From contig JAHBUK010000003.1 in the NCBI GenBank assembly GCA_019638115.1, forward strand, positions 744,001 through 808,000: a stretch of DNA of 64,000 nt, given 5' to 3'. The position numbers and the translations under genes are program-made. Position 1 is the stretch's first letter. Each line of letters starts with the position of its first letter. This DNA is from Flavobacteriales bacterium (GTDB taxonomy: Bacteria; Bacteroidota; Bacteroidia; Flavobacteriales_F; PHOS-HE28). The notes under the pieces were generated by a model, which did no database searches, was not told where the DNA came from, and saw only the letters and a program-made list of their open reading frames with translations. This document shows positions 1 to 64,000 of the stretch, one piece after another.

Positions 1-224
1 ACATCGCCCACCAGCGAGAAGAAGAGACCTGCCTGCACCAGCAGCGTGAAGCGGTCGCCCACGCGCCTGCTGTTGAAGAAGAACCAGCTGGACAGGATGA
101 GCAGCAAGGCCGGTTTGCAGATGTACTCCAAGGTGTGCAGCTCCTGCTTCTGGGCGACCATGGTGCCGATCAATGCGGCGGCAAAAAGTCCTCCGTTCAA
201 CCAGGTGTTCTTCCGGATATCCAT
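1..224 (-). CDS. Lysoplasmalogenase (YhhN/TMEM86 family), N-terminal part
   Basis: About 74 residues are visible from an ATG at 224, and the gene runs off the left edge. The reading frame has hydrophobic segments (GGLFAAALIGTMVA, then PALLLILSSWFFF) and ends in GLFFSLVGD. The pattern of a membrane helix, then KPALLL, then FSLVGD matches the start of YhhN/TMEM86 integral-membrane proteins. These hydrolyse the vinyl-ether bond of lysoplasmalogens, and FSLxGD carries one of the conserved Asp residues. The next gene on the same strand is a sterol-desaturase-family oxygenase, so the two may act together in ether-lipid turnover. The assignment rests on a fragment and should be checked against the full gene. 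Confidence 0.7.
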   Translation of the reverse strand, partial: MDIRKNTWLNGGLFAAALIGTMVAQKQELHTLEYICKPALLLILSSWFFFNSRRVGDRFTLLVQAGLFFSLVGD

Positions 225-326
225 GGAGCGTTCTGTTCTTGTCCCGATCGGGAACCAGTGGGTGGAGCGGCGCCAATTTAGCACGGTACTTCAACCGTGG
301 TGCTCCGGTGCCTATTTCGGCCCTGC

Positions 327-1553
327 TCAGGCAGCTCGGAGCGCTCCTGCTTGCGGCCGGTAGCTCCACCACAGGCCAAGGAGCGAAAGCGTCGTGAACA
401 ATACGATGCCGGCGGTGGCTACCGCGCCCTGAAGCAGGTCCGTGCTAACCAACAACAAGGCCGCCAGCACCAGTATCCGCAACACTTCCGCCCAGCGTAC
501 CCAGTGGCGCCCACCTTCCAGCAACAGGCCCAGGTCCATCACCCAGATCACGATCAGGGCCGCCGTGGTCCACTTGCGCACATCGCCCAACTGTTCTTGC
601 TGGAAGAGGAAAAAGGTGGTCACCACCAACAGCACCGTGAATTGCATGACCACGTAGGCCACGGTGCGCGAGTTCGCATCGGTGTCGTACTTGCGGTAGG
701 TGGCCCGGTCCACTTCCTTGGGCGCCTGGAAACCGCCCATGTAGTCGGGCATCCACCCCGGTGGCTTAAGGAAGAAACGCACCTTGTCCTTCCAATTCCG
801 CGCTTGCCTGGCCCAACGGAACAGATCCTGGTAGTAGTGGAAGTTGGCTTTCAAAGGGTCCCAAGTATTGAGCGGCGTGGTAATACCATACGTCGGCTCT
901 TCCTCCTCCACTTGGTAGGTGCCGAAGATCTTGTCCCAAATGATCAGCGTGCCCGCGTGGTTCCTGTCGATGTACTTGGGGTCGCTGCCGTGGTGTACAC
1001 GGTGGTGGCTTGGGGTGTTGAAGAGCCATTCAAGCGGCCCCAGTTTGCCAAGCGCCTTGGTGTGGATCCAGAACTGGTAGAGCGTAACGAAGGCGCCCAC
1101 CGTAACGATGGTGATGGGGTCAACGCCGAGGAAGGCGACAGGCACATAGAACCAAAAGCTGAAGAGCCCCTGCCACCAGCTCTGGCGCAGCGCCACGCTC
1201 AGGTTGTATTCCTCGCTCTGATGGTGCACGATGTGCGCCGCCCACAGGAAGTTGATCTCGTGGCTCAAGCGGTGGAACCAGTAGTAGAGCAGGTCGATCA
1301 GCAGGAAGGTGACGATCCACGTGAGCACCGAGTTCTCCAGCGTGAACAGCCGCCAGTTGTCGTACACCGCCAGGTACACGGCGAAGATGCCCGCCTTGGT
1401 AAAGGCCCCCACCACCTGTGAGCCGATGCCGCAGCCCATGTTCGCCACGAAATCGTTGAAGCGGTAGACCTTGCGGTTGCTCCATGCGCTCCAGGCCAGT
1501 TCAATGCCCATGAGCAGGAAGAAGAGGGGGATGGCGAGGGCGATGTAGTCCAT
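327..1553 (-). CDS. Sterol desaturase / fatty acid hydroxylase family membrane oxygenase
   Basis: A 408-residue integral-membrane protein with the diiron histidine clusters of the FA_hydroxylase superfamily: HRLSH, HIVHH and, further on, HHRVHH. About five or more hydrophobic segments flank them, and the C-terminal third is hydrophobic as well. I chose ATG 1553 (MDYIALAIPLFFLL) because the frame open further upstream is basic, not membrane-like, and overlaps a promoter box at 1565-1572. Enzymes of this class hydroxylate or desaturate lipids. Length and architecture resemble the alkylglycerol monooxygenase (TMEM195-like) branch, and the neighbouring lysoplasmalogenase fits an ether-lipid role. 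The substrate cannot be read from sequence. The gene is divergent from pheT. Confidence 0.85.
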   Translation of the reverse strand: MDYIALAIPLFFLLMGIELAWSAWSNRKVYRFNDFVANMGCGIGSQVVGAFTKAGIFAVYLAVYDNWRLFTLENSVLTWIVTFLLIDLLYYWFHRLSHEINFLWAAHIVHHQSEEYNLSVALRQSWWQGLFSFWFYVPVAFLGVDPITIVTVGAFVTLYQFWIHTKALGKLGPLEWLFNTPSHHRVHHGSDPKYIDRNHAGTLIIWDKIFGTYQVEEEEPTYGITTPLNTWDPLKANFHYYQDLFRWARQARNWKDKVRFFLKPPGWMPDYMGGFQAPKEVDRATYRKYDTDANSRTVAYVVMQFTVLLVVTTFFLFQQEQLGDVRKWTTAALIVIWVMDLGLLLEGGRHWVRWAEVLRILVLAALLLVSTDLLQGAVATAGIVLFTTLSLLGLWWSYRPQAGALRAA

Positions 1554-1564
1554 GGTTCGACGTT

Positions 1565-1572
1565 CAAATTTA
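1565..1572 (-). promoter_or_regulatory. Bacteroidota-type -7 box for the sterol desaturase gene
   Basis: On the minus strand this reads TAAATTTG, a full match to the TAnnTTTG -7 element. A TTG lies 18 nt upstream (complement of CAA at 591-593 of the second kilobase), fitting the -33 element. The start codon is only 11 nt downstream, so the leader would be very short. Confidence 0.5.
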
Positions 1573-1611
1573 CGGACACAGGCCGCGGACCAACCGCCTA
1601 AGCCTTTCGGA

Positions 1612-1619
1612 TAACTTCG
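1612..1619 (+). promoter_or_regulatory. Candidate -7 box for pheT
   Basis: TAACTTCG fits the TAnnTT(T/C)G pattern seen before several genes in this window. It lies 20 nt before the pheT ATG. No clear -33 box is visible. Confidence 0.35.
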
Positions 1620-1639
1620 CGCCTTCTTCACCCCCACCC

Positions 1640-4072
1640 ATGCGCATCTCCTGGAACTGGCTTTCCCAGTACGTCGATACGAACCTCACACCTCAGCAGG
1701 CTGCCGAGATCCTCACCAGCACCGGTTTGGAGGTGGAAAGTGTGGAGGCCTTCGAGCCCATCAAGGGCATGCTGGCCGGTGTGGTGGTGGGCCAGGTGCT
1801 GGAATGCGGCAAGCACCCCGATGCCGACCGCCTCAGCGTTACCGTGGTGGACCTCGGCGGGCAACAGGCGCAGATCGTATGCGGTGCGCCCAATGTGGCC
1901 GCCGGGCAGAAGGTGCTGGTGGCCACTGTTGGCACCACCTTGTACATGAGCGATGGCGGCAGCCTCGTCATCAAGAAGAGCAAGATCCGCGGGGTGGAGA
2001 GCCACGGCATGATCTGCGCCGAGGATGAACTGGGCCTGGGCCAGAGCCACGACGGGATCCTGGTGCTTGATCCTTCCGCTGTAGTAGGAACAACGGCCGC
2101 TGAACACCTGCAACTTACCAGCGACCATGTGCTGGAGATCGGTCTTACGCCCAACCGCACCGATGCCATGGGCCATGTGGGCGTTGCGCGCGACCTCATT
2201 GCCGCGCTCAACCACCGCCGCGGCCTTTCGCTGGAACTGAAACTGCCCGATGTGTCGGCCTATGCACAGGACCACGAGGGCGATGTTGTGAAGGTGGAAG
2301 TGCAGGCCCCCGTGGCCGCGCCGCGCTATGCCGGCATCACGCTCAGCGATGTGCGCGTTGGCCCATCGCCACAATGGCTGCAGGATCGCCTGCTGGCCAT
2401 TAGCCTGAAGCCGATCAACAATGTGGTGGACGTGACCAACTACGTGCAGCACGAACTCGCCCAGCCGCTCCATGCCTTCGATGCCGACCATCTGGCCGGT
2501 CGCCGCATAGTGGTGCGCATGGCGAATGCCAACGAGCACTTCACCACGCTGGATGAAAAGGAGCGCAAGCTTGACGCCGGCGACCTGGTGATCGCTGATG
2601 CGGAGAAGCCGGCCTGCATCGCTGGCGTGTTCGGGGGGCTGAAGAGCGGCGTTTCCGAAGCCACCACCACGGTGTTCCTGGAGAGCGCCTGGTTCGACCC
2701 CTCGCACGTGCGCCGTACCGCGCGCCGCCACGGCCTCAACACCGATGCCTCCTTCCGCTTCGAGCGTGGCGTGGACCCCGAACTCACGGTGTACGCCCTC
2801 AAGCGTGCGGCCTTGCTGCTGAAGGAAGTTGCTGGTGCGCGTATCGCTTCAGACATCACCGACCTGGACAACAAGCCACATGTTGCCCGTGAAGTGCAAC
2901 TGAGCTTCACCGAGGTGGAAAAGCTCAGCGGCGTGCGCATGGCCCCGGACGACATCGTGCGCATCCTGGAACTGCTGGACTTCCGCATCCGCGAGCGCAA
3001 CGCACAGGGCCTGCATGCCGTGGTGCCCGCCTACCGCACCGACGTGTACCGCCCCGCCGATGTGATCGAGGAGTTGCTCCGCATCCACGGCTACGACCAG
3101 GTACCCTTGCCCAGGCATCTGATGATGCCGCCCGTGTTGCACGATGCGCTCACGCTGGAAAGTCTGCGCCACCAAAGCGCTGCGCACCTTGCTGCACGAG
3201 GCCTGCGCGAAGTGATGACCCCCTCGCTGGTGAACGGCGAGCGCTGCGTGAAGAGCGGTGTCGCCGCAGCGGAGGAACTCGTCACGCTGGCCAATCCGCT
3301 CAGTTCCGAGCTCGATGTGCTGCGGCCCACCATGCTCTTCAGTATGCTGGGTCCGGTGGCGCACAACATCAACCGCCAGCAGCGCGACCTCGCTTTCTTC
3401 GAGCGTGGTCGCATCTACCGCCGCAAGGGGGAGAAGACCATTGAGACTGAAACGCTTGGTCTGTTGCTCACCGGCCGCCGCTTCGCAGAGAACTGGCGCA
3501 GTGCTTCGCGCAAGACCGAACTCTTCGATGCCAAGGAGGAAGTGGAAGCGCTGCTCGGTCGTCTTGGCCTGAACGCGCTGGCCACTTGGGAACCGATCGA
3601 GCATGCGTTGTTGAGTAATGCCCATGCGCTGCACATCAAGGGTCGCCGCTGCGGCCTACTGGGCGAAGTGAGCAAGCCCGTGCTGAAAGCCGCTGAGGTC
3701 TCCCAGCCGGTCTTCTTCGCCGAGTTGGATGAAGAGGCCCTGCTGGACGCCTGCCGCGCGCAAGAGATCGGCTACACCGAAGTGTCGCGCTTCCCCAGTG
3801 TGCGTCGCGACCTCAGCCTGCTGCTGGATGAAGGCGTGCGCTTTGAGACCCTCCGCAAACTGGTCCTGCAAGCAGAGCGCAAACTGCTCCAGGAGGTGGG
3901 CCTGTTCGATGTGTACCAAGGCGACAAGCTGCCCGCTGGCAAGAAGAGCTACGCGATGAGCTTCATCCTGCTCGATACCACCAAGACCCTCACCGACGAG
4001 CAGGTGGACAAGGCCATGGGCCGCATCCGCCAGGCGCTGGAGAAGGAGGTGGGAGCGGAGTTGCGGGGCTAG
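1640..4072 (+). CDS. pheT: Phenylalanine--tRNA ligase beta subunit
   Basis: An 810-residue protein starting MRISWNWLSQYV, the usual PheT start. The domains appear in order. The tRNA-binding (OB-fold) domain is near residues 40-150 (VGQVLECGKHPDADRLS, QIVCGAPNV). The B3/B4 editing domain is near 210-380 (KPINNVVDVTNYV, RFERGVDPEL). The B5 domain is near 400-480, the catalytic-like core follows, and the C-terminal anticodon-binding FDX-ACB domain contains RFPSVRRDLSLLLDEGVRF. It pairs with PheS, not in this window, to charge tRNA-Phe in the cytoplasm. Length is typical for the family. A degenerate second copy of its 3' end lies 40 bp after the stop codon. Confidence 0.97.
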   Translation: MRISWNWLSQYVDTNLTPQQAAEILTSTGLEVESVEAFEPIKGMLAGVVVGQVLECGKHPDADRLSVTVVDLGGQQAQIVCGAPNVAAGQKVLVATVGTTLYMSDGGSLVIKKSKIRGVESHGMICAEDELGLGQSHDGILVLDPSAVVGTTAAEHLQLTSDHVLEIGLTPNRTDAMGHVGVARDLIAALNHRRGLSLELKLPDVSAYAQDHEGDVVKVEVQAPVAAPRYAGITLSDVRVGPSPQWLQDRLLAISLKPINNVVDVTNYVQHELAQPLHAFDADHLAGRRIVVRMANANEHFTTLDEKERKLDAGDLVIADAEKPACIAGVFGGLKSGVSEATTTVFLESAWFDPSHVRRTARRHGLNTDASFRFERGVDPELTVYALKRAALLLKEVAGARIASDITDLDNKPHVAREVQLSFTEVEKLSGVRMAPDDIVRILELLDFRIRERNAQGLHAVVPAYRTDVYRPADVIEELLRIHGYDQVPLPRHLMMPPVLHDALTLESLRHQSAAHLAARGLREVMTPSLVNGERCVKSGVAAAEELVTLANPLSSELDVLRPTMLFSMLGPVAHNINRQQRDLAFFERGRIYRRKGEKTIETETLGLLLTGRRFAENWRSASRKTELFDAKEEVEALLGRLGLNALATWEPIEHALLSNAHALHIKGRRCGLLGEVSKPVLKAAEVSQPVFFAELDEEALLDACRAQEIGYTEVSRFPSVRRDLSLLLDEGVRFETLRKLVLQAERKLLQEVGLFDVYQGDKLPAGKKSYAMSFILLDTTKTLTDEQVDKAMGRIRQALEKEVGAELRG

Positions 4073-4112
4073 TCCAACTGGCGCCCCGCCTGTTGGAGTG
4101 CCCCCAACGCAG

Positions 4113-4176
4113 CGGTGTACGAGGCCATGGGCCACATCCGGTAGGGCTGGAGAAGGGGTGTGGTGCAGTTGAGAAG
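4113..4176 (+). repeat. Degenerate duplicate of the pheT 3' end
   Basis: This stretch repeats, with substitutions and a small indel, the last 60 or so bases of pheT (about 4007-4066). Both carry GGCCATGGGCC(G/A)CATCCG followed by GGCTGGAGAAGG and end near a GAGTTG/CAGTTG. It has no open continuation and is a non-coding remnant. It resembles, in a more decayed form, the HD-gene 3'-end copies near 54-56 kb. Confidence 0.7.
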
Positions 4177-4188
4177 CGGATCGGTCAC

Positions 4189-5790
4189 CTACCTCATCCG
4201 GTAGCTCACGCTCATGACCACGCCGGCCGCGCTGCTTTGGCGGCTCAGTGCATCGCTGTTCAGGCCGTTGCCGAACTGGCCACGTAACAGGGGTTCCAAC
4301 CCAACGGACCAGGCCGCGTTCCAACGGTAGCGGATATAGGCTCTTGCCGTGTAGCCGAACATCACCTGGCGGAAGGTCTGCTCGCTGACGGGGGCCACAT
4401 CGAAGCCGGAGCTGTTCGGCAATATGCCACTGCGACCACTGAGCAAGGCCACCGTGGGTCCGCCACGGAAGCCCAGGCTCCACCGGCCTTGCGTTAGGTG
4501 TGCATCCAACAGCAAGGGCACTTCGAAGTAGCTGCTCGTGGTCACCGTGGAAAGCGCATCCCGCAGGCGCGTGGTGCTGGTGTCGTTCTCATAGGCCGAT
4601 TGGATCACGAGCACGGTGGTGTCCACGGACTGGCCAACGAAGTACGGTGCGCCATTCAGGAATACCGTGTCGGTGACCACGAGGATGGTGGTGGTCACCG
4701 GTGCCAGGAACCAGTAGCGCGAGGATGTGATGTCGATCCGGTTGCGTTCATCCAATGCGATCGCATCCGCATAAGTGCCGTAGTGCAGGCCGGTGCCCAG
4801 GCCGAAGTTCCTGCCCATGTGCACGGCCTCGAAGCCGACTCCCCAGCGCGTTTCCGCGCCACTCACTTGCACTTCGTTGGCGGCATCTTGGGCGCCGTAT
4901 CGGCTGCTGGTGTTGAATAGCCCGCCCCACAAGCTTAGTTCCCATGGTGAGCGCGCAACGGCTGATAGTAGCGGCTGCTGGACCACGAGTTGCTCCGCCG
5001 TATCACGTGCTGTGGAAAGTGTCGCTGCATCCAGCATGATGCTATCCTCATCCGCTTCACTGCTTGTGCCTTCGGCACTTATTGCTGCCGTGTTAGCCGC
5101 TTCAGTGATCGTTTCCGGTGCTGGGGCCGTGCTCTCATTCAAGCTTGTGGAAGTGGTGGTTCGTGTGTGCGTAGTTGGAGCTTCCGCGCCGTGGTCCGCA
5201 ATACCGGTATCTGCTGTGTGAACGGTGTCGGTGCTTCGGTGCTGGTGTGATCCACTTTGTAGTTCTGCTTCTTGGCTTGCATCAGCACTGGTGTTCATTG
5301 TGCTTGGTGCACTTGCCGTCTGATGGCCCTTGGCGGCGGTATCCGGACCGGGCGCGGTTGTTTGTTTGGAGCGTTGTGCCACTGCAGGTTGTGCGGAATT
5401 GGTCATCGTTGCGTTCCGGCCGTCCAGTGGTTCGTTCGTTGTACTGTTCTGCTTGCTTGGTGCGCTGGTGGCAGTGGTGCCAGGTTGCTCCACGATCGTC
5501 TGTTTGGGCTCTTGTCGATCTTGGTGGCTATCACCGGTAGGAGGGGTGGCGCTGATGGATCGCACTTCTTCGGTGGGCGGAACGGGAGCAGAGGGGCTCG
5601 CGAGCCACCAGATGCCCACGCCGATCAACAGTGCGGCAATGCCACCGAAGTACCAGAAGCCACGGCGCTTACCTGCTCGCTGCTGGTCAAGGAGTGCTTG
5701 CGCAGCTGCCCAGTGCGCTTCCTCAAAGGGGAAGGAGCGTGCATCCAGCTTCTGCCGGGCCAGCTCGTCGAATTGCTCGTCGGGTCTCAT
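4189..5790 (-). CDS. Inner-membrane-anchored protein with C-terminal beta-barrel domain, coupled to an ECF sigma factor
   Basis: A 533-residue protein with three parts. Residues 1-45 are a charged cytoplasmic segment (FDELARQKLDARSFPFEEAHW). Residues about 47-68 form one transmembrane helix (YFGGIAALLIGVGIWWL). A long Thr/Ser/Glu/Pro-rich low-complexity linker follows. The last 220 or so residues alternate in beta-strand style and end in VSYRMR, like outer-membrane beta-barrel (PorT-like) domains. The start is ATG 5790, overlapping the stop of the sigma factor gene as ATGA, so the two are translationally coupled. By position it is the likely anti-sigma or signalling partner of that sigma factor. 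That role and the trans-envelope topology are inference. Confidence 0.75.
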   Translation of the reverse strand: MRPDEQFDELARQKLDARSFPFEEAHWAAAQALLDQQRAGKRRGFWYFGGIAALLIGVGIWWLASPSAPVPPTEEVRSISATPPTGDSHQDRQEPKQTIVEQPGTTATSAPSKQNSTTNEPLDGRNATMTNSAQPAVAQRSKQTTAPGPDTAAKGHQTASAPSTMNTSADASQEAELQSGSHQHRSTDTVHTADTGIADHGAEAPTTHTRTTTSTSLNESTAPAPETITEAANTAAISAEGTSSEADEDSIMLDAATLSTARDTAEQLVVQQPLLSAVARSPWELSLWGGLFNTSSRYGAQDAANEVQVSGAETRWGVGFEAVHMGRNFGLGTGLHYGTYADAIALDERNRIDITSSRYWFLAPVTTTILVVTDTVFLNGAPYFVGQSVDTTVLVIQSAYENDTSTTRLRDALSTVTTSSYFEVPLLLDAHLTQGRWSLGFRGGPTVALLSGRSGILPNSSGFDVAPVSEQTFRQVMFGYTARAYIRYRWNAAWSVGLEPLLRGQFGNGLNSDALSRQSSAAGVVMSVSYRMR

Positions 5791-6350
5791 CGTACTGCGG
5801 TCTTTACGGCTTCCTGCCCGGCCGATCGGGCAAGCGCCTTTTGAAGCACCTGGCGCGCGTGCGCCACATGCCATTTGGATGTTCCTTCACTGATCCCCAA
5901 TTCCTCGGCGATCTCTGCATGTGCATAGCCATCGATGGCGAAGAGGTTGAAGACCTTGCGCGACATGTCCGGCACCTGGCGCAAGAGCTCCGCGAAGGCA
6001 TCGGCTTCCATGTGCCGCAGGAATTCGTTCACCTCCAGCAGTGTTCCGCTATCCAGCGGTGCATCGATGTTCTCCATCGCCTTCCGCTTACGGTCCTTGC
6101 GGAATTCGTCGATCACGGTGTTGATCATGATGCGGCGCGCCCAGGGCTCAAAAGGCACTTCGGACCTGCGCTCGGGCAGGTTGGTCAGGATCTTCAGAAA
6201 GCCATCGTTAAGCCGTGCCACCGCGTCCTGCTTGTTGCGTACGTAGCGGGAGCAGATGCCCATGAGCGGTGCGTACAAGACCCGGTACAACTCATACTGG
6301 GCCTTGGCCTCTGCGCGTATGCACCGTGCTATCAGGCTTTCAGTGACCAT
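5787..6350 (-). CDS. ECF-type RNA polymerase sigma factor
   Basis: A 187-residue protein. Region 2 is near residues 20-95 (YELYRVLYAPLMGICSRYVR, FEPWARRIMINTVIDEFRK). Region 4 is near residues 120-175, with the helix-turn-helix motif FAIDGYAHAEIAEELGISEG followed by TSKWHVAHARQ. This is a group 4 sigma factor that recruits RNA polymerase to its own promoter set. ATG 6350 (MVTESLIARC) fits the family start better than an in-frame codon 19 residues upstream. The downstream gene overlaps by 4 bp and probably encodes its membrane partner. The regulon is unknown. Confidence 0.9.
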   Translation of the reverse strand: MVTESLIARCIRAEAKAQYELYRVLYAPLMGICSRYVRNKQDAVARLNDGFLKILTNLPERRSEVPFEPWARRIMINTVIDEFRKDRKRKAMENIDAPLDSGTLLEVNEFLRHMEADAFAELLRQVPDMSRKVFNLFAIDGYAHAEIAEELGISEGTSKWHVAHARQVLQKALARSAGQEAVKTAVR

Positions 6351-6415
6351 GGTTCCGATGTGCCGAAGGGTCCCCACCAAGCGGCAGGGACCCTTCGGAA
6401 GATACATCGTGCGCC

Positions 6416-7948
6416 TTATTGCTTCACGAAACGCAGGCTGGTGCTGTGCTGTCCATTGCTTACACGGAGCATGTAAAGACCAGCGTCAATGCCATGGGTA
6501 TCCATGGTGAGGCGGTTGCTGCCGGTGCTTACACCGAACTGCTGGCTGCGCACCACTTTGCCTTGCAGGTCCACCACGTCGAAGGTGAGCGTGCCGCTGC
6601 GCGAACTGTTCAGTGCCAAGGTGAAGCCTTCGTTCACCGGGTTGGGCCACAGGTTGGTGGCTTCCAGGCTGGCTTGTTCGCTTACGCTGGTGGGCAGTGA
6701 ATCGATCACCTTCACCGTGAGCGCGGACCGCACTTCACCGCCGGTGATCATGCCCAGGATGCCGTCCTGGTCCACGTTGACTTCGTCACAGAACGTGTCG
6801 GTGCAGCCCGCATCATCGGTCATGGTGAGGCAGATCTCGTAAGGCCCGCTGGCACCGTAAACGTGTGTGGGGAAGGCGTCGGTGCTCACCGTGCCATCAC
6901 CGAAATCCCAGCTGAACTGGAAGTTGCCCGTGCCTCCACTGCTTTGGTTCCAGATCCAGAGTTCGAAGGGGATGGGCTGCACCATGGTCGTATCGTTGCC
7001 GATGGTCACCAACTCATAGGCTTGCATCACCCAGAAAGCGGCTTCGCAAGGCAGGGAAACGTTGGGTATGCACTCGCACATGGCGTTCCAGGTCCCGAGT
7101 AGGCCCGTTCCGGACACAGTGCAAGGTGCTCCCGGCAGATCCGGACCGTTCAAAACGCCCAGGCAGTCGTAGTTGGATGGGGGGCCACTTTGAATGGTAC
7201 CGTTCGCATCCACATAGATCGTATCGCAGAAGGTGTTCACACAATTGTTGTCGGTGCCTTCCATCCAAAGACAGACGGGGTAAATACCTTCTCCGGGCAC
7301 AGTCCAAGTGGTGTTTGCGCCGACCCCCGCGGATCCATCGGGGAACACCCAGTTGTAGTTGTAATTGCCTCCATCTTCAACACTGCAACTGGTGAAGACC
7401 GCTTGGTATGGTACGAGGTTGCCACCGCCATCCGAAGCTTGGCCGACCATGAAGCAGGCCTGGCAGTTGGGTGCGGTCGGCATGCACTGGCAGTTTGCCG
7501 ACCACATCCCTACGACACCGATGTCGGTGATGCAGGAGGTGCCTGGCAATGCACTACCGCCGGGTATGCCGAGACAGTCAACGGGCGAAACACTACAATC
7601 GAAATCCACCACCATCACCAATGTGGTGCCCGGTGGTGGTGCTGTGGGCAAACTGTCCAAGACCGTTGTGGTGGTCGGCGTGGCACAGCCCGAAGTGATC
7701 ATGAAGCCGTAGGCCAAGCTGTTCAATTCCAACGTAACGGTGTAGTAGCAGTTGTCGTTGATCGGTACGTCGATATCGATGGCCGGAAAGGTGCCAGGCA
7801 CCGATTCGATATGGACAAATGAGTTCTGTACCGTGGCGTCGCAGGGGGTATGATGCCCGCTGATGTTCACGAAGTACTGAACCTGGGCCATAAGCGCCGA
7901 AGCCGCTGCGGTGGCGATGACCAGTAGTGTTGAGCGTAAAGAGAACAT
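6416..7948 (-). CDS. Secreted PKD-domain protein with T9SS type A sorting domain
   Basis: A 510-residue protein with a signal peptide (MFSLRSTLLVIATAAASALMAQ). Two PKD-like domains are visible. One is near residues 165-245 (SVEDGGNYNYNWVFPDGS), the other near 325-400 (FSWDFGDGTVSTDAFPTHVY). Two shorter repeats contain DCLG, LPG and a Cys-x-Cys end (NCQCMP, MCECIP). The C-terminal 75 residues are a T9SS sorting domain (LWPNPVNEGF, GLYMLRVSNG, RFVKQ). PKD folds usually mediate surface protein or glycan contacts. No catalytic domain is visible, so an adhesive or structural role is inferred. The gene stands alone between the sigma factor and SRPBCC genes. Confidence 0.88.
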   Translation of the reverse strand: MFSLRSTLLVIATAAASALMAQVQYFVNISGHHTPCDATVQNSFVHIESVPGTFPAIDIDVPINDNCYYTVTLELNSLAYGFMITSGCATPTTTTVLDSLPTAPPPGTTLVMVVDFDCSVSPVDCLGIPGGSALPGTSCITDIGVVGMWSANCQCMPTAPNCQACFMVGQASDGGGNLVPYQAVFTSCSVEDGGNYNYNWVFPDGSAGVGANTTWTVPGEGIYPVCLWMEGTDNNCVNTFCDTIYVDANGTIQSGPPSNYDCLGVLNGPDLPGAPCTVSGTGLLGTWNAMCECIPNVSLPCEAAFWVMQAYELVTIGNDTTMVQPIPFELWIWNQSSGGTGNFQFSWDFGDGTVSTDAFPTHVYGASGPYEICLTMTDDAGCTDTFCDEVNVDQDGILGMITGGEVRSALTVKVIDSLPTSVSEQASLEATNLWPNPVNEGFTLALNSSRSGTLTFDVVDLQGKVVRSQQFGVSTGSNRLTMDTHGIDAGLYMLRVSNGQHSTSLRFVKQ

Positions 7949-8103
7949 GGTTGAAGGGTTTGGATCGTGGCGCGATATCCGCGTTCATCTCCCTACACGG
8001 ACGATCGGGGGCCGGGGTTGGGTGCCCACAAAAAAAACGAGCCGCTTATCGTACGGTCAATGGAACCGACGAACTGGCCACGTGGGGCGCCTGCGCGCTT
8101 CAA

Positions 8104-8511
8104 CTACCGCGTTGCTTGGTCGATGTTCCGGAATAGGATCGTGTGCTGCTCCTTGAACAGCCGATGCATGTAGCGTTCGATCGGTAATACGGAGCGCACT
8201 TCAAGGTCCTCCACGATGCGTGTGCCCGTGGATATGGCCTCCAGCTTGAACAGCATGGTGATGTGGGTAAGCCCCATCACATTGGCCACGATGGTCACAC
8301 GGGCGTTGTTGGCATCGGCGGTAACCGTGGCTTTGTACCGGAAGCGGTAGGGAATGGGGCCCAGCTGAACGCGTTCATGGACCCGGAATGTGTTCTCGCC
8401 GATGGGCTCCATGCGTTCGATAAGCGGATGTACGCCAACGAACAGCTCCATATCGCTCAGGTGATCGAAGACCCGTTTCGGGTCAGCGCTTACTTGGAAG
8501 ATCAGTTCCAT
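8104..8511 (-). CDS. SRPBCC (START-like) family protein
   Basis: A 135-residue protein with the polyketide-cyclase/dehydrase fold signature. It starts MELIFQVSADPKRVFDHLSD, has alternating strands through the middle (YRFRYKATVTADANNARVTI), and ends in a long amphipathic helix (ERYMHRLFKEQHTILFRNID). Members bind hydrophobic ligands in a helix-grip cavity. There is no signal peptide, so it is cytoplasmic. It lies 18 bp downstream of hutU on the same strand and could be cotranscribed, but nothing links it to histidine breakdown. The ligand is unknown. Confidence 0.75.
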   Translation of the reverse strand: MELIFQVSADPKRVFDHLSDMELFVGVHPLIERMEPIGENTFRVHERVQLGPIPYRFRYKATVTADANNARVTIVANVMGLTHITMLFKLEAISTGTRIVEDLEVRSVLPIERYMHRLFKEQHTILFRNIDQATR

Positions 8512-8529
8512 CCTTGTTCGCAGTTGCCC

Positions 8530-10602
<2,073 letters not shown>

Positions 10603-10636
10603 GGTGGCAAAGATCGCCATGGCGGCACAAAGCCGG

Positions 10637-10852
<216 letters not shown>

Positions 10853-11041
10853 TTAGGCAAACACGCGATAACCGGAAGCGGTTCGCAGCGTGGCACGAAG
10901 TTTCACCACGAGCGCATGTTGGCCAAGCCCCGTGGCACGTTCTTTTCACATTGCACCGTGGGAAGCTTCCGCATTGCGCCGCCCAAAGCGCCCTTGTAGC
11001 CCGGGTAATTTGGCGGGTCGTACGCGAAGACCTTTTGAACC

Positions 11042-12028
11042 ATGCTCCGCACCTCCCTGCTCCGAACCACCACATTGGCATTTGCCCTTACCTGCTCCGG
11101 CTTCCTGAGCGCGGAGGGGCAGCCCAGTGAGAAGCGCTACACGGCGGAGGAATACATCACCATGTGGAAGGACGTGGCGGTGCGCAAGATGAAGGAGCAC
11201 GGCATCCCGGCTTCCATCACCCTGGCGCAGGGACTCTTGGAGAGCGGCAACGGCAACAGCAAGCTGGCGCGTGATGCCAACAACCACTTCGGGATCAAAT
11301 GCACCCCGGATTGGACCGGCGGTAAGAGCTACCACGACGACGATGCCAAGGGCGAGTGCTTCCGCAAGTACAAGGATGCGGCACAGAGCTTCGAGGACCA
11401 CGCCAAATTCCTGCAACGCCCGCGCTATGCGTCCCTTTTCGAACTGAAGCCCACCGACTACAAGGGCTGGGCGCATGGCCTGAAGAAGGCCGGCTACGCC
11501 ACCGACCCCAACTATGCGCCGAAGCTCATCAGCCTCATCGAGCGATACGAACTGGACAAGTTCGATCGGGGTGTGGACGTGACCTACAAGCCGGCCGCCA
11601 AGCAGGAGCCCAAGGCTGCACCTGCGCGGGGTGGCAAGCGTCCTGCGGCGGGTGGGGAGACCATCATCATCGGTGGCGGGCGACCGTTGGAGGTCTTCGA
11701 TGGGCGCATCAAGTTCGTGCGTGCCAAGGCCGGTGATGACCTGGCCAAACTGGCCCGCGAGCTGGAGATGACACCCGGCATGCTGGCCCGCTGGAACGAC
11801 CTGGACAAGAACGCCAAGCTCACCGAGGGTCAGCGCGTGTTCACCCAACCCAAGCGGAACGCCAGCAAGGCCAGCGCCACCCACAGTGCCCGCGATGGCG
11901 AAAGCCTCTGGAGCGTGAGCCAGGAGTACGGCGTAAAGCTGGCCAAACTGGCCAAGTACAACGGACTCTCTGCTGATGCCCGCCTGAGCGCTGGGCAGAA
12001 GGTGCATTTGAGGAAGCCGAAGCGGTAG
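11042..12028 (+). CDS. Secreted glucosaminidase (GH73-type) with C-terminal LysM repeats
   Basis: A 328-residue protein. A signal peptide covers the first 26 or so residues (LLRTTTLAFALTCSGFLSAEG). The glucosaminidase domain is near residues 38-170, with the catalytic-Glu region TLAQGLLESGNGNSKLARDA and NHFGIKC. Two LysM-like modules lie near residues 220-268 (KAGDDLAKLARELEMTPG) and 280-326 (RDGESLWSVSQEYGVKL). Such enzymes cut the glycan chains of peptidoglycan in the periplasm, with LysM anchoring them to the wall. It probably serves in cell separation or turnover. It is a single gene, convergent with the truncated haemoglobin gene. Confidence 0.9.
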   Translation: MLRTSLLRTTTLAFALTCSGFLSAEGQPSEKRYTAEEYITMWKDVAVRKMKEHGIPASITLAQGLLESGNGNSKLARDANNHFGIKCTPDWTGGKSYHDDDAKGECFRKYKDAAQSFEDHAKFLQRPRYASLFELKPTDYKGWAHGLKKAGYATDPNYAPKLISLIERYELDKFDRGVDVTYKPAAKQEPKAAPARGGKRPAAGGETIIIGGGRPLEVFDGRIKFVRAKAGDDLAKLARELEMTPGMLARWNDLDKNAKLTEGQRVFTQPKRNASKASATHSARDGESLWSVSQEYGVKLAKLAKYNGLSADARLSAGQKVHLRKPKR

Positions 12029-12055
12029 GTGCTGCGGTGCTTTGCAGTGAACACC

Positions 12056-12143
12056 GCCTCACACGGAGACACGGAGGCACGGAGATGATCAACGTTAGGG
12101 GGGCTTCAGCCATCCTCCGTGTCTCAGTGCCTCCGTGTGAGAG
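12056..12143. repeat. REP-like inverted repeat between convergent genes
   Basis: The left arm (12056-12088) contains CTCACACGGAGACACGGAGG and the right arm (12112-12143) is its near-perfect reverse complement. The loop is about 23 nt. It matches a dispersed repeat built on CACGGAGGCACGGAG that occurs in many genomes. It lies between two convergent genes and could fold into a hairpin acting as a bidirectional terminator. Confidence 0.75.
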
Positions 12144-12169
12144 TTATCCGTGCGGAATGCCTTCCCGGT

Positions 12170-12532
12170 TCAGCGCCCCACTTTGTACGCCATCACCCCC
12201 GCAATGCTCCCCGCCCGCTGTTTCGCCTCCTCTGCCTTCGGTCCGGCAAAGAGTTCATCCACCGCTGCGGAGAACAATTCCACCCAGCGCTTGAAATGCT
12301 CGTCCAGCATGGGCGTTCTGCGGTTCACCTGCACGTGGGCGCTCATGGGGTCGCCTACATAACCGGGCGTTCCGAAGAGGATGGAATTCCAGAAGGCTTC
12401 GATCCGTGGCGTGTGGTGTTCCCAATCCACGTGCGTAAAGAAGTGTGCCAGCATCCGATCGTAACGTGCCTTGGCATAAAAGGCCGCGATCAAGCGGTGG
12501 ACATCTGAAGTAGTAGTGATGTCGGTGAGCAT
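12170..12532 (-). CDS. Group III truncated haemoglobin
   Basis: A 120-residue protein with the group III (P-type) truncated globin pattern: helix B region VHRLIAAFYAKARYD, the FFTHVDWEHHTPRIEAFWNS block, then GTPGYVGDPMSAHVQ with the candidate proximal His, and HFKRWVELFSAAVDELF. It is a cytoplasmic haem protein. Roles suggested for the group are O2, NO or peroxide chemistry, and none can be fixed here. It stands alone, convergent with the glucosaminidase gene and separated from it by an inverted repeat. Confidence 0.88.
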   Translation of the reverse strand: MLTDITTTSDVHRLIAAFYAKARYDRMLAHFFTHVDWEHHTPRIEAFWNSILFGTPGYVGDPMSAHVQVNRRTPMLDEHFKRWVELFSAAVDELFAGPKAEEAKQRAGSIAGVMAYKVGR

Positions 12533-12589
12533 GGATCCGAAGGTCTGCCATCCCGATACTCCGGACTTTGACCAATGTCAGCCGGACAC

Positions 12590-13279
12590 TCAATCATTCT
12601 CCCCAGTAAACCGCCCAACCTCATCCTTCGTCCCGAAGAGCACCAGGATGTCGCCTTTCTGCGGCACGAAGTCGGGGTCCATTACGCCAAGCGCGCCCAA
12701 CTTGATGGTGCGGCGGCCCATGAAGCTTTTCTCGCTTTCCTTGCGCAACACGGTGACCAAGCCCAGCTGACGCTTCGTGAGCTCTTCGATGCGGTTCAGG
12801 GGTTTGCCCACGAAACGGTCGGGCACCACGATCTCCACGATGATGAAGCCCCCGGGCAGCTCGAACTGGTCCACCAGGCGGCGCAGGTTCAGCTTGCGGG
12901 CCAGGCCATCGGCGGCCTTCTCCTCGGGGTGCATCACCTCGGTAACGCCCATGGAGTTCAGTACCATCTCGTGCAGCGGGTTGATCGCGCGGCTGATCAC
13001 GCGCTTCACCTTCAGGTTCACCAGCAGCGCGGTGGTCATGATGTTGGCGCCCTCGTTCTCGCCGATCGCCACCACGGCGGTGTCCACGTCGTTGAGCGGC
13101 AGGCTGCTCATGGCCAGCGGATCGTTGCTCTCCAGGCACACGGCGAGCGACACCTCGTTCTTGATGCCCTCCACCTTGGCCATATCGTGGTCGATGGCGA
13201 TCACCTCATGGCCCATCTGGGTGAGCTTCACGGAAAGGGAACGACCGAAGTTGCCGAGACCGAACACTGCGACTTTCAT
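12590..13279 (-). CDS. ktrA: Potassium uptake gating subunit, KtrA/TrkA type (RCK domain)
   Basis: A 229-residue cytoplasmic protein. The N-terminal Rossmann RCK_N domain has the nucleotide-binding motif VAVFGLGNFGRSLS and the acidic strand end AIDHD. An RCK_C domain follows, near residues 140-225. A single RCK_N plus RCK_C fits KtrA, since TrkA has two of each. It forms the ring that gates the membrane subunit encoded just upstream in transcription (gap 6 bp), so the two form an operon. Confidence 0.92.
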   Translation of the reverse strand: MKVAVFGLGNFGRSLSVKLTQMGHEVIAIDHDMAKVEGIKNEVSLAVCLESNDPLAMSSLPLNDVDTAVVAIGENEGANIMTTALLVNLKVKRVISRAINPLHEMVLNSMGVTEVMHPEEKAADGLARKLNLRRLVDQFELPGGFIIVEIVVPDRFVGKPLNRIEELTKRQLGLVTVLRKESEKSFMGRRTIKLGALGVMDPDFVPQKGDILVLFGTKDEVGRFTGEND

Positions 13280-13285
13280 GGCGGA

Positions 13286-15046
13286 TCAGTTGATGAGGAT
13301 GTCCTCTTTGGGGTAACGGTATGGCGTGGTCTGGATCTGGCGCAGCACGCTCACCAGCAAGGTAAGCCCGCTCACCCGGCCCACGAACATGATCACCACC
13401 AGGAAGAGGCGGGTATCATCACCCAGTGAGGCGGTGATGCCCATGCTCTGCCCCACGGTGGCAAAGGCGCTGAAGCACTCGAAAGCCACGGGAAGCAAGG
13501 GGATTTCCGGTTCCAGTGAGGCCACCACGGTAACGGAGATGCCCAGAAAGATTAGCGACAGCACGATGGTGGCGAAGGCGCGCCGCATGCTGAGGTTGCT
13601 GATCTCGCGCCCGGCGAACTCCACACGCCGGCGGCCGCGTGCCGTGGCGAAGATGTTGAGCGTGGCCAACGCGAAGGTGGTGGTCTTGATGCCACCCGCC
13701 GTGCTGCCCGGCGAGCCGCCCACGTACATCAACAACAGGGTGACCATGATCGCGGGCATGGTCATGAGGTTGAAGTCGACCACGTTGAACCCGGCCGTGC
13801 GTGACGCGGCACTTGTGAAGAAGGTGACACTGATCTTGCCCCAGGTGCTGTGACCGGCCAGGTCCGCGCGGTTCCATTCCAGGAAGATCAAGGTGGCACA
13901 ACCGAGCACCAGCAACAGCACGGTGGTCTTCAATACGATGCGGGTACTAACGGTTACCTCGCGCGGGAAGCGTTTGCAGGGCGTGCCGGTGCGCAGTCGC
14001 CGCACGCGTTCGGTGACATAGAAGCGCACATAGCGGCTGAAGTTGAAGATGATGCCGAAGCCCAAGCCACCGAAGATGATGAGGCCGGCCATCACCCACA
14101 TGAGCGGGTAGTTGAAGCGCAGCAGATCGTTGTACATGCCGTTGCCCCAAGTGCTGAAGCCTGCGTTGTTGAACGCCGATATGGCGTGGAACACCGAGAA
14201 GAACACGTGCTCGCCGAAGCTGGGGAAGTGCTCCGCATCGGTGTTGAAGTAGACCAGTGCCGCACCGAAAAGCTCCAGGCCGAGCGTGAAGAGGATGACC
14301 TGGATGATGAACGAACGTGCGGAACCCAGTGAGGTGTTGGCGATGTCGCGGATGCGCAACTGTTCCTCCAACGAGGAGCGGCCCTTGAAGAAAAAGGCGA
14401 AGAAGCTGGTGAAGGTCATCACCCCCAGGCCACCCACTTGGAAGAGGATCAGGAGCAGCCATTGCCCGCTGCGCGTGAGTTCCTGCGAAACATCCAGCAC
14501 GCTGAGGCCGGTAACGCACACGGCCGAGGTGGCGGTGAACAGGGATTCAGTGAGGGACAGCGGCCGCGTGGATGCGTTGGGCAGCATGAACAGCGCCGTG
14601 CCGATGGCGATGGTTATCACGAAGCTGGCCACGAAGAGCAGCGCCGGGTTGAAGAGCCTGCTGTTGCGCCCGATCTCCAGCCGGGAGAATTCGATGAAGA
14701 CGAAGATGACCAGGAAGACCTGGTAGGGCCAGCTGGCGGTCTCGGCCCATACCGTTAGGCCCAGGGGCCTGCCGATGATGAGGAAAAGCGCGATGAGGAA
14801 CCAGAGCACTTCGGCCTTGCGTTGGTGCTCTTTGCGCAAAGCCACGCGCAACAAGCTGCCCAGCGTTACGAAGGCTGCCGCGATCACCAAGCCGTAGCTG
14901 AGCTGGTCCATGCGCTCGGCCATGGCCGTGTTGCCCTGGTAGCCGAACTCCAGCAGGAACAGGAAACACGCAAGTATGATGACGGTGATGCGGGCCAGGC
15001 CGACCACCTCTTTGCGCAGTACCGTTCGAAGCAGGTTTTGTCTCAT
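13286..15046 (-). CDS. ktrB: Potassium transporter membrane subunit, TrkH/KtrB family
   Basis: A 586-residue integral-membrane protein with four pore-like repeats. The filter regions show as SAVCVTGLSV, NAGFST, SRTAGFNV and FATVGQSMG. A conserved GGSPGSTAGGIKTTT block precedes the last part. There are extra hydrophobic helices at the N-terminus (about 150 residues), so it is longer than the classic KtrB. It moves K+ across the inner membrane, gated by the RCK protein 6 bp downstream. The pair is a complete K+ uptake system of the kind used for osmotic and pH balance. Confidence 0.93.
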   Translation of the reverse strand: MRQNLLRTVLRKEVVGLARITVIILACFLFLLEFGYQGNTAMAERMDQLSYGLVIAAAFVTLGSLLRVALRKEHQRKAEVLWFLIALFLIIGRPLGLTVWAETASWPYQVFLVIFVFIEFSRLEIGRNSRLFNPALLFVASFVITIAIGTALFMLPNASTRPLSLTESLFTATSAVCVTGLSVLDVSQELTRSGQWLLLILFQVGGLGVMTFTSFFAFFFKGRSSLEEQLRIRDIANTSLGSARSFIIQVILFTLGLELFGAALVYFNTDAEHFPSFGEHVFFSVFHAISAFNNAGFSTWGNGMYNDLLRFNYPLMWVMAGLIIFGGLGFGIIFNFSRYVRFYVTERVRRLRTGTPCKRFPREVTVSTRIVLKTTVLLLVLGCATLIFLEWNRADLAGHSTWGKISVTFFTSAASRTAGFNVVDFNLMTMPAIMVTLLLMYVGGSPGSTAGGIKTTTFALATLNIFATARGRRRVEFAGREISNLSMRRAFATIVLSLIFLGISVTVVASLEPEIPLLPVAFECFSAFATVGQSMGITASLGDDTRLFLVVIMFVGRVSGLTLLVSVLRQIQTTPYRYPKEDILIN

Positions 15047-15256
15047 GGGGCCGGGGCGAAGGTTGCCGCCCCTGGCATGGAATGCGGCGGTAAAGCTATC
15101 GGTGCCGCCGTCCCTTGCAAGTGCTGAGAAGCCATCTCAAAATATTCTTTCGGGCTGCGCCGGGGCCTTTCCCGGCCATCCTTCGTTGTTCAACCCTTAC
15201 AGAGCGTCCAGCTATGCGCGGGTTTCACGCCTCGGCTGGCCGTGAAAACCCTCCGG

Positions 15257-15277
15257 CCTGCCTGCCGGCCAGGCAGG
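15257..15277. repeat. Short palindromic repeat
   Basis: Perfect 8-bp arms CCTGCCTG and CAGGCAGG flank a 5-nt centre. It sits in the 262-bp non-coding gap between ktrB and the next gene. The surrounding 15130-15300 stretch has no plausible reading frame and looks like dispersed-repeat DNA. Confidence 0.5.
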
Positions 15278-15308
15278 CTCGCTACCAAAAACCATTTCGA
15301 GCTGACTT

Positions 15309-17960
15309 CTACTGTTTATGCAACGGCTTGCCATCGATGCGATGGGCCAGCACGGTACCAGTGGAAGTGGCCGTGATCAGTTCCAGACGGCCGTCACCAT
15401 CCAGGTCCGCGATCAGTGCCGGCACAGCGCCCAGGAAGGGCGAACCGGCGACCGGATAGCCTTTGGTATCCAGCAGGTGCACTTGCTCGCTGCCCGGCAC
15501 CACCGCGCTCAGCAGGTATTGGCCATCGCCCAGGGCATGTCCCTGTGCCGGGGCCATCACCGGGCTACCGAAACTGCGCGCGAAGCGGATGCTGCCGTTG
15601 TGCTGCACCAACAGGCTATCGCCGTGAACGCGCATGTACAGACTCTCTTCCGGTGCTGCCGCAAGCGGATGCCAACCCGCTGCTTGGGCAGGCATCAACG
15701 TGCTCGCTGTTCCCGCAAGCGTGCCGTGCATCAAGGCGCCATCGGGTGTGTGCCAGGTGAGCTCGCTTTCGAGCACTTCGCTGCCGGGCACCAGCGCACG
15801 CAGTACCGCATCGCTACCGAGTTCCAGGCTGGTCTTCTCGCGTTGGGTGCCGCGCCGGTCGAGCAGCAGGGTGTTGCCCTGGCCGTCGATCACCAACAGG
15901 TAGTCCTTGTTGCGGATGCGTAAGTGGCGCGGGCTGTTGGTGCTGGCCGCCGCAAGCTTCGGGGCCTCCCAACCCTTCACCGCCTGGCCATCCAGACCGA
16001 AGTTGAGCAGGCGCGCATCAGCGCTCATCACCAGCACGCGGTAGTCACGCTCGTTGTCGTAATCGAACACGGCCAAGGGAGCCGTGGCATCCTGCTTCAG
16101 TGCGATCGGGAACCCGCCCACATCCTTGCCGTTGCGGTCCACCAGGTACACGCTGCGGGCGGTGTTGAAGAGCATCTGCAGTTTCCCGTTCCGGAAGCGG
16201 TCCACTTGATGCACGCCGCCGAGGATGGGGCCATCGAGCTGCCTGGTCCACAACGATTTGCCGGAGCTGCTCAGCAGGTGGATGCGGTTGCGCACGTCCT
16301 GCACCAGCACCTCGTTGCTGTTGTTCACGTGGTTGCGCAGCAGATGCGGCGTGCCGTGCACTTGGGCGCCCAGTTCAGTGCTCCACAAGGTGCCGCTGGT
16401 AGGTGCTGCCAAGGGGGCGTGCTGCAGGCCCACGGTAAGGTGGAAGTGGCCACGTTGTCCGGGTGCGATCTGCACGGAAAGCCCTCCGAGGCTGTTCCAC
16501 AGGCTGTCCGTGGAAGCGGTGTTGCCGTTCCTGGCACTGCGCAGATGATCTTGGTAGAGGCTGCGCGAGCGCGCCACATCGCACCAGAAGGAGCGGCCGG
16601 CACTGGCGCTCATCCGCGAACGCCAGGTACTGGTACGGTCGTCCTCGGCCAGGGAGCGACCATCGTTCCAGGCATCGATGCTGGATTGCAGGGCACGGGG
16701 TTCGTCGCTGAAGAGCACCACATCACCCAGCAGCGTCCACCACGGCCTTTCCAAGCGGTCGAAGGGCTTGCCGAGAATGCGCTCGTGGGCACTGCTCCGG
16801 GGCAGGCGGGTGAGCCGCTGGCCGCGGTAGCGCAATGTGTCGCAGCCTTCCGTGCAAAGGCCCATCAGGGCTTCCACGGCGAGTGTGCTATCCGCAGTGG
16901 TGAAGAGGCCCCAGCGCATGGCGGGCATTCCGTTGTTGGCAGGCGCGGTGGCCAGGCCGATGGGACCATCCACCCAGGAGAACAACGCCAGAGCCAAGGC
17001 TTCATCGCTTTCGCCCGCAATTGCGCGGTCCTGCGACCATTGTGCGGCATCGCTGATGTGTTGCACCTCCATCATGCTCACGCTTGCAGGCAACACACGG
17101 CCCAGGGCATGGTCACCGCTGCCTTGTGCGGCCATGGCCTTCAGGGTGGCATCCTCGGCGGTGGGGAAGAAGAGGCCGCTGAGCAGCAAGGCATCGGGCC
17201 TCACGCGCACATCCAAGGCGGCCCAACCGTCGGGCAGTTCCCAGCGCTCCACGGCTTCAGGGTCCCACCAGGTGTGCAGCAGACCCTGGCCCCGGGTGGC
17301 ATGCACCAGCAGGTGCGCATCGGATCCGCCACCGAGGGTGCTGAGGGCCTCTGAGAGCGCAGGCTCTTGGGTGATGTTCGCGGCACTGCCCAGTTGCAGC
17401 AGCGCTTCATCCAACACAGCGCTGCTGGAAGCGAGCAGGCAGAGCCCTTCGCGGATGCAGAAGGAAAGGGCCGGGAGTGCGGTATCGGGTCGCACTACCA
17501 CGACCTTGCCGTTGTGCAGAGCCTGCGTGGTGGCCGCATCGGTGCCGAGCACTTCGCCCAGGGCATCGGTGGGTGTCATGCTGCCGGGCGCAGGGGCCAT
17601 CACCAGCAGCCAGCCCATGCCATCACCACCGGCGCGGAGCAGGGCCAGCAAGGCGTCGCGCCCGTGCAAAGCTTCGCGCAAGGCGGCATCCTGCTCCATG
17701 CGGGCGTGCAGGCTGCTCATCACCCTGCCGGTGGCAGCGGCGGCTGGCAACTGCTCCAGGCTGCGCCACAGTTGGGCGGTCTGGGTGGCCTTGTCCCAGG
17801 TGGCCACCGCGTTGGGCAGCACCACGATGGCCGCGCTTTGTGTGGGGATGGCCTGCCAGGGGTCGGCGGCGGTGCTGCTGCGCTGACGCCAGGTGAAGAG
17901 CGTCCACAGAACGGCCCCCAACAGGGCCAGCAGGACTATCGCGGAGAGAACGCGGCGCAT
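15309..17960 (-). CDS. Large membrane-anchored envelope protein of unknown function, propeller-like C-terminus
   Basis: An 883-residue protein with an N-terminal membrane anchor (VLSAIVLLALLGAVLWTLF) and the rest outside the cytoplasm. The first 550 or so residues are Ala/Leu-rich without a recognised domain. Their layout (a DPWQAIP start, repeated LLV and ALL strands) recalls DUF3352-type proteins. The last 330 residues carry repeated motifs resembling beta-propeller blades (VQDVRNRIHLLSSSGKSLWT, VYLVDRNGKDVGGFPIAL, LIADLDGDGRLELIT). ATG 17960 was chosen since the upstream extension is not membrane-like and a -7 box lies just upstream. It shares a strand with rnhB, 87 bp away. The role is unknown. 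Confidence 0.75.
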   Translation of the reverse strand: MRRVLSAIVLLALLGAVLWTLFTWRQRSSTAADPWQAIPTQSAAIVVLPNAVATWDKATQTAQLWRSLEQLPAAAATGRVMSSLHARMEQDAALREALHGRDALLALLRAGGDGMGWLLVMAPAPGSMTPTDALGEVLGTDAATTQALHNGKVVVVRPDTALPALSFCIREGLCLLASSSAVLDEALLQLGSAANITQEPALSEALSTLGGGSDAHLLVHATRGQGLLHTWWDPEAVERWELPDGWAALDVRVRPDALLLSGLFFPTAEDATLKAMAAQGSGDHALGRVLPASVSMMEVQHISDAAQWSQDRAIAGESDEALALALFSWVDGPIGLATAPANNGMPAMRWGLFTTADSTLAVEALMGLCTEGCDTLRYRGQRLTRLPRSSAHERILGKPFDRLERPWWTLLGDVVLFSDEPRALQSSIDAWNDGRSLAEDDRTSTWRSRMSASAGRSFWCDVARSRSLYQDHLRSARNGNTASTDSLWNSLGGLSVQIAPGQRGHFHLTVGLQHAPLAAPTSGTLWSTELGAQVHGTPHLLRNHVNNSNEVLVQDVRNRIHLLSSSGKSLWTRQLDGPILGGVHQVDRFRNGKLQMLFNTARSVYLVDRNGKDVGGFPIALKQDATAPLAVFDYDNERDYRVLVMSADARLLNFGLDGQAVKGWEAPKLAAASTNSPRHLRIRNKDYLLVIDGQGNTLLLDRRGTQREKTSLELGSDAVLRALVPGSEVLESELTWHTPDGALMHGTLAGTASTLMPAQAAGWHPLAAAPEESLYMRVHGDSLLVQHNGSIRFARSFGSPVMAPAQGHALGDGQYLLSAVVPGSEQVHLLDTKGYPVAGSPFLGAVPALIADLDGDGRLELITATSTGTVLAHRIDGKPLHKQ

Positions 17961-17972
17961 CGGCAAGGCCAC

Positions 17973-17980
17973 CAAAGGTA
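17973..17980 (-). promoter_or_regulatory. -7 box for the propeller protein gene
   Basis: The minus strand reads TACCTTTG, a full TAnnTTTG match, 12 nt before the chosen ATG. It supports that start choice. Confidence 0.45.
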
Positions 17981-18047
17981 CCGGCCTTGCACAGGGCGCT
18001 TGGTGTGCCTGGCACTGCCATGTGCACACGCCGCTGTGAACAGGCGC

Positions 18048-18641
18048 TCAGACCGGCTCGGGCAGCAAGCGGAAGCTTTGCCGGTGCAGCTCGCAGGGCC
18101 CGTGCTCGAGTATCGCGGTACGATGATCCGCCGTAGGGTAGCCCTTGTTCACGTTCCAGCGGTACTGGGGGTATTGCTCATGCAGGACCGCCATCTCGGC
18201 ATCGCGGTGGGTCTTCGCCAGTATGCTGGCCGCAGCGATGCTCCGGAAACGTCCGTCGCCCTTCACCTGGCAACTGTGCGCGATGCCGAGGTAGGGCAGG
18301 AAGCGGTTGCCGTCCACCAACAGTAGCTCGGGCTTGCGGCACAGGCGGTCCACGGCGCGGTGCATGGCCGCGAAGGAGGCCTGCAGGATGTTGATGCGGT
18401 CGATCTCCTCGGGCCACACCATGGCCACGGACCAGGCCAACGCGCGCGCTTCGATCAGTTGGTGCAGGGCTTCGCGGCGCGCGGCGCTCAGCTTCTTGCT
18501 GTCGTCCAGGCCCGGTATGCGTGTGCCCGGCGCCAGGATCACCGCTGCGGCCACCACGGGGCCGGCCAGGCAACCGCGCCCGGCCTCATCACAACCGGCT
18601 TCCAGCAGTCCGGGCTTCAGGTAGGGGGCAAGGGCGGGCAT
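18048..18641 (-). CDS. rnhB: Ribonuclease HII
   Basis: A 197-residue enzyme that cuts RNA in RNA-DNA hybrids, removing misincorporated ribonucleotides. The acidic active-site residues are all visible: Asp and Glu in GCDEAGRG, Asp in LLVDGN, and Asp in KTHRDAEM. The substrate-strand motif DSKKLS and the AAASILAKTHRD signature are intact. ATG 18641 (MPALAPYLKPG) was chosen. An in-frame codon 8 residues upstream lies in the promoter box at 18647-18654. The gene is divergent from efp. Confidence 0.95.
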   Translation of the reverse strand: MPALAPYLKPGLLEAGCDEAGRGCLAGPVVAAAVILAPGTRIPGLDDSKKLSAARREALHQLIEARALAWSVAMVWPEEIDRINILQASFAAMHRAVDRLCRKPELLLVDGNRFLPYLGIAHSCQVKGDGRFRSIAAASILAKTHRDAEMAVLHEQYPQYRWNVNKGYPTADHRTAILEHGPCELHRQSFRLLPEPV

Positions 18642-18646
18642 GGCGC

Positions 18647-18654
18647 CGAAGGTA
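18647..18654 (-). promoter_or_regulatory. Candidate -7 box for rnhB
   Basis: The minus strand reads TACCTTCG, fitting TAnnTT(T/C)G, only 5 nt before the rnhB ATG. That would give an almost leaderless mRNA. Confidence 0.35.
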
Positions 18655-18696
18655 GGCCGCGCCATCGCGTTCGTTCCGCCTTCCGCCGAAGCGCCT

Positions 18697-18704
18697 TACA
18701 TTCG
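18697..18704 (+). promoter_or_regulatory. Candidate -7 box for efp
   Basis: TACATTCG fits TAnnTT(T/C)G, 23 nt before the efp ATG, giving a leader of roughly 15 nt. Confidence 0.4.
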
Positions 18705-18727
18705 CGACCCTCAAAGAACCACTTGTC

Positions 18728-19291
18728 ATGGCCACTACTTCCGATGTGAACGTCGGTTCCTTCATCCGCTTCAACGGCGAGATCTGCCAGGTGATGGAAT
18801 GGATGCACCGCACCCCCGGCAACCTGCGCGCTTTCTACCAGTGCAAAATGCGCAACCTGCGCAACGGCAAACTCGCTGAGAACCGCTTCCGCAGCGGCGA
18901 GACCATCGAGGTGCTCCGCGTGGAAGTGCACGAGCTCCAGTACCTCTACCGCGATGGTGACAACCTGGTGTGCATGGACCCCGAGAGCTTCGAGCAGAAG
19001 TACGTGCCCGTCACCCTCTTCGGCGATGCCCTCGGTTTCCTGAAGGAGGAGATGGTGGTGCAGGTGGGCTTCGAGAGCGATACCCCGATCCTGGCCCGCC
19101 CGCCCAAAGTGGTGGAACTGGAGGTGACCTACACCGAGAACGCCGTGAAGGGCGATACCAGCAACAAGGTGATGAAGGCCGCCACCCTGGAGACCGGCGT
19201 GGAGATCAGCGTGCCCAGCTTCGTGGACATCGGCACCGTGGTGCGCGTGGACACCGAGACCGGAGCCTACATGGACCGGGTGAAGAAGTAG
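18728..19291 (+). CDS. efp: Elongation factor P, with Asn at the tip position
   Basis: A 187-residue EF-P with all three domains: KOW-like residues 1-65, the OB fold (YLYRDGDNLVCMDPESFEQ) and the C-terminal OB (TYTENAVKGDTSNKVMKAAT, VDTETGAYMDRVKK). EF-P enters the ribosomal E-site region and relieves stalling at polyproline. The loop reads HRTPGNLRAF, where the canonical family has PGK followed by G. The residue aligned with E. coli Lys34 is therefore Asn32, which cannot carry beta-lysyl, hydroxyl or rhamnosyl additions of the known kinds. I recall similar loops in other Bacteroidota, so this may be lineage-typical. The gene is followed 116 bp later by an lpxD paralogue. Confidence 0.96.
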   Translation: MATTSDVNVGSFIRFNGEICQVMEWMHRTPGNLRAFYQCKMRNLRNGKLAENRFRSGETIEVLRVEVHELQYLYRDGDNLVCMDPESFEQKYVPVTLFGDALGFLKEEMVVQVGFESDTPILARPPKVVELEVTYTENAVKGDTSNKVMKAATLETGVEISVPSFVDIGTVVRVDTETGAYMDRVKK

Positions 19292-19378
19292 TTCTTCCAC
19301 CCCCGATCTGGAACGCCCCGATGCCGAAGCCGGCAACGGGGCGTTCGCGTTCATGCATGTCCGCGCAGGTGCCGCGTG

Positions 19379-19386
19379 TACTTTTG
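19379..19386 (+). promoter_or_regulatory. -7 box for the lpxD-like gene; decides its start
   Basis: TACTTTTG is a full TAnnTTTG match. It lies downstream of an in-frame ATG at 19357 and 21 nt before the GTG at 19408. If used, only the GTG start is on the transcript. Confidence 0.5.
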
Positions 19387-19407
19387 GGACCTTATCGTTC
19401 ACCCCGC

Positions 19408-20331
19408 GTGCGACTTTCACCTTCCCTTACCGCAGCCGAAGTGGCCCAATGGCTGGGCGCCCAAGTGACCGGCGATCCCCGGCGCATGGTCACCGGCATC
19501 AACGAGATCAACCGCGTGGAAGAGGGTGACCTGGTCTTCGTGGACCATCCGAAGTACTACGACAAAGCGCTGAACAGTGCGGCCACCACCATCCTGATCG
19601 ACAAGGAGATGGAGGCGCCGGCAGGCAAGGCTTTGATCATCAGCAACGACCCTTGCGGTGATTACAACCGGCTCGTGCGTCATTTCATGCCGCGTGCCGG
19701 TTGGGCGCAACAGGGCATCCACGTCGGCGAAGGGAGCGAAGTGCACCACAGCGTGGTCCTCGGAGCGAACGTCACCATCGGCCGCGATTGCATCATCAGC
19801 CCCGGCGTGGTGATCTATGAGCACACCACCATCGGCGATCGCGTCATCATTCACGCCAACACCGTGATCGGTGGCGACCCGTTCTACTACAAGAAGCGCC
19901 CCAGCGGCTACGACAAGATGCCTCCCGGGGGCAGTGTGGTCATCGAGGACGATGTGGAGATCGGTGCCCTCTGCACCATCGACCGTGGGGTGAGCGCCGA
20001 CACGCGCATCGGGCAGGGCACCAAGCTGGACAACCATGTGCAGGTGGGCCACGATACCTTGATCGGCAAGCATTGCCTGATCGCCTCGCACGTGGGCATC
20101 AGCGGTGCGGTGGTGGTGGAGGACAACGTGACCCTGTGGGGGCAGGTGGGCGTGCCCAGCAAGCTGCGGATCGGAGCCGGAGCCACCGTGCTTGGCCAGA
20201 GCGGCCTCATCGCCTCGGTGGAAGGCGGGCGCACCTATTTCGGCAGCCCGGCCGGCGAATGGAAACAGAAGATGCGCGAGATCGCCCTGCTCGGCAAGCT
20301 GCCCGAACTGTTCAAGAAATTGAAGGACTGA
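19408..20331 (+). CDS. LpxD-like UDP-3-O-acyl-glucosamine N-acyltransferase paralogue
   Basis: A 307-residue protein. The N-terminal uridine-binding-like domain (MVTGINEINRVEEGDLVFVD, then HPKYYDKALNSAATTILID) is followed from about residue 105 by a left-handed beta-helix of hexapeptide repeats, with the catalytic-type His in HVQVGHDTLIGKH. LpxD transfers a 3-hydroxyacyl chain to the 2-amine of the lipid A precursor. This one is the second copy that Flavobacteriales keep next to efp, and its exact substrate is not settled. The GTG start matches the family length and the promoter position. A GAF-SpoIIE phosphatase gene follows after 4 bp. Confidence 0.85.
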   Translation: MRLSPSLTAAEVAQWLGAQVTGDPRRMVTGINEINRVEEGDLVFVDHPKYYDKALNSAATTILIDKEMEAPAGKALIISNDPCGDYNRLVRHFMPRAGWAQQGIHVGEGSEVHHSVVLGANVTIGRDCIISPGVVIYEHTTIGDRVIIHANTVIGGDPFYYKKRPSGYDKMPPGGSVVIEDDVEIGALCTIDRGVSADTRIGQGTKLDNHVQVGHDTLIGKHCLIASHVGISGAVVVEDNVTLWGQVGVPSKLRIGAGATVLGQSGLIASVEGGRTYFGSPAGEWKQKMREIALLGKLPELFKKLKD

Positions 20332-20335
20332 TCGC

Positions 20336-21559
20336 ATGGCCCGCCTGGAACGCATCGTGGAGCGCCTGGAGCTGAAGGAGTTCCAGCTGCGCGCCTTGCT
20401 GGATGTGACCAAGGCCATCAACAGCAACATGGAGCGCAGCGAACTGCTGGTGCTCTATGAGAAGATCGTGCGCGAGGAACTGGGCATCACCCGCCTCATC
20501 CTCTTCGATCGCGACGAAGGGTGGAAGCACATCCTGGCCTTCGGTACCGATGGGCGCGAGGTGGAGGTCGATGTGGAGGCGGCCTTCAGCGATTTCAAGG
20601 ACATCCAGGTGATCGGCCCGGAGATCACCGGCGGGCTGGGGGCCTTCGATGTGGCCGTGCCCGTGTACCACCAGGAGCGCCCCCTGGCCTTCCTGCTGAT
20701 CGGCGACATCGATGAGGACGAGCAGCGCATGAGCCCCACGGTGAAGCACCTCAACTTCATCCAAACGCTCACCAACCTCATCGTGGTGGCCTTGGAGAAC
20801 AAGCGCCTGGCGAGGAAGGCCCTGCAACAAGAGCGCGAGCGCCGCGACCTGGAACTGGCGGCCGAGATGCAGAGCATGCTGGTGCCGCGTGAGCTGCCCT
20901 ACAACGACCAGATCGAGGTGGCGGCCTGGTACCAGCCCCACAGCCAGGTGGGTGGCGACTACTACGACCTGGTGCGCATCAGCAACGATGAACTCGCCCT
21001 CTGCGTGGCTGACGTGAGCGGGAAAGGCTTCGCGGCAGCGCTGCTCATGAGCAACTTCCAGGCGAACCTGCGCGCGGCCATCACCCACACCGCCGACCTT
21101 ACCCAGCTCATACACGACCTGAACCGGGTGGTGTTCTCCAATGCGCGTGGCGAGCGTTTCATCACCCTCTTCCTCGGCATCGTGGACCTGCGCACGCGCC
21201 GCTTGCGTTTCGTGAACGCCGGCCACAACCCTGCACTGCTGCACCACCGTGGCCAGAGCACTGAATTGAAGGACGGTAGCATCGCTCTGGGCATGATGCC
21301 CATGCTGCCTTTCCTGAAGATCGGCGAAGTGGAACTACCCGCTGATAGTACCCTGCTCTGCTACACCGATGGGCTGGTGGAGCAGGAGGACCGGCACGGC
21401 AAGGAGTTCGGCATGGCGCGCATGGAGCGGATCCTTGGCGACCTATCGGCCAGTGGCGCCCGCAGCGTGAACGAGGCGCTGATCACCGCCTTTGAGATGC
21501 ACCGCGATGGAAGTCCTTTCCTCGACGATATCGCCGTTTTGACGGCCCGCTTCCGATAG
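20336..21559 (+). CDS. GAF-domain PP2C-type (SpoIIE/RsbU-like) serine/threonine phosphatase
   Basis: A 407-residue cytoplasmic protein. A GAF-like sensor domain spans residues about 20-165 and a coiled coil (RKALQQERERRDLELAAEMQ) connects to the SpoIIE phosphatase near 195-405. Metal and catalytic motifs are visible: VGGDYYDLV, VADVSGKGFAAALLMS, NAGHNPALL, YTDGLVEQED and the final DDIAVLTARF. Such enzymes dephosphorylate anti-anti-sigma (STAS) proteins in partner-switching pathways. No STAS or kinase partner is in the window. It starts 4 bp after the lpxD-like gene, so the two form an operon. Confidence 0.9.
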   Translation: MARLERIVERLELKEFQLRALLDVTKAINSNMERSELLVLYEKIVREELGITRLILFDRDEGWKHILAFGTDGREVEVDVEAAFSDFKDIQVIGPEITGGLGAFDVAVPVYHQERPLAFLLIGDIDEDEQRMSPTVKHLNFIQTLTNLIVVALENKRLARKALQQERERRDLELAAEMQSMLVPRELPYNDQIEVAAWYQPHSQVGGDYYDLVRISNDELALCVADVSGKGFAAALLMSNFQANLRAAITHTADLTQLIHDLNRVVFSNARGERFITLFLGIVDLRTRRLRFVNAGHNPALLHHRGQSTELKDGSIALGMMPMLPFLKIGEVELPADSTLLCYTDGLVEQEDRHGKEFGMARMERILGDLSASGARSVNEALITAFEMHRDGSPFLDDIAVLTARFR

Positions 21560-21577
21560 CGTGACCGGCCCGGAGCG

Positions 21578-23035
21578 CTATTGCGCTTCAACCAGTGCCT
21601 TGGGCTCCGCCTGCTCCTTGGGGTACTTCAGGTCGAGCAGCACCACCATCGCCGTGAAGGCCCAGAACGGCACCGAGGCCTTGTCCAGGTCCAGGAAGTT
21701 GTTGAGCACCCCGTGCAGGTAGTAGGTGACCAGGCCGAGGTATACGGCCATGAGCAACTGGCGGTCCATGCCACGCGGCATCCGTGCATAGAGGCGCATG
21801 GCCGTGATGGTGGTTACAAGCACCAAGGCCGCCATCAGCAAGAGGCCCGGAACACCTTGCTCCGACAAGGGACCGAGGTATTCGCTGTGTGCGTTGCCCT
21901 GAAGTCCGAAGTTGGTGCTGATGATCGTGCGGTCCGCCGAGGCTTGGAAGGGGGCGTATTGGAACATGTAGGTGCCCGGTCCCCAGCCGAACACCGGGCG
22001 TTCCTCCCACATGCGCAAAGCGGAATTCCAGCGGTTGATGCGCTCCAGGTTGGATGCGTCGCTGGAGATGTTGGAGATGGACTTCACGTGCTCGCCGAGG
22101 TCATCGCTGGATTCCTCGCGGTTGCGTTCCAGGGCCAGGGTGATCTGCTCCTGGTTGGCCCAATAGAGGCCGCCCAAGGTGATGGCGCTCACGGCCAGCA
22201 CCCAGAAGGGGATGCGCAAACGCATCACCAGAAAGAGCCCCAGCGCACCCACCAGGCTCACCCAAGCGGCACGGGTGTAGGAGAAGATGAGGCCGACGAT
22301 AAGGATGCCCAGCAACAGCGTGGCGATGCCGCGCCGGGTGCGCGAGTAGCCGGTGAGCAGCGAGGCGGTGATCCCGAATGGCAGGAACATGGCGATCACG
22401 GCCCCATAGCTCGTGTGGTCCTTGAAGAAGGGCTCCATCACCCAGTGGCCGGGATCGTGCGCGAAATCGTAGGTGGAGTGGCGTATCACCGTATAGGTGA
22501 CCACGATGATGAGGCCGCTGAGCGAGGCCCAGATGAAGCTGTGCATGGCGCCCGGCCGCAGGAAGAGGCGGCTGGCCACGAAGTACATGGTGCTTACGAA
22601 CCACAGGCGGGCCGTGAAGTATTTCACCGATACCAGCGGCATGCTGCTGGGCACGATGCAGATGAGCATCCACAGCAGTTGCAGGCCGATCACCCAGGTG
22701 ATGGGATGGCGCCAGAAGGCCGCGTCGATCACGTTGCGCTCCACCGATAACTTCAGCAGGAACAGAAGCATGATCCCCACCATCAAAGGCTCGGTGGGCA
22801 GTGCGATGCCCAGGCCACCCAGTTCCATCTCCTCCAGGTTGATGGAGAGTGGTGTGGCGAAGGCGATGAAGAGCACCAGGCGTTCCAGCGAGGCGATCAT
22901 GGCCCACACGATCAGCAGCACAGCGGGCAGCAGGTTCAGCCAGTAGATCTCACGGGCCACCAGCAGGGCGTTCAGCAGCACGAACACCACGCAGGCGGCG
23001 GCGATCCAATGCTCCTTCAGAACGCGTGCGACCAT
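21578..23035 (-). CDS. O-antigen ligase / Wzy-type polymerase family protein
   Basis: A 485-residue integral-membrane protein with about eleven hydrophobic helices and one large periplasmic loop (residues about 300-390) that holds the family motif region GWGPGTYMFQYAPFQ and the HSEYLGPLSEQGVPGLLLM stretch. The Wzy_C/O-antigen ligase superfamily either joins polymerised O-chains to lipid A-core (WaaL) or polymerises repeat units (Wzy), and sequence alone does not separate them. It is the last gene of a minus-strand operon after two Wzz-type proteins (gap 3 bp) and a flippase, which supports surface polysaccharide assembly. Confidence 0.85.
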   Translation of the reverse strand: MVARVLKEHWIAAACVVFVLLNALLVAREIYWLNLLPAVLLIVWAMIASLERLVLFIAFATPLSINLEEMELGGLGIALPTEPLMVGIMLLFLLKLSVERNVIDAAFWRHPITWVIGLQLLWMLICIVPSSMPLVSVKYFTARLWFVSTMYFVASRLFLRPGAMHSFIWASLSGLIIVVTYTVIRHSTYDFAHDPGHWVMEPFFKDHTSYGAVIAMFLPFGITASLLTGYSRTRRGIATLLLGILIVGLIFSYTRAAWVSLVGALGLFLVMRLRIPFWVLAVSAITLGGLYWANQEQITLALERNREESSDDLGEHVKSISNISSDASNLERINRWNSALRMWEERPVFGWGPGTYMFQYAPFQASADRTIISTNFGLQGNAHSEYLGPLSEQGVPGLLLMAALVLVTTITAMRLYARMPRGMDRQLLMAVYLGLVTYYLHGVLNNFLDLDKASVPFWAFTAMVVLLDLKYPKEQAEPKALVEAQ

Positions 23036-23038
23036 GGC

Positions 23039-23980
23039 TCAGGAGCGTTGGTCGCGCCACACCAGCAGCACGAAACAGAGGAAAAGGGCCGAGAAGGTGC
23101 TCACCATCACGATCAGCCAGCGCACCGGGTACACCTTCTTGTCGCTCACTTCCGGATAGACCACCACGTTGGTGTAGGTGAGCTCCTTGGTAACGTCGTT
23201 CACCGCGCGTTCGTACTCGCTGATCATGCGGTCGTAGTTGTTGCGGAACAGGCTTGCCAGTTCGCTCAACTCGTTGAACTCGCCGCCTTTCTCCTCCACC
23301 TCCTTGATCATGGCCTGCACTTCCGCCAGGCGGTTGGCCGGCGCCCCGCTCTGCAGCATCCGCACGTAACCCTTGGTCAGTTCCTTCACCTGGGCGCTGT
23401 AGTCCAGCAGGCCGGCATCACGCCGCAGGGTGTTCAAGCGGGCCTCCACGCTGTCCAGCTTGGCGCGCTCGTGCTCCATGGACCGCTTGGCGATGGCCAG
23501 CACCTCGTAGGATTTCTCGCGTTGCAGCCTGCGGGCCAGCAGATTGGTCTGGTGCAGGATCTCGTTCACCATGTCACGCGCCCTTGTAGGCACCTCGTCC
23601 ACCACGTCGATGGTCACCGATTCGAGCTTGGTCTTGCTCACCTGCACGCGGTCCTTGTACTCGTTGTACAGCGCGAAGTAGCCGCCGCGGGCCGTGGTGT
23701 CCACCTCATAGGCGGTCATCAGGTCGAAGCGCTGGATGAGCGTGTCGCGGATGCTGTTGCTCTCCAGCAGCTGCAGAAGCTGGTCGGTGCGCGTTTCGGT
23801 GCTGTAGGGGGTGAGGTGCACCGGGTACACCACGGCGGTGGAGCGGTACTTGGGCTTGATGAACCAGGTTGAACTGAACACGGTGGAAAGCACCACCGCA
23901 GCGGCGCCTACCAGCAGGAAGGTGCGCCACTTGGTGCGGGCCAGATCAAAGAACCCGCGGAAGGATAGTTCATGCGACAT
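23039..23980 (-). CDS. Wzz-type chain-length determinant protein (second of two)
   Basis: A 313-residue protein with a membrane helix near residues 18-40 and another at the C-terminus (VRWLIVMVSTFSALFLCFVL). Between them is a mostly helical, coiled-coil periplasmic region (ERAKLDSVEARLNTLRRDAG, IKEVEEKGGEFNELSELASL). This is the polysaccharide co-polymerase layout that sets chain length during polymerisation. There is no cytoplasmic tyrosine kinase domain. It overlaps the preceding Wzz gene by 11 bp, and the ligase/polymerase gene follows after 3 bp. Confidence 0.85.
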   Translation of the reverse strand: MSHELSFRGFFDLARTKWRTFLLVGAAAVVLSTVFSSTWFIKPKYRSTAVVYPVHLTPYSTETRTDQLLQLLESNSIRDTLIQRFDLMTAYEVDTTARGGYFALYNEYKDRVQVSKTKLESVTIDVVDEVPTRARDMVNEILHQTNLLARRLQREKSYEVLAIAKRSMEHERAKLDSVEARLNTLRRDAGLLDYSAQVKELTKGYVRMLQSGAPANRLAEVQAMIKEVEEKGGEFNELSELASLFRNNYDRMISEYERAVNDVTKELTYTNVVVYPEVSDKKVYPVRWLIVMVSTFSALFLCFVLLVWRDQRS

Positions 23981-24992
23981 GGCTGGCTCGGATCTTCCGG
24001 ATGTTCTCCTGCACCACGATCAGCAGCAGGGCCAGCAGGAGGGCGGCAATGGTGCTGATGGCGACCACCAACCAGCGGATGGGGTATGCCTTTTTATCGG
24101 ACGCCTGCGCACGGTTCACCACGAACTTGTGGGGCAAGTCGCTGTCGCGGTCGGCCTGCGCCTGCTCCAACTTCATGCGCAGGATGCTCAAGCGCTTGGT
24201 CTCGTTGAAGATGCGGTCCTGGATGGTGACGTAGGCACCGCCGTGCTCGGCCAGCACCTTGAAGCGGTCCTCGAACTCGCGGATGGCGCGCTGGTCGCCT
24301 TTCACGATGGCCGCGCCGAGGTATTCGTTGTAACGCTCGCTCTGGGTGTGGTAATCGTGCACGCCCAGTTGGCGCAATTGCCGCAGGCTGTCGTCCATCA
24401 TCCGGATGTTGTCCTCCAACTGCTTCACCTTGCGCTCCACCACCGCAAAGCCCTTATCCGCACGTTCCTGGGCCATCTCCTTCCACACGCTGTCCACCTG
24501 GTCGGCTATGTAGTTGGCGATGTCCGCGGCACGCTCTGCCTTGGGGTCGCGCACCGTGACCCGCACGCTGCCGAACTTGGTGTACTCGAACTTGATGTGC
24601 TCGTCGTAGGCTTTCTGCAGGTCGCTCATCCGGTGCTTGGCGTCGGGCTTGATGCGGTACACCTCCATCAGCTCGAAGGTCTCGGAAACACGGTCGCGCA
24701 CGCGGTCGCTCTCCAGCATCTGCAACAACTGCTCGGCGTCCTGCTCATCGCCCAGCGCAAGAATGTCGTCGCGCCCGGTGCTTTGCTCGCTCAACAGTGC
24801 CTTGGAAATGGAGTTGGTGATCGCCGGGAACATGATCACCTCGCTCTCATAGAGGGGGCGGATCACGAAGGCGGCGATCACACCGGTGATCATGCCCAGT
24901 AGCGTTACGCCGATGATGAGCCGCCGTCGTGCCCAGAGGAAGAGGATCAGGTCGAAGGAATCCAGATCGGCGGTGCTGCGCTTGTCCTGCAT
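23970..24992 (-). CDS. Wzz-type chain-length determinant protein (first of two)
   Basis: A 340-residue paralogue of the next gene. It has a membrane helix near residues 22-44 (LIIGVTLLGMITGVIAAFV), a long helical periplasmic part and a C-terminal helix (IRWLVVAISTIAALLLALLL). Both copies share the ending DKKAYPIRWLVV / DKKVYPVRWLIV and the same spacing of RVRDRVSETFELMEVY-like and IRDTLIQRFDLMTAYEV-like segments. ATG 24992 was chosen for the family-typical short N-terminus. A -7 box lies 24 nt upstream. Two adjacent co-polymerases may form a mixed complex or set two modal lengths. This is inference. Confidence 0.85.
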   Translation of the reverse strand: MQDKRSTADLDSFDLILFLWARRRLIIGVTLLGMITGVIAAFVIRPLYESEVIMFPAITNSISKALLSEQSTGRDDILALGDEQDAEQLLQMLESDRVRDRVSETFELMEVYRIKPDAKHRMSDLQKAYDEHIKFEYTKFGSVRVTVRDPKAERAADIANYIADQVDSVWKEMAQERADKGFAVVERKVKQLEDNIRMMDDSLRQLRQLGVHDYHTQSERYNEYLGAAIVKGDQRAIREFEDRFKVLAEHGGAYVTIQDRIFNETKRLSILRMKLEQAQADRDSDLPHKFVVNRAQASDKKAYPIRWLVVAISTIAALLLALLLIVVQENIRKIRASHVA

Positions 24993-25016
24993 GGAGGGGG
25001 TGCTTCGAAAGAGGGC

Positions 25017-25024
25017 CAAATGTA
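25017..25024 (-). promoter_or_regulatory. -7 box for the wzz-wzz-ligase operon
   Basis: The minus strand reads TACATTTG, a full TAnnTTTG match, 24 nt before the first wzz ATG and just after the flippase gene ends. The three downstream genes can therefore be transcribed apart from the flippase. Confidence 0.5.
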
Positions 25025-25062
25025 ACCGTTCAGGCCGGGCGGAAGTGCCTGCCACGGGGGCA

Positions 25063-26508
25063 TCAACGCGTTCCGGGGAGCGGCATTGCCCGAAGGTCCT
25101 TCACCTGCACCAGGCCACTGCCGAAGACCCAGGCCAGCGCGGCGGCGGCATACAGGCCGAAGCCCGCGCCGGTGCTGGGCAGGAGCCGATTGCACAGGTG
25201 CAGCAGCAGGAACAGGCCCCCGGCATAAAGTGCCGCGCGGCCCAGGGCGCCCAGCAGCTTGGAGCGCTCCACCAGGGCGGCCGCCAGGCCCAGTTGTACC
25301 AGGGCCGTGGCCACCTGGGTGATCAGGCTGGCCCACGCGGCCCCTTCCACCTGCCAGCGCGGGATGCAGTAGAGGTTGAGGCCGATGTTGAGCACCGCGC
25401 CCGCCCCGGCCATCAGGTTCAGGCGGCGCAGGTCGCCCCGGGCCGTGAGCAGGGTGCCGAAGATGTAGGTGCTGCTCACGGCCACGAAACACCACAGCAG
25501 GATGGCCAGCACGGGTGCGCTCCGCTCCGTGTGCTCGTGGTACACCAGCTCCATCAGGGCGGAGGCGTGCACGGTGCCCGCCACCGCCACGGCCAAGGCA
25601 CCGGCCATCACCAGCCGGAAGGCGAGGGACACCAGTGCCGAAACATCCTCCCGTCCGCCCAGCATGCGGCTGAACAGGGGCAGCAGCAGCCCCGCGAAGA
25701 GGAAGCCGAACATGTTGAGCGCCTCGAAGAAGCGGAAGCCTTGTGCGTAGATGCCCGCCTGCAAGGCACCATCGGGCAGCATCCGCTCCAGCATCAAGGT
25801 GTCGGTGCGGTAGTAGAAGGTCATCAGCAGGATCAACAAAGCGTAGGGCAGGCTTTGGCGCACCATCAGCAGGCTCAGCGCCGGACGCCAGCGGGGCAGC
25901 ACCCGCCCCCCGAGCCGCATCACCAGCACCACCGCCACCAGCACACTGAAGCCGTAGGCCGCGGTCTGCGCCCACACGAACCACTCGATCCGGAAGGGGG
26001 ATCCGCTGGCACGCCCCCACAAGAGCCAGCCCACCAGGCCGATCAGCAGCACGCGGTCCAGCACGCTCAGCAGGCTGTCCTGCCGGAACCGCTGCGCGCC
26101 GGCGATGTTGCTGCGCAGGTAGAGCAGGGTGGCGGCCAGCGCCTGGTTCAGCACCAGCCAGCCCAGCATGCCCAGTTCGGCACCGGAGTAGCCCAGCAGC
26201 AGGCCACCGCCCACGGTCAGCAAGGCATAGAGCAGCACCAGCAGCACCCGCACGCCCACGATGCCCCTCAGGTACTTGTCCATCAGGTGCGTGTGCCGGG
26301 CCACGTTCCGCGTGTTGTAGTTGGTGATCCCCAGGTCCAGCACGATGTTCAGCAGGAAACTGAGGCTCAGCAACGCGGCGTAAGTGCCGTAGCTGGCACT
26401 GCCCACGGCCTGCTGCACCCCGGCGTCGATCCCCAGGATGTAGAAGGGCTTCACCAGCAGGTTCAGCACCAGCACCAGGGCCAGGTTGGAAAGGAAGGTG
26501 CGTTGCAT
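25063..26508 (-). CDS. Polysaccharide flippase (Wzx/MATE-like, MOP superfamily)
   Basis: A 481-residue integral-membrane protein with about 12-14 hydrophobic helices. The start MQRTFLSNLALVLVLNLLVKP, followed by DAGVQQAVGSASYGTYAALL and the LDLGITNYNTRNVA motif near residue 65, is typical of oligosaccharide flippases. These move undecaprenyl-linked repeat units across the inner membrane. It is followed on the same strand, 70 bp on, by two Wzz-type genes and an O-antigen ligase/polymerase gene. No glycosyltransferases accompany it here, so the sugar-building genes must lie elsewhere apart from the GT4 gene at 37.5 kb. Confidence 0.87.
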   Translation of the reverse strand: MQRTFLSNLALVLVLNLLVKPFYILGIDAGVQQAVGSASYGTYAALLSLSFLLNIVLDLGITNYNTRNVARHTHLMDKYLRGIVGVRVLLVLLYALLTVGGGLLLGYSGAELGMLGWLVLNQALAATLLYLRSNIAGAQRFRQDSLLSVLDRVLLIGLVGWLLWGRASGSPFRIEWFVWAQTAAYGFSVLVAVVLVMRLGGRVLPRWRPALSLLMVRQSLPYALLILLMTFYYRTDTLMLERMLPDGALQAGIYAQGFRFFEALNMFGFLFAGLLLPLFSRMLGGREDVSALVSLAFRLVMAGALAVAVAGTVHASALMELVYHEHTERSAPVLAILLWCFVAVSSTYIFGTLLTARGDLRRLNLMAGAGAVLNIGLNLYCIPRWQVEGAAWASLITQVATALVQLGLAAALVERSKLLGALGRAALYAGGLFLLLHLCNRLLPSTGAGFGLYAAAALAWVFGSGLVQVKDLRAMPLPGTR

Positions 26509-26783
26509 GGGTGGCCGTTCGGCGCCGTGAAGATGGGGAGTCCGGCGGATGTAGCACGGATCGCATGGGGGGCACGTCACACCTGGCCTATCCGATCATC
26601 GTCGTTGCTGGTGGAGTGAGAACGAGCAACGATAGCACCACGTCTTTTCGGTAGACCTCAAGGAGCTGCGCGTTCTAAATAGCAAAACATATAACCTGTG
26701 CAATGGGTATTTTTCACAGGTCCCGCTATCTCAGAAGACCCTTCCTTCGTCAGTGTTGGTTCACAAGATCCGACACAAGAGCC
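26509..26783. other. Intergenic region between divergent flippase and T9SS genes
   Basis: A 275-bp non-coding stretch. From about 26600 onward the base composition becomes visibly richer in A+T than the DNA to the left, marking entry to the accessory block. It should hold the promoters of both divergent genes, but I see no convincing TAnnTTTG box with a -33 partner. Confidence 0.4.
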
Positions 26784-29700
26784 ATGAAGAACAAAAGAGA
26801 CCTTCTGAAAGCCTTGCTGGTAGCGCCTTTCCTGATACCCCCCCCCCCCTATAGAACCCTTGGGTGACAAGGGTTTCCCGAGCATGCACCCCACAGCTAA
26901 CGCCCAGAGCGACGCTTGGGTGGTAGGCTCGCAGTGGGTGGACTTGTATGGCGCCCAACAAACCGGCACTTGGCCGGTGACCAGCCTACCCACCTCTGCG
27001 CTTCCCAACCGCTACAATGGAACGCCTGCACTTCGCAGCCAACTTACGCGGAGCGATGGCGATGGCAACTTGCTGTTCTTCGCCGTGGATGGGAACATCT
27101 ACGATGCCGATGGGTATCTCATCGCGGATGCATCCGGGGCCAATTGCCAGGAATGCGTGGAGCCTGGCATCATGGAAATGCTGGCTGTTCCTGTGCCGGG
27201 TACCTGCGGGATCTTCTACCTGCTAGCCAGTAACCTGGCCGTATCTGAACCGGGTCTGAACACACAGATAAGTGTGAGCATCCTGGACATGAACCGACCC
27301 AATATCTACTGGCCAGGTCGGTCTGGAGCACTCGTTGGTCTGTTGGATGGAGGGCTTACAAATTCCTTCCCGGCATTTGCAGACTGGGAAAGCGATCTGT
27401 TCGACACCAATCCTAATTCCCAGAGCGATTTTTCAGCGCTGTTGAGCGTGCCCGAGCAGTACGACGTGAAGTTGAGCTCTCCGATGATCCGGGTGATCGA
27501 CCCGGACGGCGATGGCAGTCTCTACTGGATGTACTTTGTGTTGAAGGACAAAGTGTTGGCCTATCGCATTGATGCCACCGGCATCCACTTGGTGAACACC
27601 GGTAACAGTGGGGCCATACCCACCTACTTCACACCCCAGCCCTTGGGACAAAAAAGTTACATGCGAGATGCTGATGTGGCCATGGACGGAGATGGTCGGG
27701 TCGCACTGGTCATGGGAGATTGCCACTTGAGCGTGTTCGATGCCAATACCGGACAGACCAATGGCTTCCATCAACTGCTCGTGCTGCGATTCAATGCCAA
27801 CACCGGTGCCTTCATCAATGCTACCGGGCACAATTTCGATGGCAGCAGTGGCAAACCGGATATGATCTGTTCTGTTGAGCCTACAGCGCCCGCCCCTAAC
27901 GTGCGCCCCGGTCTGAATGGCCTTGCGTTCATCAACAACGCCACCCAAGTGCTTTTTACGGGGGAACGCGTGAATGCCACCAACACCGGCTGGGAACCCA
28001 CCATTGGCATCTACGACCTTGCCACCCAGACTTGGGAAGACCTCGTGACCACTTTGAACATTGCCGACCCTGTGAAGTACGTGCGCTCGCGGCTGCATCG
28101 CAACCGCATGCCCGGCAGCAATGCACTTGCGGTGTACATGCCCTACCCGATCTCGGGCACCACCGGCAATGTGGCCGCATTGCTGGATGTGGAGAACAGC
28201 GGGAACATCCAGTTCGTGCCAACGCTGGCAACGTCCGGACTGAGCGCAGCCCATCAACTTGAGTTGCCCGCAGGAACCTCATCAGGCTTCTTGCAACCCA
28301 TCTTCCTCAATACCCAGATCACCAAGGACGACTATGTGGTGAACGCCTTGGGCGACTTCAGTGGATACTGTTGCGCATACTACACCTTGCTGGATGCGGA
28401 GCCGGGTTATGAAGCGGCTGGTATAACCACGTGGAGCCCCACCAATAATCCATTCGGCAATGTCGCGGAAGTAACCTTTGCCAGCGATCTGGTCATTCCT
28501 TCAGGTGCGGGCTTGACCATCAATAACATGACCATACGCTTCGGCCCCAACGCGAAACTCGTGGTCCAGCGAGGTGCGCGGCTGATCGGCAATAACTCCA
28601 CTTTCACAGCCATTGAGTGCAATACCCGCTGGCCGGGTATCCGGGTGGAGGGTACCACCAATGACCCGGAGCAGGAAGGTGCTGGGCATGGCCGCCTGCA
28701 GTTCATTGGCTGCACGGTGGAACATGCCGTAACCGGCATCTATGGCGGCAGGCAGCTATCCTTCCCGCCGAACAACTTGTATTTCGGCGGCTGGGTGGTA
28801 GCGCGCAACAGTGTATTCCGCGATTGTGTGAACGGTGTTCACTTTGAGAACTACCGTCGCCTGTCCGGGTCGGGCCAGGAGACTCCGAATGCCAATGAAT
28901 TCTCCGGTTGCCAGTTCCGCACGACCAGTGCGTGGCGCGGCGGCAACCCTGCTCGTGGCGCACATTTGTTCCGAGTGAATGGGATCATGTTCGTGGATTG
29001 TTCATTCGTGAACGAAATTCCCGAGCTGTTCAGCAACCCAGCGCATCGGGGCATGGGCATCCAAGCAAGAATGGCAGGTTTCCATTGCTTAGCCACCACG
29101 GCAGATCCAGCAAGCCGTTTCGAGAACTTGCATGTGGGGGTTTACAGCAGCTCCTACCTACCCGATGTGAGCTACACGATCCGCGGTGGCGAGTTCGTGA
29201 ACAACTTCAAGGGAGTGGTGGACCTTGCCGGACGCGATGGTGTGATCGTGGACAACAGCTTCAGCACCCTGCAAGCGCCATCCGGCACCATCACCCAGAC
29301 CAGCATCGGCATCCAACTCTTCCAAACGGAACGCTATGCCGTGGAGAAGAACACCTTCACCAGCCCGGGCAACTCCGTCCCGAGTACGGGTATCTGGTTC
29401 ACTGGGCCAACCCAGTCCGACAACCGCATCTACGACAACGACTTCACCGACCTCAACTTCGGCTGCGTAGTGGAGGGCAGGCACTTAGCGGAGGGTATGT
29501 CCCAAGACATTGCACCAGGGCTTCAATTGCTGTGTGGTCAACACGAAAACAATCAAGTGGACCAACTGATACTGGGCCAGACCGGATATGTCCGATATCG
29601 GCAAGGCTTACCCAGTGGCGGAAATACAACCGCCAACAACACCTTCAATAGCGCGGTGGATTGCAACACCAGCGGCAACAACCCAAGCTTCCACCCCTTC

Positions 29701-31017
29701 GTGCTCTCGCCTTTCGGCAACTACCCATTGGAGGTGTACTACTACGTCTACCAGAACCTGAGCAGCCCGCAATTGCGACCGGATTGTATCCAAGACGCAC
29801 AAGGGAATCCGATCAGCTTCATCGGGGAGTGGTTCTACAAGCTCCAACCCGTAAACGAGGGAGTACCTTTCAATAGGGAAGTACACTGCGCGGACCACGA
29901 TCATGTGCGCCAAGGCCCTGGCCCGGAACGTATTCCGGAGCTTACCCAGGAATACCTCCTGAAACAACAGGAACTCGCCAGTGCATACGCTCAATATACC
30001 GGCAATGTGGATAAGATGCGCACGGGCGATCTTGTCGGGATGATCGACCATCAACCCTGGCACCCCAGTCACACACTGCGCGACAGCCTGATGGGCAATT
30101 ACCCCTTGAGCGACTCCGTGATGAAATCGCTCATCTTCCGCACGGAGCCCATGGATGAGTGGCACCTGACCCAGGTGTTGTTGCAGAACAGTCCGCTAAC
30201 GAGGTGGGTGTGGGGCTACCTGGATCATGTTCAACCCTTGTCTCCCTATTTCCTTGATCTGCTGCGCCAGCACCAGAACGGCATCGGTTTGCGCGGAACA
30301 CTGGAATTGGAAGTGGTGCTGCGCCAGCAGGAGCGTACGCGCCTGATGCATGAACTGCTCTATGCTTGGGCACAGGACAGCGTATCTTCAGGCAAACAGG
30401 ATGCATTTGCAGCCATCTACCTCGCCGACAGTTTAAGCGATGGGTACCGCGACCTGTTCATGCATCGCCTGGAGTATGACCCAGCAGCTGCGAATAACAT
30501 GCACCAGTACCTGTATGACCGGCGCGACGCGGACCTTGTGAGTTGGGGGCAACTCCACACTGCCCTTGGTGGCGATTGGTCGTTGGCCGACAGCGTGCAA
30601 GTGGCACAGCTCATGGACCTTGCTTTGGATCAGGACAGCAAAGCATCTGCACTTGCATGGGCGAGCCTCTTGGAGGCTGGTGTTTGGGATAGTATCCCCA
30701 GTCCAGAACCCCCGGCCTTGTTCAAGAACCTCTGGCAACCACGCCGCACGGGCAATGCACCGAGCCTTCAAGAGGTACTGCGTGTACTGCCCAACCCGGC
30801 GAGCGATCGCATTGCCTTCGCCTATCCGGAAGGCATGGAGCGTGGCGAGCTGCAGATCTTTGATGGCCAAGGTCGCCTTGTACAGACCTTGTTGCTGCAA
30901 GGCCAACGCGGTTTAACCGAAAGTAGTGTCAAGCACCTCGTACCTGGTTTGTACGTCGCACGCCTTTCGTTCGATGGTCTTAACTTAGGGGCTGTTCGAT
31001 TCACGGTCGCTCGATGA
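26784..31017 (+). CDS. Large beta-helix T9SS surface protein, out of frame at a poly-C tract (phase-variable or sequencing error)
   Basis: From ATG 26784 the frame encodes a signal-like start (KNKRDLLKALLVAPFLIPPP) but hits a stop at 26865 after a run of 12 C. Removing one C joins it to a long frame of about 1,385 residues ending at 31017, giving about 1,410 in all. The body has a propeller-like N-terminal half (residues about 50-530 of the long frame), a right-handed parallel beta-helix (about 550-900, e.g. IECNTRWPGIRVEG, SVFRDCVNGVHFEN), a helical region, and a C-terminal T9SS sorting domain (VLPNPASDRIAF, GLYVARLSF). It probably sits on the cell surface in some role such as adhesion. As assembled, initiation would need a TTG or later ATG without a signal peptide. 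The stop overlaps the next gene's start (ATGA). Confidence 0.8.
26838..26849 (+). repeat. 12-C homopolymer in the 5' coding region
   Basis: Twelve consecutive C lie 54 bp into the coding sequence of the beta-helix protein. An 11- or 14-C tract would keep the signal-like start in frame with the body, while 12 or 13 C gives early termination. Confidence 0.9.
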
Positions 31018-32504
31018 GGCTCTTACAAACGCTGTTGTTCACTTTGGGCGGAGGCTTAGTTGCCTCCGCCCAAAGCGGCTTCATTGTGCACCTGGACACC
31101 ATTCAAGCTGGCCGAAATGGCTTTGCTACTTCAGTAAGAACCTTGCCTGATGGGTATTTGCTGTTCACCCAGCAGTGGTCCTTTGAATATTTCAATAAGG
31201 AGCACATTTACATCCGCAAGTTGGATCCGGAGGGTAACTACCAGTATCAACTGGATCACTGGGCGGGTGACGATCGCCGCTTCGACCTGGGGTACATCGA
31301 TGCGGTGGCCTCCAACGTGGATGGTTCATTCTCTGCCGTTATCAATGAAGGGCGTGGATACGACGCCGAACATTGGCTTTACCGTTTCGACCAAAGCGGA
31401 GACACCATCGGCCGGTCCTTCATCCTCTCCTACCCCTTTTCAGATTCGATAACACTGGCCGTTCGGCAGCTTCGTTCCACCACTGATGGAGGGCATGTAT
31501 GGTGTGGCTTTCATGCCATCTCCAATACGAACACGCGTGCCCTGATCGGGCGGTCTGATAACAATGGCGACACGCTCTGGACCCGAAAATTCGGGGCTGC
31601 AGGACAGGCGTATACCGCAGTGGGAGTTGCCGAGTATTTCGATGGCGGGTATCTCCTTACCGGCTATCGGATCGGTCCGCCAAGTTTGGATAAAGGTTTC
31701 TTGATCCGAACCGATGCGGAAGGCAATGAACTATGGCGGCGCTTCTTTGGCAACCGGGCAGACGTGAATGGCGCTGTTCGTGTTGCAGCCGATGGCAGCA
31801 TCTTCACATGGAGTGAATACAGGGATCCTCAATGGCCATCGCTCTGGCAACAGATGATGCTGAGCAAATGGGACCAAGAGGGTAACCTTGTTTGGCAGCG
31901 CAAGGTGAACTACAACCGCTTTGTTGGAACCTACGACCTTGAGCTGTTGGATGATGGTTCGATGGTGGCTACGGGCACCGCATTCCTGCAAGGTGTGCTG
32001 ATCAAATTCTCCGCTGAAGGCGACAGCCTTTGGTCAAGGGGATATAGCTACACCAACGACCTCCATAAGTTCTTCGATGTGGAGCCCACCAGTGATGGCG
32101 GCTTTGTCTGCACAGGCGCAGCAGACCGTTACTTTCCATTGGATCCCCAATACCAGACCAGCCAGATGATCTGGGTGGTAAAGACCGACAGCCTGGGCTG
32201 CGTGGTGCCCGGCTGCCACACCGTGGGCGTGGAGGAGTACCTGTTGGACCTCAACGAGCACCTGCACGTGTGGCCCAACCCCGTGGCCAGCGGCACGCCG
32301 CTCTCGCTCAGCTTCACCCCACCGCCGGAGTTCGCCGCCAAAGGCCCGTTGCGCGTGGTGGTGCTGGATGCAGCGGGCAGGTTGGTGCTCGAACAAGCGC
32401 TACCCAAGGGCGGTCATCCCGATGGGATCGTCCACACCCTTGATGCACCCGCATTGGCCAGTGGTACTTACCACCTGCACCTTCCGCAACAACCCCTGCG
32501 ATGA
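31014..32504 (+). CDS. Secreted propeller-type T9SS protein with truncated sorting domain
   Basis: A 496-residue protein. Its signal peptide is LLQTLLFTLGGGLVASAQ. The body is a run of repeated blades, each with a DGG or DGS turn and a G-D-x-L-W strand (DNNGDTLWTRKFG, DQEGNLVWQRKVN, SAEGDSLWSRGYS), like the delta-60/SBBP propellers of Bacteroidota. A T9SS sorting domain begins at HVWPNPVASGTPLSL, but after ASGTYHLHL the frame runs into sequence belonging to a different gene and stops six residues later. The last strand needed for sorting is missing, so secretion by T9SS is doubtful. The start overlaps the preceding stop (ATGA), so the two are coupled. Confidence 0.85.
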   Translation: MRLLQTLLFTLGGGLVASAQSGFIVHLDTIQAGRNGFATSVRTLPDGYLLFTQQWSFEYFNKEHIYIRKLDPEGNYQYQLDHWAGDDRRFDLGYIDAVASNVDGSFSAVINEGRGYDAEHWLYRFDQSGDTIGRSFILSYPFSDSITLAVRQLRSTTDGGHVWCGFHAISNTNTRALIGRSDNNGDTLWTRKFGAAGQAYTAVGVAEYFDGGYLLTGYRIGPPSLDKGFLIRTDAEGNELWRRFFGNRADVNGAVRVAADGSIFTWSEYRDPQWPSLWQQMMLSKWDQEGNLVWQRKVNYNRFVGTYDLELLDDGSMVATGTAFLQGVLIKFSAEGDSLWSRGYSYTNDLHKFFDVEPTSDGGFVCTGAADRYFPLDPQYQTSQMIWVVKTDSLGCVVPGCHTVGVEEYLLDLNEHLHVWPNPVASGTPLSLSFTPPPEFAAKGPLRVVVLDAAGRLVLEQALPKGGHPDGIVHTLDAPALASGTYHLHLPQQPLR

Positions 32505-34995
32505 ACGCTGGAAGGGCATCGAACTCCATGGCAACTTCGCACAGCACCAAGGCGGTTTCCCCTATCCGGAGCACCAAGGCTTTCTGCTGCTGAACAACAG
32601 CACGGTGAAGAATGCCGAGATCGGTGTGCTGGTGGCGCATCGCAATGCACAAGGCAACATCGTGAAGACCAAGGAGGGTGGTGTGCTCCGCACGCTGAAC
32701 GGCACCCGTTTCGAGAACAACCGCCAGGGCGTGTTCTTCCGGCCCTACCAGAACTTCAACCCCACCACCGGTGTGAAGCTGCGCAACCTCAGCCGCTTCA
32801 ACAACACCACCTTCACGGTGAACGCCGACTATCCGGAGCGCAACACCAACTACGACTTCATGCACCACATGCAGCTGTGGCGCGTGGATGGAATCCAGAT
32901 AACGGCCTGTGCCTTCAAGAACGAACTGGCCGATAACTTCTTTGCCTCCACCGGCAGCTACCCCGGCAGCCAATACCTGGGCTACGGCATCTACAGCCTG
33001 GATGCCGATTACCGCGTGCAGGCCCAATGCACCGCCAACCCGCCGCCCGGCCCCGGCCAAGCCTGCCCGGTGGGCGAACACAACCCCACCCTCTTCCAAG
33101 GGCTGGACCACGGCATACACGCCCGCACCGGCACCACCTTGCGTAACTTCACCGTGGACCGTGCTCAATTCACCGACAACATTGCAGGGGTGTACACCGA
33201 AGGCGTAATCGGATACAAAGTGGTACACAGCCTCTTTGAGGTGGGGGGTAGGAATGTGGATCTGACGAATTCAATTGAGGAGTTCTGGGATGACCATCAC
33301 CGTGGCTTGTATTCCTACACCGGCCACGCCTTCATCCCCGACTTCAACCACTTCGACCGTAGCGGCCCTGCGCAGGCCGAAGGCATTGTGATCGGCTACA
33401 GCCGGGATAACAACGACATGGTCTTCGGCAATTCGGCCGAAGACATCGACAATGCCTACGTGGGTGAGGGCATCTGTCTTTCGCTTGATCCGGAAGGACC
33501 GAACATCGGCTTGCAGCTGCTCTGCAATGACAACGAGATCAACGCTTACAACCTGACCGCTCGGATCGCTTTGAGCGCTGACTTGGATGAATGGCCAAGT
33601 CATGGTATTCGTGCTTCCCAAGGCGACAATTACCGCGCCGCTGGCAACACCTTCGACCGGGACCTGACGGTGCTGGACGATAGCGATTACCGCAACGACA
33701 CGGAGCGGGCCTTCGTTTACTTCTACGAAGGGGAGAACACCGAGTACCAACCTGCCGACTACAATGCGGACCTGATCGGCCTGTTCCCCGTTGTGGGTGG
33801 TATGGAGGAGCCCTGCGCCTCACGCATGTTGGTGATCGTTACCGAAGACCCACCGGGCATGGTGATCGCCGGAGAGCACCTGAAGGAAATGAAGCTGGCC
33901 TATGGCAATACCCGCTACCAGTACGAACAGTTGCTGGATGGCGGGAACACGGACGAAGTGGTGCAGCAGATCGTGGATTCCTGGCCGCAGGATGTTTGGG
34001 ACCTGCGCGACCAACTCCTGGCCATGAGCCCCTACCTGAGCGATACCACACTGCGCAAATTGACCAACTCGCCCACGGTCCCCGATGCCATAAAGACCGA
34101 GATCCTGATCGCCAACCCCGAAGGAGTGTTCTTCCATGGCATCGTGCCCTGGATCCTTGCCGAAGAGCTTCTTCCCACCTACATGGTGGCGCAGATCGTG
34201 GCCAGTTGGGACCAACGGACCTACCGATACACCTTGGAGAACGACATGGGGCATTTCCACTCCGCCATGAGCCAGGCCGCTACACGCTTGCTCAGCTACC
34301 ACGCGGCGGATAGCACCTATGACCACTTGGACAGCTTGATCACCACCTGGCAGGAGATCCGCACACCAGCAGCCCGCTACTCAGAGGCATTGGGATACCT
34401 GGAACGCGGGCGATACACCAACGCGGCGTACGCGGTGCAAACCATTCCACAAGAGCATAAACGGCTCAACCATAAGTACCTTTCGGAAAAGGACCGGATG
34501 CTGGGCTACATTTCCTTCCTCGAAAGTGTGCATGTGAGCGGCCGCGAATTGAATGAACTGGACAGCACCGAAGTGGCACAACTGCAAAGCCTGATCGCTG
34601 GCAAGCACGACCGGCCCGCAGTGTGGGCGCAGAACCTGCTGTGCTTCCATTACGGGCTTTGCAGCCCGCCGCACACCGGTGGCAAGAGCAGCACACCCAA
34701 GGCCTTCCCGCGTTTGGAGAACACCGAAGGAGTGGTTGAAGGACCGCAGCTCGGCCTCTTGCCGAACCCTGCTTCTGTGTACGTGGCAGTTAACTACGAC
34801 CTGAAAGCAGCAGCGGACCGGGCCTACTTGTTGGTACGCGACCTGGGTGGCCGAGAGGTGAACATGCAGGTGCTTGGGAATGCGGAAGGCCAGGTGGTGA
34901 TCGACACCCGAAGGTTACCTGCCGGTGTGTACACGGTTGAACTGCACAACGCAGGCCAACGCTTGCTCACCCAAAAACTGATCGTGCAGCCATGA
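32467..34995 (+). pseudogene. 5'-truncated beta-helix T9SS protein gene
   Basis: From about 32473 the frame encodes 840 residues that begin inside a beta-helix domain (CTFRNNPCDERWKGIELHGN). This aligns with STFTAIECNTRWPGIRVEG near residue 580 of the large protein encoded at 26784-31017. The rest matches that protein in order: beta-helix, helical region (LLDGGNTDEVVQQIVDSWPQ, MSPYLSDTTLRKLTN) and C-terminal T9SS sorting domain (LLPNPASVYVAVNYDL, AGVYTVELHN). The first 570 or so residues, signal peptide and start codon are missing. Upstream codons in this frame overlap the preceding gene antithetically and look meaningless. It is either a natural deletion remnant or an assembly artefact. Confidence 0.8.
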
Positions 34996-36449
34996 GGCTG
35001 AAGCGCAAACAACGCATGGTACTGGTGGTGGCCCTCTTGGCCACCACCAGCCTTGCGGCGCAACAACCCTTCGACTTGGACCCGAGTTTCAGGACGGTCA
35101 TACAAGAGAATTATGTGAATTCGATAGCAGTACTCGGAGATGGCGGAATCTTCTTGTCTGGTAGGATTAAGTTCCCCGGCGATCAGAATTTCCGTGGAAG
35201 CGCCAAACTATTGTCCAATGGACAGCAAGACTTGACCTTCCCGACCTTTCCGCAAACAACAGGAGGAGGACCGATACGTCGTTGGAACGACCAATACTAT
35301 GTGATGACCGCAGCAACGGTGCGTCGTTTGACCGCTGCTGGACTTGTGGACCCCTCCTTTGTTAGCATGAACAGCAGTCCTTACTTCGGATCCAACCAAG
35401 GCGGCGACTACCATGTGTTCCCCGATGGCCGTGTGCTGCTGAGCGGAGTGCATGCGGTGAACTACCCACCGGGAGGCTTCAGCGGGTCGCATTGCCTGGT
35501 GTGGTTCACCAACACAGGGCAGTTGGACACCACCCGCATACACCGCAAATGCAACGGTGCGGTGTACGATATCGAACCTTTGCCCGATGGCAAGTTCCTG
35601 CTCAGCGGGGTGCTCAGCACCTACGAGGGTACTCCTGTGGGGCGCATCTTCCGCGTGCATGCCGATGGTGCTTTGGACACCACCTTCCAGACCACCATCC
35701 ATTGGGGCCAGGCCGTGGGTTACCACCAACAGGCCGATGGCAAGGTGATCGCCGCTGGCCGTTTCCTTTTCCAGGGCGATCCCGATACACTGCACCTGGT
35801 GCGATTGATGCCCGATGGGCAACGGGATGAAAGCTTCAATAACCATCTGAGGTCATGGACAACCCAAGGAGGTTCCGAAAGACCATGGGGTGGATTGTAT
35901 CCCATTACACCGGACCGCTTCATCGTCTACGGTGCATTCGAAGCAATTGACGAGCAGCCTCGCGGAGCCATTGCGTTGATCGACACGGCGGGGAATCTGC
36001 TGGATGATTGGTTCGGAGAGGGCGGTTGCGGAAGTTGGAATGACCAGGGGCTGATCAAACGCAGCGTGTCCGGCATTGTACCGGATGGTGACGGCAACTA
36101 CTACATCTGGGGCAGCTACCACGGTTACAATGACGGCACCACCAACGACACGCAACAGCGCATGGTAAGCCGCTTGTATGGCCTTAACGTGGGCGTGCCG
36201 GAGCAGGAGCAGTTACGTTTGGAGGTGTTCCCAAACCCGGCCAGCACGCAGCTCACCGTGCAGTTGGAGCACCAGCTGCCCGGCGCAGTGCTGCTGCTGC
36301 GCGATGCCCTGGGGCGCGAAGTGCTGCAACAGCGTGTGGCCGGGCATTACAACACGCTGGCCGTGCAGGGCCTGGCTCCAGGGGTGTACCTGCTGGAGTT
36401 GTGGGGCGATGGCCGAAGGATGGCCAAGCAACGCGTGGTGGTGGAGTAA
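34992..36449 (+). CDS. Secreted delta-60-repeat propeller protein with T9SS sorting domain
   Basis: A 485-residue protein with a signal peptide (RMVLVVALLATTSLAAQ). It is followed by repeats of the delta-60 type: GQLDTTRIHRKCNG, DIEPLPDGKFLLSGVL, DGALDTTFQTTI, QQADGKVIAAGRFLF and DGQRDESFNNHL. The sorting domain (LEVFPNPASTQLTVQL, APGVYLLELWGDGRRM) is complete. The start overlaps the stop of the beta-helix pseudogene (ATGA), the same coupling as in the first gene pair 4 kb upstream. Function is unknown. Such propellers are common T9SS cargo. Confidence 0.87.
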   Translation: MRLKRKQRMVLVVALLATTSLAAQQPFDLDPSFRTVIQENYVNSIAVLGDGGIFLSGRIKFPGDQNFRGSAKLLSNGQQDLTFPTFPQTTGGGPIRRWNDQYYVMTAATVRRLTAAGLVDPSFVSMNSSPYFGSNQGGDYHVFPDGRVLLSGVHAVNYPPGGFSGSHCLVWFTNTGQLDTTRIHRKCNGAVYDIEPLPDGKFLLSGVLSTYEGTPVGRIFRVHADGALDTTFQTTIHWGQAVGYHQQADGKVIAAGRFLFQGDPDTLHLVRLMPDGQRDESFNNHLRSWTTQGGSERPWGGLYPITPDRFIVYGAFEAIDEQPRGAIALIDTAGNLLDDWFGEGGCGSWNDQGLIKRSVSGIVPDGDGNYYIWGSYHGYNDGTTNDTQQRMVSRLYGLNVGVPEQEQLRLEVFPNPASTQLTVQLEHQLPGAVLLLRDALGREVLQQRVAGHYNTLAVQGLAPGVYLLELWGDGRRMAKQRVVVE

Positions 36450-36626
36450 CGAGCAACGGTATTCCCAAGCATACTCGGTGGCCTTAGTTTCACGGCATGT
36501 TCCGCACATGGCCGAGCCGCAGCACCGAAGTGGTTGGAACGCCCGCAACGGTCCACCACTACCGTGGCCGGTCCGACTGCACCTGCGGCCCGATAGTGCT
36601 GCACGGCGCCGCACTATCTTGCCGCC

Positions 36627-37439
36627 ATGCGACAGCTCATGTTGATCATCGCCATCTGCTCGGGCATGGTGGTGCATGCCCAGAAGAAGGGGAAGGCACC
36701 CACGGCCTACGAACTGGAAGCGCAGCGTTTCCAGGAACTGGTGACCGAGGGCGAACAGGCCGAAGCACGGGGTGATGCGGCAGTGGCCGAAGAGCGTTAT
36801 GCGCAGGCCCTGCTCCTGAAACGGGACAAGGCACTGGTCCGGAAACGTGGCCTGCTCCTGCTGGCGCTGCAGGATACCGCCGGCTTCTGTGCCCAGTTCG
36901 GCGGCCTGTCCAGGAGCGATCGGGGGCAGCACGCCGAAGAATGGCCGAACTGGTGCCTGCGCGAGGACAGTGTTGCTTATGCCGGGTCCGGTCTCTCGGG
37001 ATCCGCATACAGCGGCACCACCAACGTGCAGCGCACCTGGGCCCGCGCCACGGGGCGCACCACCCACAAGCTCTACGATGCAAGCGACAGTTTGCACATC
37101 ATCATCTCCACCAGCGAACGCGATACGGTCTTCTTCATGTGCGAGAAGACCGCCTCTTTCATCGGTGGAGAAACGGAATTGTACAAGTTCCTGGGCCGCA
37201 GCACCCGGTATCCGGAGTACGCCTTGGATGCCGGTTTGATGGGCACGGTGTACGTCACCTTCGTGGTGGGTGAGCACGGTGAACTGGCGGATGTGCGGGT
37301 GCTGCGGGGCGTTCACCACAGCCTGGACAACGAGGCCTTGCGCGTGGTGGGCACCATGCCGCGCTGGGAACCGGCCAGGCACCGGGGGCAGGCCGTTCGC
37401 TTCCAGTACAACCTGCCCATCCGCTTCACCATTCGCTAG
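36627..37439 (+). CDS. Secreted protein with C-terminal TonB domain
   Basis: A 270-residue protein with a signal peptide (LMLIIAICSGMVVHAQ), a charged helical segment to about residue 80 (ELEAQRFQELVTEGEQAEAR), a middle part of no known family, and a TonB_C-type domain near residues 190-268 (RYPEYALDAGLMGTVYVTFV, NEALRVVGTMPRWEPARHRG). There is no retained membrane helix and no Pro-rich spacer, so it is not a classic energy transducer. Such TonB-C proteins are common in Bacteroidota and may act in the periplasm. It stands alone. Confidence 0.78.
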   Translation: MRQLMLIIAICSGMVVHAQKKGKAPTAYELEAQRFQELVTEGEQAEARGDAAVAEERYAQALLLKRDKALVRKRGLLLLALQDTAGFCAQFGGLSRSDRGQHAEEWPNWCLREDSVAYAGSGLSGSAYSGTTNVQRTWARATGRTTHKLYDASDSLHIIISTSERDTVFFMCEKTASFIGGETELYKFLGRSTRYPEYALDAGLMGTVYVTFVVGEHGELADVRVLRGVHHSLDNEALRVVGTMPRWEPARHRGQAVRFQYNLPIRFTIR

Positions 37440-37523
37440 GGTCAAAGCGCTGTCCGATGATCGTCATGTGCTGGCAAGCGGCACATTCCCACATTTGCAC
37501 AGCCGGAGCTACCGGCATCCGCC

Positions 37524-38666
37524 ATGCGCATCGTTGTGAACACCCGCCTGCTGCTGCCCGATAGGTTGGAGGGCATCGGCTGGTTCACGCACGAGACCCT
37601 GTCGCGCATCGTGAAGGCCCACCCCGAGCACGAGTTCATCTTCCTCTTCGATCGGAAGTACGATCGGCGCTTCATCTACGCCCCGAACGTTACGCCGGTG
37701 GTGATGTGGCCGCCCACGCGCCATCCGCTGCTGTACCGGGTGTGGTTCGACTTTCTGCTGCCGCGCAAGTTGAAGGCCCTGCGCGCGGATGCCTTCATCA
37801 GCCCCGATGGGTTCCTGGCGCTGAACAGCAACGTGCCCACGCTGGCGGTGGTCCACGACCTCAACTTCGAGCACTATCCGGAGGACCTGCCGCCTGCTTA
37901 CAGCAACTACTACCGCAGTTATTTCCCCCGCTTCGCCCGGCATGCGGCCCGCCTGGCCACGGTGAGCGAGTTCAGCCGCCGCGACATCGGATCTCGCTAT
38001 GCGGTGCGCCATTCGCACATCGACGTGGTGTACAACGGCGTGGGGGAGATGTTCAAACCCTTGGATGAGGCCGGCCGTGCAGCGGCACGCAACACCTACG
38101 CGCAGGGCGCTCCCTACTTCATCTGCGTCGGCTCCCTGCACCCCCGCAAGAACATCGCACGCCTGCTGCAGGCTTTCGATCGCATGCTCACGCACCATCC
38201 TTCCGACCTGCGGCTGGTGATCGTGGGCGAGCGTTTCTGGTGGGACCAGCGCATGGAGGATGCCTACAAGGGCATGGCCCATGCGGACCGCGTGCATTTC
38301 ACCGGGCGCCTGGGACCGGAGCAGTTGAGCCAGGCTTTGGGTGGTGCGTTGGCCCTCGCTTTCGTCAGCTACTTCGAGGGCTTCGGCATTCCCGTGGCGG
38401 AGGCCATGCGTTGCGGTGTGCCCGTGGTGGCCGCAGAAGCCACCTGCCTGCCGGAAGTGGCCGGCGATGCCGCGCTCTATTGCGATCCTTTCAGCGTGAA
38501 GGACATTGCGCGTGCCTTGCACGAGATGGCCGGTGATGCCGTGCTGCGCGAAGGCCTCAGCACCGCGGGCATCAAACGTTCGCAACGTTACACCTGGGAC
38601 AATGCGGCGACCGCGCTGTGGGCCTGCTTCGAGCGCATGTGCGACGATGCGGGGCTGAGGACGTGA
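37524..38666 (+). CDS. Glycosyltransferase family 4 (GT-B fold)
   Basis: A 380-residue cytoplasmic or membrane-associated enzyme. The N-terminal acceptor domain starts MRIVVNTRLLLPDRLEGIGW. The C-terminal nucleotide-sugar domain carries YFICVGSLHPRKNIARLLQA, the EX7E-type motif FEGFGIPVAEAMRCGVPVVA and LPEVAGDAALYCDPF. It transfers a sugar from an activated donor, likely to a surface glycan, with retention of configuration. The specific sugar is unknown. A CACATTTG element at 37490-37497 (one mismatch to TAnnTTTG) may be its -7 box. It is convergent with the ABC ATPase gene (gap 3 bp). Confidence 0.9.
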   Translation: MRIVVNTRLLLPDRLEGIGWFTHETLSRIVKAHPEHEFIFLFDRKYDRRFIYAPNVTPVVMWPPTRHPLLYRVWFDFLLPRKLKALRADAFISPDGFLALNSNVPTLAVVHDLNFEHYPEDLPPAYSNYYRSYFPRFARHAARLATVSEFSRRDIGSRYAVRHSHIDVVYNGVGEMFKPLDEAGRAAARNTYAQGAPYFICVGSLHPRKNIARLLQAFDRMLTHHPSDLRLVIVGERFWWDQRMEDAYKGMAHADRVHFTGRLGPEQLSQALGGALALAFVSYFEGFGIPVAEAMRCGVPVVAAEATCLPEVAGDAALYCDPFSVKDIARALHEMAGDAVLREGLSTAGIKRSQRYTWDNAATALWACFERMCDDAGLRT

Positions 38667-38669
38667 CCC

Positions 38670-39302
38670 CTACGCGGCGGACGGCTTCCAGCGCTCGATC
38701 TCCAGGAGCTCGGTACACAGGTCGTGCTCGGCCTGCTGCCGGTTGCTGGCCACCACCAGGGTGCGACCCTCCACATGGGCCCGCAGCAGTTCGCGGTACC
38801 AGGCAATGGCTTCCGCGTCCAGGTTGCTGGCCGGTTCATCCAAGAGCAGCAGGGGCGTGTCGCTCAGGATCGCGAGGGCCAGTTTCAAGCGCTGCTTCAT
38901 GCCGCTGCTGAAGTTGAGCACGGGCTTTTCCAACGCATGTTCCAGGTAGGCGATGCGCGCCACCTCGGCAGGTGTGATGCCCTTGCGGAGCGGCTTGAAA
39001 CGTGCGTGGAACTCCACCGCCTGCTTTAGGCTGAGGTCCTCGTAAAGCCCGAGGTAGGGCGCCGCGATGCTCACGTGGCGGTACACCGCTTCCTGCGGAA
39101 TGTCGCGCCCTTCCACCCGATGTACGATGCTACCCGTGGTAGGGGTGAGCGCACCGCCAAGCACTTGCAACAGCGTGCTCTTCCCACTTCCGTTCGCACC
39201 CAGGATCGCCGTACGACTGCCGCTCGCCAGGCTATGCGTAAGGCCCTGGAACACCACTTCGCGGCCGAAGTGTTTGGTGATGTCGGTGAGGAGGAGTTGC
39301 AT
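38670..39302 (-). CDS. ABC transporter ATP-binding protein
   Basis: A 210-residue ATPase with Walker A (LGANGSGKSTLL), the signature FSSGMKQRLKLALA, Walker B (LLLLDEPASNLD) and a C-terminal switch His replaced by a short VVASNR segment. The signature variant SSGMKQ is that of exporter-type subunits of the CcmA/ABC-2 class. No permease is adjacent. The gene is found in this position (between efp and lpxA) in Flavobacteriales as I recall, so it is part of the conserved neighbourhood. The substrate is unknown. Confidence 0.88.
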   Translation of the reverse strand: MQLLLTDITKHFGREVVFQGLTHSLASGSRTAILGANGSGKSTLLQVLGGALTPTTGSIVHRVEGRDIPQEAVYRHVSIAAPYLGLYEDLSLKQAVEFHARFKPLRKGITPAEVARIAYLEHALEKPVLNFSSGMKQRLKLALAILSDTPLLLLDEPASNLDAEAIAWYRELLRAHVEGRTLVVASNRQQAEHDLCTELLEIERWKPSAA

Positions 39303-39303
39303 T

Positions 39304-39489
39304 AGAGCATGTGCTCATATGCCCATGTGCTCATGTGCCCATGGCCGGACCTACTGGTGTCGTGCGATCCGGTTGCGTTGATGGTATTTGACACGTGATC
39401 GAAGATCGACCGATGACGACTTGCAGGAGCTATGCCCGAAGGCGCATTCATGAGCACATGTTCACATGTTCGCATGGGCACATGTGTGT
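39304..39489. repeat. Imperfect inverted repeat of CATGTG/CACATG units
   Basis: The left part (39304-39343) is built from CATGTGCTCATATGCCCATG-like units and the right part (39446-39489) from CATGAGCACATGTTCACATG-like units. They are largely reverse complements of each other. It fills the 191-bp gap between the ABC ATPase and lpxA genes. I recognise CACATGTG-rich intergenic repeats as typical dispersed elements of Bacteroidota. Confidence 0.6.
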
Positions 39490-39493
39490 TCGC

Positions 39494-40276
39494 TCACTCC
39501 GTCAAGCCGCGCATAATCCCCTTTGGGCTGTTGCGGATGAAGTCGAGAATGAGGCCACGCTCCGGGCTGCGGGGCAAGCCTTGCTCCACGTTCTGCACAG
39601 CGCGGTCCACGTTGCTGTTGCGCACGAAGATCTCGCGGTAGATGTCCTCGATTCGGGTGATCTGTTCGTCGCTATAGCCCCGGCGGCGCAGGCCCACCAC
39701 GTTCACGCCCACGTAGCTCAGCGGTTCGCGTGCGGCCTTCACGAAGGGCGGCACGTTCTTGCGCACCAACGATGCACCGGCGATGAAGCTGTGCGCACCG
39801 ATGTGGATGAACTGCTGCACCGCCACGTTGCCTTCAAGTATGGCCCAGTCGTCAATGGTGACGTGGCCGGCCAGGTTCACGCTGTTGGCGATCACCACGT
39901 TGTCGCCCACAATGCAGTCGTGCGCCAGGTGTACATAGGCCATCAGCAGGCAGTTGCTGCCCACGGCGGTCTTCAGGCGATCGGCGGTACCTCGGTTGAT
40001 GGTGACGCACTCGCGGATGGTGGTGCCATCGCCTACTTCCGCGGTGGTTTTCTCGCCGGCGAATTTCAGGTCCTGCGGAATGGCGCTGATCACCGCTCCG
40101 GGGAAGATGCGGCAGTTGCTGCCGATGCGCGCACCGTCCATCAGCACGGCGTTGGGGCCGATCCAGGTGCCGTCGCCCACCTCCACATTGCCGTAGATGG
40201 ATGCGAAGGGTTCAACGGTGACGTTCTGCCCGATCTTGGCGTCGGGGTGTACGTAGGCGAGGGGGGAGATGCTCAT
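39494..40276 (-). CDS. lpxA: Acyl-ACP--UDP-N-acetylglucosamine O-acyltransferase
   Basis: A 260-residue left-handed beta-helix enzyme that catalyses the first step of lipid A synthesis. Hexapeptide repeats run from residue 6 to about 175, with a helical C-terminal tail. The catalytic His-Asp pair lies in VHLAHDCIVGDN (His119, Asp120), and the LAGHV His (His138) is also present. The residue matching E. coli His160 (AVHQF) is Gln154 here (AVQQF), which I believe is found in some relatives. The block PPFVKAAREPLSYVGVNVVG follows. It lies 5 bp downstream of lpxC/fabZ in the same operon. Confidence 0.96.
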   Translation of the reverse strand: MSISPLAYVHPDAKIGQNVTVEPFASIYGNVEVGDGTWIGPNAVLMDGARIGSNCRIFPGAVISAIPQDLKFAGEKTTAEVGDGTTIRECVTINRGTADRLKTAVGSNCLLMAYVHLAHDCIVGDNVVIANSVNLAGHVTIDDWAILEGNVAVQQFIHIGAHSFIAGASLVRKNVPPFVKAAREPLSYVGVNVVGLRRRGYSDEQITRIEDIYREIFVRNSNVDRAVQNVEQGLPRSPERGLILDFIRNSPKGIMRGLTE

Positions 40277-40281
40277 CGGAT

Positions 40282-41721
40282 TCAGGCCGAGGCTTTTTCG
40301 GTGGCAACGGCGGGTGCTTTGTCGCGTACGATCTGGGCCATCATCTCGGCCTCCACCGCAAGCTGTCCGTTCACGTATCCGCGCCCCTGCATGTGCACCA
40401 GGCCGCGGCGGATGGGCGTGATCAGCGACAGGTGGAACACCAGCGTATCGCCGGGGATCACCTTGCGGCGGTAGCGTATGCCATCGGTCTTCAGGAAGTA
40501 GGTGGTGTAGTTCTCCGGGTCGGGCACCTGGCTCAGTGCGAAGATGCCGCCCACCTGGGCCATGGCCTCCACCTGCAGCACGCCCGGCATCACCGGGTTG
40601 CCGGGGAAGTGGCCGGTGAAGTGCGGCTCGTTCATCGTCACGTTCTTCACGCCGATGATGCTGTCCTTGTCCATGCTCATCACCTTGTCCACCAACAGGA
40701 AGGGGTAGCGGTGCGGGAGCATCTTCTCGATGGCCTGGATGTCGTAGAGCGGCTCCTTGGTGAGGTCCACGTGGGCCACGGGGTTCTTCTCCTCTTCGCG
40801 GATCTTTTCCTTGATTCGCTTGGCGAAGCTGGTGTTGCCGAAGTGGCCTGGACGCGCGGCGAGGATGTGGCCCTTGATGGGGCGGCCCACCAAGGCCAGG
40901 TCGCCGATGATGTCCATCAGCTTGTGCCGTGCGGGCTCGTTGAAGAACTTCAGGTCGGTGGTGTTCAGCACGCCGTTGCGGCGGATCTCCACTTCGTGGT
41001 AGGGCTTGTTCAGCGCGGCGGCCACGGCTTTCAGGTCCTCCTGCGTGGTGCCTTCGCGGTCCTCCAGCACGATCGCATTGTCCAGGTCGCCGCCCTTGAT
41101 GAGCCCGGCCTTGGCCAGTTGCTCCAGTTCGCGCAGGAACACGAAGGTGCGGCAGGGTGCGATCTCATCCTTGAACTCCTCCGCACGGTACATGCTCGCA
41201 TGCTGGGTGCCCAGCACGGGGCTGTTGTAGTCCACCATGACGGTAACGCGGAACTCACCGCCGGGGGTGGGCACACCGAGCATCTCGGTACCACGCTCTT
41301 GCGTCTCGAACCAGATGGGCTCCTTCAGCACGAACCAGTTGCGGGGGGCGTCCTGCGCTTGCAGGCCAACGCCTTCAATGGCGTGTACGAAGGGCAACGC
41401 GCTGCCGTCCATGATGGGCACCTCCGGACCGCTGAGCTTCAGCAGGCAGTTGTCCACGCCCAAGGCATAGAGTGCGCTGAGCACGTGCTCGGTGGTGTTC
41501 ACCATGGCTTCGCCCTTGCCCAGCGTGGTGCCGCGCGCGGTGCTCACCACCAGGTCCGCATCGGCATCGATGATGGGTTGGCCTTCCAGGTCGGTGCGCT
41601 GGAATTTGTAGCCGTGGCCCACCGGTGCGGGGCACAGGGTGAGTTCCACGGGAATGCCGGTGTGCAGGCCCACGCCGTTCAAGGTGGCCTCGCTCTTCAG
41701 GGTGTGTTGAACGTCGCTCAT
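40282..41721 (-). CDS. lpxC/fabZ: Bifunctional LpxC deacetylase / FabZ dehydratase fusion
   Basis: A 479-residue fusion typical of Bacteroidota. Residues 1-310 or so are UDP-3-O-acyl-N-acetylglucosamine deacetylase, with zinc ligands in VNTTEHVLSAL and ARHKLMDIIGD and the catalytic His in RPGH. Residues about 325-470 are 3-hydroxyacyl-ACP dehydratase, with LPHRYPFLLVD, the active-site GHFPGNPVMPGV and EAMAQ. The first commits the cell to lipid A, the second serves fatty acid elongation, so the fusion ties both fluxes to one protein. ATG 41721 (MSDVQHTLKSEATLNGVGLH) fits the LpxC start. The order lpxD - orf - lpxC/fabZ - lpxA is one operon. Confidence 0.97.
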   Translation of the reverse strand: MSDVQHTLKSEATLNGVGLHTGIPVELTLCPAPVGHGYKFQRTDLEGQPIIDADADLVVSTARGTTLGKGEAMVNTTEHVLSALYALGVDNCLLKLSGPEVPIMDGSALPFVHAIEGVGLQAQDAPRNWFVLKEPIWFETQERGTEMLGVPTPGGEFRVTVMVDYNSPVLGTQHASMYRAEEFKDEIAPCRTFVFLRELEQLAKAGLIKGGDLDNAIVLEDREGTTQEDLKAVAAALNKPYHEVEIRRNGVLNTTDLKFFNEPARHKLMDIIGDLALVGRPIKGHILAARPGHFGNTSFAKRIKEKIREEEKNPVAHVDLTKEPLYDIQAIEKMLPHRYPFLLVDKVMSMDKDSIIGVKNVTMNEPHFTGHFPGNPVMPGVLQVEAMAQVGGIFALSQVPDPENYTTYFLKTDGIRYRRKVIPGDTLVFHLSLITPIRRGLVHMQGRGYVNGQLAVEAEMMAQIVRDKAPAVATEKASA

Positions 41722-41767
41722 GCTGCGGTGCCGACCGGGCACACTGTGTACCGCCGGTCTTGCCCGG

Positions 41768-41775
41768 CGAAGGTA
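41768..41775 (-). promoter_or_regulatory. Candidate -7 box before lpxC/fabZ
   Basis: The minus strand reads TACCTTCG (TAnnTT(T/C)G), 46 nt before the lpxC/fabZ ATG in the 66-bp gap after the preceding gene. Confidence 0.3.
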
Positions 41776-41787
41776 GGGCGCGGGGGC

Positions 41788-42357
41788 CTACGGGGTATCG
41801 GGGTCGAGTACCAACGTGACCCGTTGCTGCTCGGGCTCGCCCCACACGCGGTGGATAAGCACCAGGTACAAGGGTGCCTTCAGCGTGCTGAGCGCAACGC
41901 GCGATCCCGCCTCCACCTCGTACAAGCTGGCCACCGTGCGCACGCAGCGGTAGCCTTCCTCCGGCGAGCCGCTCACGGCATTGAATCGGTGTTCCTGGTC
42001 GTTGTCGTAGAACAGGTAGTTGGGGGCATCGGGCGAGAGCAACAGTTCCAATTCGGTATTCAAGAGCCCTTCGGCCATGCCGGTCTCCGCGAAGCCGGGC
42101 AGGGCCTCCATGGCCGCGCCCTCGGTGGCCAAGCGGTGCGTGGTGCCATCCAGGGATGCGTGTACCAGGACGCCCATGGACTGGGGGAGGTGCAGCACCA
42201 GGTCGAAGGGCGCGGGCTTCAAGCTTACCCGGCCATCCACCTGCTCCAGCGTGATCCCATCCTGTTCAACGGATACCCGGAATGGTGTCGCTTCCTGAGC
42301 GCATGCGTTGCCAGTTCCTACGAGTATGGCGAGGAGTACGAGTACCTTCTGAAGCAT
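41788..42357 (-). CDS. Secreted protein of unknown function inside the lpx operon
   Basis: A 189-residue protein with a signal peptide (VLVLLAILVGTGNACAQ). The rest is beta-rich with no family I recognise (FRVSVEQDGITLEQVDGRVS, NYLFYDNDQEHRFNAVSG). It has two non-signal Cys at most, no lipobox of clear type, no membrane helix and no sorting domain, so it is probably periplasmic. It starts 9 bp after lpxD and ends 66 bp before lpxC/fabZ, a position normally empty in this gene order. A role in the outer membrane is suggested only by context. Confidence 0.7.
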   Translation of the reverse strand: MLQKVLVLLAILVGTGNACAQEATPFRVSVEQDGITLEQVDGRVSLKPAPFDLVLHLPQSMGVLVHASLDGTTHRLATEGAAMEALPGFAETGMAEGLLNTELELLLSPDAPNYLFYDNDQEHRFNAVSGSPEEGYRCVRTVASLYEVEAGSRVALSTLKAPLYLVLIHRVWGEPEQQRVTLVLDPDTP

Positions 42358-42366
42358 GGGGGGCGC

Positions 42367-43419
42367 TTATTCGATGGTTCCGCGGGCCTTCAGTGCGGCC
42401 AGTTCCCGCTCCAGTGCCTCGATGCGTTGCTTCAGCTCGGGCAGCTTGCGGAACACCACGTAGCTGCGGTCGTAGAGCCCTTTGGGGAAGGCGGGCGATC
42501 CCTGCACCATGCTATCGTCGGGCAGGTGCGACCCGATGCCGCTCTGTGCCGCTATGCGCACCTTGTTGCCGATGGTGAGATGGCCCGCGATGCCCACCTG
42601 CCCACCGATCTGGTTGTGGTCGCCCACCTTGGTGCTGCCCGCAATGCCGGTCTGCGATACGATCACGTTGTGCCTGCCGATCTCCGCGTTGTGGCCGATC
42701 TGGATCAGGTTGTCCAGCTTGGTGCCCTGGCGGATGATGGTGTGGCCGATGGTGGCGCGGTCCACCGTGGTGTTGGCCCCGATCTCCACATCGCTCTCCA
42801 GGATCACATTGCCCACCTGCGGCATCTTTTCATAGATGCCTTCGGTGTTGGGCACGAATCCGAAACCATCCGCGCCGATCACCGCACCGCTGTGGATCAC
42901 GCAGCGCTCGCCGATCATGGTCTGGTGGTAGATCTTCACGCCGGCATGGATGCGGCTGCCCTTGCCCACCTGCGTGCGCTCGCCGATGAAGCTGTTGGGG
43001 AAGACCTTCACGCCATCCTCCAGCACCACGCCGTCGCTGATGTAGCAGAAGGCGCCGATGTACACGCCCTTGCCCAGCTTGGCCGTGGGGCTCACGTAGC
43101 TGGGCTGTTCAATGCCCTTCTTCTCGTACTGCAGCTGGTAGTTACGCTCCAGCAACTGCGTGAATGCCATGCGCGGATCGGCCACGCGGATCAGGGTTAG
43201 GCTCTTGGGAAGGACCTTGGTAGCTTGGAATTCCCGGCCCACGATGGCGATGGTGGCCTTGGTGGTGTACAGGAATTCGGTGTAGCGCGTATTGGCCAAA
43301 AAGGTGAGGGTGCCGCTGCGGGCCTCCTCGATCTTGGCCAGGTCGTTCACCAGCACCTGTGGGTCGCCATCCACTTCTCCTTGTAAGAGCTCTGCGATCT
43401 GTGCGGCGGTGAACTGCAT
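42367..43419 (-). CDS. lpxD: UDP-3-O-(3-hydroxyacyl)glucosamine N-acyltransferase
   Basis: A 350-residue enzyme, third step of lipid A synthesis. The N-terminal uridine-binding domain ([20 protein letters not shown]) extends to about residue 100. A hexapeptide beta-helix follows to about 320 with the catalytic His in [15 protein letters not shown], and a C-terminal coiled helix ([20 protein letters not shown]) ends the protein. Length and layout match LpxD better than the shorter paralogue at 19.4 kb. It is the first gene of the lpxD - orf - lpxC/fabZ - lpxA operon, with a candidate -7 box 16 nt upstream. Confidence 0.96.
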
Positions 43420-43435
43420 GGTGGGCTATTGGCCG

Positions 43436-43443
43436 CGAAGGTA
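43436..43443 (-). promoter_or_regulatory. Candidate -7 box for the lpxD operon
   Basis: The minus strand reads TACCTTCG (TAnnTT(T/C)G), 16 nt before the lpxD ATG. Confidence 0.35.
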
Positions 43444-43489
43444 CCGAATGCTGGTGCCGATGGAAGTGCCGCTTGGGATGGCCGGTGGA

Positions 43490-44038
43490 TCAGCGGGCCA
43501 GAGGCACGGAAACGCTGGTGCGGTCCCATTCCAACACCAAGGCCTGGGGCTCCTCGGTGAAGCGGATGGTGAACTGTTCCACGGGAGCATCCACGCTTTC
43601 CACAGGCGCGGATACGCTGGCCACATCGTGCTCGGCCTCGCGGCTGGCCACGCCACCCCAGGAAACGCCCCAGCCGTATCGTTTGCTGTTCAGGATCACC
43701 TTCCAAGTATCGGGGCCTGGGATGGTCCACAAGGTGTACGTGCCGGCCGGAACGCGCGTGCCACCGAAGTCGAGTTCATGATCGGTGCGGAGCGTGGTGG
43801 CCTCGTTGGCACCGGTGCGCCACACTTGGTCGTAGGGCACCAAGCCACCGAAGATCTGGCGGCCCTTCTTGTAGGGCCGGCAATAGCGCACCTGCACCTC
43901 CAGTCCATCGGCGGTGAGGCTCACCTGCTCCTCGGGGCTGTGCTGCTTGGTACGGTCCATCATCACGCGCATGCCGATGAAGCCGAGGATGAGCAGTGCG
44001 CCGATGACGATGAGGAGGATGCGAAGGAGCTTTGACAT
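43490..44038 (-). CDS. DUF2911 family membrane-anchored protein
   Basis: A 182-residue protein with an N-terminal hydrophobic anchor (LLRILLIVIGALLILGFIGM) and a DUF2911 domain outside the cytoplasm. The domain is recognised by VRYCRPYKKGRQIFGGLVPY, VWRTGANEATTL and VPAGTYTLWTIPG, an Ig-like beta fold common in Bacteroidota with no known function. It is a single gene on the minus strand, 70 bp before lpxD, and may be read into the lpx operon although lpxD has its own candidate promoter. Confidence 0.85.
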   Translation of the reverse strand: MSKLLRILLIVIGALLILGFIGMRVMMDRTKQHSPEEQVSLTADGLEVQVRYCRPYKKGRQIFGGLVPYDQVWRTGANEATTLRTDHELDFGGTRVPAGTYTLWTIPGPDTWKVILNSKRYGWGVSWGGVASREAEHDVASVSAPVESVDAPVEQFTIRFTEEPQALVLEWDRTSVSVPLAR

Positions 44039-44083
44039 GATGCGGTTCCCGATGTTTCGGATGTGTCGGTGGCGAAAGGTAGA

Positions 44084-44857
44084 TCAGGCTTGGCGGTGTA
44101 CCTGCGTGCTGCTTGCTTGGGCGGTGGGTGTGACCACCAGATCGTTGATGCACACGTGTGCTGGCAGCGTGGCCGCGAACCAGACCAGGTTGGCAATGTC
44201 GTCGCCGCGCAGGGGCTGCATGCCTTGGTAGGGAACCTTGGCCAGGCGCTCATCTCCCTTGAAGCGCACCATGCTGAACTCGGTCTCCGCCAATCCGGGC
44301 GCGATCTGCGTCACCTTGATACCATGCGGGAGCAGGTCCTGGCGCATGGCCTTGCTGAGGGCGTCCACGGCATGTTTGCTGGCGCAATACACGTTGCCCT
44401 TGGGGTACACCTCCTTGCCCGCCACACTGCCGATGTTGACGATGTGCCCTTTGCCGCGTGCGATCATGCCGGGGATCACCGCGCGGCTCACGTGCAGCAG
44501 GCCCTTCACGTTGGTGTCGAGCATCGCGTTCCAGTCATCCATGCTGCCTGTTTGGATGGGGTCGAGCCCGGCGGCAAGCCCGGCATTGTTCACCAGCAGG
44601 TCGATGTTGCGCCACTCATCGGGCAGCGAGGCGAAGGCGCGCTCCACTTCGGCGTTGTCGCGCACATCGAAGCGTAGTGCATGCACGTTGCCGCCTTCAA
44701 GCGGCCCATGCAAGCCCTGCAGCTCGCGCTTCAAGGCGTCAAGTCGGTCGCGGCGGCGGCCGGTGATGATGACGCGCCAGCCTTCGGCAGCAAAGCGGCG
44801 GGCAGTGGCTTCGCCGAAGCCGGCGGTGGCGCCGGTGATGAGGATGGTCTTTCCCAT
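44084..44857 (-). CDS. Short-chain dehydrogenase/reductase (YdfG-like)
   Basis: A 257-residue classical SDR. The NADP-type cofactor motif is TGATAGFG with an Arg pair after the second strand (TGRRRDR), plus LVNNAGLA, the catalytic Ser in NIGSVAGK and YCASK. The PGLAETEFS loop is typical of YdfG-like 3-hydroxy-acid/serine dehydrogenases. ATG 44857 (MGKTILITGAT) was chosen. Upstream residues are low-complexity. It follows the response regulator gene after 14 bp. A link to that signalling system is not implied by the sequence. Confidence 0.9.
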   Translation of the reverse strand: MGKTILITGATAGFGEATARRFAAEGWRVIITGRRRDRLDALKRELQGLHGPLEGGNVHALRFDVRDNAEVERAFASLPDEWRNIDLLVNNAGLAAGLDPIQTGSMDDWNAMLDTNVKGLLHVSRAVIPGMIARGKGHIVNIGSVAGKEVYPKGNVYCASKHAVDALSKAMRQDLLPHGIKVTQIAPGLAETEFSMVRFKGDERLAKVPYQGMQPLRGDDIANLVWFAATLPAHVCINDLVVTPTAQASSTQVHRQA

Positions 44858-44871
44858 GCCCCAAAGCTCGC

Positions 44872-45513
44872 TCACTTCACCACACCCTCCTTCACCGCCC
44901 ACTTCACCAACGCGGCCACATTGGGCTGCTCGAAGCGTGCCAGCAGGTTCTTGCGGTACCACTTCACGGTGTCCTCGCTGAGGAAGATGCGATCGGCGAT
45001 GGCCTTGGTGGTGAGGCCGTCGCTGAGGTGCTGCAGGATGGCGCGCTCGCGGTCGTTGAGCTGGGTGCCTTTCGCGCCGGGGTTATTGATCCGGTCCAGC
45101 AGGCGTTCGGTGATCTCGCCGGCGGTGTAACGGCCGCCTTCATGCACGGTGCGGATGGCGTTGCACAGCTCCTCCACGCTGGTGTTCTTCAGCAGGTAGC
45201 CGTGTGCGCCCGCAGCGAAGAGTTCGCTTACCGAGGCAATGTCGTTGCGCATGGTGAGGCCGAGCACCCGCACGCCGGGATGCTTGCGCAGCATCTTCGT
45301 CGTGAGCTCGATGCCGCTCTCTTCGCCGAGGTTGAGGTCCATGAGCACCACGTCCACAGCGGTGTCGTTCAGCAGGTGCAGCAAGGCATCACCGGTGAGC
45401 GCCTCGCCCACCACTTGGTAGCCTGACTGGTGCCGCAGCAGCGCGCGGATGCCATCGGCCACGATGCGGTGATCGTCGCAGATGGCCACGCGGATGGTGT
45501 TGACTTCGCTCAT
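44872..45513 (-). CDS. NarL/LuxR-type response regulator
   Basis: A 213-residue regulator. The receiver domain (residues 5-125) has the acidic pair in AICDDHR, phospho-acceptor Asp59 in VLMDLNLGE and a conserved Lys in YLLKNTS. The LuxR-type helix-turn-helix (residues about 150-210) reads LNDRERAILQHLSDGLTTKA followed by IADRIFLSEDTVKWYRKNL. Phosphorylation should let it dimerise and bind promoters. Its start overlaps the kinase stop by 4 bp (ATGA), so the kinase is the cognate partner. Confidence 0.95.
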   Translation of the reverse strand: MSEVNTIRVAICDDHRIVADGIRALLRHQSGYQVVGEALTGDALLHLLNDTAVDVVLMDLNLGEESGIELTTKMLRKHPGVRVLGLTMRNDIASVSELFAAGAHGYLLKNTSVEELCNAIRTVHEGGRYTAGEITERLLDRINNPGAKGTQLNDRERAILQHLSDGLTTKAIADRIFLSEDTVKWYRKNLLARFEQPNVAALVKWAVKEGVVK

Positions 45514-48500
45514 GTGTGCAGGTGGATGATGGCCCGCAGCCCCTGGCCCGGTGCGCTGTCCCAGGTGATGGTGCCGCCGATGAGCTGGAGCCGGTTGGTG
45601 ATGTTGCGCAGGCCGTGGCCACTGCCGTTGCCGGTGATCGCCATGCCTTTGCCGTTGTCCTCGTAGAGCACTTCCAGCCGGCCCTGCTGGTGCAGGATGC
45701 GCAGGTGGATGCGCGAACAGCTGCTGTGCTTGATGCTGTTGTTGAAGAGTTCCTGTGTGACGCGGTAGAGCGCCAGTTCCCGCGCGCCGTCCATGCGCGG
45801 CGGTGTTCCGGCCACGGCCACATCGGCTTCGATCACGCGGCTGTTGCTGATGCGCTGCGCCAGTTCCTCCACCGCCCGCACATAGCCGTAGCGCGATACG
45901 GTCTCGGGACTCAGGTCGTTGAGCATGTTGCGCAGGTCGCTCACGCTCTCATCGAGGATCTCCACGGCGTTGCGCTCCACCTCGCGCGCTTCCTCGCCGG
46001 GCACCAGGTAGCCGCGCAGGCCGCCCATGTAGAGCTTCAGGGTGCTGATGCGCGTGCCCAGGTCGTCGTGCAGGTCGCGGGCTATGCGCTTGCGTTCCTT
46101 CTCCTGCGCTTCGATCTCCGCGGTGAGCCGCAATTGCTGCACGCGCTGCAGTTGGGCGATGCGGTAGCGATAGGCCGTGTAAACGAGTGCGGCGATGAGC
46201 ACGGCGATCAGTACGAAGAACCACCAACGCTCCCAGAACGGCGGCACGATGGTGAGTGCCAGTTCCACCGGATCGGAAGCGATGCCCGCACTGTTCACGG
46301 CCCACACGTGGAAGCGCAGATCGCCGCCCTTGAGGTTGGTGTAGGTGGCCTCGGTGCGTGTGCCGCCGTCCACCGGCTCGGGATCCACGCCGAGCAGCTG
46401 CCAGTGGTGCCGGTGCTTGTCGGCGCTGCCGAAGGCAAAGGAGGTGAAGGCGATGCTGAGGAAGTTCTGCGTGTGGTGCAGGCGTATCGCTCCGCTGGTG
46501 AGCAGGCTGTCGGCATCGCGATCGAAGAGGCGGAAGTGCGTGATGTGCACGACAGGCGCTGCAGCAGGAAATCGAACGGCCGCTGGATCGAAGCGCACGA
46601 TGCAGCCGAAGCTCCCGACCGCGAAGTCGTTCGGGCCGAGCACTTCGATGTGGCCCTGCACGCCTTTCTCCGGAAGTCCGTCGGCGGGATCGATCCGCAT
46701 CCACGTGCCCTGTTGCGGGTCGTACACATCGAAACCGCCTCCGGCCACGCACCAGGTGCGGCCCAGCAGGTCGCGTGCGATGCCCTCCACCTTGTTGTGC
46801 GGTGCGCTCAGCGATATGAACGGAGGTGTCCTCGCGGGGTCGAAGTGCAACAGTCCACGGTCGGCGCTGGCCACATGGAAGGTGCCATCGGGCAGCTCCA
46901 CCATGCCGGTGATGTTGCGCGGTGCCTGTTCATCGCTGTAGTGCTGCTGCGCCTGCAGGGTGAAGTACACCTTTTCGGGGCAGCTGCCCCTGCACCGGTC
47001 CGCATCGCGCAGCACATGGAGCACCCGCTCGTTCCGCTCGAAGCCGATCCCTTGCGACAGGCCGGTATTGCGACCGAGGAGCCATAGGCGACCCTTGCTG
47101 TCGGTGTGGAAGCCGCTGAACATGTTCTCGAAAGGGCCGGAGGGCATCAGTACATGCTCCATGAGGCCCACACGCGTGCTGCGATCCACCAGCAGGATCC
47201 CATGGCCGATCACGGAAGCGAGCCACACCGGCCTGTCCAGGATGTGCGCATCGGCCACGGCCACCACGCGCGATGAAGGCAGATCGAAAGGGTCCGGTGC
47301 TCCGCCTTCCTCACCCTTCAATAGGTGGAAGCCCCGCATCGGCACCGAGCGATCACCGGACTCCAACAGGTGCAGGCTGCGGTCGCTGCCCACCAGCAGT
47401 GCGCCAGCGGTTGAAGCGTGCATGGCATGGAAGCGGGCGTTGGCCGGTATGCCGCTCAAGCGAAGTGCCTCAAGGCCATGGTCCGTTCCGCGCCACAGTC
47501 CCTTGGTTGAGGCGACATGTATCGATCCCGCATGGTGCGCGATGCCCGTTACGCGATCGCCGAGGTCGGCCGCATCAATGCTTCCGCCGAGCCACAAGGT
47601 GCGGAAGTGCTGGGCCTGCGGATCGATGAGGTCCAGTCCGTTGTCGGTGCCGATCCACACGCGTCCGGCGCGGTCGGTGTACAGGCTGCGGATGCTGTTG
47701 GAGGTGATGCTCGCGCGGTCGATGAAACGGTGCTCGTGCCGGGTGAAGCGCAGCGTGGTGGTGTCCAGGTGGAAGAGGCCGCTGTTCTTCGTGCCGAGCC
47801 ACAGGCCACCGGGTGCACCGGTGATGGCGGTGATCTCCTCGCCGCTGGCGGTGAATGGCACATGCTCCAAGGTGACCACGCGGCGTATTCTGTCCCCGGT
47901 GGGGTCGTAGCGGTAGAGCCCGTTGTCCCACGCGCCCATCCAAAGTACGCCGTGCCCATCGTTCCAAATGGTGCTGATGATCTGGCCAGGCCACGGGTAT
48001 TGCGCGGTGGTGTCGCTGATGGGCAGCGCTGCATCGGCACCAGCACGAACAAGTCCCAGACCCATGCAACTGGCCAAAGTACCCTGGGCACCATCCGCAA
48101 AACAGAGGATACGGTTGTGGTCCTTCCAGGAGAGTTGAGGGAATGCCACAAACGGGACCGACCCCACCGCACGACGGAAAACACCCTTCTTTTCCACACT
48201 GGCCAACACAGCTCCATCGCGTTCCACATGCACGGCCACGATATGCACTGGCGATGTGTTCGCGGGGATGGCATGCCGCTCGAAGCGCAGTTGGCCGGGC
48301 GCTTTGCTGCACAGTCCGCCGTCGGCCGTGCCGATCCACAAACGGCCATCGGCAGCGCTGGCCAGCGCGGTGATGCGGTTGCCCGGCAGGCTGTGCGGGT
48401 CTTGCGGATCACGCCGGAAGGTGAGCCACTCGCGGCCATCGAAGCGGTTCAAGCCATCGTTGGTGGCCACCCAGATGAAGCCCTCGGCATCCTGCAGCAC

Positions 48501-48641
48501 TTGGCCCACCTCGCGGTCGGCAAGGCCATGCGCGGGGGTGAAGTGGCGGAAGAACGGCGGCCATTGACCGGAAAGTTCCGGTGCCGCGAGCAGTGCAAAG
48601 GACAAGGCCATCACGGCCCGGGACCAAGAACTGGGACCCAT
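45510..48641 (-). CDS. Propeller-type sensor histidine kinase (two-component sensor, NarX-like kinase)
   Basis: A 1,043-residue membrane protein. A signal peptide is followed by about 700 residues of two-component-propeller blades (GFIWVATNDGLNRFD, GRLWIGTADGGL, GRVWIGTDNGLDLID), a Y_Y_Y-like domain, one transmembrane helix (WWFFVLIAVLIAALVYTAYR), then a HisKA_3 dimerisation domain with the phospho-His in RIARDLHDDLGTRIS and a HATPase (N-box LFNNSIKHS, G-box GHGLRNITNRL). The sensor is periplasmic and the kinase cytoplasmic. Bacteroidota use such sensors for glycans and other envelope signals, but the ligand is unknown. The start at 48641 gives a good signal peptide. Confidence 0.93.
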   Translation of the reverse strand: MGPSSWSRAVMALSFALLAAPELSGQWPPFFRHFTPAHGLADREVGQVLQDAEGFIWVATNDGLNRFDGREWLTFRRDPQDPHSLPGNRITALASAADGRLWIGTADGGLCSKAPGQLRFERHAIPANTSPVHIVAVHVERDGAVLASVEKKGVFRRAVGSVPFVAFPQLSWKDHNRILCFADGAQGTLASCMGLGLVRAGADAALPISDTTAQYPWPGQIISTIWNDGHGVLWMGAWDNGLYRYDPTGDRIRRVVTLEHVPFTASGEEITAITGAPGGLWLGTKNSGLFHLDTTTLRFTRHEHRFIDRASITSNSIRSLYTDRAGRVWIGTDNGLDLIDPQAQHFRTLWLGGSIDAADLGDRVTGIAHHAGSIHVASTKGLWRGTDHGLEALRLSGIPANARFHAMHASTAGALLVGSDRSLHLLESGDRSVPMRGFHLLKGEEGGAPDPFDLPSSRVVAVADAHILDRPVWLASVIGHGILLVDRSTRVGLMEHVLMPSGPFENMFSGFHTDSKGRLWLLGRNTGLSQGIGFERNERVLHVLRDADRCRGSCPEKVYFTLQAQQHYSDEQAPRNITGMVELPDGTFHVASADRGLLHFDPARTPPFISLSAPHNKVEGIARDLLGRTWCVAGGGFDVYDPQQGTWMRIDPADGLPEKGVQGHIEVLGPNDFAVGSFGCIVRFDPAAVRFPAAAPVVHITHFRLFDRDADSLLTSGAIRLHHTQNFLSIAFTSFAFGSADKHRHHWQLLGVDPEPVDGGTRTEATYTNLKGGDLRFHVWAVNSAGIASDPVELALTIVPPFWERWWFFVLIAVLIAALVYTAYRYRIAQLQRVQQLRLTAEIEAQEKERKRIARDLHDDLGTRISTLKLYMGGLRGYLVPGEEAREVERNAVEILDESVSDLRNMLNDLSPETVSRYGYVRAVEELAQRISNSRVIEADVAVAGTPPRMDGARELALYRVTQELFNNSIKHSSCSRIHLRILHQQGRLEVLYEDNGKGMAITGNGSGHGLRNITNRLQLIGGTITWDSAPGQGLRAIIHLHT

Positions 48642-48678
48642 TGCTCGTTGGATGTGAAGGAATGGCCAAAGCACTTTC

Positions 48679-48686
48679 CAAAACTA
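48679..48686 (-). promoter_or_regulatory. -7 box for the kinase-regulator operon
   Basis: The minus strand reads TAGTTTTG, a full TAnnTTTG match, 37 nt before the kinase start codon. Confidence 0.45.
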
Positions 48687-48804
48687 CCTGTGTGTTGGAT
48701 GCAAAGACCCGTTCCACCCTTTCGGGTGGTGCGATACCATCCTTCAGGGCGGTGCATGCCGGGGCCGTTCCAAGTCCCTTTGCATGCACACAATCCCGAT
48801 CGCC

Positions 48805-50685
48805 ATGCCTCGCTCCCTACGGCTCCTCCGTTCCTTCATTCTTTCTTCCTCCGTCTTTTTCCTGCCCGCCGTCTCTTTTGCACAGGTGGAGCAGGAACCG
48901 AACGACACGCAGCAGTTGGCCAATTTCGTTGCGCTGCAGGATACCATCAGCGGTGTGTCGTGCGCGGAGGAGGATTGGTTCCGGACCACATCAGCCGTGG
49001 AAGGCCGGGTTACCTTCTGGCTGGAGGTGACCAATCCCGGATTGGTTCCGGTATTGGCGGATATCCTGATCTACAGCAGCACCAATGGCGCTACCCAGAT
49101 CACCAACGCTTTCGAGGTGGTCCCGCCCGCATCCACCGTGGTGCTCTCAGGGTTGGCATTGTGCAATGGCAGTGGTGATTACTGGGCCCAGATCAGGGGA
49201 TACAGTGATTGTGTCACCTATCGCCTGTGCATGAACTGGATCCCAGCGGCGACCACCAATGAGGTGGAACCGAACGGCACCTTCGGTCAAGCCACTTTCC
49301 TGGCCGAAATGGATACCGCACGAGGCAACATATTCTACCTGAACGCAGCCTTGGACGTGTACGATTGGTGGCGCGTAAGCCTTCCTACGCATGGTACCGT
49401 GGAAGTGTATTTCGAAGCCACCAACACATCCAGCGGCATCACCTTCTACGACTTCGTCACCTACCAGGACGATGGCATTACCCAAGGCAGTGGTTTCAAT
49501 ACCCTCACGGTGCCTGCCGGTGCCACCCTGTCGAACACCTTCACCTTCCGCTGCATCGCGCCGGGCAACTACTTCCTACGGGTGGAGGCGGGCGCATGCG
49601 GTGCGTACAAGTTGCGCTACCGGCTTCTGGACACCTTCGTGGCCAATGAACAGGAGCCGAACGCTGTGTTCACGCAGGCGAACTTGATCGCCGATGGCGA
49701 CACGGCACGCGGGCACATCGCGTACACGAACGTGGCCTATGACCAGTACGATTGGTGGCGGGCCGAACTACCGGAGCATGGTACCGTGGAAGTGTATTTC
49801 GAAGCCACCAACACATCCAACGGCATCACCTTCTACGACTTCGTCACCTACCAGAACGATGGCATCACACAAGGCAGCGGTTTCAACACCCTTACGGTGC
49901 CTGCCGGTGCCACCCTGTCGAACACCTTCACTTTCCGCTGTATCGCGCCGGGCAACTACTTCTTCCGGGTGGAAGGGGGGGCGTGTGGCAACTACCGGCT
50001 CAGCTATCGAATGGTGGATGTGCAGGCCAATGAGGAGCAGGAGCCCAACAACACCTTCATTCAGGCACAACCCCTTGTGGTGGGCGATACGATCTATGGG
50101 CATATCTGGCATTCCAATGCGAGTCCTGTCGATCCATCCGACTACTACACATTGGACCTGTCGGACTCCATGAACGTGCGGATCGAATGGGAGGCTACCA
50201 TGGGCACCACCGGGGCCGGCTCGTTCCAGATAACGCCATACAGCCCTTCACAAGCGATCCTGGGATACCGGGCCACCAGCACAACCTACCAAGTGCCGGT
50301 GCGCGACAGCCTCTTGATAAACTGCTACACACAAGGAAGCATGGTGGTGCATGTCGCTGGAAATAGTTGCCACGCCTACAAACTGTGGGTGACGGAGCAG
50401 AGTTGCGCCACCGTGGGTATCCCGGAACGGAACTGGACCCCCTTCGTGATCCATCCCAACCCTGCGGAGGGCATCGTTCACATCACAGCTGCTCAGGGCT
50501 TCCACGGATCGGAGCTTGCAGTGCGGGATGCACAAGGCCGCGTGGTACATCGACAGCGCGTTACGCTGGGTCAGGGCACCTCTCTGGCATTGGACCTCAG
50601 TGGCCTGGCTGCAGGAACCTACACCGTATCGATCAACTTCGCGGATGGAGGTACAGGCACCCAGCGCTTGGTGCTGATGCGGTAG
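48805..50685 (+). CDS. Secreted four-repeat protein with T9SS sorting domain
   Basis: A 626-residue protein. It has a signal peptide (LLRSFILSSSVFFLPAVSFAQ) and four modules that each begin with EPN (EQEPNDT, EVEPNGT, EQEPNAV, EQEPNNT), resembling pre-peptidase C-terminal (PPC)-type domains. The second and third modules are almost identical over about 65 residues (GTVEVYFEATNTSSGITFYD against GTVEVYFEATNTSNGITFYD). A T9SS sorting domain closes the protein (IHPNPAEGIVHI, AAGTYTVSINFADGG). No enzyme domain is present, and surface binding is a guess. ATG 48805 gives the best signal peptide. Confidence 0.85.
   Translation: MPRSLRLLRSFILSSSVFFLPAVSFAQVEQEPNDTQQLANFVALQDTISGVSCAEEDWFRTTSAVEGRVTFWLEVTNPGLVPVLADILIYSSTNGATQITNAFEVVPPASTVVLSGLALCNGSGDYWAQIRGYSDCVTYRLCMNWIPAATTNEVEPNGTFGQATFLAEMDTARGNIFYLNAALDVYDWWRVSLPTHGTVEVYFEATNTSSGITFYDFVTYQDDGITQGSGFNTLTVPAGATLSNTFTFRCIAPGNYFLRVEAGACGAYKLRYRLLDTFVANEQEPNAVFTQANLIADGDTARGHIAYTNVAYDQYDWWRAELPEHGTVEVYFEATNTSNGITFYDFVTYQNDGITQGSGFNTLTVPAGATLSNTFTFRCIAPGNYFFRVEGGACGNYRLSYRMVDVQANEEQEPNNTFIQAQPLVVGDTIYGHIWHSNASPVDPSDYYTLDLSDSMNVRIEWEATMGTTGAGSFQITPYSPSQAILGYRATSTTYQVPVRDSLLINCYTQGSMVVHVAGNSCHAYKLWVTEQSCATVGIPERNWTPFVIHPNPAEGIVHITAAQGFHGSELAVRDAQGRVVHRQRVTLGQGTSLALDLSGLAAGTYTVSINFADGGTGTQRLVLMR
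49390..49973 (+). repeat. 387-bp-period internal duplication
   Basis: The segments 49390-49586 and 49777-49973 are nearly identical, for example CATGGTACCGTGGAAGTGTA at both starts. The spacing is 387 bp (129 codons), so the unit keeps frame. It duplicates one module of the secreted protein and is recent, with few differences. Confidence 0.85.
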
Positions 50686-51045
50686 GCCTGGCAGTGGTAT
50701 GATGGTGCTTCCATGGACCGTGCGTTGTCGGTGCTCTCACGTCGGTGGTCCATCATCCGTGTGGGTCGCGTACAGAGGTCTCTCCATGCTTTGGTGGTGC
50801 GTGAGTAGCACGGTCTTGCGAGCAGCGCTGTCTGGTGAGCGTATTTCCACGACCATGGCCATCATCAAAACCCGGCGCTTGTACGGAAGGGGCAAGGGGC
50901 GGTGTGGCGAGGTGGAGCTTTGGCATACGGGGCTTGCTTTATGGAGCAGTAAAGTAGCTGATGCTGTAGTATCCACAGCACTTTCGGTAACTTGTGTTCA
51001 CATCCGAGGGGGGACTCCGATGTGCTTCCAGAAAACCATATCGCC
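50686..51045. other. Non-coding gap of 360 bp
   Basis: I see no supported gene, RNA or clear repeat here. Possible frames are short, with no family features. It should contain the promoter of the secreted T9SS protein gene at 51046, but no full TAnnTTTG box was seen. Confidence 0.4.
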
Positions 51046-52971
51046 ATGCGCCGACCCCTACCGTTCGTTGATGTGCCAGGCTTAGTCCTGAGCGTATTGT
51101 TGTTCATCTTCTTCGTGCCACATGCAGTGGCACAGTACCCCATGCCGAAACTGCCTGCCGTTTCGGGCGAACGGGCTTTTCCCACGGGTGATGGTGAGCG
51201 CTCTTTGATACTGCATGCCGAACCGCTTGGTGTGGCCGGCCTGGGTGAGCCTGCGGTGCGCTGGTCCTCCAAACTCGCGCGGTTCACGCCGCGTGATCAT
51301 GGCTTGCCCGAAGTGGCGGCCATCAAAGCTGCCAAACTGGCGAGCAAACAGGACAGCTATGATCCGGAGGCCACCGAACAGTTCGGTCTATTGAAAGTGA
51401 CAGAGCCTACCATTGGCGCCAACTTCGAGGCAAACTGGTCCGTGGCACAAACTCCGCCGGACAACAGCATGGCCATTTCAAATGGAGGGATCATCGTTAC
51501 CGCCAACAATGACGAAGTGCTGTACATGAACACTTCGGGCAACTTGCTCCAGTTCTACGGTTGGCAGGATTTCTTCAGCAACCCCAACCTGAATGCGAAC
51601 ATCTACGACCCCAAAGTGGTGTACGACAGCCAGGCCGATCGTTTCATCATGACCGTTCTCCACGGAAGCACGGCGTCGAATTCCATCGTACTGCTCTGCT
51701 TCTCACAGACCAACAACCCCTTGACCGGTGGGTGGCACGTGTACGGTCTTCAAGGGAACATCCTCAACAACAACACGTGGTTCGATTATCCGAGCATCGG
51801 CATCTCCAACAGCGATGTTTTCGTTTCCGGCAACCTGTTCAGTAGCGGGGCCAATCAGTTCAACCAGGCGATCATATTCCAAGTGGGCAAGGCACAAGGT
51901 TATGCCGGCCAGAACCTCAACTACCTGTACTGGTCCAACCTCACCGCCTCACCATTTCCGGCCTTCACGCTTCAACCAGCTACGTGGGGCCAGCAAGGCA
52001 ACTACGGGCCGGGCATGCTGCTTATCAGCAACAACTCCGGTGGTGGTAGTGTCATGCGCGTATGGGAGATCACCAACAACGTTTCGTCAAACCCGGTCAT
52101 CAATTCATACAACACCACGGTACCCAACTATTCGCCTGCGGCCAATGCCAACCAACAAGGGACCAGCGTTCTTCTGGACAATGGGGATTGCCGAGTGATG
52201 AACGCCTTCTACCTCGACGGCAAAGTGCACTACACGCACAGCACGGACATCGGCGGTGGCTGGAACGGTGTGCGGTACGGTCGAGTGAACGTCTCCAACC
52301 TGCAAACGACCACGGCCAACTTAGGTAACCAGGGAGGTAGCGATCTTTCCTATCCGGCAGTGGCCTCGTTCGGCAGTGTTCCCTCGGATCAGGATGTGAT
52401 GATCGCTTTTCTGCGCAGCTCGCCGGGTGTTTTTCCGGAGGTGCGGGTGGTGAACTGCGATCAGAACATGCAATGGAGCAACGGCGTGCTGGTGAAGGCC
52501 GGGGAGACCTACTCCAGTTTCCTGCAACAGAACAACGTGGCCCGCTGGGGTGACTACACCGGTATTGCACGCAAGCACAACGCCTCTTCACCACGTGTTT
52601 GGCTGGCCGCCTGTTATGGCGCAAACGTGCCGGGCAACCAGAACAACACCTACAAGACATGGGTGGCCGAAGTGGGCGGTGTATCGCAGGTCGGTATGGA
52701 TGAACTTCCTGCCGGTCGTGATATGCGGGTCTATCCGAACCCGGTGATGGACCGCTTCCAACTGCAATTCACATTGGCGGAGACCACCGCACTGCGCGTG
52801 GAACTCCTGGATGTGCAAGGTGCGCTGGTAAAGCTCCTCCACGAGGATACGCGCCGGCCCGGCGAATACCTCTTTTCCTTCAACCGAGCAGCGCTTTCTT
52901 CGGGCACCTACCAACTCATCCTTCGCGGTAACAACTCCATCATTGGCCATGCAACGATCATTGTACAATAA
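51046..52971 (+). CDS. Secreted T9SS protein of unknown function
   Basis: A 641-residue protein with a signal peptide (PGLVLSVLLFIFFVPHAVAQ). The body is rich in strands and aromatic/Asn motifs (NWSVAQTPPDNSMAISNGG, EVLYMNTSGNLLQFYGWQDF, YDPKVVYDSQADRFIMTVLH, RWGDYTGIARKH). These are those of large secreted propeller-like proteins found across Bacteroidota and some other phyla. The T9SS sorting domain is intact (MRVYPNPVMDRFQLQF, SSGTYQLILRGN, IIVQ). ATG 51046 was chosen for the signal peptide. A small lipoprotein gene overlaps the 3' end by 23 bp. Function is unknown. Confidence 0.85.
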   Translation: MRRPLPFVDVPGLVLSVLLFIFFVPHAVAQYPMPKLPAVSGERAFPTGDGERSLILHAEPLGVAGLGEPAVRWSSKLARFTPRDHGLPEVAAIKAAKLASKQDSYDPEATEQFGLLKVTEPTIGANFEANWSVAQTPPDNSMAISNGGIIVTANNDEVLYMNTSGNLLQFYGWQDFFSNPNLNANIYDPKVVYDSQADRFIMTVLHGSTASNSIVLLCFSQTNNPLTGGWHVYGLQGNILNNNTWFDYPSIGISNSDVFVSGNLFSSGANQFNQAIIFQVGKAQGYAGQNLNYLYWSNLTASPFPAFTLQPATWGQQGNYGPGMLLISNNSGGGSVMRVWEITNNVSSNPVINSYNTTVPNYSPAANANQQGTSVLLDNGDCRVMNAFYLDGKVHYTHSTDIGGGWNGVRYGRVNVSNLQTTTANLGNQGGSDLSYPAVASFGSVPSDQDVMIAFLRSSPGVFPEVRVVNCDQNMQWSNGVLVKAGETYSSFLQQNNVARWGDYTGIARKHNASSPRVWLAACYGANVPGNQNNTYKTWVAEVGGVSQVGMDELPAGRDMRVYPNPVMDRFQLQFTLAETTALRVELLDVQGALVKLLHEDTRRPGEYLFSFNRAALSSGTYQLILRGNNSIIGHATIIVQ

Positions 52972-53167
52972 CCTGCTGCCTGCTCTGGTGTTCTTGCTCT
53001 TCGCCTGTGGCAATGGGAAGAACGCCAACACGGGAGGTGCTGCGGACGCCCCCCAGCGTGAACGCGGAGCACATGGTGATCCACAGACCGCACCGGCGCA
53101 CAACGCTCCGGACCAGGATCGCATTGACAGCCTGAAACGGGAAAAGCAAAGAGAGAAAGGCGAGTAG
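52949..53167 (+). CDS. Small putative lipoprotein
   Basis: A 72-residue protein with a hydrophobic start and lipobox-like LLFAC (Cys about residue 20). The rest is charged and low complexity (NGKNANTGGAADAPQRERGA, DRIDSLKREKQREKGE). The start ATG lies inside the end of the preceding T9SS gene (23-bp overlap), suggesting coupling. No family is recognised. The lipobox and codon pattern support coding. Confidence 0.5.
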   Translation: MQRSLYNNLLPALVFLLFACGNGKNANTGGAADAPQRERGAHGDPQTAPAHNAPDQDRIDSLKREKQREKGE

Positions 53168-53273
53168 GTCCGCAGTTGGAGATGAAGGGAGCGACGGTCG
53201 GGCATCGTTGTTGGCCTGTGCTTGTGCCTGCCCTTTCCTTCAGGGCTTGCTCATCGGCAAATCCTGCTTTCCC

Positions 53274-53390
53274 ATGAACAACCTATTGCGTGGAATTCTC
53301 GCTGGTGGCGCGGCTGCCAAATGGGGCGGTGGCTGTTTCAGCACCATCCTCATCTTCGTTCTGGTGTACGTGCTTCTGGGGAGTTGTTGA
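53274..53390 (+). CDS. Tiny membrane protein (38 residues)
   Basis: MNNLLRGILAGGAAAKWGGG followed by a single helix (CFSTILIFVLVYVLLGSC). Proteins of this layout (short basic start, K-x-GGGC, one hydrophobic helix, end LLG) occur in many Bacteroidota as I recall, which argues that it is real. No function is known. It is too short to judge by codon use alone. Confidence 0.5.
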   Translation: MNNLLRGILAGGAAAKWGGGCFSTILIFVLVYVLLGSC

Positions 53391-53525
53391 CCCGGTGCAG
53401 TGATCGAATGTCCCCGCACCATGCCTGAGCGGGTATTGCTGGTGTGGCAGTGCTGAACGCCGCGCTGGAGTTGCCCTGTTCATTGAGGCGCACGTGCCGG
53501 GGATCATATTGGAAGTGGGGCGGCC

Positions 53526-54332
53526 TCACCACCGCCCGGCTTCCGGCTCCTTGGGTTGCCAAAGGCGATAGAGCAGCCCCCAGCGCATCGCCCAGACCGT
53601 GGGTGTGCCTTGTATGGTGGCTTGCTCGTAGTAATATCCGTGGAGCGTGCTGGTCCGTGCGTAGGCCACCGTGTACTCCACCAAGCCTTCATCACTCCAC
53701 AGGTACTCCAGTCCGGCCAACGCAGTGAAGCGCCCGAAAGTGGCGGTCAGCTCCGCGCCGGCACCCAGCGTGAAGGTGTTGCGCTGAAGAACAGTGGCGC
53801 TCATCCAGGTGGTCGTGTACACCGTGTCGCCAATGTTATTGTCGATGTGCGTTCCGGAGGAACGTGACCCCCCGCCTTGCGTGAGCGCACCTTCATCCAT
53901 GAACGACCAGACCATGGAAACATGGGGGATGAAAGCAATGCGCTTGGACCATAGAGGAAAGCGCTGACCGATGCGCAAAGGAAGGCTTGTGTAGGACAAA
54001 AGCGGTGTGGTGTTCTTGTGGGTGGCCACGCCCAGGTCGTGCACTGTGCAGTATTGCGATTGCTTGTGGCGCATCCAGCCGAGGGAAAGCATGGTGTTGC
54101 CCAGAGCCACACGGCCGCCAATGCCCCAGAAGCCATCGGTATGCATGCCTGTGCCGATACGCTGAGCGGGTGCTAGCAGCTCCGGACTGCGCCATACGAT
54201 GCCGCCTTCTCCCTGCACGTGTAGTTCCTCCTTCCACCAAGGAAGTGGAGACACGGATTGTGCGCTGACGGAACTCTCAAGCAGGAGCCCACAGCAGATC
54301 ATTGCTGAACATCCTATCAAGTGTACGCTCAT
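53526..54332 (-). CDS. Putative outer-membrane beta-barrel protein
   Basis: A 268-residue protein with a signal peptide (AMICCGLLLESSVSAQ) and alternating strands with aromatic girdles (GFWGIGGRVALGNTMLSLGW, TFTLGAGAELTATFGRFTAL). The pattern of 8-12 strands is that of small outer-membrane barrels. It ends in LLYRLWQPKEPEAGRW, not in a classic Phe. The family is not recognised. The gene begins 144 bp beyond the last HD-gene 3'-end copy and may be the fourth cassette of that array. A -7 box lies 7 nt before the ATG. Confidence 0.65.
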   Translation of the reverse strand: MSVHLIGCSAMICCGLLLESSVSAQSVSPLPWWKEELHVQGEGGIVWRSPELLAPAQRIGTGMHTDGFWGIGGRVALGNTMLSLGWMRHKQSQYCTVHDLGVATHKNTTPLLSYTSLPLRIGQRFPLWSKRIAFIPHVSMVWSFMDEGALTQGGGSRSSGTHIDNNIGDTVYTTTWMSATVLQRNTFTLGAGAELTATFGRFTALAGLEYLWSDEGLVEYTVAYARTSTLHGYYYEQATIQGTPTVWAMRWGLLYRLWQPKEPEAGRW

Positions 54333-54339
54333 GGTCGAT

Positions 54340-54347
54340 CGAAGTTA
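54340..54347 (-). promoter_or_regulatory. Candidate -7 box for the outer-membrane protein gene
   Basis: The minus strand reads TAACTTCG, 7 nt before the ATG at 54332, giving a nearly leaderless transcript. Confidence 0.4.
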
Positions 54348-54475
54348 CAGCCGCAACGTGTATGGTCGTTATCCATGACCACACTTTTCGACCCACAAGA
54401 GAAGCGGTTCGTGATCCCCGGATACTCGCGCTCGGGGCTGCGTTCGGTGTGCTACTGTCGGATGCCTGTGCGACC

Positions 54476-54645
54476 TCACATCCACCGCGGCCAAGCCAAA
54501 TACCACTTCGTTACCGGCCGCGCCAGCGCCTGTATGCCCAGGTTGTCGCTGGCCTCGGCAATGTCGTGCGTGCTGCCGTCCTTGTAGAGCAGTTCGATGC
54601 GGTCCTTGGCGGGGTCGTAGGCGTTGTTGACGATGCTGCCGGTGA
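54476..54645 (-). repeat. HD-gene 3'-end copy (longest, 56 codons)
   Basis: The minus strand encodes TGSIVNNAYDPAKDRIELLY then KDGSTHDIAEASDNLGIQAL, ARPVTKWYLAWPRWM and a stop at 54476-54478. It matches the last 56 or so codons of the HD phosphohydrolase gene (3' end at 56723) almost base for base. There is no start codon of its own, so it is a displaced gene end. It follows the lipoprotein gene at 54667. Confidence 0.9.
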
Positions 54646-54666
54646 GCGGACTTGGTAGGTGGTTGT

Positions 54667-55437
54667 CTATGGAGTGATGCTCCGAGAGCCCAAGAAGACT
54701 TCGTTCAAGACTTCCTGTGCAACGGATCGACTGCTGTTGTGAAGCCCTACTTCCTTCACCTGAGTGCAGCTGCCGTTCTCTTCCAAGATCAGTTCTACAA
54801 CGTTGTAGCAGATCGTGCAGCCGGTTATCACCTTAGCTTGAACCACGATGTCCTGGTCTTTCCTTATGGAATGCGCCATGATGGCATAGGTCCCTGGCCT
54901 GGGTGCGTACCTCCATCGTTCACCGAAATGAGCATCCAGACTGATCACCAAAATGTTGTCTTGCCTTTTCCAATGGAGATTGTTGTTCCTTGAGTCATCA
55001 CAAAGAAGTAGAAGGCCGTTCTCGTCAATATGGATGGATGTATAGCTCAGTCGATGGTCATTCAAAACGAAGTAGTCCGTCACCAAGCTGTCCCTGACCT
55101 TTAGAAGTAATGAGAAGGCCCGTGCTTCCGTATAGCTCTTCGCTTGAGTGAGAACGTAAATGCTGTCATTCAACTTGGACGACTCATAGAGCTTGGTCGC
55201 CATTGCAACGTCTCGTTCAGGCAGGCCGATGAGGTCCTTGAAATTGTTCGGCCGGATATCGCCGGTGATCGGGTCGAGGACCTTGTCACCCACGATCATA
55301 TCCAAAGGATGGTCAGGTAATTTTTGCTCGAGCTCCAATTGTCGAGCACCGTCTTCGATCGGGGATGAGCACGAAGAGAGCAGCATCGCCGAGCAGATGA
55401 TCGCAGCTGTTGCAATAACAAGCCGATGGAATACCAT
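54667..55437 (-). CDS. Putative lipoprotein of unknown function
   Basis: A 256-residue protein with a lipobox-like MLLSSC (Cys23) after a hydrophobic stretch (VIATAAIICSAMLL). The rest is soluble, with a possible beta-rich centre (YTSIHIDENGLLLLCDDSRN). I do not recognise the family. Base composition is visibly lower in G+C than the flanking housekeeping genes, suggesting transfer. It lies between two HD-gene 3'-end copies, starting 10 nt after the stop of one. Its own -7 box overlaps that stop codon. Confidence 0.7.
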   Translation of the reverse strand: MVFHRLVIATAAIICSAMLLSSCSSPIEDGARQLELEQKLPDHPLDMIVGDKVLDPITGDIRPNNFKDLIGLPERDVAMATKLYESSKLNDSIYVLTQAKSYTEARAFSLLLKVRDSLVTDYFVLNDHRLSYTSIHIDENGLLLLCDDSRNNNLHWKRQDNILVISLDAHFGERWRYAPRPGTYAIMAHSIRKDQDIVVQAKVITGCTICYNVVELILEENGSCTQVKEVGLHNSSRSVAQEVLNEVFLGSRSITP

Positions 55438-55441
55438 GCAT

Positions 55442-55449
55442 CGAATTTA
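55442..55449 (-). promoter_or_regulatory. -7 box at the lipoprotein gene start
   Basis: The minus strand reads TAAATTCG, fitting TAnnTT(T/C)G. It overlaps the TAA stop of the upstream HD-gene 3'-end copy and ends 4 nt before the lipoprotein ATG, so the mRNA would be leaderless. Confidence 0.4.
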
Positions 55450-55560
55450 ATCGCCCACCCACCTCGGCCACGCCAAATACCACTTCGTTACCGGCCGCGC
55501 CAGCGCCTGAATGCCCAGGTTGTCGCTGGCCTCGGCGATGTCACACCGGTCATTGGCCGG
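55447..55560 (-). repeat. HD-gene 3'-end copy with internal deletion
   Basis: The minus strand encodes DIAEASDNLGIQALARPVTK then WYLAWPRWVGD and a TAA stop. Before it, a short stretch reading DPANDR matches the HD-gene DPAKDR segment, but the 11 or so codons between are missing. The copy directly follows the broken toxin gene. Confidence 0.88.
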
Positions 55561-55561
55561 G

Positions 55562-55849
55562 TCATTCGAGATGCTTGCGTCGTAACTCACGTTTCCCATG
55601 GAAGATCCGTACGATCTGGAGTTCCATGGCAGTGATACGGTGTATGATGCGATAAGGCCCGAACGCGATCTCTCGGATAGAACGGTCCTTGAATTCTCTC
55701 ACCATATGCCCGGTCATCGGATGTGCTCCCAGGAATTGGACACGCTCCATCAGCCGTTCTACGAAGCGACGGGCGTTTTAGGGGGAATCGAGTGCGATCG
55801 TGTCATGGATCGCATGCAGGTCTCGCTTGGCACTGGGGGACCATGTCAC
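55562..55849 (-). pseudogene. ParE/RelE-family toxin gene with a nonsense codon
   Basis: From a GTG at 55849, overlapping the antitoxin stop, the frame reads VTWSPSAKRDLHAIHDTIAL then DSP, a TAA at 55778-55780, and continues NARRFVERLMERVQFLGAHP, IREIAFGPYRIIHRI and ELQIVRIFHGKRELRRKHLE. This is a complete ParE/RelE-fold toxin of 95 residues except for the stop, where relatives have Lys or Glu. A remnant from ATG 55750 lacks the first helices. The toxin is probably inactive. Members cut mRNA or block gyrase. Confidence 0.85.
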
Positions 55850-56028
55850 TTACGCCATTTGCGCTTGAATGAGGCCATGACCTTCTCGTGCGGTATACCC
55901 TTGCCGTCCTTCAGTTCAGCAAGCCCCTTTTCCACCTGCTCAATGAAGACCAAGCGCTCCAGGAGCTCATCCAACTGGAACTCATCGGGCATGGACTTGA
56001 GCGTGGCTTGTGCGGTGCGCTTCTTCAT
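55846..56028 (-). CDS. Antitoxin of a ParE/RelE-type module
   Basis: A 60-residue protein (MKKRTAQATLKSMPDEFQLD, ELLERLVFIEQVEKGLAELK, then HEKVMASFKRKW) of the small helical antitoxin type that precedes ParE/RelE toxins. The stop overlaps the toxin GTG (GTGA). ATG 56028 was chosen over a TTG three codons earlier because a full -7 box ends 6 nt upstream. With the toxin gene broken, the antitoxin is a survivor of the module. Confidence 0.75.
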   Translation of the reverse strand: MKKRTAQATLKSMPDEFQLDELLERLVFIEQVEKGLAELKDGKGIPHEKVMASFKRKWRK

Positions 56029-56034
56029 GGTCTT

Positions 56035-56042
56035 CAAAGATA
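56035..56042 (-). promoter_or_regulatory. -7 box for the toxin-antitoxin pair
   Basis: The minus strand reads TATCTTTG, a full TAnnTTTG match, 6 nt before the antitoxin ATG, so the transcript would be leaderless. Confidence 0.45.
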
Positions 56043-56064
56043 AAGAGCGATAGAGGGCTGCGCA

Positions 56065-56153
56065 TCACACCCACCGCGGCCACGCCAAGTACCACTTCGT
56101 TACCGGCCTCGCCAGCGCCATTATACCCTGGTTGTCGCTGGCTTCGGCGATCA
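56065..56153 (-). repeat. HD-gene 3'-end copy (most diverged)
   Basis: The minus strand encodes IAEASDNQGIMALARPVTKW then YLAWPRWV and a stop at 56065-56067. It differs from the HD gene at several bases but keeps the core. It begins immediately at the stop codon of the membrane protein gene and ends 37 nt before the antitoxin gene. Confidence 0.88.
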
Positions 56154-56726
56154 TCATCCACCGGTTGCGATGAGCGTGACCAGCCAGGCAATTACGACGA
56201 CAAAGAGAATACCCCGCAGGAGCATCCGTGTTTCTGGAGACCATCTTGGAAACAAGAGCAGGATCGCAAAGAGGAGAGCGGTGAATGGGAATGGCCTGTA
56301 TTGCTCTTTTACGCTTTCTGTGGGGTACCACTTGGTAGATGAGGTCCTGTAGCTGCGATAACGTACCACCTTGCTCGTGATGGCGCTGAGGTCGACATCT
56401 ATGGAATCACCGACGGCGAAATTGTTCGCTGTACGTTGTGTCCAGATTCGGCTTCCGTTCAACAGGTAAATATTCGACCAATAGCGCATATGGCCCGAAC
56501 CAACTCCGTAGTGCCGACCTTCGAACGATCCGAATTCGGAAACTTGGACGATCACGGTTGCTCGCCTGTGTGTCGGCAAGTTGGTGTCGAGGACCGAAGT
56601 GAGACCGCCAATAATTACGAGCACATAGATCAAACGAACAGGGAGTGGGTCGTGCGTGCTGAACAACAAGCGATGTAACCGCGACTTGCCAACCACGTTC
56701 CTTTCCACTTTTCCGACCTTCTTCAT
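56154..56726 (-). CDS. Membrane protein of unknown function in the HD 3'-end array
   Basis: A 190-residue protein with one N-terminal helix (VRLIYVLVIIGGLTSVL), a soluble beta-rich loop (VIVQVSEFGSFEGRHYGVGS, YWSNIYLLNGSRIW) and two C-terminal helices (FPFTALLFAILLLF, ILFVVVIAWLVTLI). The loop resembles DUF3592-like extracytoplasmic domains, but I am not sure. The ATG overlaps the HD-gene stop as ATGA, so it is coupled to that gene. G+C is lower than in the HD gene. Its stop abuts an HD-gene 3'-end copy. Confidence 0.7.
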   Translation of the reverse strand: MKKVGKVERNVVGKSRLHRLLFSTHDPLPVRLIYVLVIIGGLTSVLDTNLPTHRRATVIVQVSEFGSFEGRHYGVGSGHMRYWSNIYLLNGSRIWTQRTANNFAVGDSIDVDLSAITSKVVRYRSYRTSSTKWYPTESVKEQYRPFPFTALLFAILLLFPRWSPETRMLLRGILFVVVIAWLVTLIATGG

Positions 56727-57940
56727 GCACCTACCCACCGCGGCCACGCCAAGTACCACTTCGTTACCGGCCGCGCCAGCGCCTGTATGCCCAGGTTGTC
56801 GCTGGCCTCGGCAATGTCGCGCAGCGTGCCATCCTTGTAGAGGAGCTCGATGCGGTCCTTGGCGGGATCGTAGGCGTTGTTCACGATGCTGCCGGTGATC
56901 ACGAAGTGGGCCGCATCCGCCACGGGGATGCCCAAGAGCACCGACACCTGTTGGCGTAGTTCGGCCACACGCGTATCCTCCCAGGGGATGTTCTGCAGCC
57001 GGATGCGCAGGTTGCGGCGGTGTACCAGATCGGTGGCGAGATGGGCCAGCACCTTGTCCGGGTGATCGCACCACACCTTCACGGCACCCATGATGTCGTG
57101 GTCGTCCAGCTTCAGGAAGTCGGCCAGCACGGCGGGGTCGTTGAAGCTGGCGCGGTCCAGGCGGGCGCTGAGGAAGCGCAGCAGGGCAGGGGAGGCGAAG
57201 AGCGGCGTGCCTTGCAGTGCCAGCTCTTTCGCGCGGCGCAGCGTTTCCACCAACATCATCTCGCAGGCCACCACGGTCTTGTGCAGGTACACCTGCCAGT
57301 ACATCAGCCGCCGCGCCACCAGGAACTTTTCGATGCTGTAGATCGCCTTCTCTTCCACCACCAAGCGGTCGTCCACCACTTGCAGCATTTTCAGGATGCG
57401 CTCCCCGCCGATCACGCCTTCGCTGACGCCGGTGTAGAAGCTGTCGCGGTTCAGGTAGTCCAGGCGGTCCACATCCAGCTGGCTGCTCACCAACTGGTGC
57501 AGGAAGTGCTTGGGATATTGGTTGCGGAAGATGCGGATGCCGAGGTCCAGCGCGCCACCGAACTCGGCATTGAGCGCGTCCATCACCAGGGCGCTCACCG
57601 CTTCGTGACCGATGCCCTCCACCAGGCTGTGCTCCAGCGCGTGGCTGAAGGGCCCGTGCCCCACATCGTGCAACAGAATGGCGATGCGGGCACCGAGCGC
57701 TTCTTCTTCAGTGATGTCATGCCCTTTGGCACGAAGCGTTGCGATGGCCTCGCCCATCAGGTGCATCGCCCCCAAGGCATGGTGGAAGCGCGTGTGCAAG
57801 GCTCCGGGGTACACCAAGTGCCCAAGCCCCAATTGCTTGATGTACCGCAGCCGCTGGAACCACGGATGGTCGATCAGCCGCAACACCACCGGGTGCGGCA
57901 CACTGATGAAACCGTAAATGGGGTCGTTCAGGATCTTCAT
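56723..57940 (-). CDS. HD-domain phosphohydrolase (dGTPase-like family)
   Basis: A 405-residue protein starting MKILNDPIYGFISVPHPVVL. The HD metal residues are visible: His in HTRFHHALGAMHLM, His-Asp in LLHDVGHGPFSHALEH, and Asp in SSQLDVDRLDYL. The family acts on nucleotides or nucleotide phosphates, with the exact substrate undefined. In Flavobacteriales it typically lies beside porX and lpxD. Its last 57 codons (ITGSIVNNAYDPAKDRIELL onward) occur again, in part, three times downstream at 56.1, 55.5 and 54.5 kb. Only this copy has the full gene. Confidence 0.93.
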   Translation of the reverse strand: MKILNDPIYGFISVPHPVVLRLIDHPWFQRLRYIKQLGLGHLVYPGALHTRFHHALGAMHLMGEAIATLRAKGHDITEEEALGARIAILLHDVGHGPFSHALEHSLVEGIGHEAVSALVMDALNAEFGGALDLGIRIFRNQYPKHFLHQLVSSQLDVDRLDYLNRDSFYTGVSEGVIGGERILKMLQVVDDRLVVEEKAIYSIEKFLVARRLMYWQVYLHKTVVACEMMLVETLRRAKELALQGTPLFASPALLRFLSARLDRASFNDPAVLADFLKLDDHDIMGAVKVWCDHPDKVLAHLATDLVHRRNLRIRLQNIPWEDTRVAELRQQVSVLLGIPVADAAHFVITGSIVNNAYDPAKDRIELLYKDGTLRDIAEASDNLGIQALARPVTKWYLAWPRWVGA

Positions 57941-58006
57941 GTTTCTCACTTCACACCTTACATCTCACACATCACACATCACACATCTCATCTCCAAATC
58001 CCCACA

Positions 58007-58091
58007 CTGAGCGGAGTCGAACGCTGAGCGGAGTCGAACGCTGAGCGGAGTCGAACGCTGAGCGGAGTCGAACGCTGAGCGGAGTCGAAGC
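58007..58091. repeat. Tandem repeat, five 17-bp units
   Basis: Five copies of CTGAGCGGAGTCGAACG (last unit slightly altered) lie head to tail in the 284-bp gap upstream of the HD gene. CTGAGCGGAGTCGAA is a common dispersed element in Bacteroidota. There are no spacers, so it is not a CRISPR array. Confidence 0.9.
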
Positions 58092-58104
58092 GTCCACATC
58101 CTCA

Positions 58105-58222
58105 CATCTTCAAATCTCCACATCCTCAAATCTGTCATTGCGAGCAAAGCGAAGCAACACATCTGTCATTGCGAGGCTTGCCGAAGCAACACATCTTCAA
58201 ATCTCCACATTTCCACATCTAC
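58105..58222. repeat. Dispersed repeat, left copy of an inverted pair
   Basis: It contains CTGTCATTGCGAGG-type units, GAAGCAACACATCT and CACATCTTCAAATCTCCACA runs. The reverse complement of most of it recurs at 62461-62580. The two copies flank the T9SS BNR gene and porX. Confidence 0.75.
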
Positions 58223-58224
58223 AT

Positions 58225-60744
58225 TCATCTCACCCATTGCGCAGCCCGCCGCACCCACGTTCCGCGGTCGGTAATGATCACCACGTTGTACGCGCCGTTC
58301 GCGCTCTGGCGCAGGTCCACAGTATGGCGTTGGCCGCGCGCGTTCGGCACCATGCGTCCGAGGGCATCCACTACGCGCACTTCGAGCAGTCGGCCATGCG
58401 AATCTTCGAGTTGGATCTGGTAGAGGCCATGCTCGTTCTGCGGGATCAGTTTGGGTCCGCTCAGGGCCATGCGCTCATCGATGCTGGCGAAAGGCGAGAG
58501 GTACAGATCGGCCTGCCAGATGCCGCGACCGAACGTTGCGGCGCGCAGTTTCCCGCTGGCGTGGTTCACCTCCAGTTCGCTCACCACCACGTTGGGCAGT
58601 CCATCGCCGAACACCTGCCACTCGGTATTGAAGTCGTCGCGGTAGAACACGCCCATGTCGGTGCCGATGTAAACGGCGTTGGGCGAGTTGGCCTGGGTTA
58701 CGATGCTGTTCACCGGCACGTTGGGCAGGCCTGCGCTGCGGTTGATCCAGGTCGCGCCGCCATCGAGGCTTTCGTACACCTTCTGGCCGGCGTTGGTGCC
58801 GGAGAAGCTCACCCACACGTGCATGGGGTCGGCATGGTCCACGGCGAAGGAGGTGGGTGTGAGGTTGGGCAACCCTGGCCTGATGTTCTCCCACGTGAAG
58901 CCACCGTCCATGCTGCGTTGCGCGCGGTCGCTGCGGCCCACGTAGAGCACGTTGCCATCGCTGGGTGCGAAGGTCATGCAGCGCACGGATTGGTTGGCAG
59001 GCCAGAAGGTGGTCTGGTACCAGTTGTTGCCGCGGTCCTCGCTCACCCACACGTTCTTGAAACCGGCCACCATGCGGGTGGGGAACTGCGGGTCCAGTGC
59101 GAAGGGGGTCACCCAATCACCATCCTCGTCGATGCCGGTGGTGATGCCGTTGAAGTTCATGCCGTTGTCGTCGGAGCGCATGAGGCCACCGTTCTGGAAG
59201 GAGGCGTAGAGGATGGTGGGCACGGCCATGTCCACGGCGGCTTCCATGCCATCCGCACCGAACACATGCGCCCACTCGCCATTGAGCAAACGGTTGCTGC
59301 CATTGTCCTGTGCACCGGCCATTACCAGGTTGGGCAGCATCTCGCTGCCACCCATGCGGTAGAACTGTGTGATGTCCAGTCCGAAGCTCCGGTTGCTCCA
59401 CGTGGTGCCGTTGTTGTTGCTCACATAAATGCCGCCATCGGACCCGCAGAACAAGCGTCCCTGCAACACGTCCAGCGAGTGGATGTCGGCATGGGTGTAG
59501 CCGATGATCGCCGGGTACACCCAGTGCGAACGGATGTTCCACGACGCGCCCCCGTTGATGCTCCTCCACACGTTGATGCCACCGGCGTAGACCAGTTCGG
59601 GGTCTTCGGTATCCACGGCCAATGCCATGTCATACCATGCCTGTCCGCCTTCTTCCGTTCCGTCCTCGCTGTAGCCGAATATGTTGGGCATGGTGGAGCG
59701 GGTCTCGAAGGTGAGCCCGCCATCGGTGCTGCGGTAAAGGCCAAGGAAACCGTTGTCCTGGCTGTTGCTGCAGAGGGCGTAAACCATCTGTGGGTCGGCA
59801 GGGGTCACGGCAATGGCCATGCGCCCCACCTGGCTGCTTGGTAAGCCGTTGGTGATCTGCTGGAAGTTGGTGCCGCCAGGCTGGCTGCGGAAGAACGTGG
59901 TGCCGCAAGCGATCACGATGCTGCTATCGCCGGGCATGAATTCCACATCGCGGAAAGATCCGGAGAGCATTTGCAGCCAGGAGTCGCCCGCATCCGTGGT
60001 GGCCCAAAGGCCGTTGCTGGTGGCGCAGTACAGTACATCGGGGTTGTTGGGGGCCATGCGCAGGGCGCGGGTGGTTCGGCTCTGGCTGATGTTCCAGTCG
60101 AGGCCGGTGGTCTGCCAGGTGGCGCCGCCATCGGTGCTCTTGAGCACGCCGGCGCTGTAGGTGTCGGCGCCGTCACCATCACCGGTGGCGATGTAGATGA
60201 TGTCGGTCTCCGTGGGGTGGATGGCGATGCCGGAAACACCCATGGAGGGCAGGTTGGTGAAGAGCGGGACCCAGGTGTTGCCATCGTCGCGGCTGCGCCA
60301 GAGGCCGCTGCTGGGCGTGCCCACATAGATGGTGGTGGGGTCCACAGGGTCCAATGCGATGCAGTTCACGCGGCCGTTGCCGGGGTTGTAGGAGAAGCTC
60401 ACCCACTGCATGGGACCCATCGGCTCCCACTGGGAGATGTCGCGCGTGTTGCTGCGGGCGGCGCGCATGGCCTCCACCTCCTGCATGGCTTCCAGGAACG
60501 CGGCCGGGTCCAGCCGTTCGCCGCTGGGCCAGGTGCGCTGCTCGTGGAACCAGTACCAGCGCTGGAACTGCTTCCAGCCCTTGCCGCGCTCGTACCCACG
60601 CCCTTCCCATTCGGCATCGAAGGCGGCCTTCACCTCGTGCAGGTTGGTGGCATCGTCCATCATCAGGTCCACCCACTGTTGGGCAAGGGTCGGGGCACTA
60701 ACGCTCAACAGCAACAGGCCGGTGGCCAGGGTACGCATCTTCAT
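58225..60744 (-). CDS. Secreted BNR/sortilin-like propeller protein with T9SS sorting domain
   Basis: An 839-residue protein with a signal peptide (RTLATGLLLLSVSAPTLAQ). A 90-residue helical start precedes two or more seven-blade propellers of BNR/Vps10-type repeats (GLWRSRDDGNTWVPL, GVLKSTDGGATWQTT, GLWATTDAGDSWLQM, GLYRSTDGGLTFETR, KVYESLDGGATWINR). The C-terminal sorting-like domain runs from about IDERMALSGPKLI to VRRAAQWVR. Such propellers resemble glycosidase or xyloglucanase-type BNR proteins, but the acidic catalytic residues cannot be assigned. It is probably surface-exposed. ATG 60744 was chosen, and a -7 box lies 25 nt upstream. Confidence 0.85.
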   Translation of the reverse strand: MKMRTLATGLLLLSVSAPTLAQQWVDLMMDDATNLHEVKAAFDAEWEGRGYERGKGWKQFQRWYWFHEQRTWPSGERLDPAAFLEAMQEVEAMRAARSNTRDISQWEPMGPMQWVSFSYNPGNGRVNCIALDPVDPTTIYVGTPSSGLWRSRDDGNTWVPLFTNLPSMGVSGIAIHPTETDIIYIATGDGDGADTYSAGVLKSTDGGATWQTTGLDWNISQSRTTRALRMAPNNPDVLYCATSNGLWATTDAGDSWLQMLSGSFRDVEFMPGDSSIVIACGTTFFRSQPGGTNFQQITNGLPSSQVGRMAIAVTPADPQMVYALCSNSQDNGFLGLYRSTDGGLTFETRSTMPNIFGYSEDGTEEGGQAWYDMALAVDTEDPELVYAGGINVWRSINGGASWNIRSHWVYPAIIGYTHADIHSLDVLQGRLFCGSDGGIYVSNNNGTTWSNRSFGLDITQFYRMGGSEMLPNLVMAGAQDNGSNRLLNGEWAHVFGADGMEAAVDMAVPTILYASFQNGGLMRSDDNGMNFNGITTGIDEDGDWVTPFALDPQFPTRMVAGFKNVWVSEDRGNNWYQTTFWPANQSVRCMTFAPSDGNVLYVGRSDRAQRSMDGGFTWENIRPGLPNLTPTSFAVDHADPMHVWVSFSGTNAGQKVYESLDGGATWINRSAGLPNVPVNSIVTQANSPNAVYIGTDMGVFYRDDFNTEWQVFGDGLPNVVVSELEVNHASGKLRAATFGRGIWQADLYLSPFASIDERMALSGPKLIPQNEHGLYQIQLEDSHGRLLEVRVVDALGRMVPNARGQRHTVDLRQSANGAYNVVIITDRGTWVRRAAQWVR

Positions 60745-60769
60745 GGTCTTCACGTGCTTGCAGGGAGTG

Positions 60770-60777
60770 CGAAGTTA
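60770..60777 (-). promoter_or_regulatory. Candidate -7 box for the BNR protein gene
   Basis: The minus strand reads TAACTTCG, fitting TAnnTT(T/C)G, 25 nt before the ATG at 60744. Confidence 0.35.
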
Positions 60778-60903
60778 GCGGTGCCTCCACAGGTGGCGCT
60801 ACCTTCACCCCGCCGGACAACACCGCTCCCGGATCCACGTTGTCCGTTCATGTCCACGACCAAGAACGAAGTCCGCGTACCTACCGGTACACCCATTCCC
60901 ACC

Positions 60904-62457
60904 ATGACCGCCAACATCCTTTGGGCCGACGATGAGATCGATCTGTTGCGCCCACACGTACTTTTCCTCCAGGCCAAAGGCTACGTAGTAGATACCGTGA
61001 ACAACGGGCTGGACGCCGTGGAGCGTTCCGCCGCCAAGGAGTACGATATCATCTTTCTCGATGAGAACATGCCCGGCCTCAGCGGGCTGGAGACGCTCAA
61101 CCGGATCAAGGCCGCGCAACCGCACGTGCCCATCATCATGATCACTAAGAGCGAGGAGGAGCACATCATGGAGGAGGCCATCGGTGGCAAGATCAACGAC
61201 TACCTGATCAAGCCCGTGAACCCCAACCAGATACTGCTCTCGCTGAAGAAGCACTTGGAAGGCCGAAGGCTGGTGAGCGAGAAGACCACCAGCAGCTACC
61301 AGCAGCAGTTCCGCCAACTGGGCATGCGCCTGGGCGACCGCATGGATGCCGAGGAATGGAAACAGCTCTACAGCGAGTTGGTGAAGTGGGAACTGGACCT
61401 GGTGGGCGGCCAGGACCAAGGCATGACCGAGATCCTGCGCAGCCAGTGGAACGAGGCCAACGACCAGTTCTGCCGTTTCGTGGAGAAGAACTACCTGGAT
61501 TGGCTGAACAAGCCCGGCAGCGATGCGCCCCTGATGAGCCACCAGCTCTTCAAGGCCAAGGTGGCACCGCTGATCGATGAGAAACAAGCACCGCTCTTCC
61601 TGGTGCTGATCGACAACCTGCGGCTCGACCAATGGCGCGTGCTGGAACCCATCGTGGGCGAGTTCTTCCGCACGGAAGAGCAGGGCATGTTCTACAGCAT
61701 CCTGCCCACCGCCACACAGTATGCGCGCAACGCGCTCTTTGCCGGCATGATGCCCAGCGAGATAGAAAAGCGTTACCCCGGCAAATGGGTGAGCGAGGAA
61801 CACGAAGGCAGCAAGAACGCACACGAGGAGGAGTTCATCGGTGGGCAGTTGAAGAGCTTGGGCAAGAACGTGAAGTACAGCTACCACAAGATCCTCAACC
61901 TCAACGCCGGCCGCAAACTCGCCGAAAGCCTGGACAACCTGATGGGCAACGCGCTCAACGTGGTGGTCTACAACTTCGTGGACATGCTGAGCCATGCGCG
62001 CACCGAGATGGAGGTGATCCGCGAGCTGGCCGACGACGATGCCGCCTACCGCAGCCTCACCAAGAGCTGGTTCGAGCACTCACCCTTGTTCGACATCATC
62101 AAGGGCATTGCCGAGCGCGGCGGCCGCATGGTGATAACCACCGACCACGGCACCATCCGCGTGGGCGAACCCAGCAAGGTGGTGGGCGACCGCAACACCA
62201 ACTCCAACCTGCGCTACAAGTTCGGCCGCAACCTCAGCTACGAGGACCGCGATGTGCTGGTGGTGAAGGACCCCGCCAAGGCCTTCCTGCCCCGCGTGAA
62301 CGTGAGCACCGTGTACATCTTCGCCAAGCAGGACAAGTTTTTCGTGTACCCCAACAACTACAACCACTTCGTCACCTACTTCCGCCACACCTTCCAACAC
62401 GGCGGCATTAGCATGGAGGAGATGATGGTGCCTTGGGTGGTGATGAAAGCGAGGTAA
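60904..62457 (+). CDS. porX: T9SS response regulator PorX (receiver plus PglZ domain)
   Basis: A 517-residue protein. The receiver domain (residues 1-125) holds the acidic pair in LWADDEIDLL, phospho-acceptor Asp53 in IIFLDENMPG and Lys in YLIKPVNP. A helical linker leads to a C-terminal PglZ/alkaline-phosphatase-like domain (residues about 210-510) with LFLVLIDNLRLDQWR, TATQYARNALFAGMMPSE and VITTDHGTIR. PorX controls T9SS function together with PorY and the sigma factor SigP in characterised species, and its PglZ domain cleaves oligonucleotides in vitro. ATG 60904 matches the usual length, and an in-frame ATG at 60850 would add 18 residues. Many T9SS cargo genes lie nearby. Confidence 0.96.
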   Translation: MTANILWADDEIDLLRPHVLFLQAKGYVVDTVNNGLDAVERSAAKEYDIIFLDENMPGLSGLETLNRIKAAQPHVPIIMITKSEEEHIMEEAIGGKINDYLIKPVNPNQILLSLKKHLEGRRLVSEKTTSSYQQQFRQLGMRLGDRMDAEEWKQLYSELVKWELDLVGGQDQGMTEILRSQWNEANDQFCRFVEKNYLDWLNKPGSDAPLMSHQLFKAKVAPLIDEKQAPLFLVLIDNLRLDQWRVLEPIVGEFFRTEEQGMFYSILPTATQYARNALFAGMMPSEIEKRYPGKWVSEEHEGSKNAHEEEFIGGQLKSLGKNVKYSYHKILNLNAGRKLAESLDNLMGNALNVVVYNFVDMLSHARTEMEVIRELADDDAAYRSLTKSWFEHSPLFDIIKGIAERGGRMVITTDHGTIRVGEPSKVVGDRNTNSNLRYKFGRNLSYEDRDVLVVKDPAKAFLPRVNVSTVYIFAKQDKFFVYPNNYNHFVTYFRHTFQHGGISMEEMMVPWVVMKAR

Positions 62458-62460
62458 GGG

Positions 62461-62580
62461 CGATGTGGAGATGTGTTGCTTCGCGGAGCCTCGCAATGAC
62501 AGATGTGGAGATGTGATGATGCGGGAATGTGATGACAGGTCGGGATACATCTTCACATCGTGATCATTTCCACATCTTCA
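62461..62580. repeat. Dispersed repeat, right copy of an inverted pair
   Basis: It contains GATGTGGAGATGTGTTGCTT, CCTCGCAATGACAGATGTGG and further ATGTG runs, the reverse complement of the repeat at 58105-58222. It fills most of the gap between porX and tsaE and ends just before the tsaE start. Confidence 0.75.
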
Positions 62581-62586
62581 CCCCCT

Positions 62587-63015
62587 GTGATCAGCACTCT
62601 CACCCTTCGCAAACCCTCCGAGGCACCGGCCATCGCGCGCCTCATCCTGGATGGCTATCCGCAGCATCGTGTCTTCGCGTTGCACGGTGATCTTGGCGCG
62701 GGCAAGACCACGCTCATCAAGGCTTTCTGCCAGGCATTGGGCGTTGAGGACGGCACCAGCAGCCCCAGCTTCGCCATTGTGAACGAGTACCGCGCGGCCA
62801 ACGGTGAGCCCGTGTACCACTTCGACCTCTACCGCTTGAAGGATGCGGGAGAACTCGATGCCATCGGCTTCACCGAGTACGTGGACAGCGGCCACTACTG
62901 CTTCATCGAATGGCCCGAACTGGCCGGGGAACTGCTGCCGGTGGATGCGATGCACGTGAAGCTGGAGGAGACCGCTAACGGTGCCCGCACCATTACCCTC
63001 ACGGAAGCCGCATAG
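62587..63015 (+). CDS. tsaE: tRNA threonylcarbamoyladenosine biosynthesis ATPase TsaE
   Basis: A 142-residue P-loop protein with Walker A GDLGAGKTTLIKAF, the switch region GTSSPSFAIVNEY, YHFDLYRLKDAGELDAIGF and FIEWPE. TsaE drives the TsaBD complex that makes t6A37 in ANN-decoding tRNAs. No ATG is near. The GTG at 62587 gives the family-typical start, while another in-frame GTG at 62560 lies in the dispersed repeat and is less likely. The repeat may have replaced the original 5' end or promoter. The gene follows porX as in many Flavobacteriales. Confidence 0.94.
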   Translation: MISTLTLRKPSEAPAIARLILDGYPQHRVFALHGDLGAGKTTLIKAFCQALGVEDGTSSPSFAIVNEYRAANGEPVYHFDLYRLKDAGELDAIGFTEYVDSGHYCFIEWPELAGELLPVDAMHVKLEETANGARTITLTEAA

Positions 63016-63026
63016 TAGGATGAGCC

Positions 63027-64000
63027 TTATTGCTTCACGATGCGCAGCACCTGCTGGGCATTGTCAACATTTGCGCGCAACCAGTACACACCGCTCTGCA
63101 TTGCTCCCATGTCCATGCTGGCGATGCTGCCCGTGGTGTTGAAAGCATGCACGGTCCGCCCCATGGCGTCGAGGATGGTGATCTGCACGGTGCCGTTGGG
63201 TGGCAGACCGCTCAGCAGAAGTTGCGCTTCAGTGGGGTTGGGCCAGGCCTGCAAGCCTTGTTCCGGTGTGTTGTTCCGGTCAAGCCCGGTGTTGATGACC
63301 ACCAGCACTTCCGAAGTTGCGGAACCCACGCAGCCGTCCTCGTTGGTGTAGCTCACGCTGTATGATCCGTTCACCGTGGGCACGTAGCTCTGGCCGTTGG
63401 CACCGGCGATCGGCTCGTCGTTCAGGAACCATTGGATCGCTCCGCTGAATGCCGGTGTTGCTATGAGCGTGATACCGTCCTGTGCGATCGCTGGCTGCGG
63501 CACCTCGTCCGGCAGCCCGGTGAACTCCGTCACGAAGAAGCCCCTGTTCTGGATGCGCTCCACACAGCTCAGCACCCATGGCGAAAGGGTGTTCAGCTGG
63601 CCGCACACCACATAGTGGCCATCGCCCTGGGCAACAAGCGCGAAGGCGAAACTCTGTAGCGCGTTCGGCAACTGTGCCGGTACACCGGTGTGGAAGCCGG
63701 TGAGGAACTCACCATTCGTGTTGATCTCCCCAACAAAGCCCTTGCCCGTGGCCGATGCCGTGATCACCGCACTACCGAATGTGAGGGTGGAAGATCCATG
63801 CTGCCCGCAGAGGTAGAGGCTGTTGCCATCGTCCTTTACGATGAGGCCGTAGGCAAAAGCGCCTGCCGTGGAGTTGAGTTGGCGCATCCACAATGGGGTG
63901 CCGTCCGCATCCATCTTCAGCACGGCATCGATGCCGTTCACCAACGTGGTATTGGTGATCACATCAGGCCCGAAGGGGATGGGCGTGTTGAAGCCGAGCG
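63027..64000 (-). CDS. T9SS sorting-domain protein, C-terminal part
   Basis: The frame is open to the right edge, giving at least 323 residues, and the 5' end is outside the window. Visible are SBBP-like blade ends (DAVLKMDADGTPLWMRQLN, YGLIVKDDGNSLYLCGQHGS), an Ig-like domain (QWFLNDEPIAGANGQSYVPT, VNGSYSVSYTNEDGCVGSAT) and a complete T9SS sorting domain (AWPNPTEAQLLLSG, QSGVYWLRANVDN, VLRIVKQ). This is a secreted surface protein of unknown role, convergent with tsaE. Confidence 0.88.
   Translation of the reverse strand, partial: LGFNTPIPFGPDVITNTTLVNGIDAVLKMDADGTPLWMRQLNSTAGAFAYGLIVKDDGNSLYLCGQHGSSTLTFGSAVITASATGKGFVGEINTNGEFLTGFHTGVPAQLPNALQSFAFALVAQGDGHYVVCGQLNTLSPWVLSCVERIQNRGFFVTEFTGLPDEVPQPAIAQDGITLIATPAFSGAIQWFLNDEPIAGANGQSYVPTVNGSYSVSYTNEDGCVGSATSEVLVVINTGLDRNNTPEQGLQAWPNPTEAQLLLSGLPPNGTVQITILDAMGRTVHAFNTTGSIASMDMGAMQSGVYWLRANVDNAQQVLRIVKQ

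Follow-up and report, generated by a model that had tools for sequence, protein, structure and literature searches.

The window under study is a stretch of 64,000 nucleotides (C3:744001-808000) from a 4.06-Mb Flavobacteriales genome in nine contigs. On its forward strand, an ATG at 26784 opens a short frame whose translation, MKNKRDLLKALLVAPFLIPPPPYRTLG, is terminated by a TGA at 26865, and a run of 12 C residues begins 54 nt downstream of this ATG. Behind the run lies a frame of 1,388 codons that is one base out of phase with the ATG. Because the repeat unit is not a multiple of three and the run sits between the ATG and the long body, its length sets the frame. The first-pass annotation of this DNA, made from the sequence alone, had proposed the same ATG, C run (26838-26849) and stop as parts of a possible phase-variable switch, and all three were confirmed on the sequence, as was the long frame behind the tract, at 1,388 codons rather than the roughly 1,385 first claimed. 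The features of the locus are as follows.

26784..26837, + strand: start codon and first half of a putative signal peptide (MKNKRDLLKALLVAPFLI), including the conserved DNA module ACCTTCTGAAANNNTTRCTGGTAGCG
26838..26849, + strand: 12-C tract, the proposed slippage switch, which at its assembled length offsets the two parts by one base
26851..31017, + strand: giant secreted protein body, with 1,388 codons before its stop codon and without a signal peptide of its own; full-length homologues in genomes G010 and G003
26865..26867, + strand: TGA at which the ATG frame ends when the tract has its assembled (OFF) length
26905..28290, + strand: N-terminal domain, beta-propeller-like (AlphaFold confidence medium to low; Foldseek matches mostly beta-propellers)
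28408..29220, + strand: right-handed beta-helix-like region (AlphaFold core, PDB matches, Beta_helix/NosD in homologues)
30787..30969, + strand: C-terminal type IX secretion system (T9SS) sorting tail, just below the curated cut-off (PF18962, E 2.8e-4, 21.6 bits)

No start further upstream could supply the body with a signal peptide, since its frame is closed there by a TGA at 26833-26835. Starts located 3' of the tract (TTG at 26860 and ATG at 26884) were also considered and rejected, as they yield no signal peptide. The tract itself is longer than chance would provide, with no C12 run in any of 100 dinucleotide shuffles. The second-longest C/G run in the window measures 7, and C/G runs of at least six bases number 15, fewer than the 48 given by a first-order expectation. 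When the two parts of the window copy are joined, the second half of the resulting signal peptide is polar (IEPLGDKGFPSMHPTANAQ), and thus the expressing (ON) state of this copy may be weak. The joined frames of relatives take a putative, typical signal-peptide form, MKTTDLLKPLLVAAFVAP..LNPLVGAGLLMAQ, and regularly include a Pro or Gly run within or beside the hydrophobic core; the first-pass annotation had called the Pro-rich stretch encoded by the tract unusual.

Near full-length homologues of the body, with 38-40% identity, are present in other genomes of the same genus, and a search of genome contigs for loci related to the body protein returned no match. The domains first assigned to the body hold with some qualification. 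For the beta-helix, the AlphaFold model has a strand-rich core with pLDDT values of about 85-93 in places, and the top PDB matches from Foldseek are mostly beta-helix proteins, at weak E values of about 1e-3 to 1e-2 and with TM-scores kept low by the large unreliable share of the model. Homologues match Beta_helix/NosD, and no beta-helix Pfam match was found in the window copy. The sorting domain is matched by both PF18962 and TIGR04183 (20.9 bits), with Por_Secre_tail scores of 21.6-26.6 bits (the higher value from the genome search) that stay under the cut-off of 27. The same family exceeds the cut-off in a neighboring paralogue (32368-34995) and in some relatives, and it has at least 150 matches in the window's genome, most of them above the cut-off, which makes a large T9SS secretome likely. 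As a separate observation, the propeller-like gene at 31014-32504 has a T9SS-type tail that is apparently cut short at its end, and it overlaps the paralogue at 32368-34995, which lacks the 5' part and signal peptide of the C12 gene's protein. From the sequence, the region 31014-34995 looks like the product of an old deletion that fused two T9SS genes near 32480.

Evidence on whether the broken frame is a switch or simple decay comes first from relatives that share the 5' module. Across the genus, DNA of the ACCTTCTGAAANNNTTRCTGGTAGCG type precedes a C tract at ten sites, spread over five genomes. None of the ten copies is in frame, and no ON copy was found in this module family. A frame break without a repeat, which the first-pass annotation had named as a point against a switch, is formally seen in the two module copies that lack a long tract, L186, whose body has decayed to 78 codons, and L191, where the run is interrupted (C5AC6) and the frame is broken. 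L191 is a 97% identical orthologue of the C12 copy L189 and is for this reason read as a recently interrupted tract. Still, its body remains open for at least 767 codons, and this is the strongest single observation against pure slippage.

Such copies could also be taken to mean that the frame was broken once and that the gene is now a decaying pseudogene. Module copies L186, L188 and L190 are indeed decayed, retaining 78-110 codons, and the paralogue at 32368-34995 has lost its 5' end. However, the window body is open for 1,388 codons, and several out-of-frame relatives have bodies that stay open throughout or as far as the available sequence reaches, with low dN/dS. For the out-of-frame pair L189 and L191, dN/dS is 0.10 over 454 codons (dS 0.21), with values of about 0.13-0.20 in other close pairs and near-saturation in distant ones. 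These low values indicate that the out-of-frame bodies are, or recently were, used, and part of the purifying selection could predate the present phase. Decay of the window gene is therefore considered very unlikely.

A broader view can be obtained from a comparison set of 45 genomes from the same uncultured Flavobacteriales genus, many of which are metagenome assemblies. The named records that match the genus are metagenome-assembled genomes labeled Flavobacteriales or Bacteroidetes bacterium, and an isolate name (Gw_SlAct) suggests activated sludge, a habitat deduced from isolate names only. C/G tracts of at least 11 bases are present in 30 of the 45 genomes, and 117 places with such tracts were sampled in stretches fetched from them. 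At 16 of these places the tract lies no more than 80 nt behind an ATG that opens a frame of at least 800 codons, versus 0.9% of random positions, and with a threshold of 400 codons the count rises to 28 of 117, versus 5.1%. The random positions were drawn from the same stretches, making this a local rather than a genome-wide control.

Pfam matches of the tract genes are mainly to domains of secreted proteins, namely SprB repeats, Beta_helix/NosD, Por_Secre_tail, subtilase, reprolysin-like, PKD with P-domain, and CHU_C. Tract genes that match no secreted-protein domain include a metallophosphatase (L147) and a third family of about 840-960 codons (L116:98-2986, L131:3-2864 and L173:774-3307), in which a C14, C11 or G11 tract directly follows the start codon; L116 lies at a contig end. 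Searches against Pfam and PADLOC gave no match for this family. Outside the genus, two further bacterial families of this class, represented by genomes G069 (L225, L226 and L229) and G039 (L237), have C11-C12 runs directly before or within signal-peptide-like starts of long frames, and the arrangement may therefore extend beyond one genus.

The SprB-repeat family, which was also gathered by protein search independently of tracts, displays a wide range of repeats at its 5' ends. Poly-G runs of 8, 9, 10, 12, 12, 13 and 15 and poly-C runs of 7, 8, 10, 10, 10, 12, 14, 15 and 16 are found, together with (AC)10 and the 7-mers GCACGCC (five copies, two genes) and GCACACG (four copies, one gene). These repeats are positioned at or just before the putative hydrophobic core of the signal peptide, and their units of 1, 2 and 7 are alike in being indivisible by three and able to slip. 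About ten members carry no repeat at the 5' end, and the fraction that does is not an unbiased estimate, since some loci (e.g., L001, L005, L144, L168 and L185) were fetched for their tract. The presence of different repeat types at one signal-peptide site across species points to convergent gain of slippable repeats. Two SprB-family genes of the window's own genome show the same arrangement, one with a C10 tract in frame (L005, C1:316504-316513) and one with a C15 tract out of frame (L001, C1:650498-650512), and a lipoprotein-like gene there (L003) has an 11-G tract mid-gene, in frame.

Tracts were also encountered in other positions. In the same genome, a 13-base tract (L002:5029-5041; C1:800328-800340) is located at the 3' end of a small gene resembling helix-turn-helix regulators, where a change in length would affect the last residues only. 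Two further tracts, L158:5063-5075 (C13) and L071 (C10), lie up to about 100 nt upstream of SprB-family starts with an ordinary signal peptide, and these are possibly promoter-type switches.

Sequencing or assembly error must be accounted for when evaluating any homopolymer of this kind, in which case the true tract would have the in-frame length and the gene would be intact. Long homopolymers are error-prone, many genomes of the genus were assembled from metagenomes, and some of the tracts that sit at contig ends or within low-complexity sequence, with lengths of 19-25 bases, have the look of artefacts. Error does not, however, generate repeats at the sites where secreted proteins encode their signal peptides, and it does not place (AC)10 or 7-mers there. 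Furthermore, copies with short tracts (C7 to C9 and C5AC6) are also out of frame, and the C10 and 11-G tracts of the same genome are in frame. The caution about sequencing error voiced in the first-pass annotation thus fails for the genus-wide pattern of repeat types and sites and is apt for the single window copy, for which an intact gene hidden by error is judged unlikely.

The distribution of phases provides another line of evidence. The count of phases covers 39 genes whose bodies are long or open, each with a manually selected start codon; L019, L122, L124 and L157 (contig ends or low-complexity stretches, possible artefacts) and L116 were excluded. Only four genes (L132, L183, L204 and L005) are in frame, whereas 16 are in phase 1 and 19 in phase 2. 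The shortage of in-frame copies has a p value of about 0.0009 if equal phases and independent genes are assumed, and relatives are not independent. Copies in frame thus number under one third (4/39), which counts against a switch, as does the module family in which all copies are out of frame. Populations that are mostly OFF would give such a shortage. A set of orthologues offers a direct display of tract-length change, with G9 in frame in L204, G10 out of frame in L203 and G8 out of frame in L218; the proteins of L204 and L203 share 96% identity.

With 35 of 39 genes out of frame and their bodies nevertheless kept, programmed frameshifting also deserves consideration. According to this explanation, the ribosome or RNA polymerase would slip on the homopolymer, for which C runs are possible sites, and the protein would be made constitutively at some level. 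A fixed frameshift was initially suggested by an early dominance of phase 1, which disappeared in the wider count. There is no single conserved frame relation (phases 0, 1 and 2 number 4, 16 and 19), and the nearly equal frequency of both wrong phases, along with the existence of in-frame copies, argues against a fixed frameshift direction. Also, (AC)10 and 7-mer repeats are not known to act as ribosomal slip sites. Frameshifting in place of a switch is accordingly regarded as highly improbable, and slippage at a low level may accompany phase variation.

Taken together, the varied repeats with units other than multiples of three at signal-peptide sites, the occurrence of all three phases, and the open, out-of-frame bodies under purifying selection favor the phase-variation reading. 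The C12 tract is very probably a simple-sequence-repeat contingency locus that serves as a phase switch for the giant T9SS surface protein, and membership of this gene in the phase-variable class is supported by its anatomy and by comparison with relatives. The number of C residues would change through slipped-strand events during DNA replication, presumably within populations, so that the start and the initial half of the signal peptide come into, or fall out of, the frame of the type IX-secreted body. In the assembled state, which would be OFF, only the 27-residue peptide would be made, and the body, deprived of its signal-peptide start, would not be exported. With a tract whose length restores the phase, the frames would be joined, and ON cells would be expected to export the protein. 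The C12 gene would then belong to a set of secreted proteins that are switched by repeats at multiple loci in the genus, a set whose use is probably escape from phages or predators that recognize the surface, or varied adhesion.

A wider reading is plausible but tentative. Free-living Flavobacteriales might possess a multi-locus phasome in which T9SS signal peptides repeatedly and independently gain C, G, AC or 7-mer repeats, yielding a mostly silent, combinatorially switched surface that perhaps defends against phages or predators, and tract modules may pass between protein bodies. Switch sets of this type are usually described in pathogens. If real, a repeat-switched secreted set in uncultured Flavobacteriales from the environment would run counter to this, and existing metagenome reads would allow it to be tested. 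In that event, gene callers would be splitting or dropping many giant surface proteins in genomes of the genus, and surveys should read tract lengths rather than consensus sequences.

The closest parallel is offered by the opa genes of Neisseria, which carry CTCTT repeats in the region coding for the signal peptide, with the number of units setting the frame at several loci per genome. The C12 gene resembles them in having, within the putative signal-peptide coding sequence of a surface protein, a slippable repeat whose unit is indivisible by three, and such repeats likewise occur at several loci. The two systems differ in phylum and habitat, in repeat type (mostly C/G homopolymers here, with dinucleotide and 7-mer repeats in relatives), and in cargo, which is secreted by the T9SS here and consists of outer-membrane beta-barrels in opa; the present genes are known from sequence alone. 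In Campylobacter, Helicobacter and Neisseria, C or G tracts of about 7-16 bases reside in surface-related coding sequences at many loci with ON and OFF phases. The genus examined here shares the coding-sequence tracts, the many loci and both phases, but those bacteria are host-associated and often pathogens, whereas the present ones are uncultured members of the Flavobacteriales, some of them, judging by isolate names, from activated sludge. The poly-G/C contingency genes of the three genera have been reviewed (PMC11868660). Within the Bacteroidota, the two sources consulted describe phase variation in Bacteroides by invertible promoters through site-specific DNA inversion, and they link the phase-variable surface to coexistence with phages (PMC11868660; PMC8375218). 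Bacteroides likewise has a phase-variable surface, but in those sources one that changes by inversion rather than by repeat length in coding sequence. The open-access PMC papers searched contained no account of phase variation through repeats in Bacteroidota, in Flavobacterium or among T9SS proteins. Overall, the candidate mechanism appears to be of a known kind, that of Neisseria opa, and the lineage, the T9SS cargo and the multi-locus extent outside pathogens look new.
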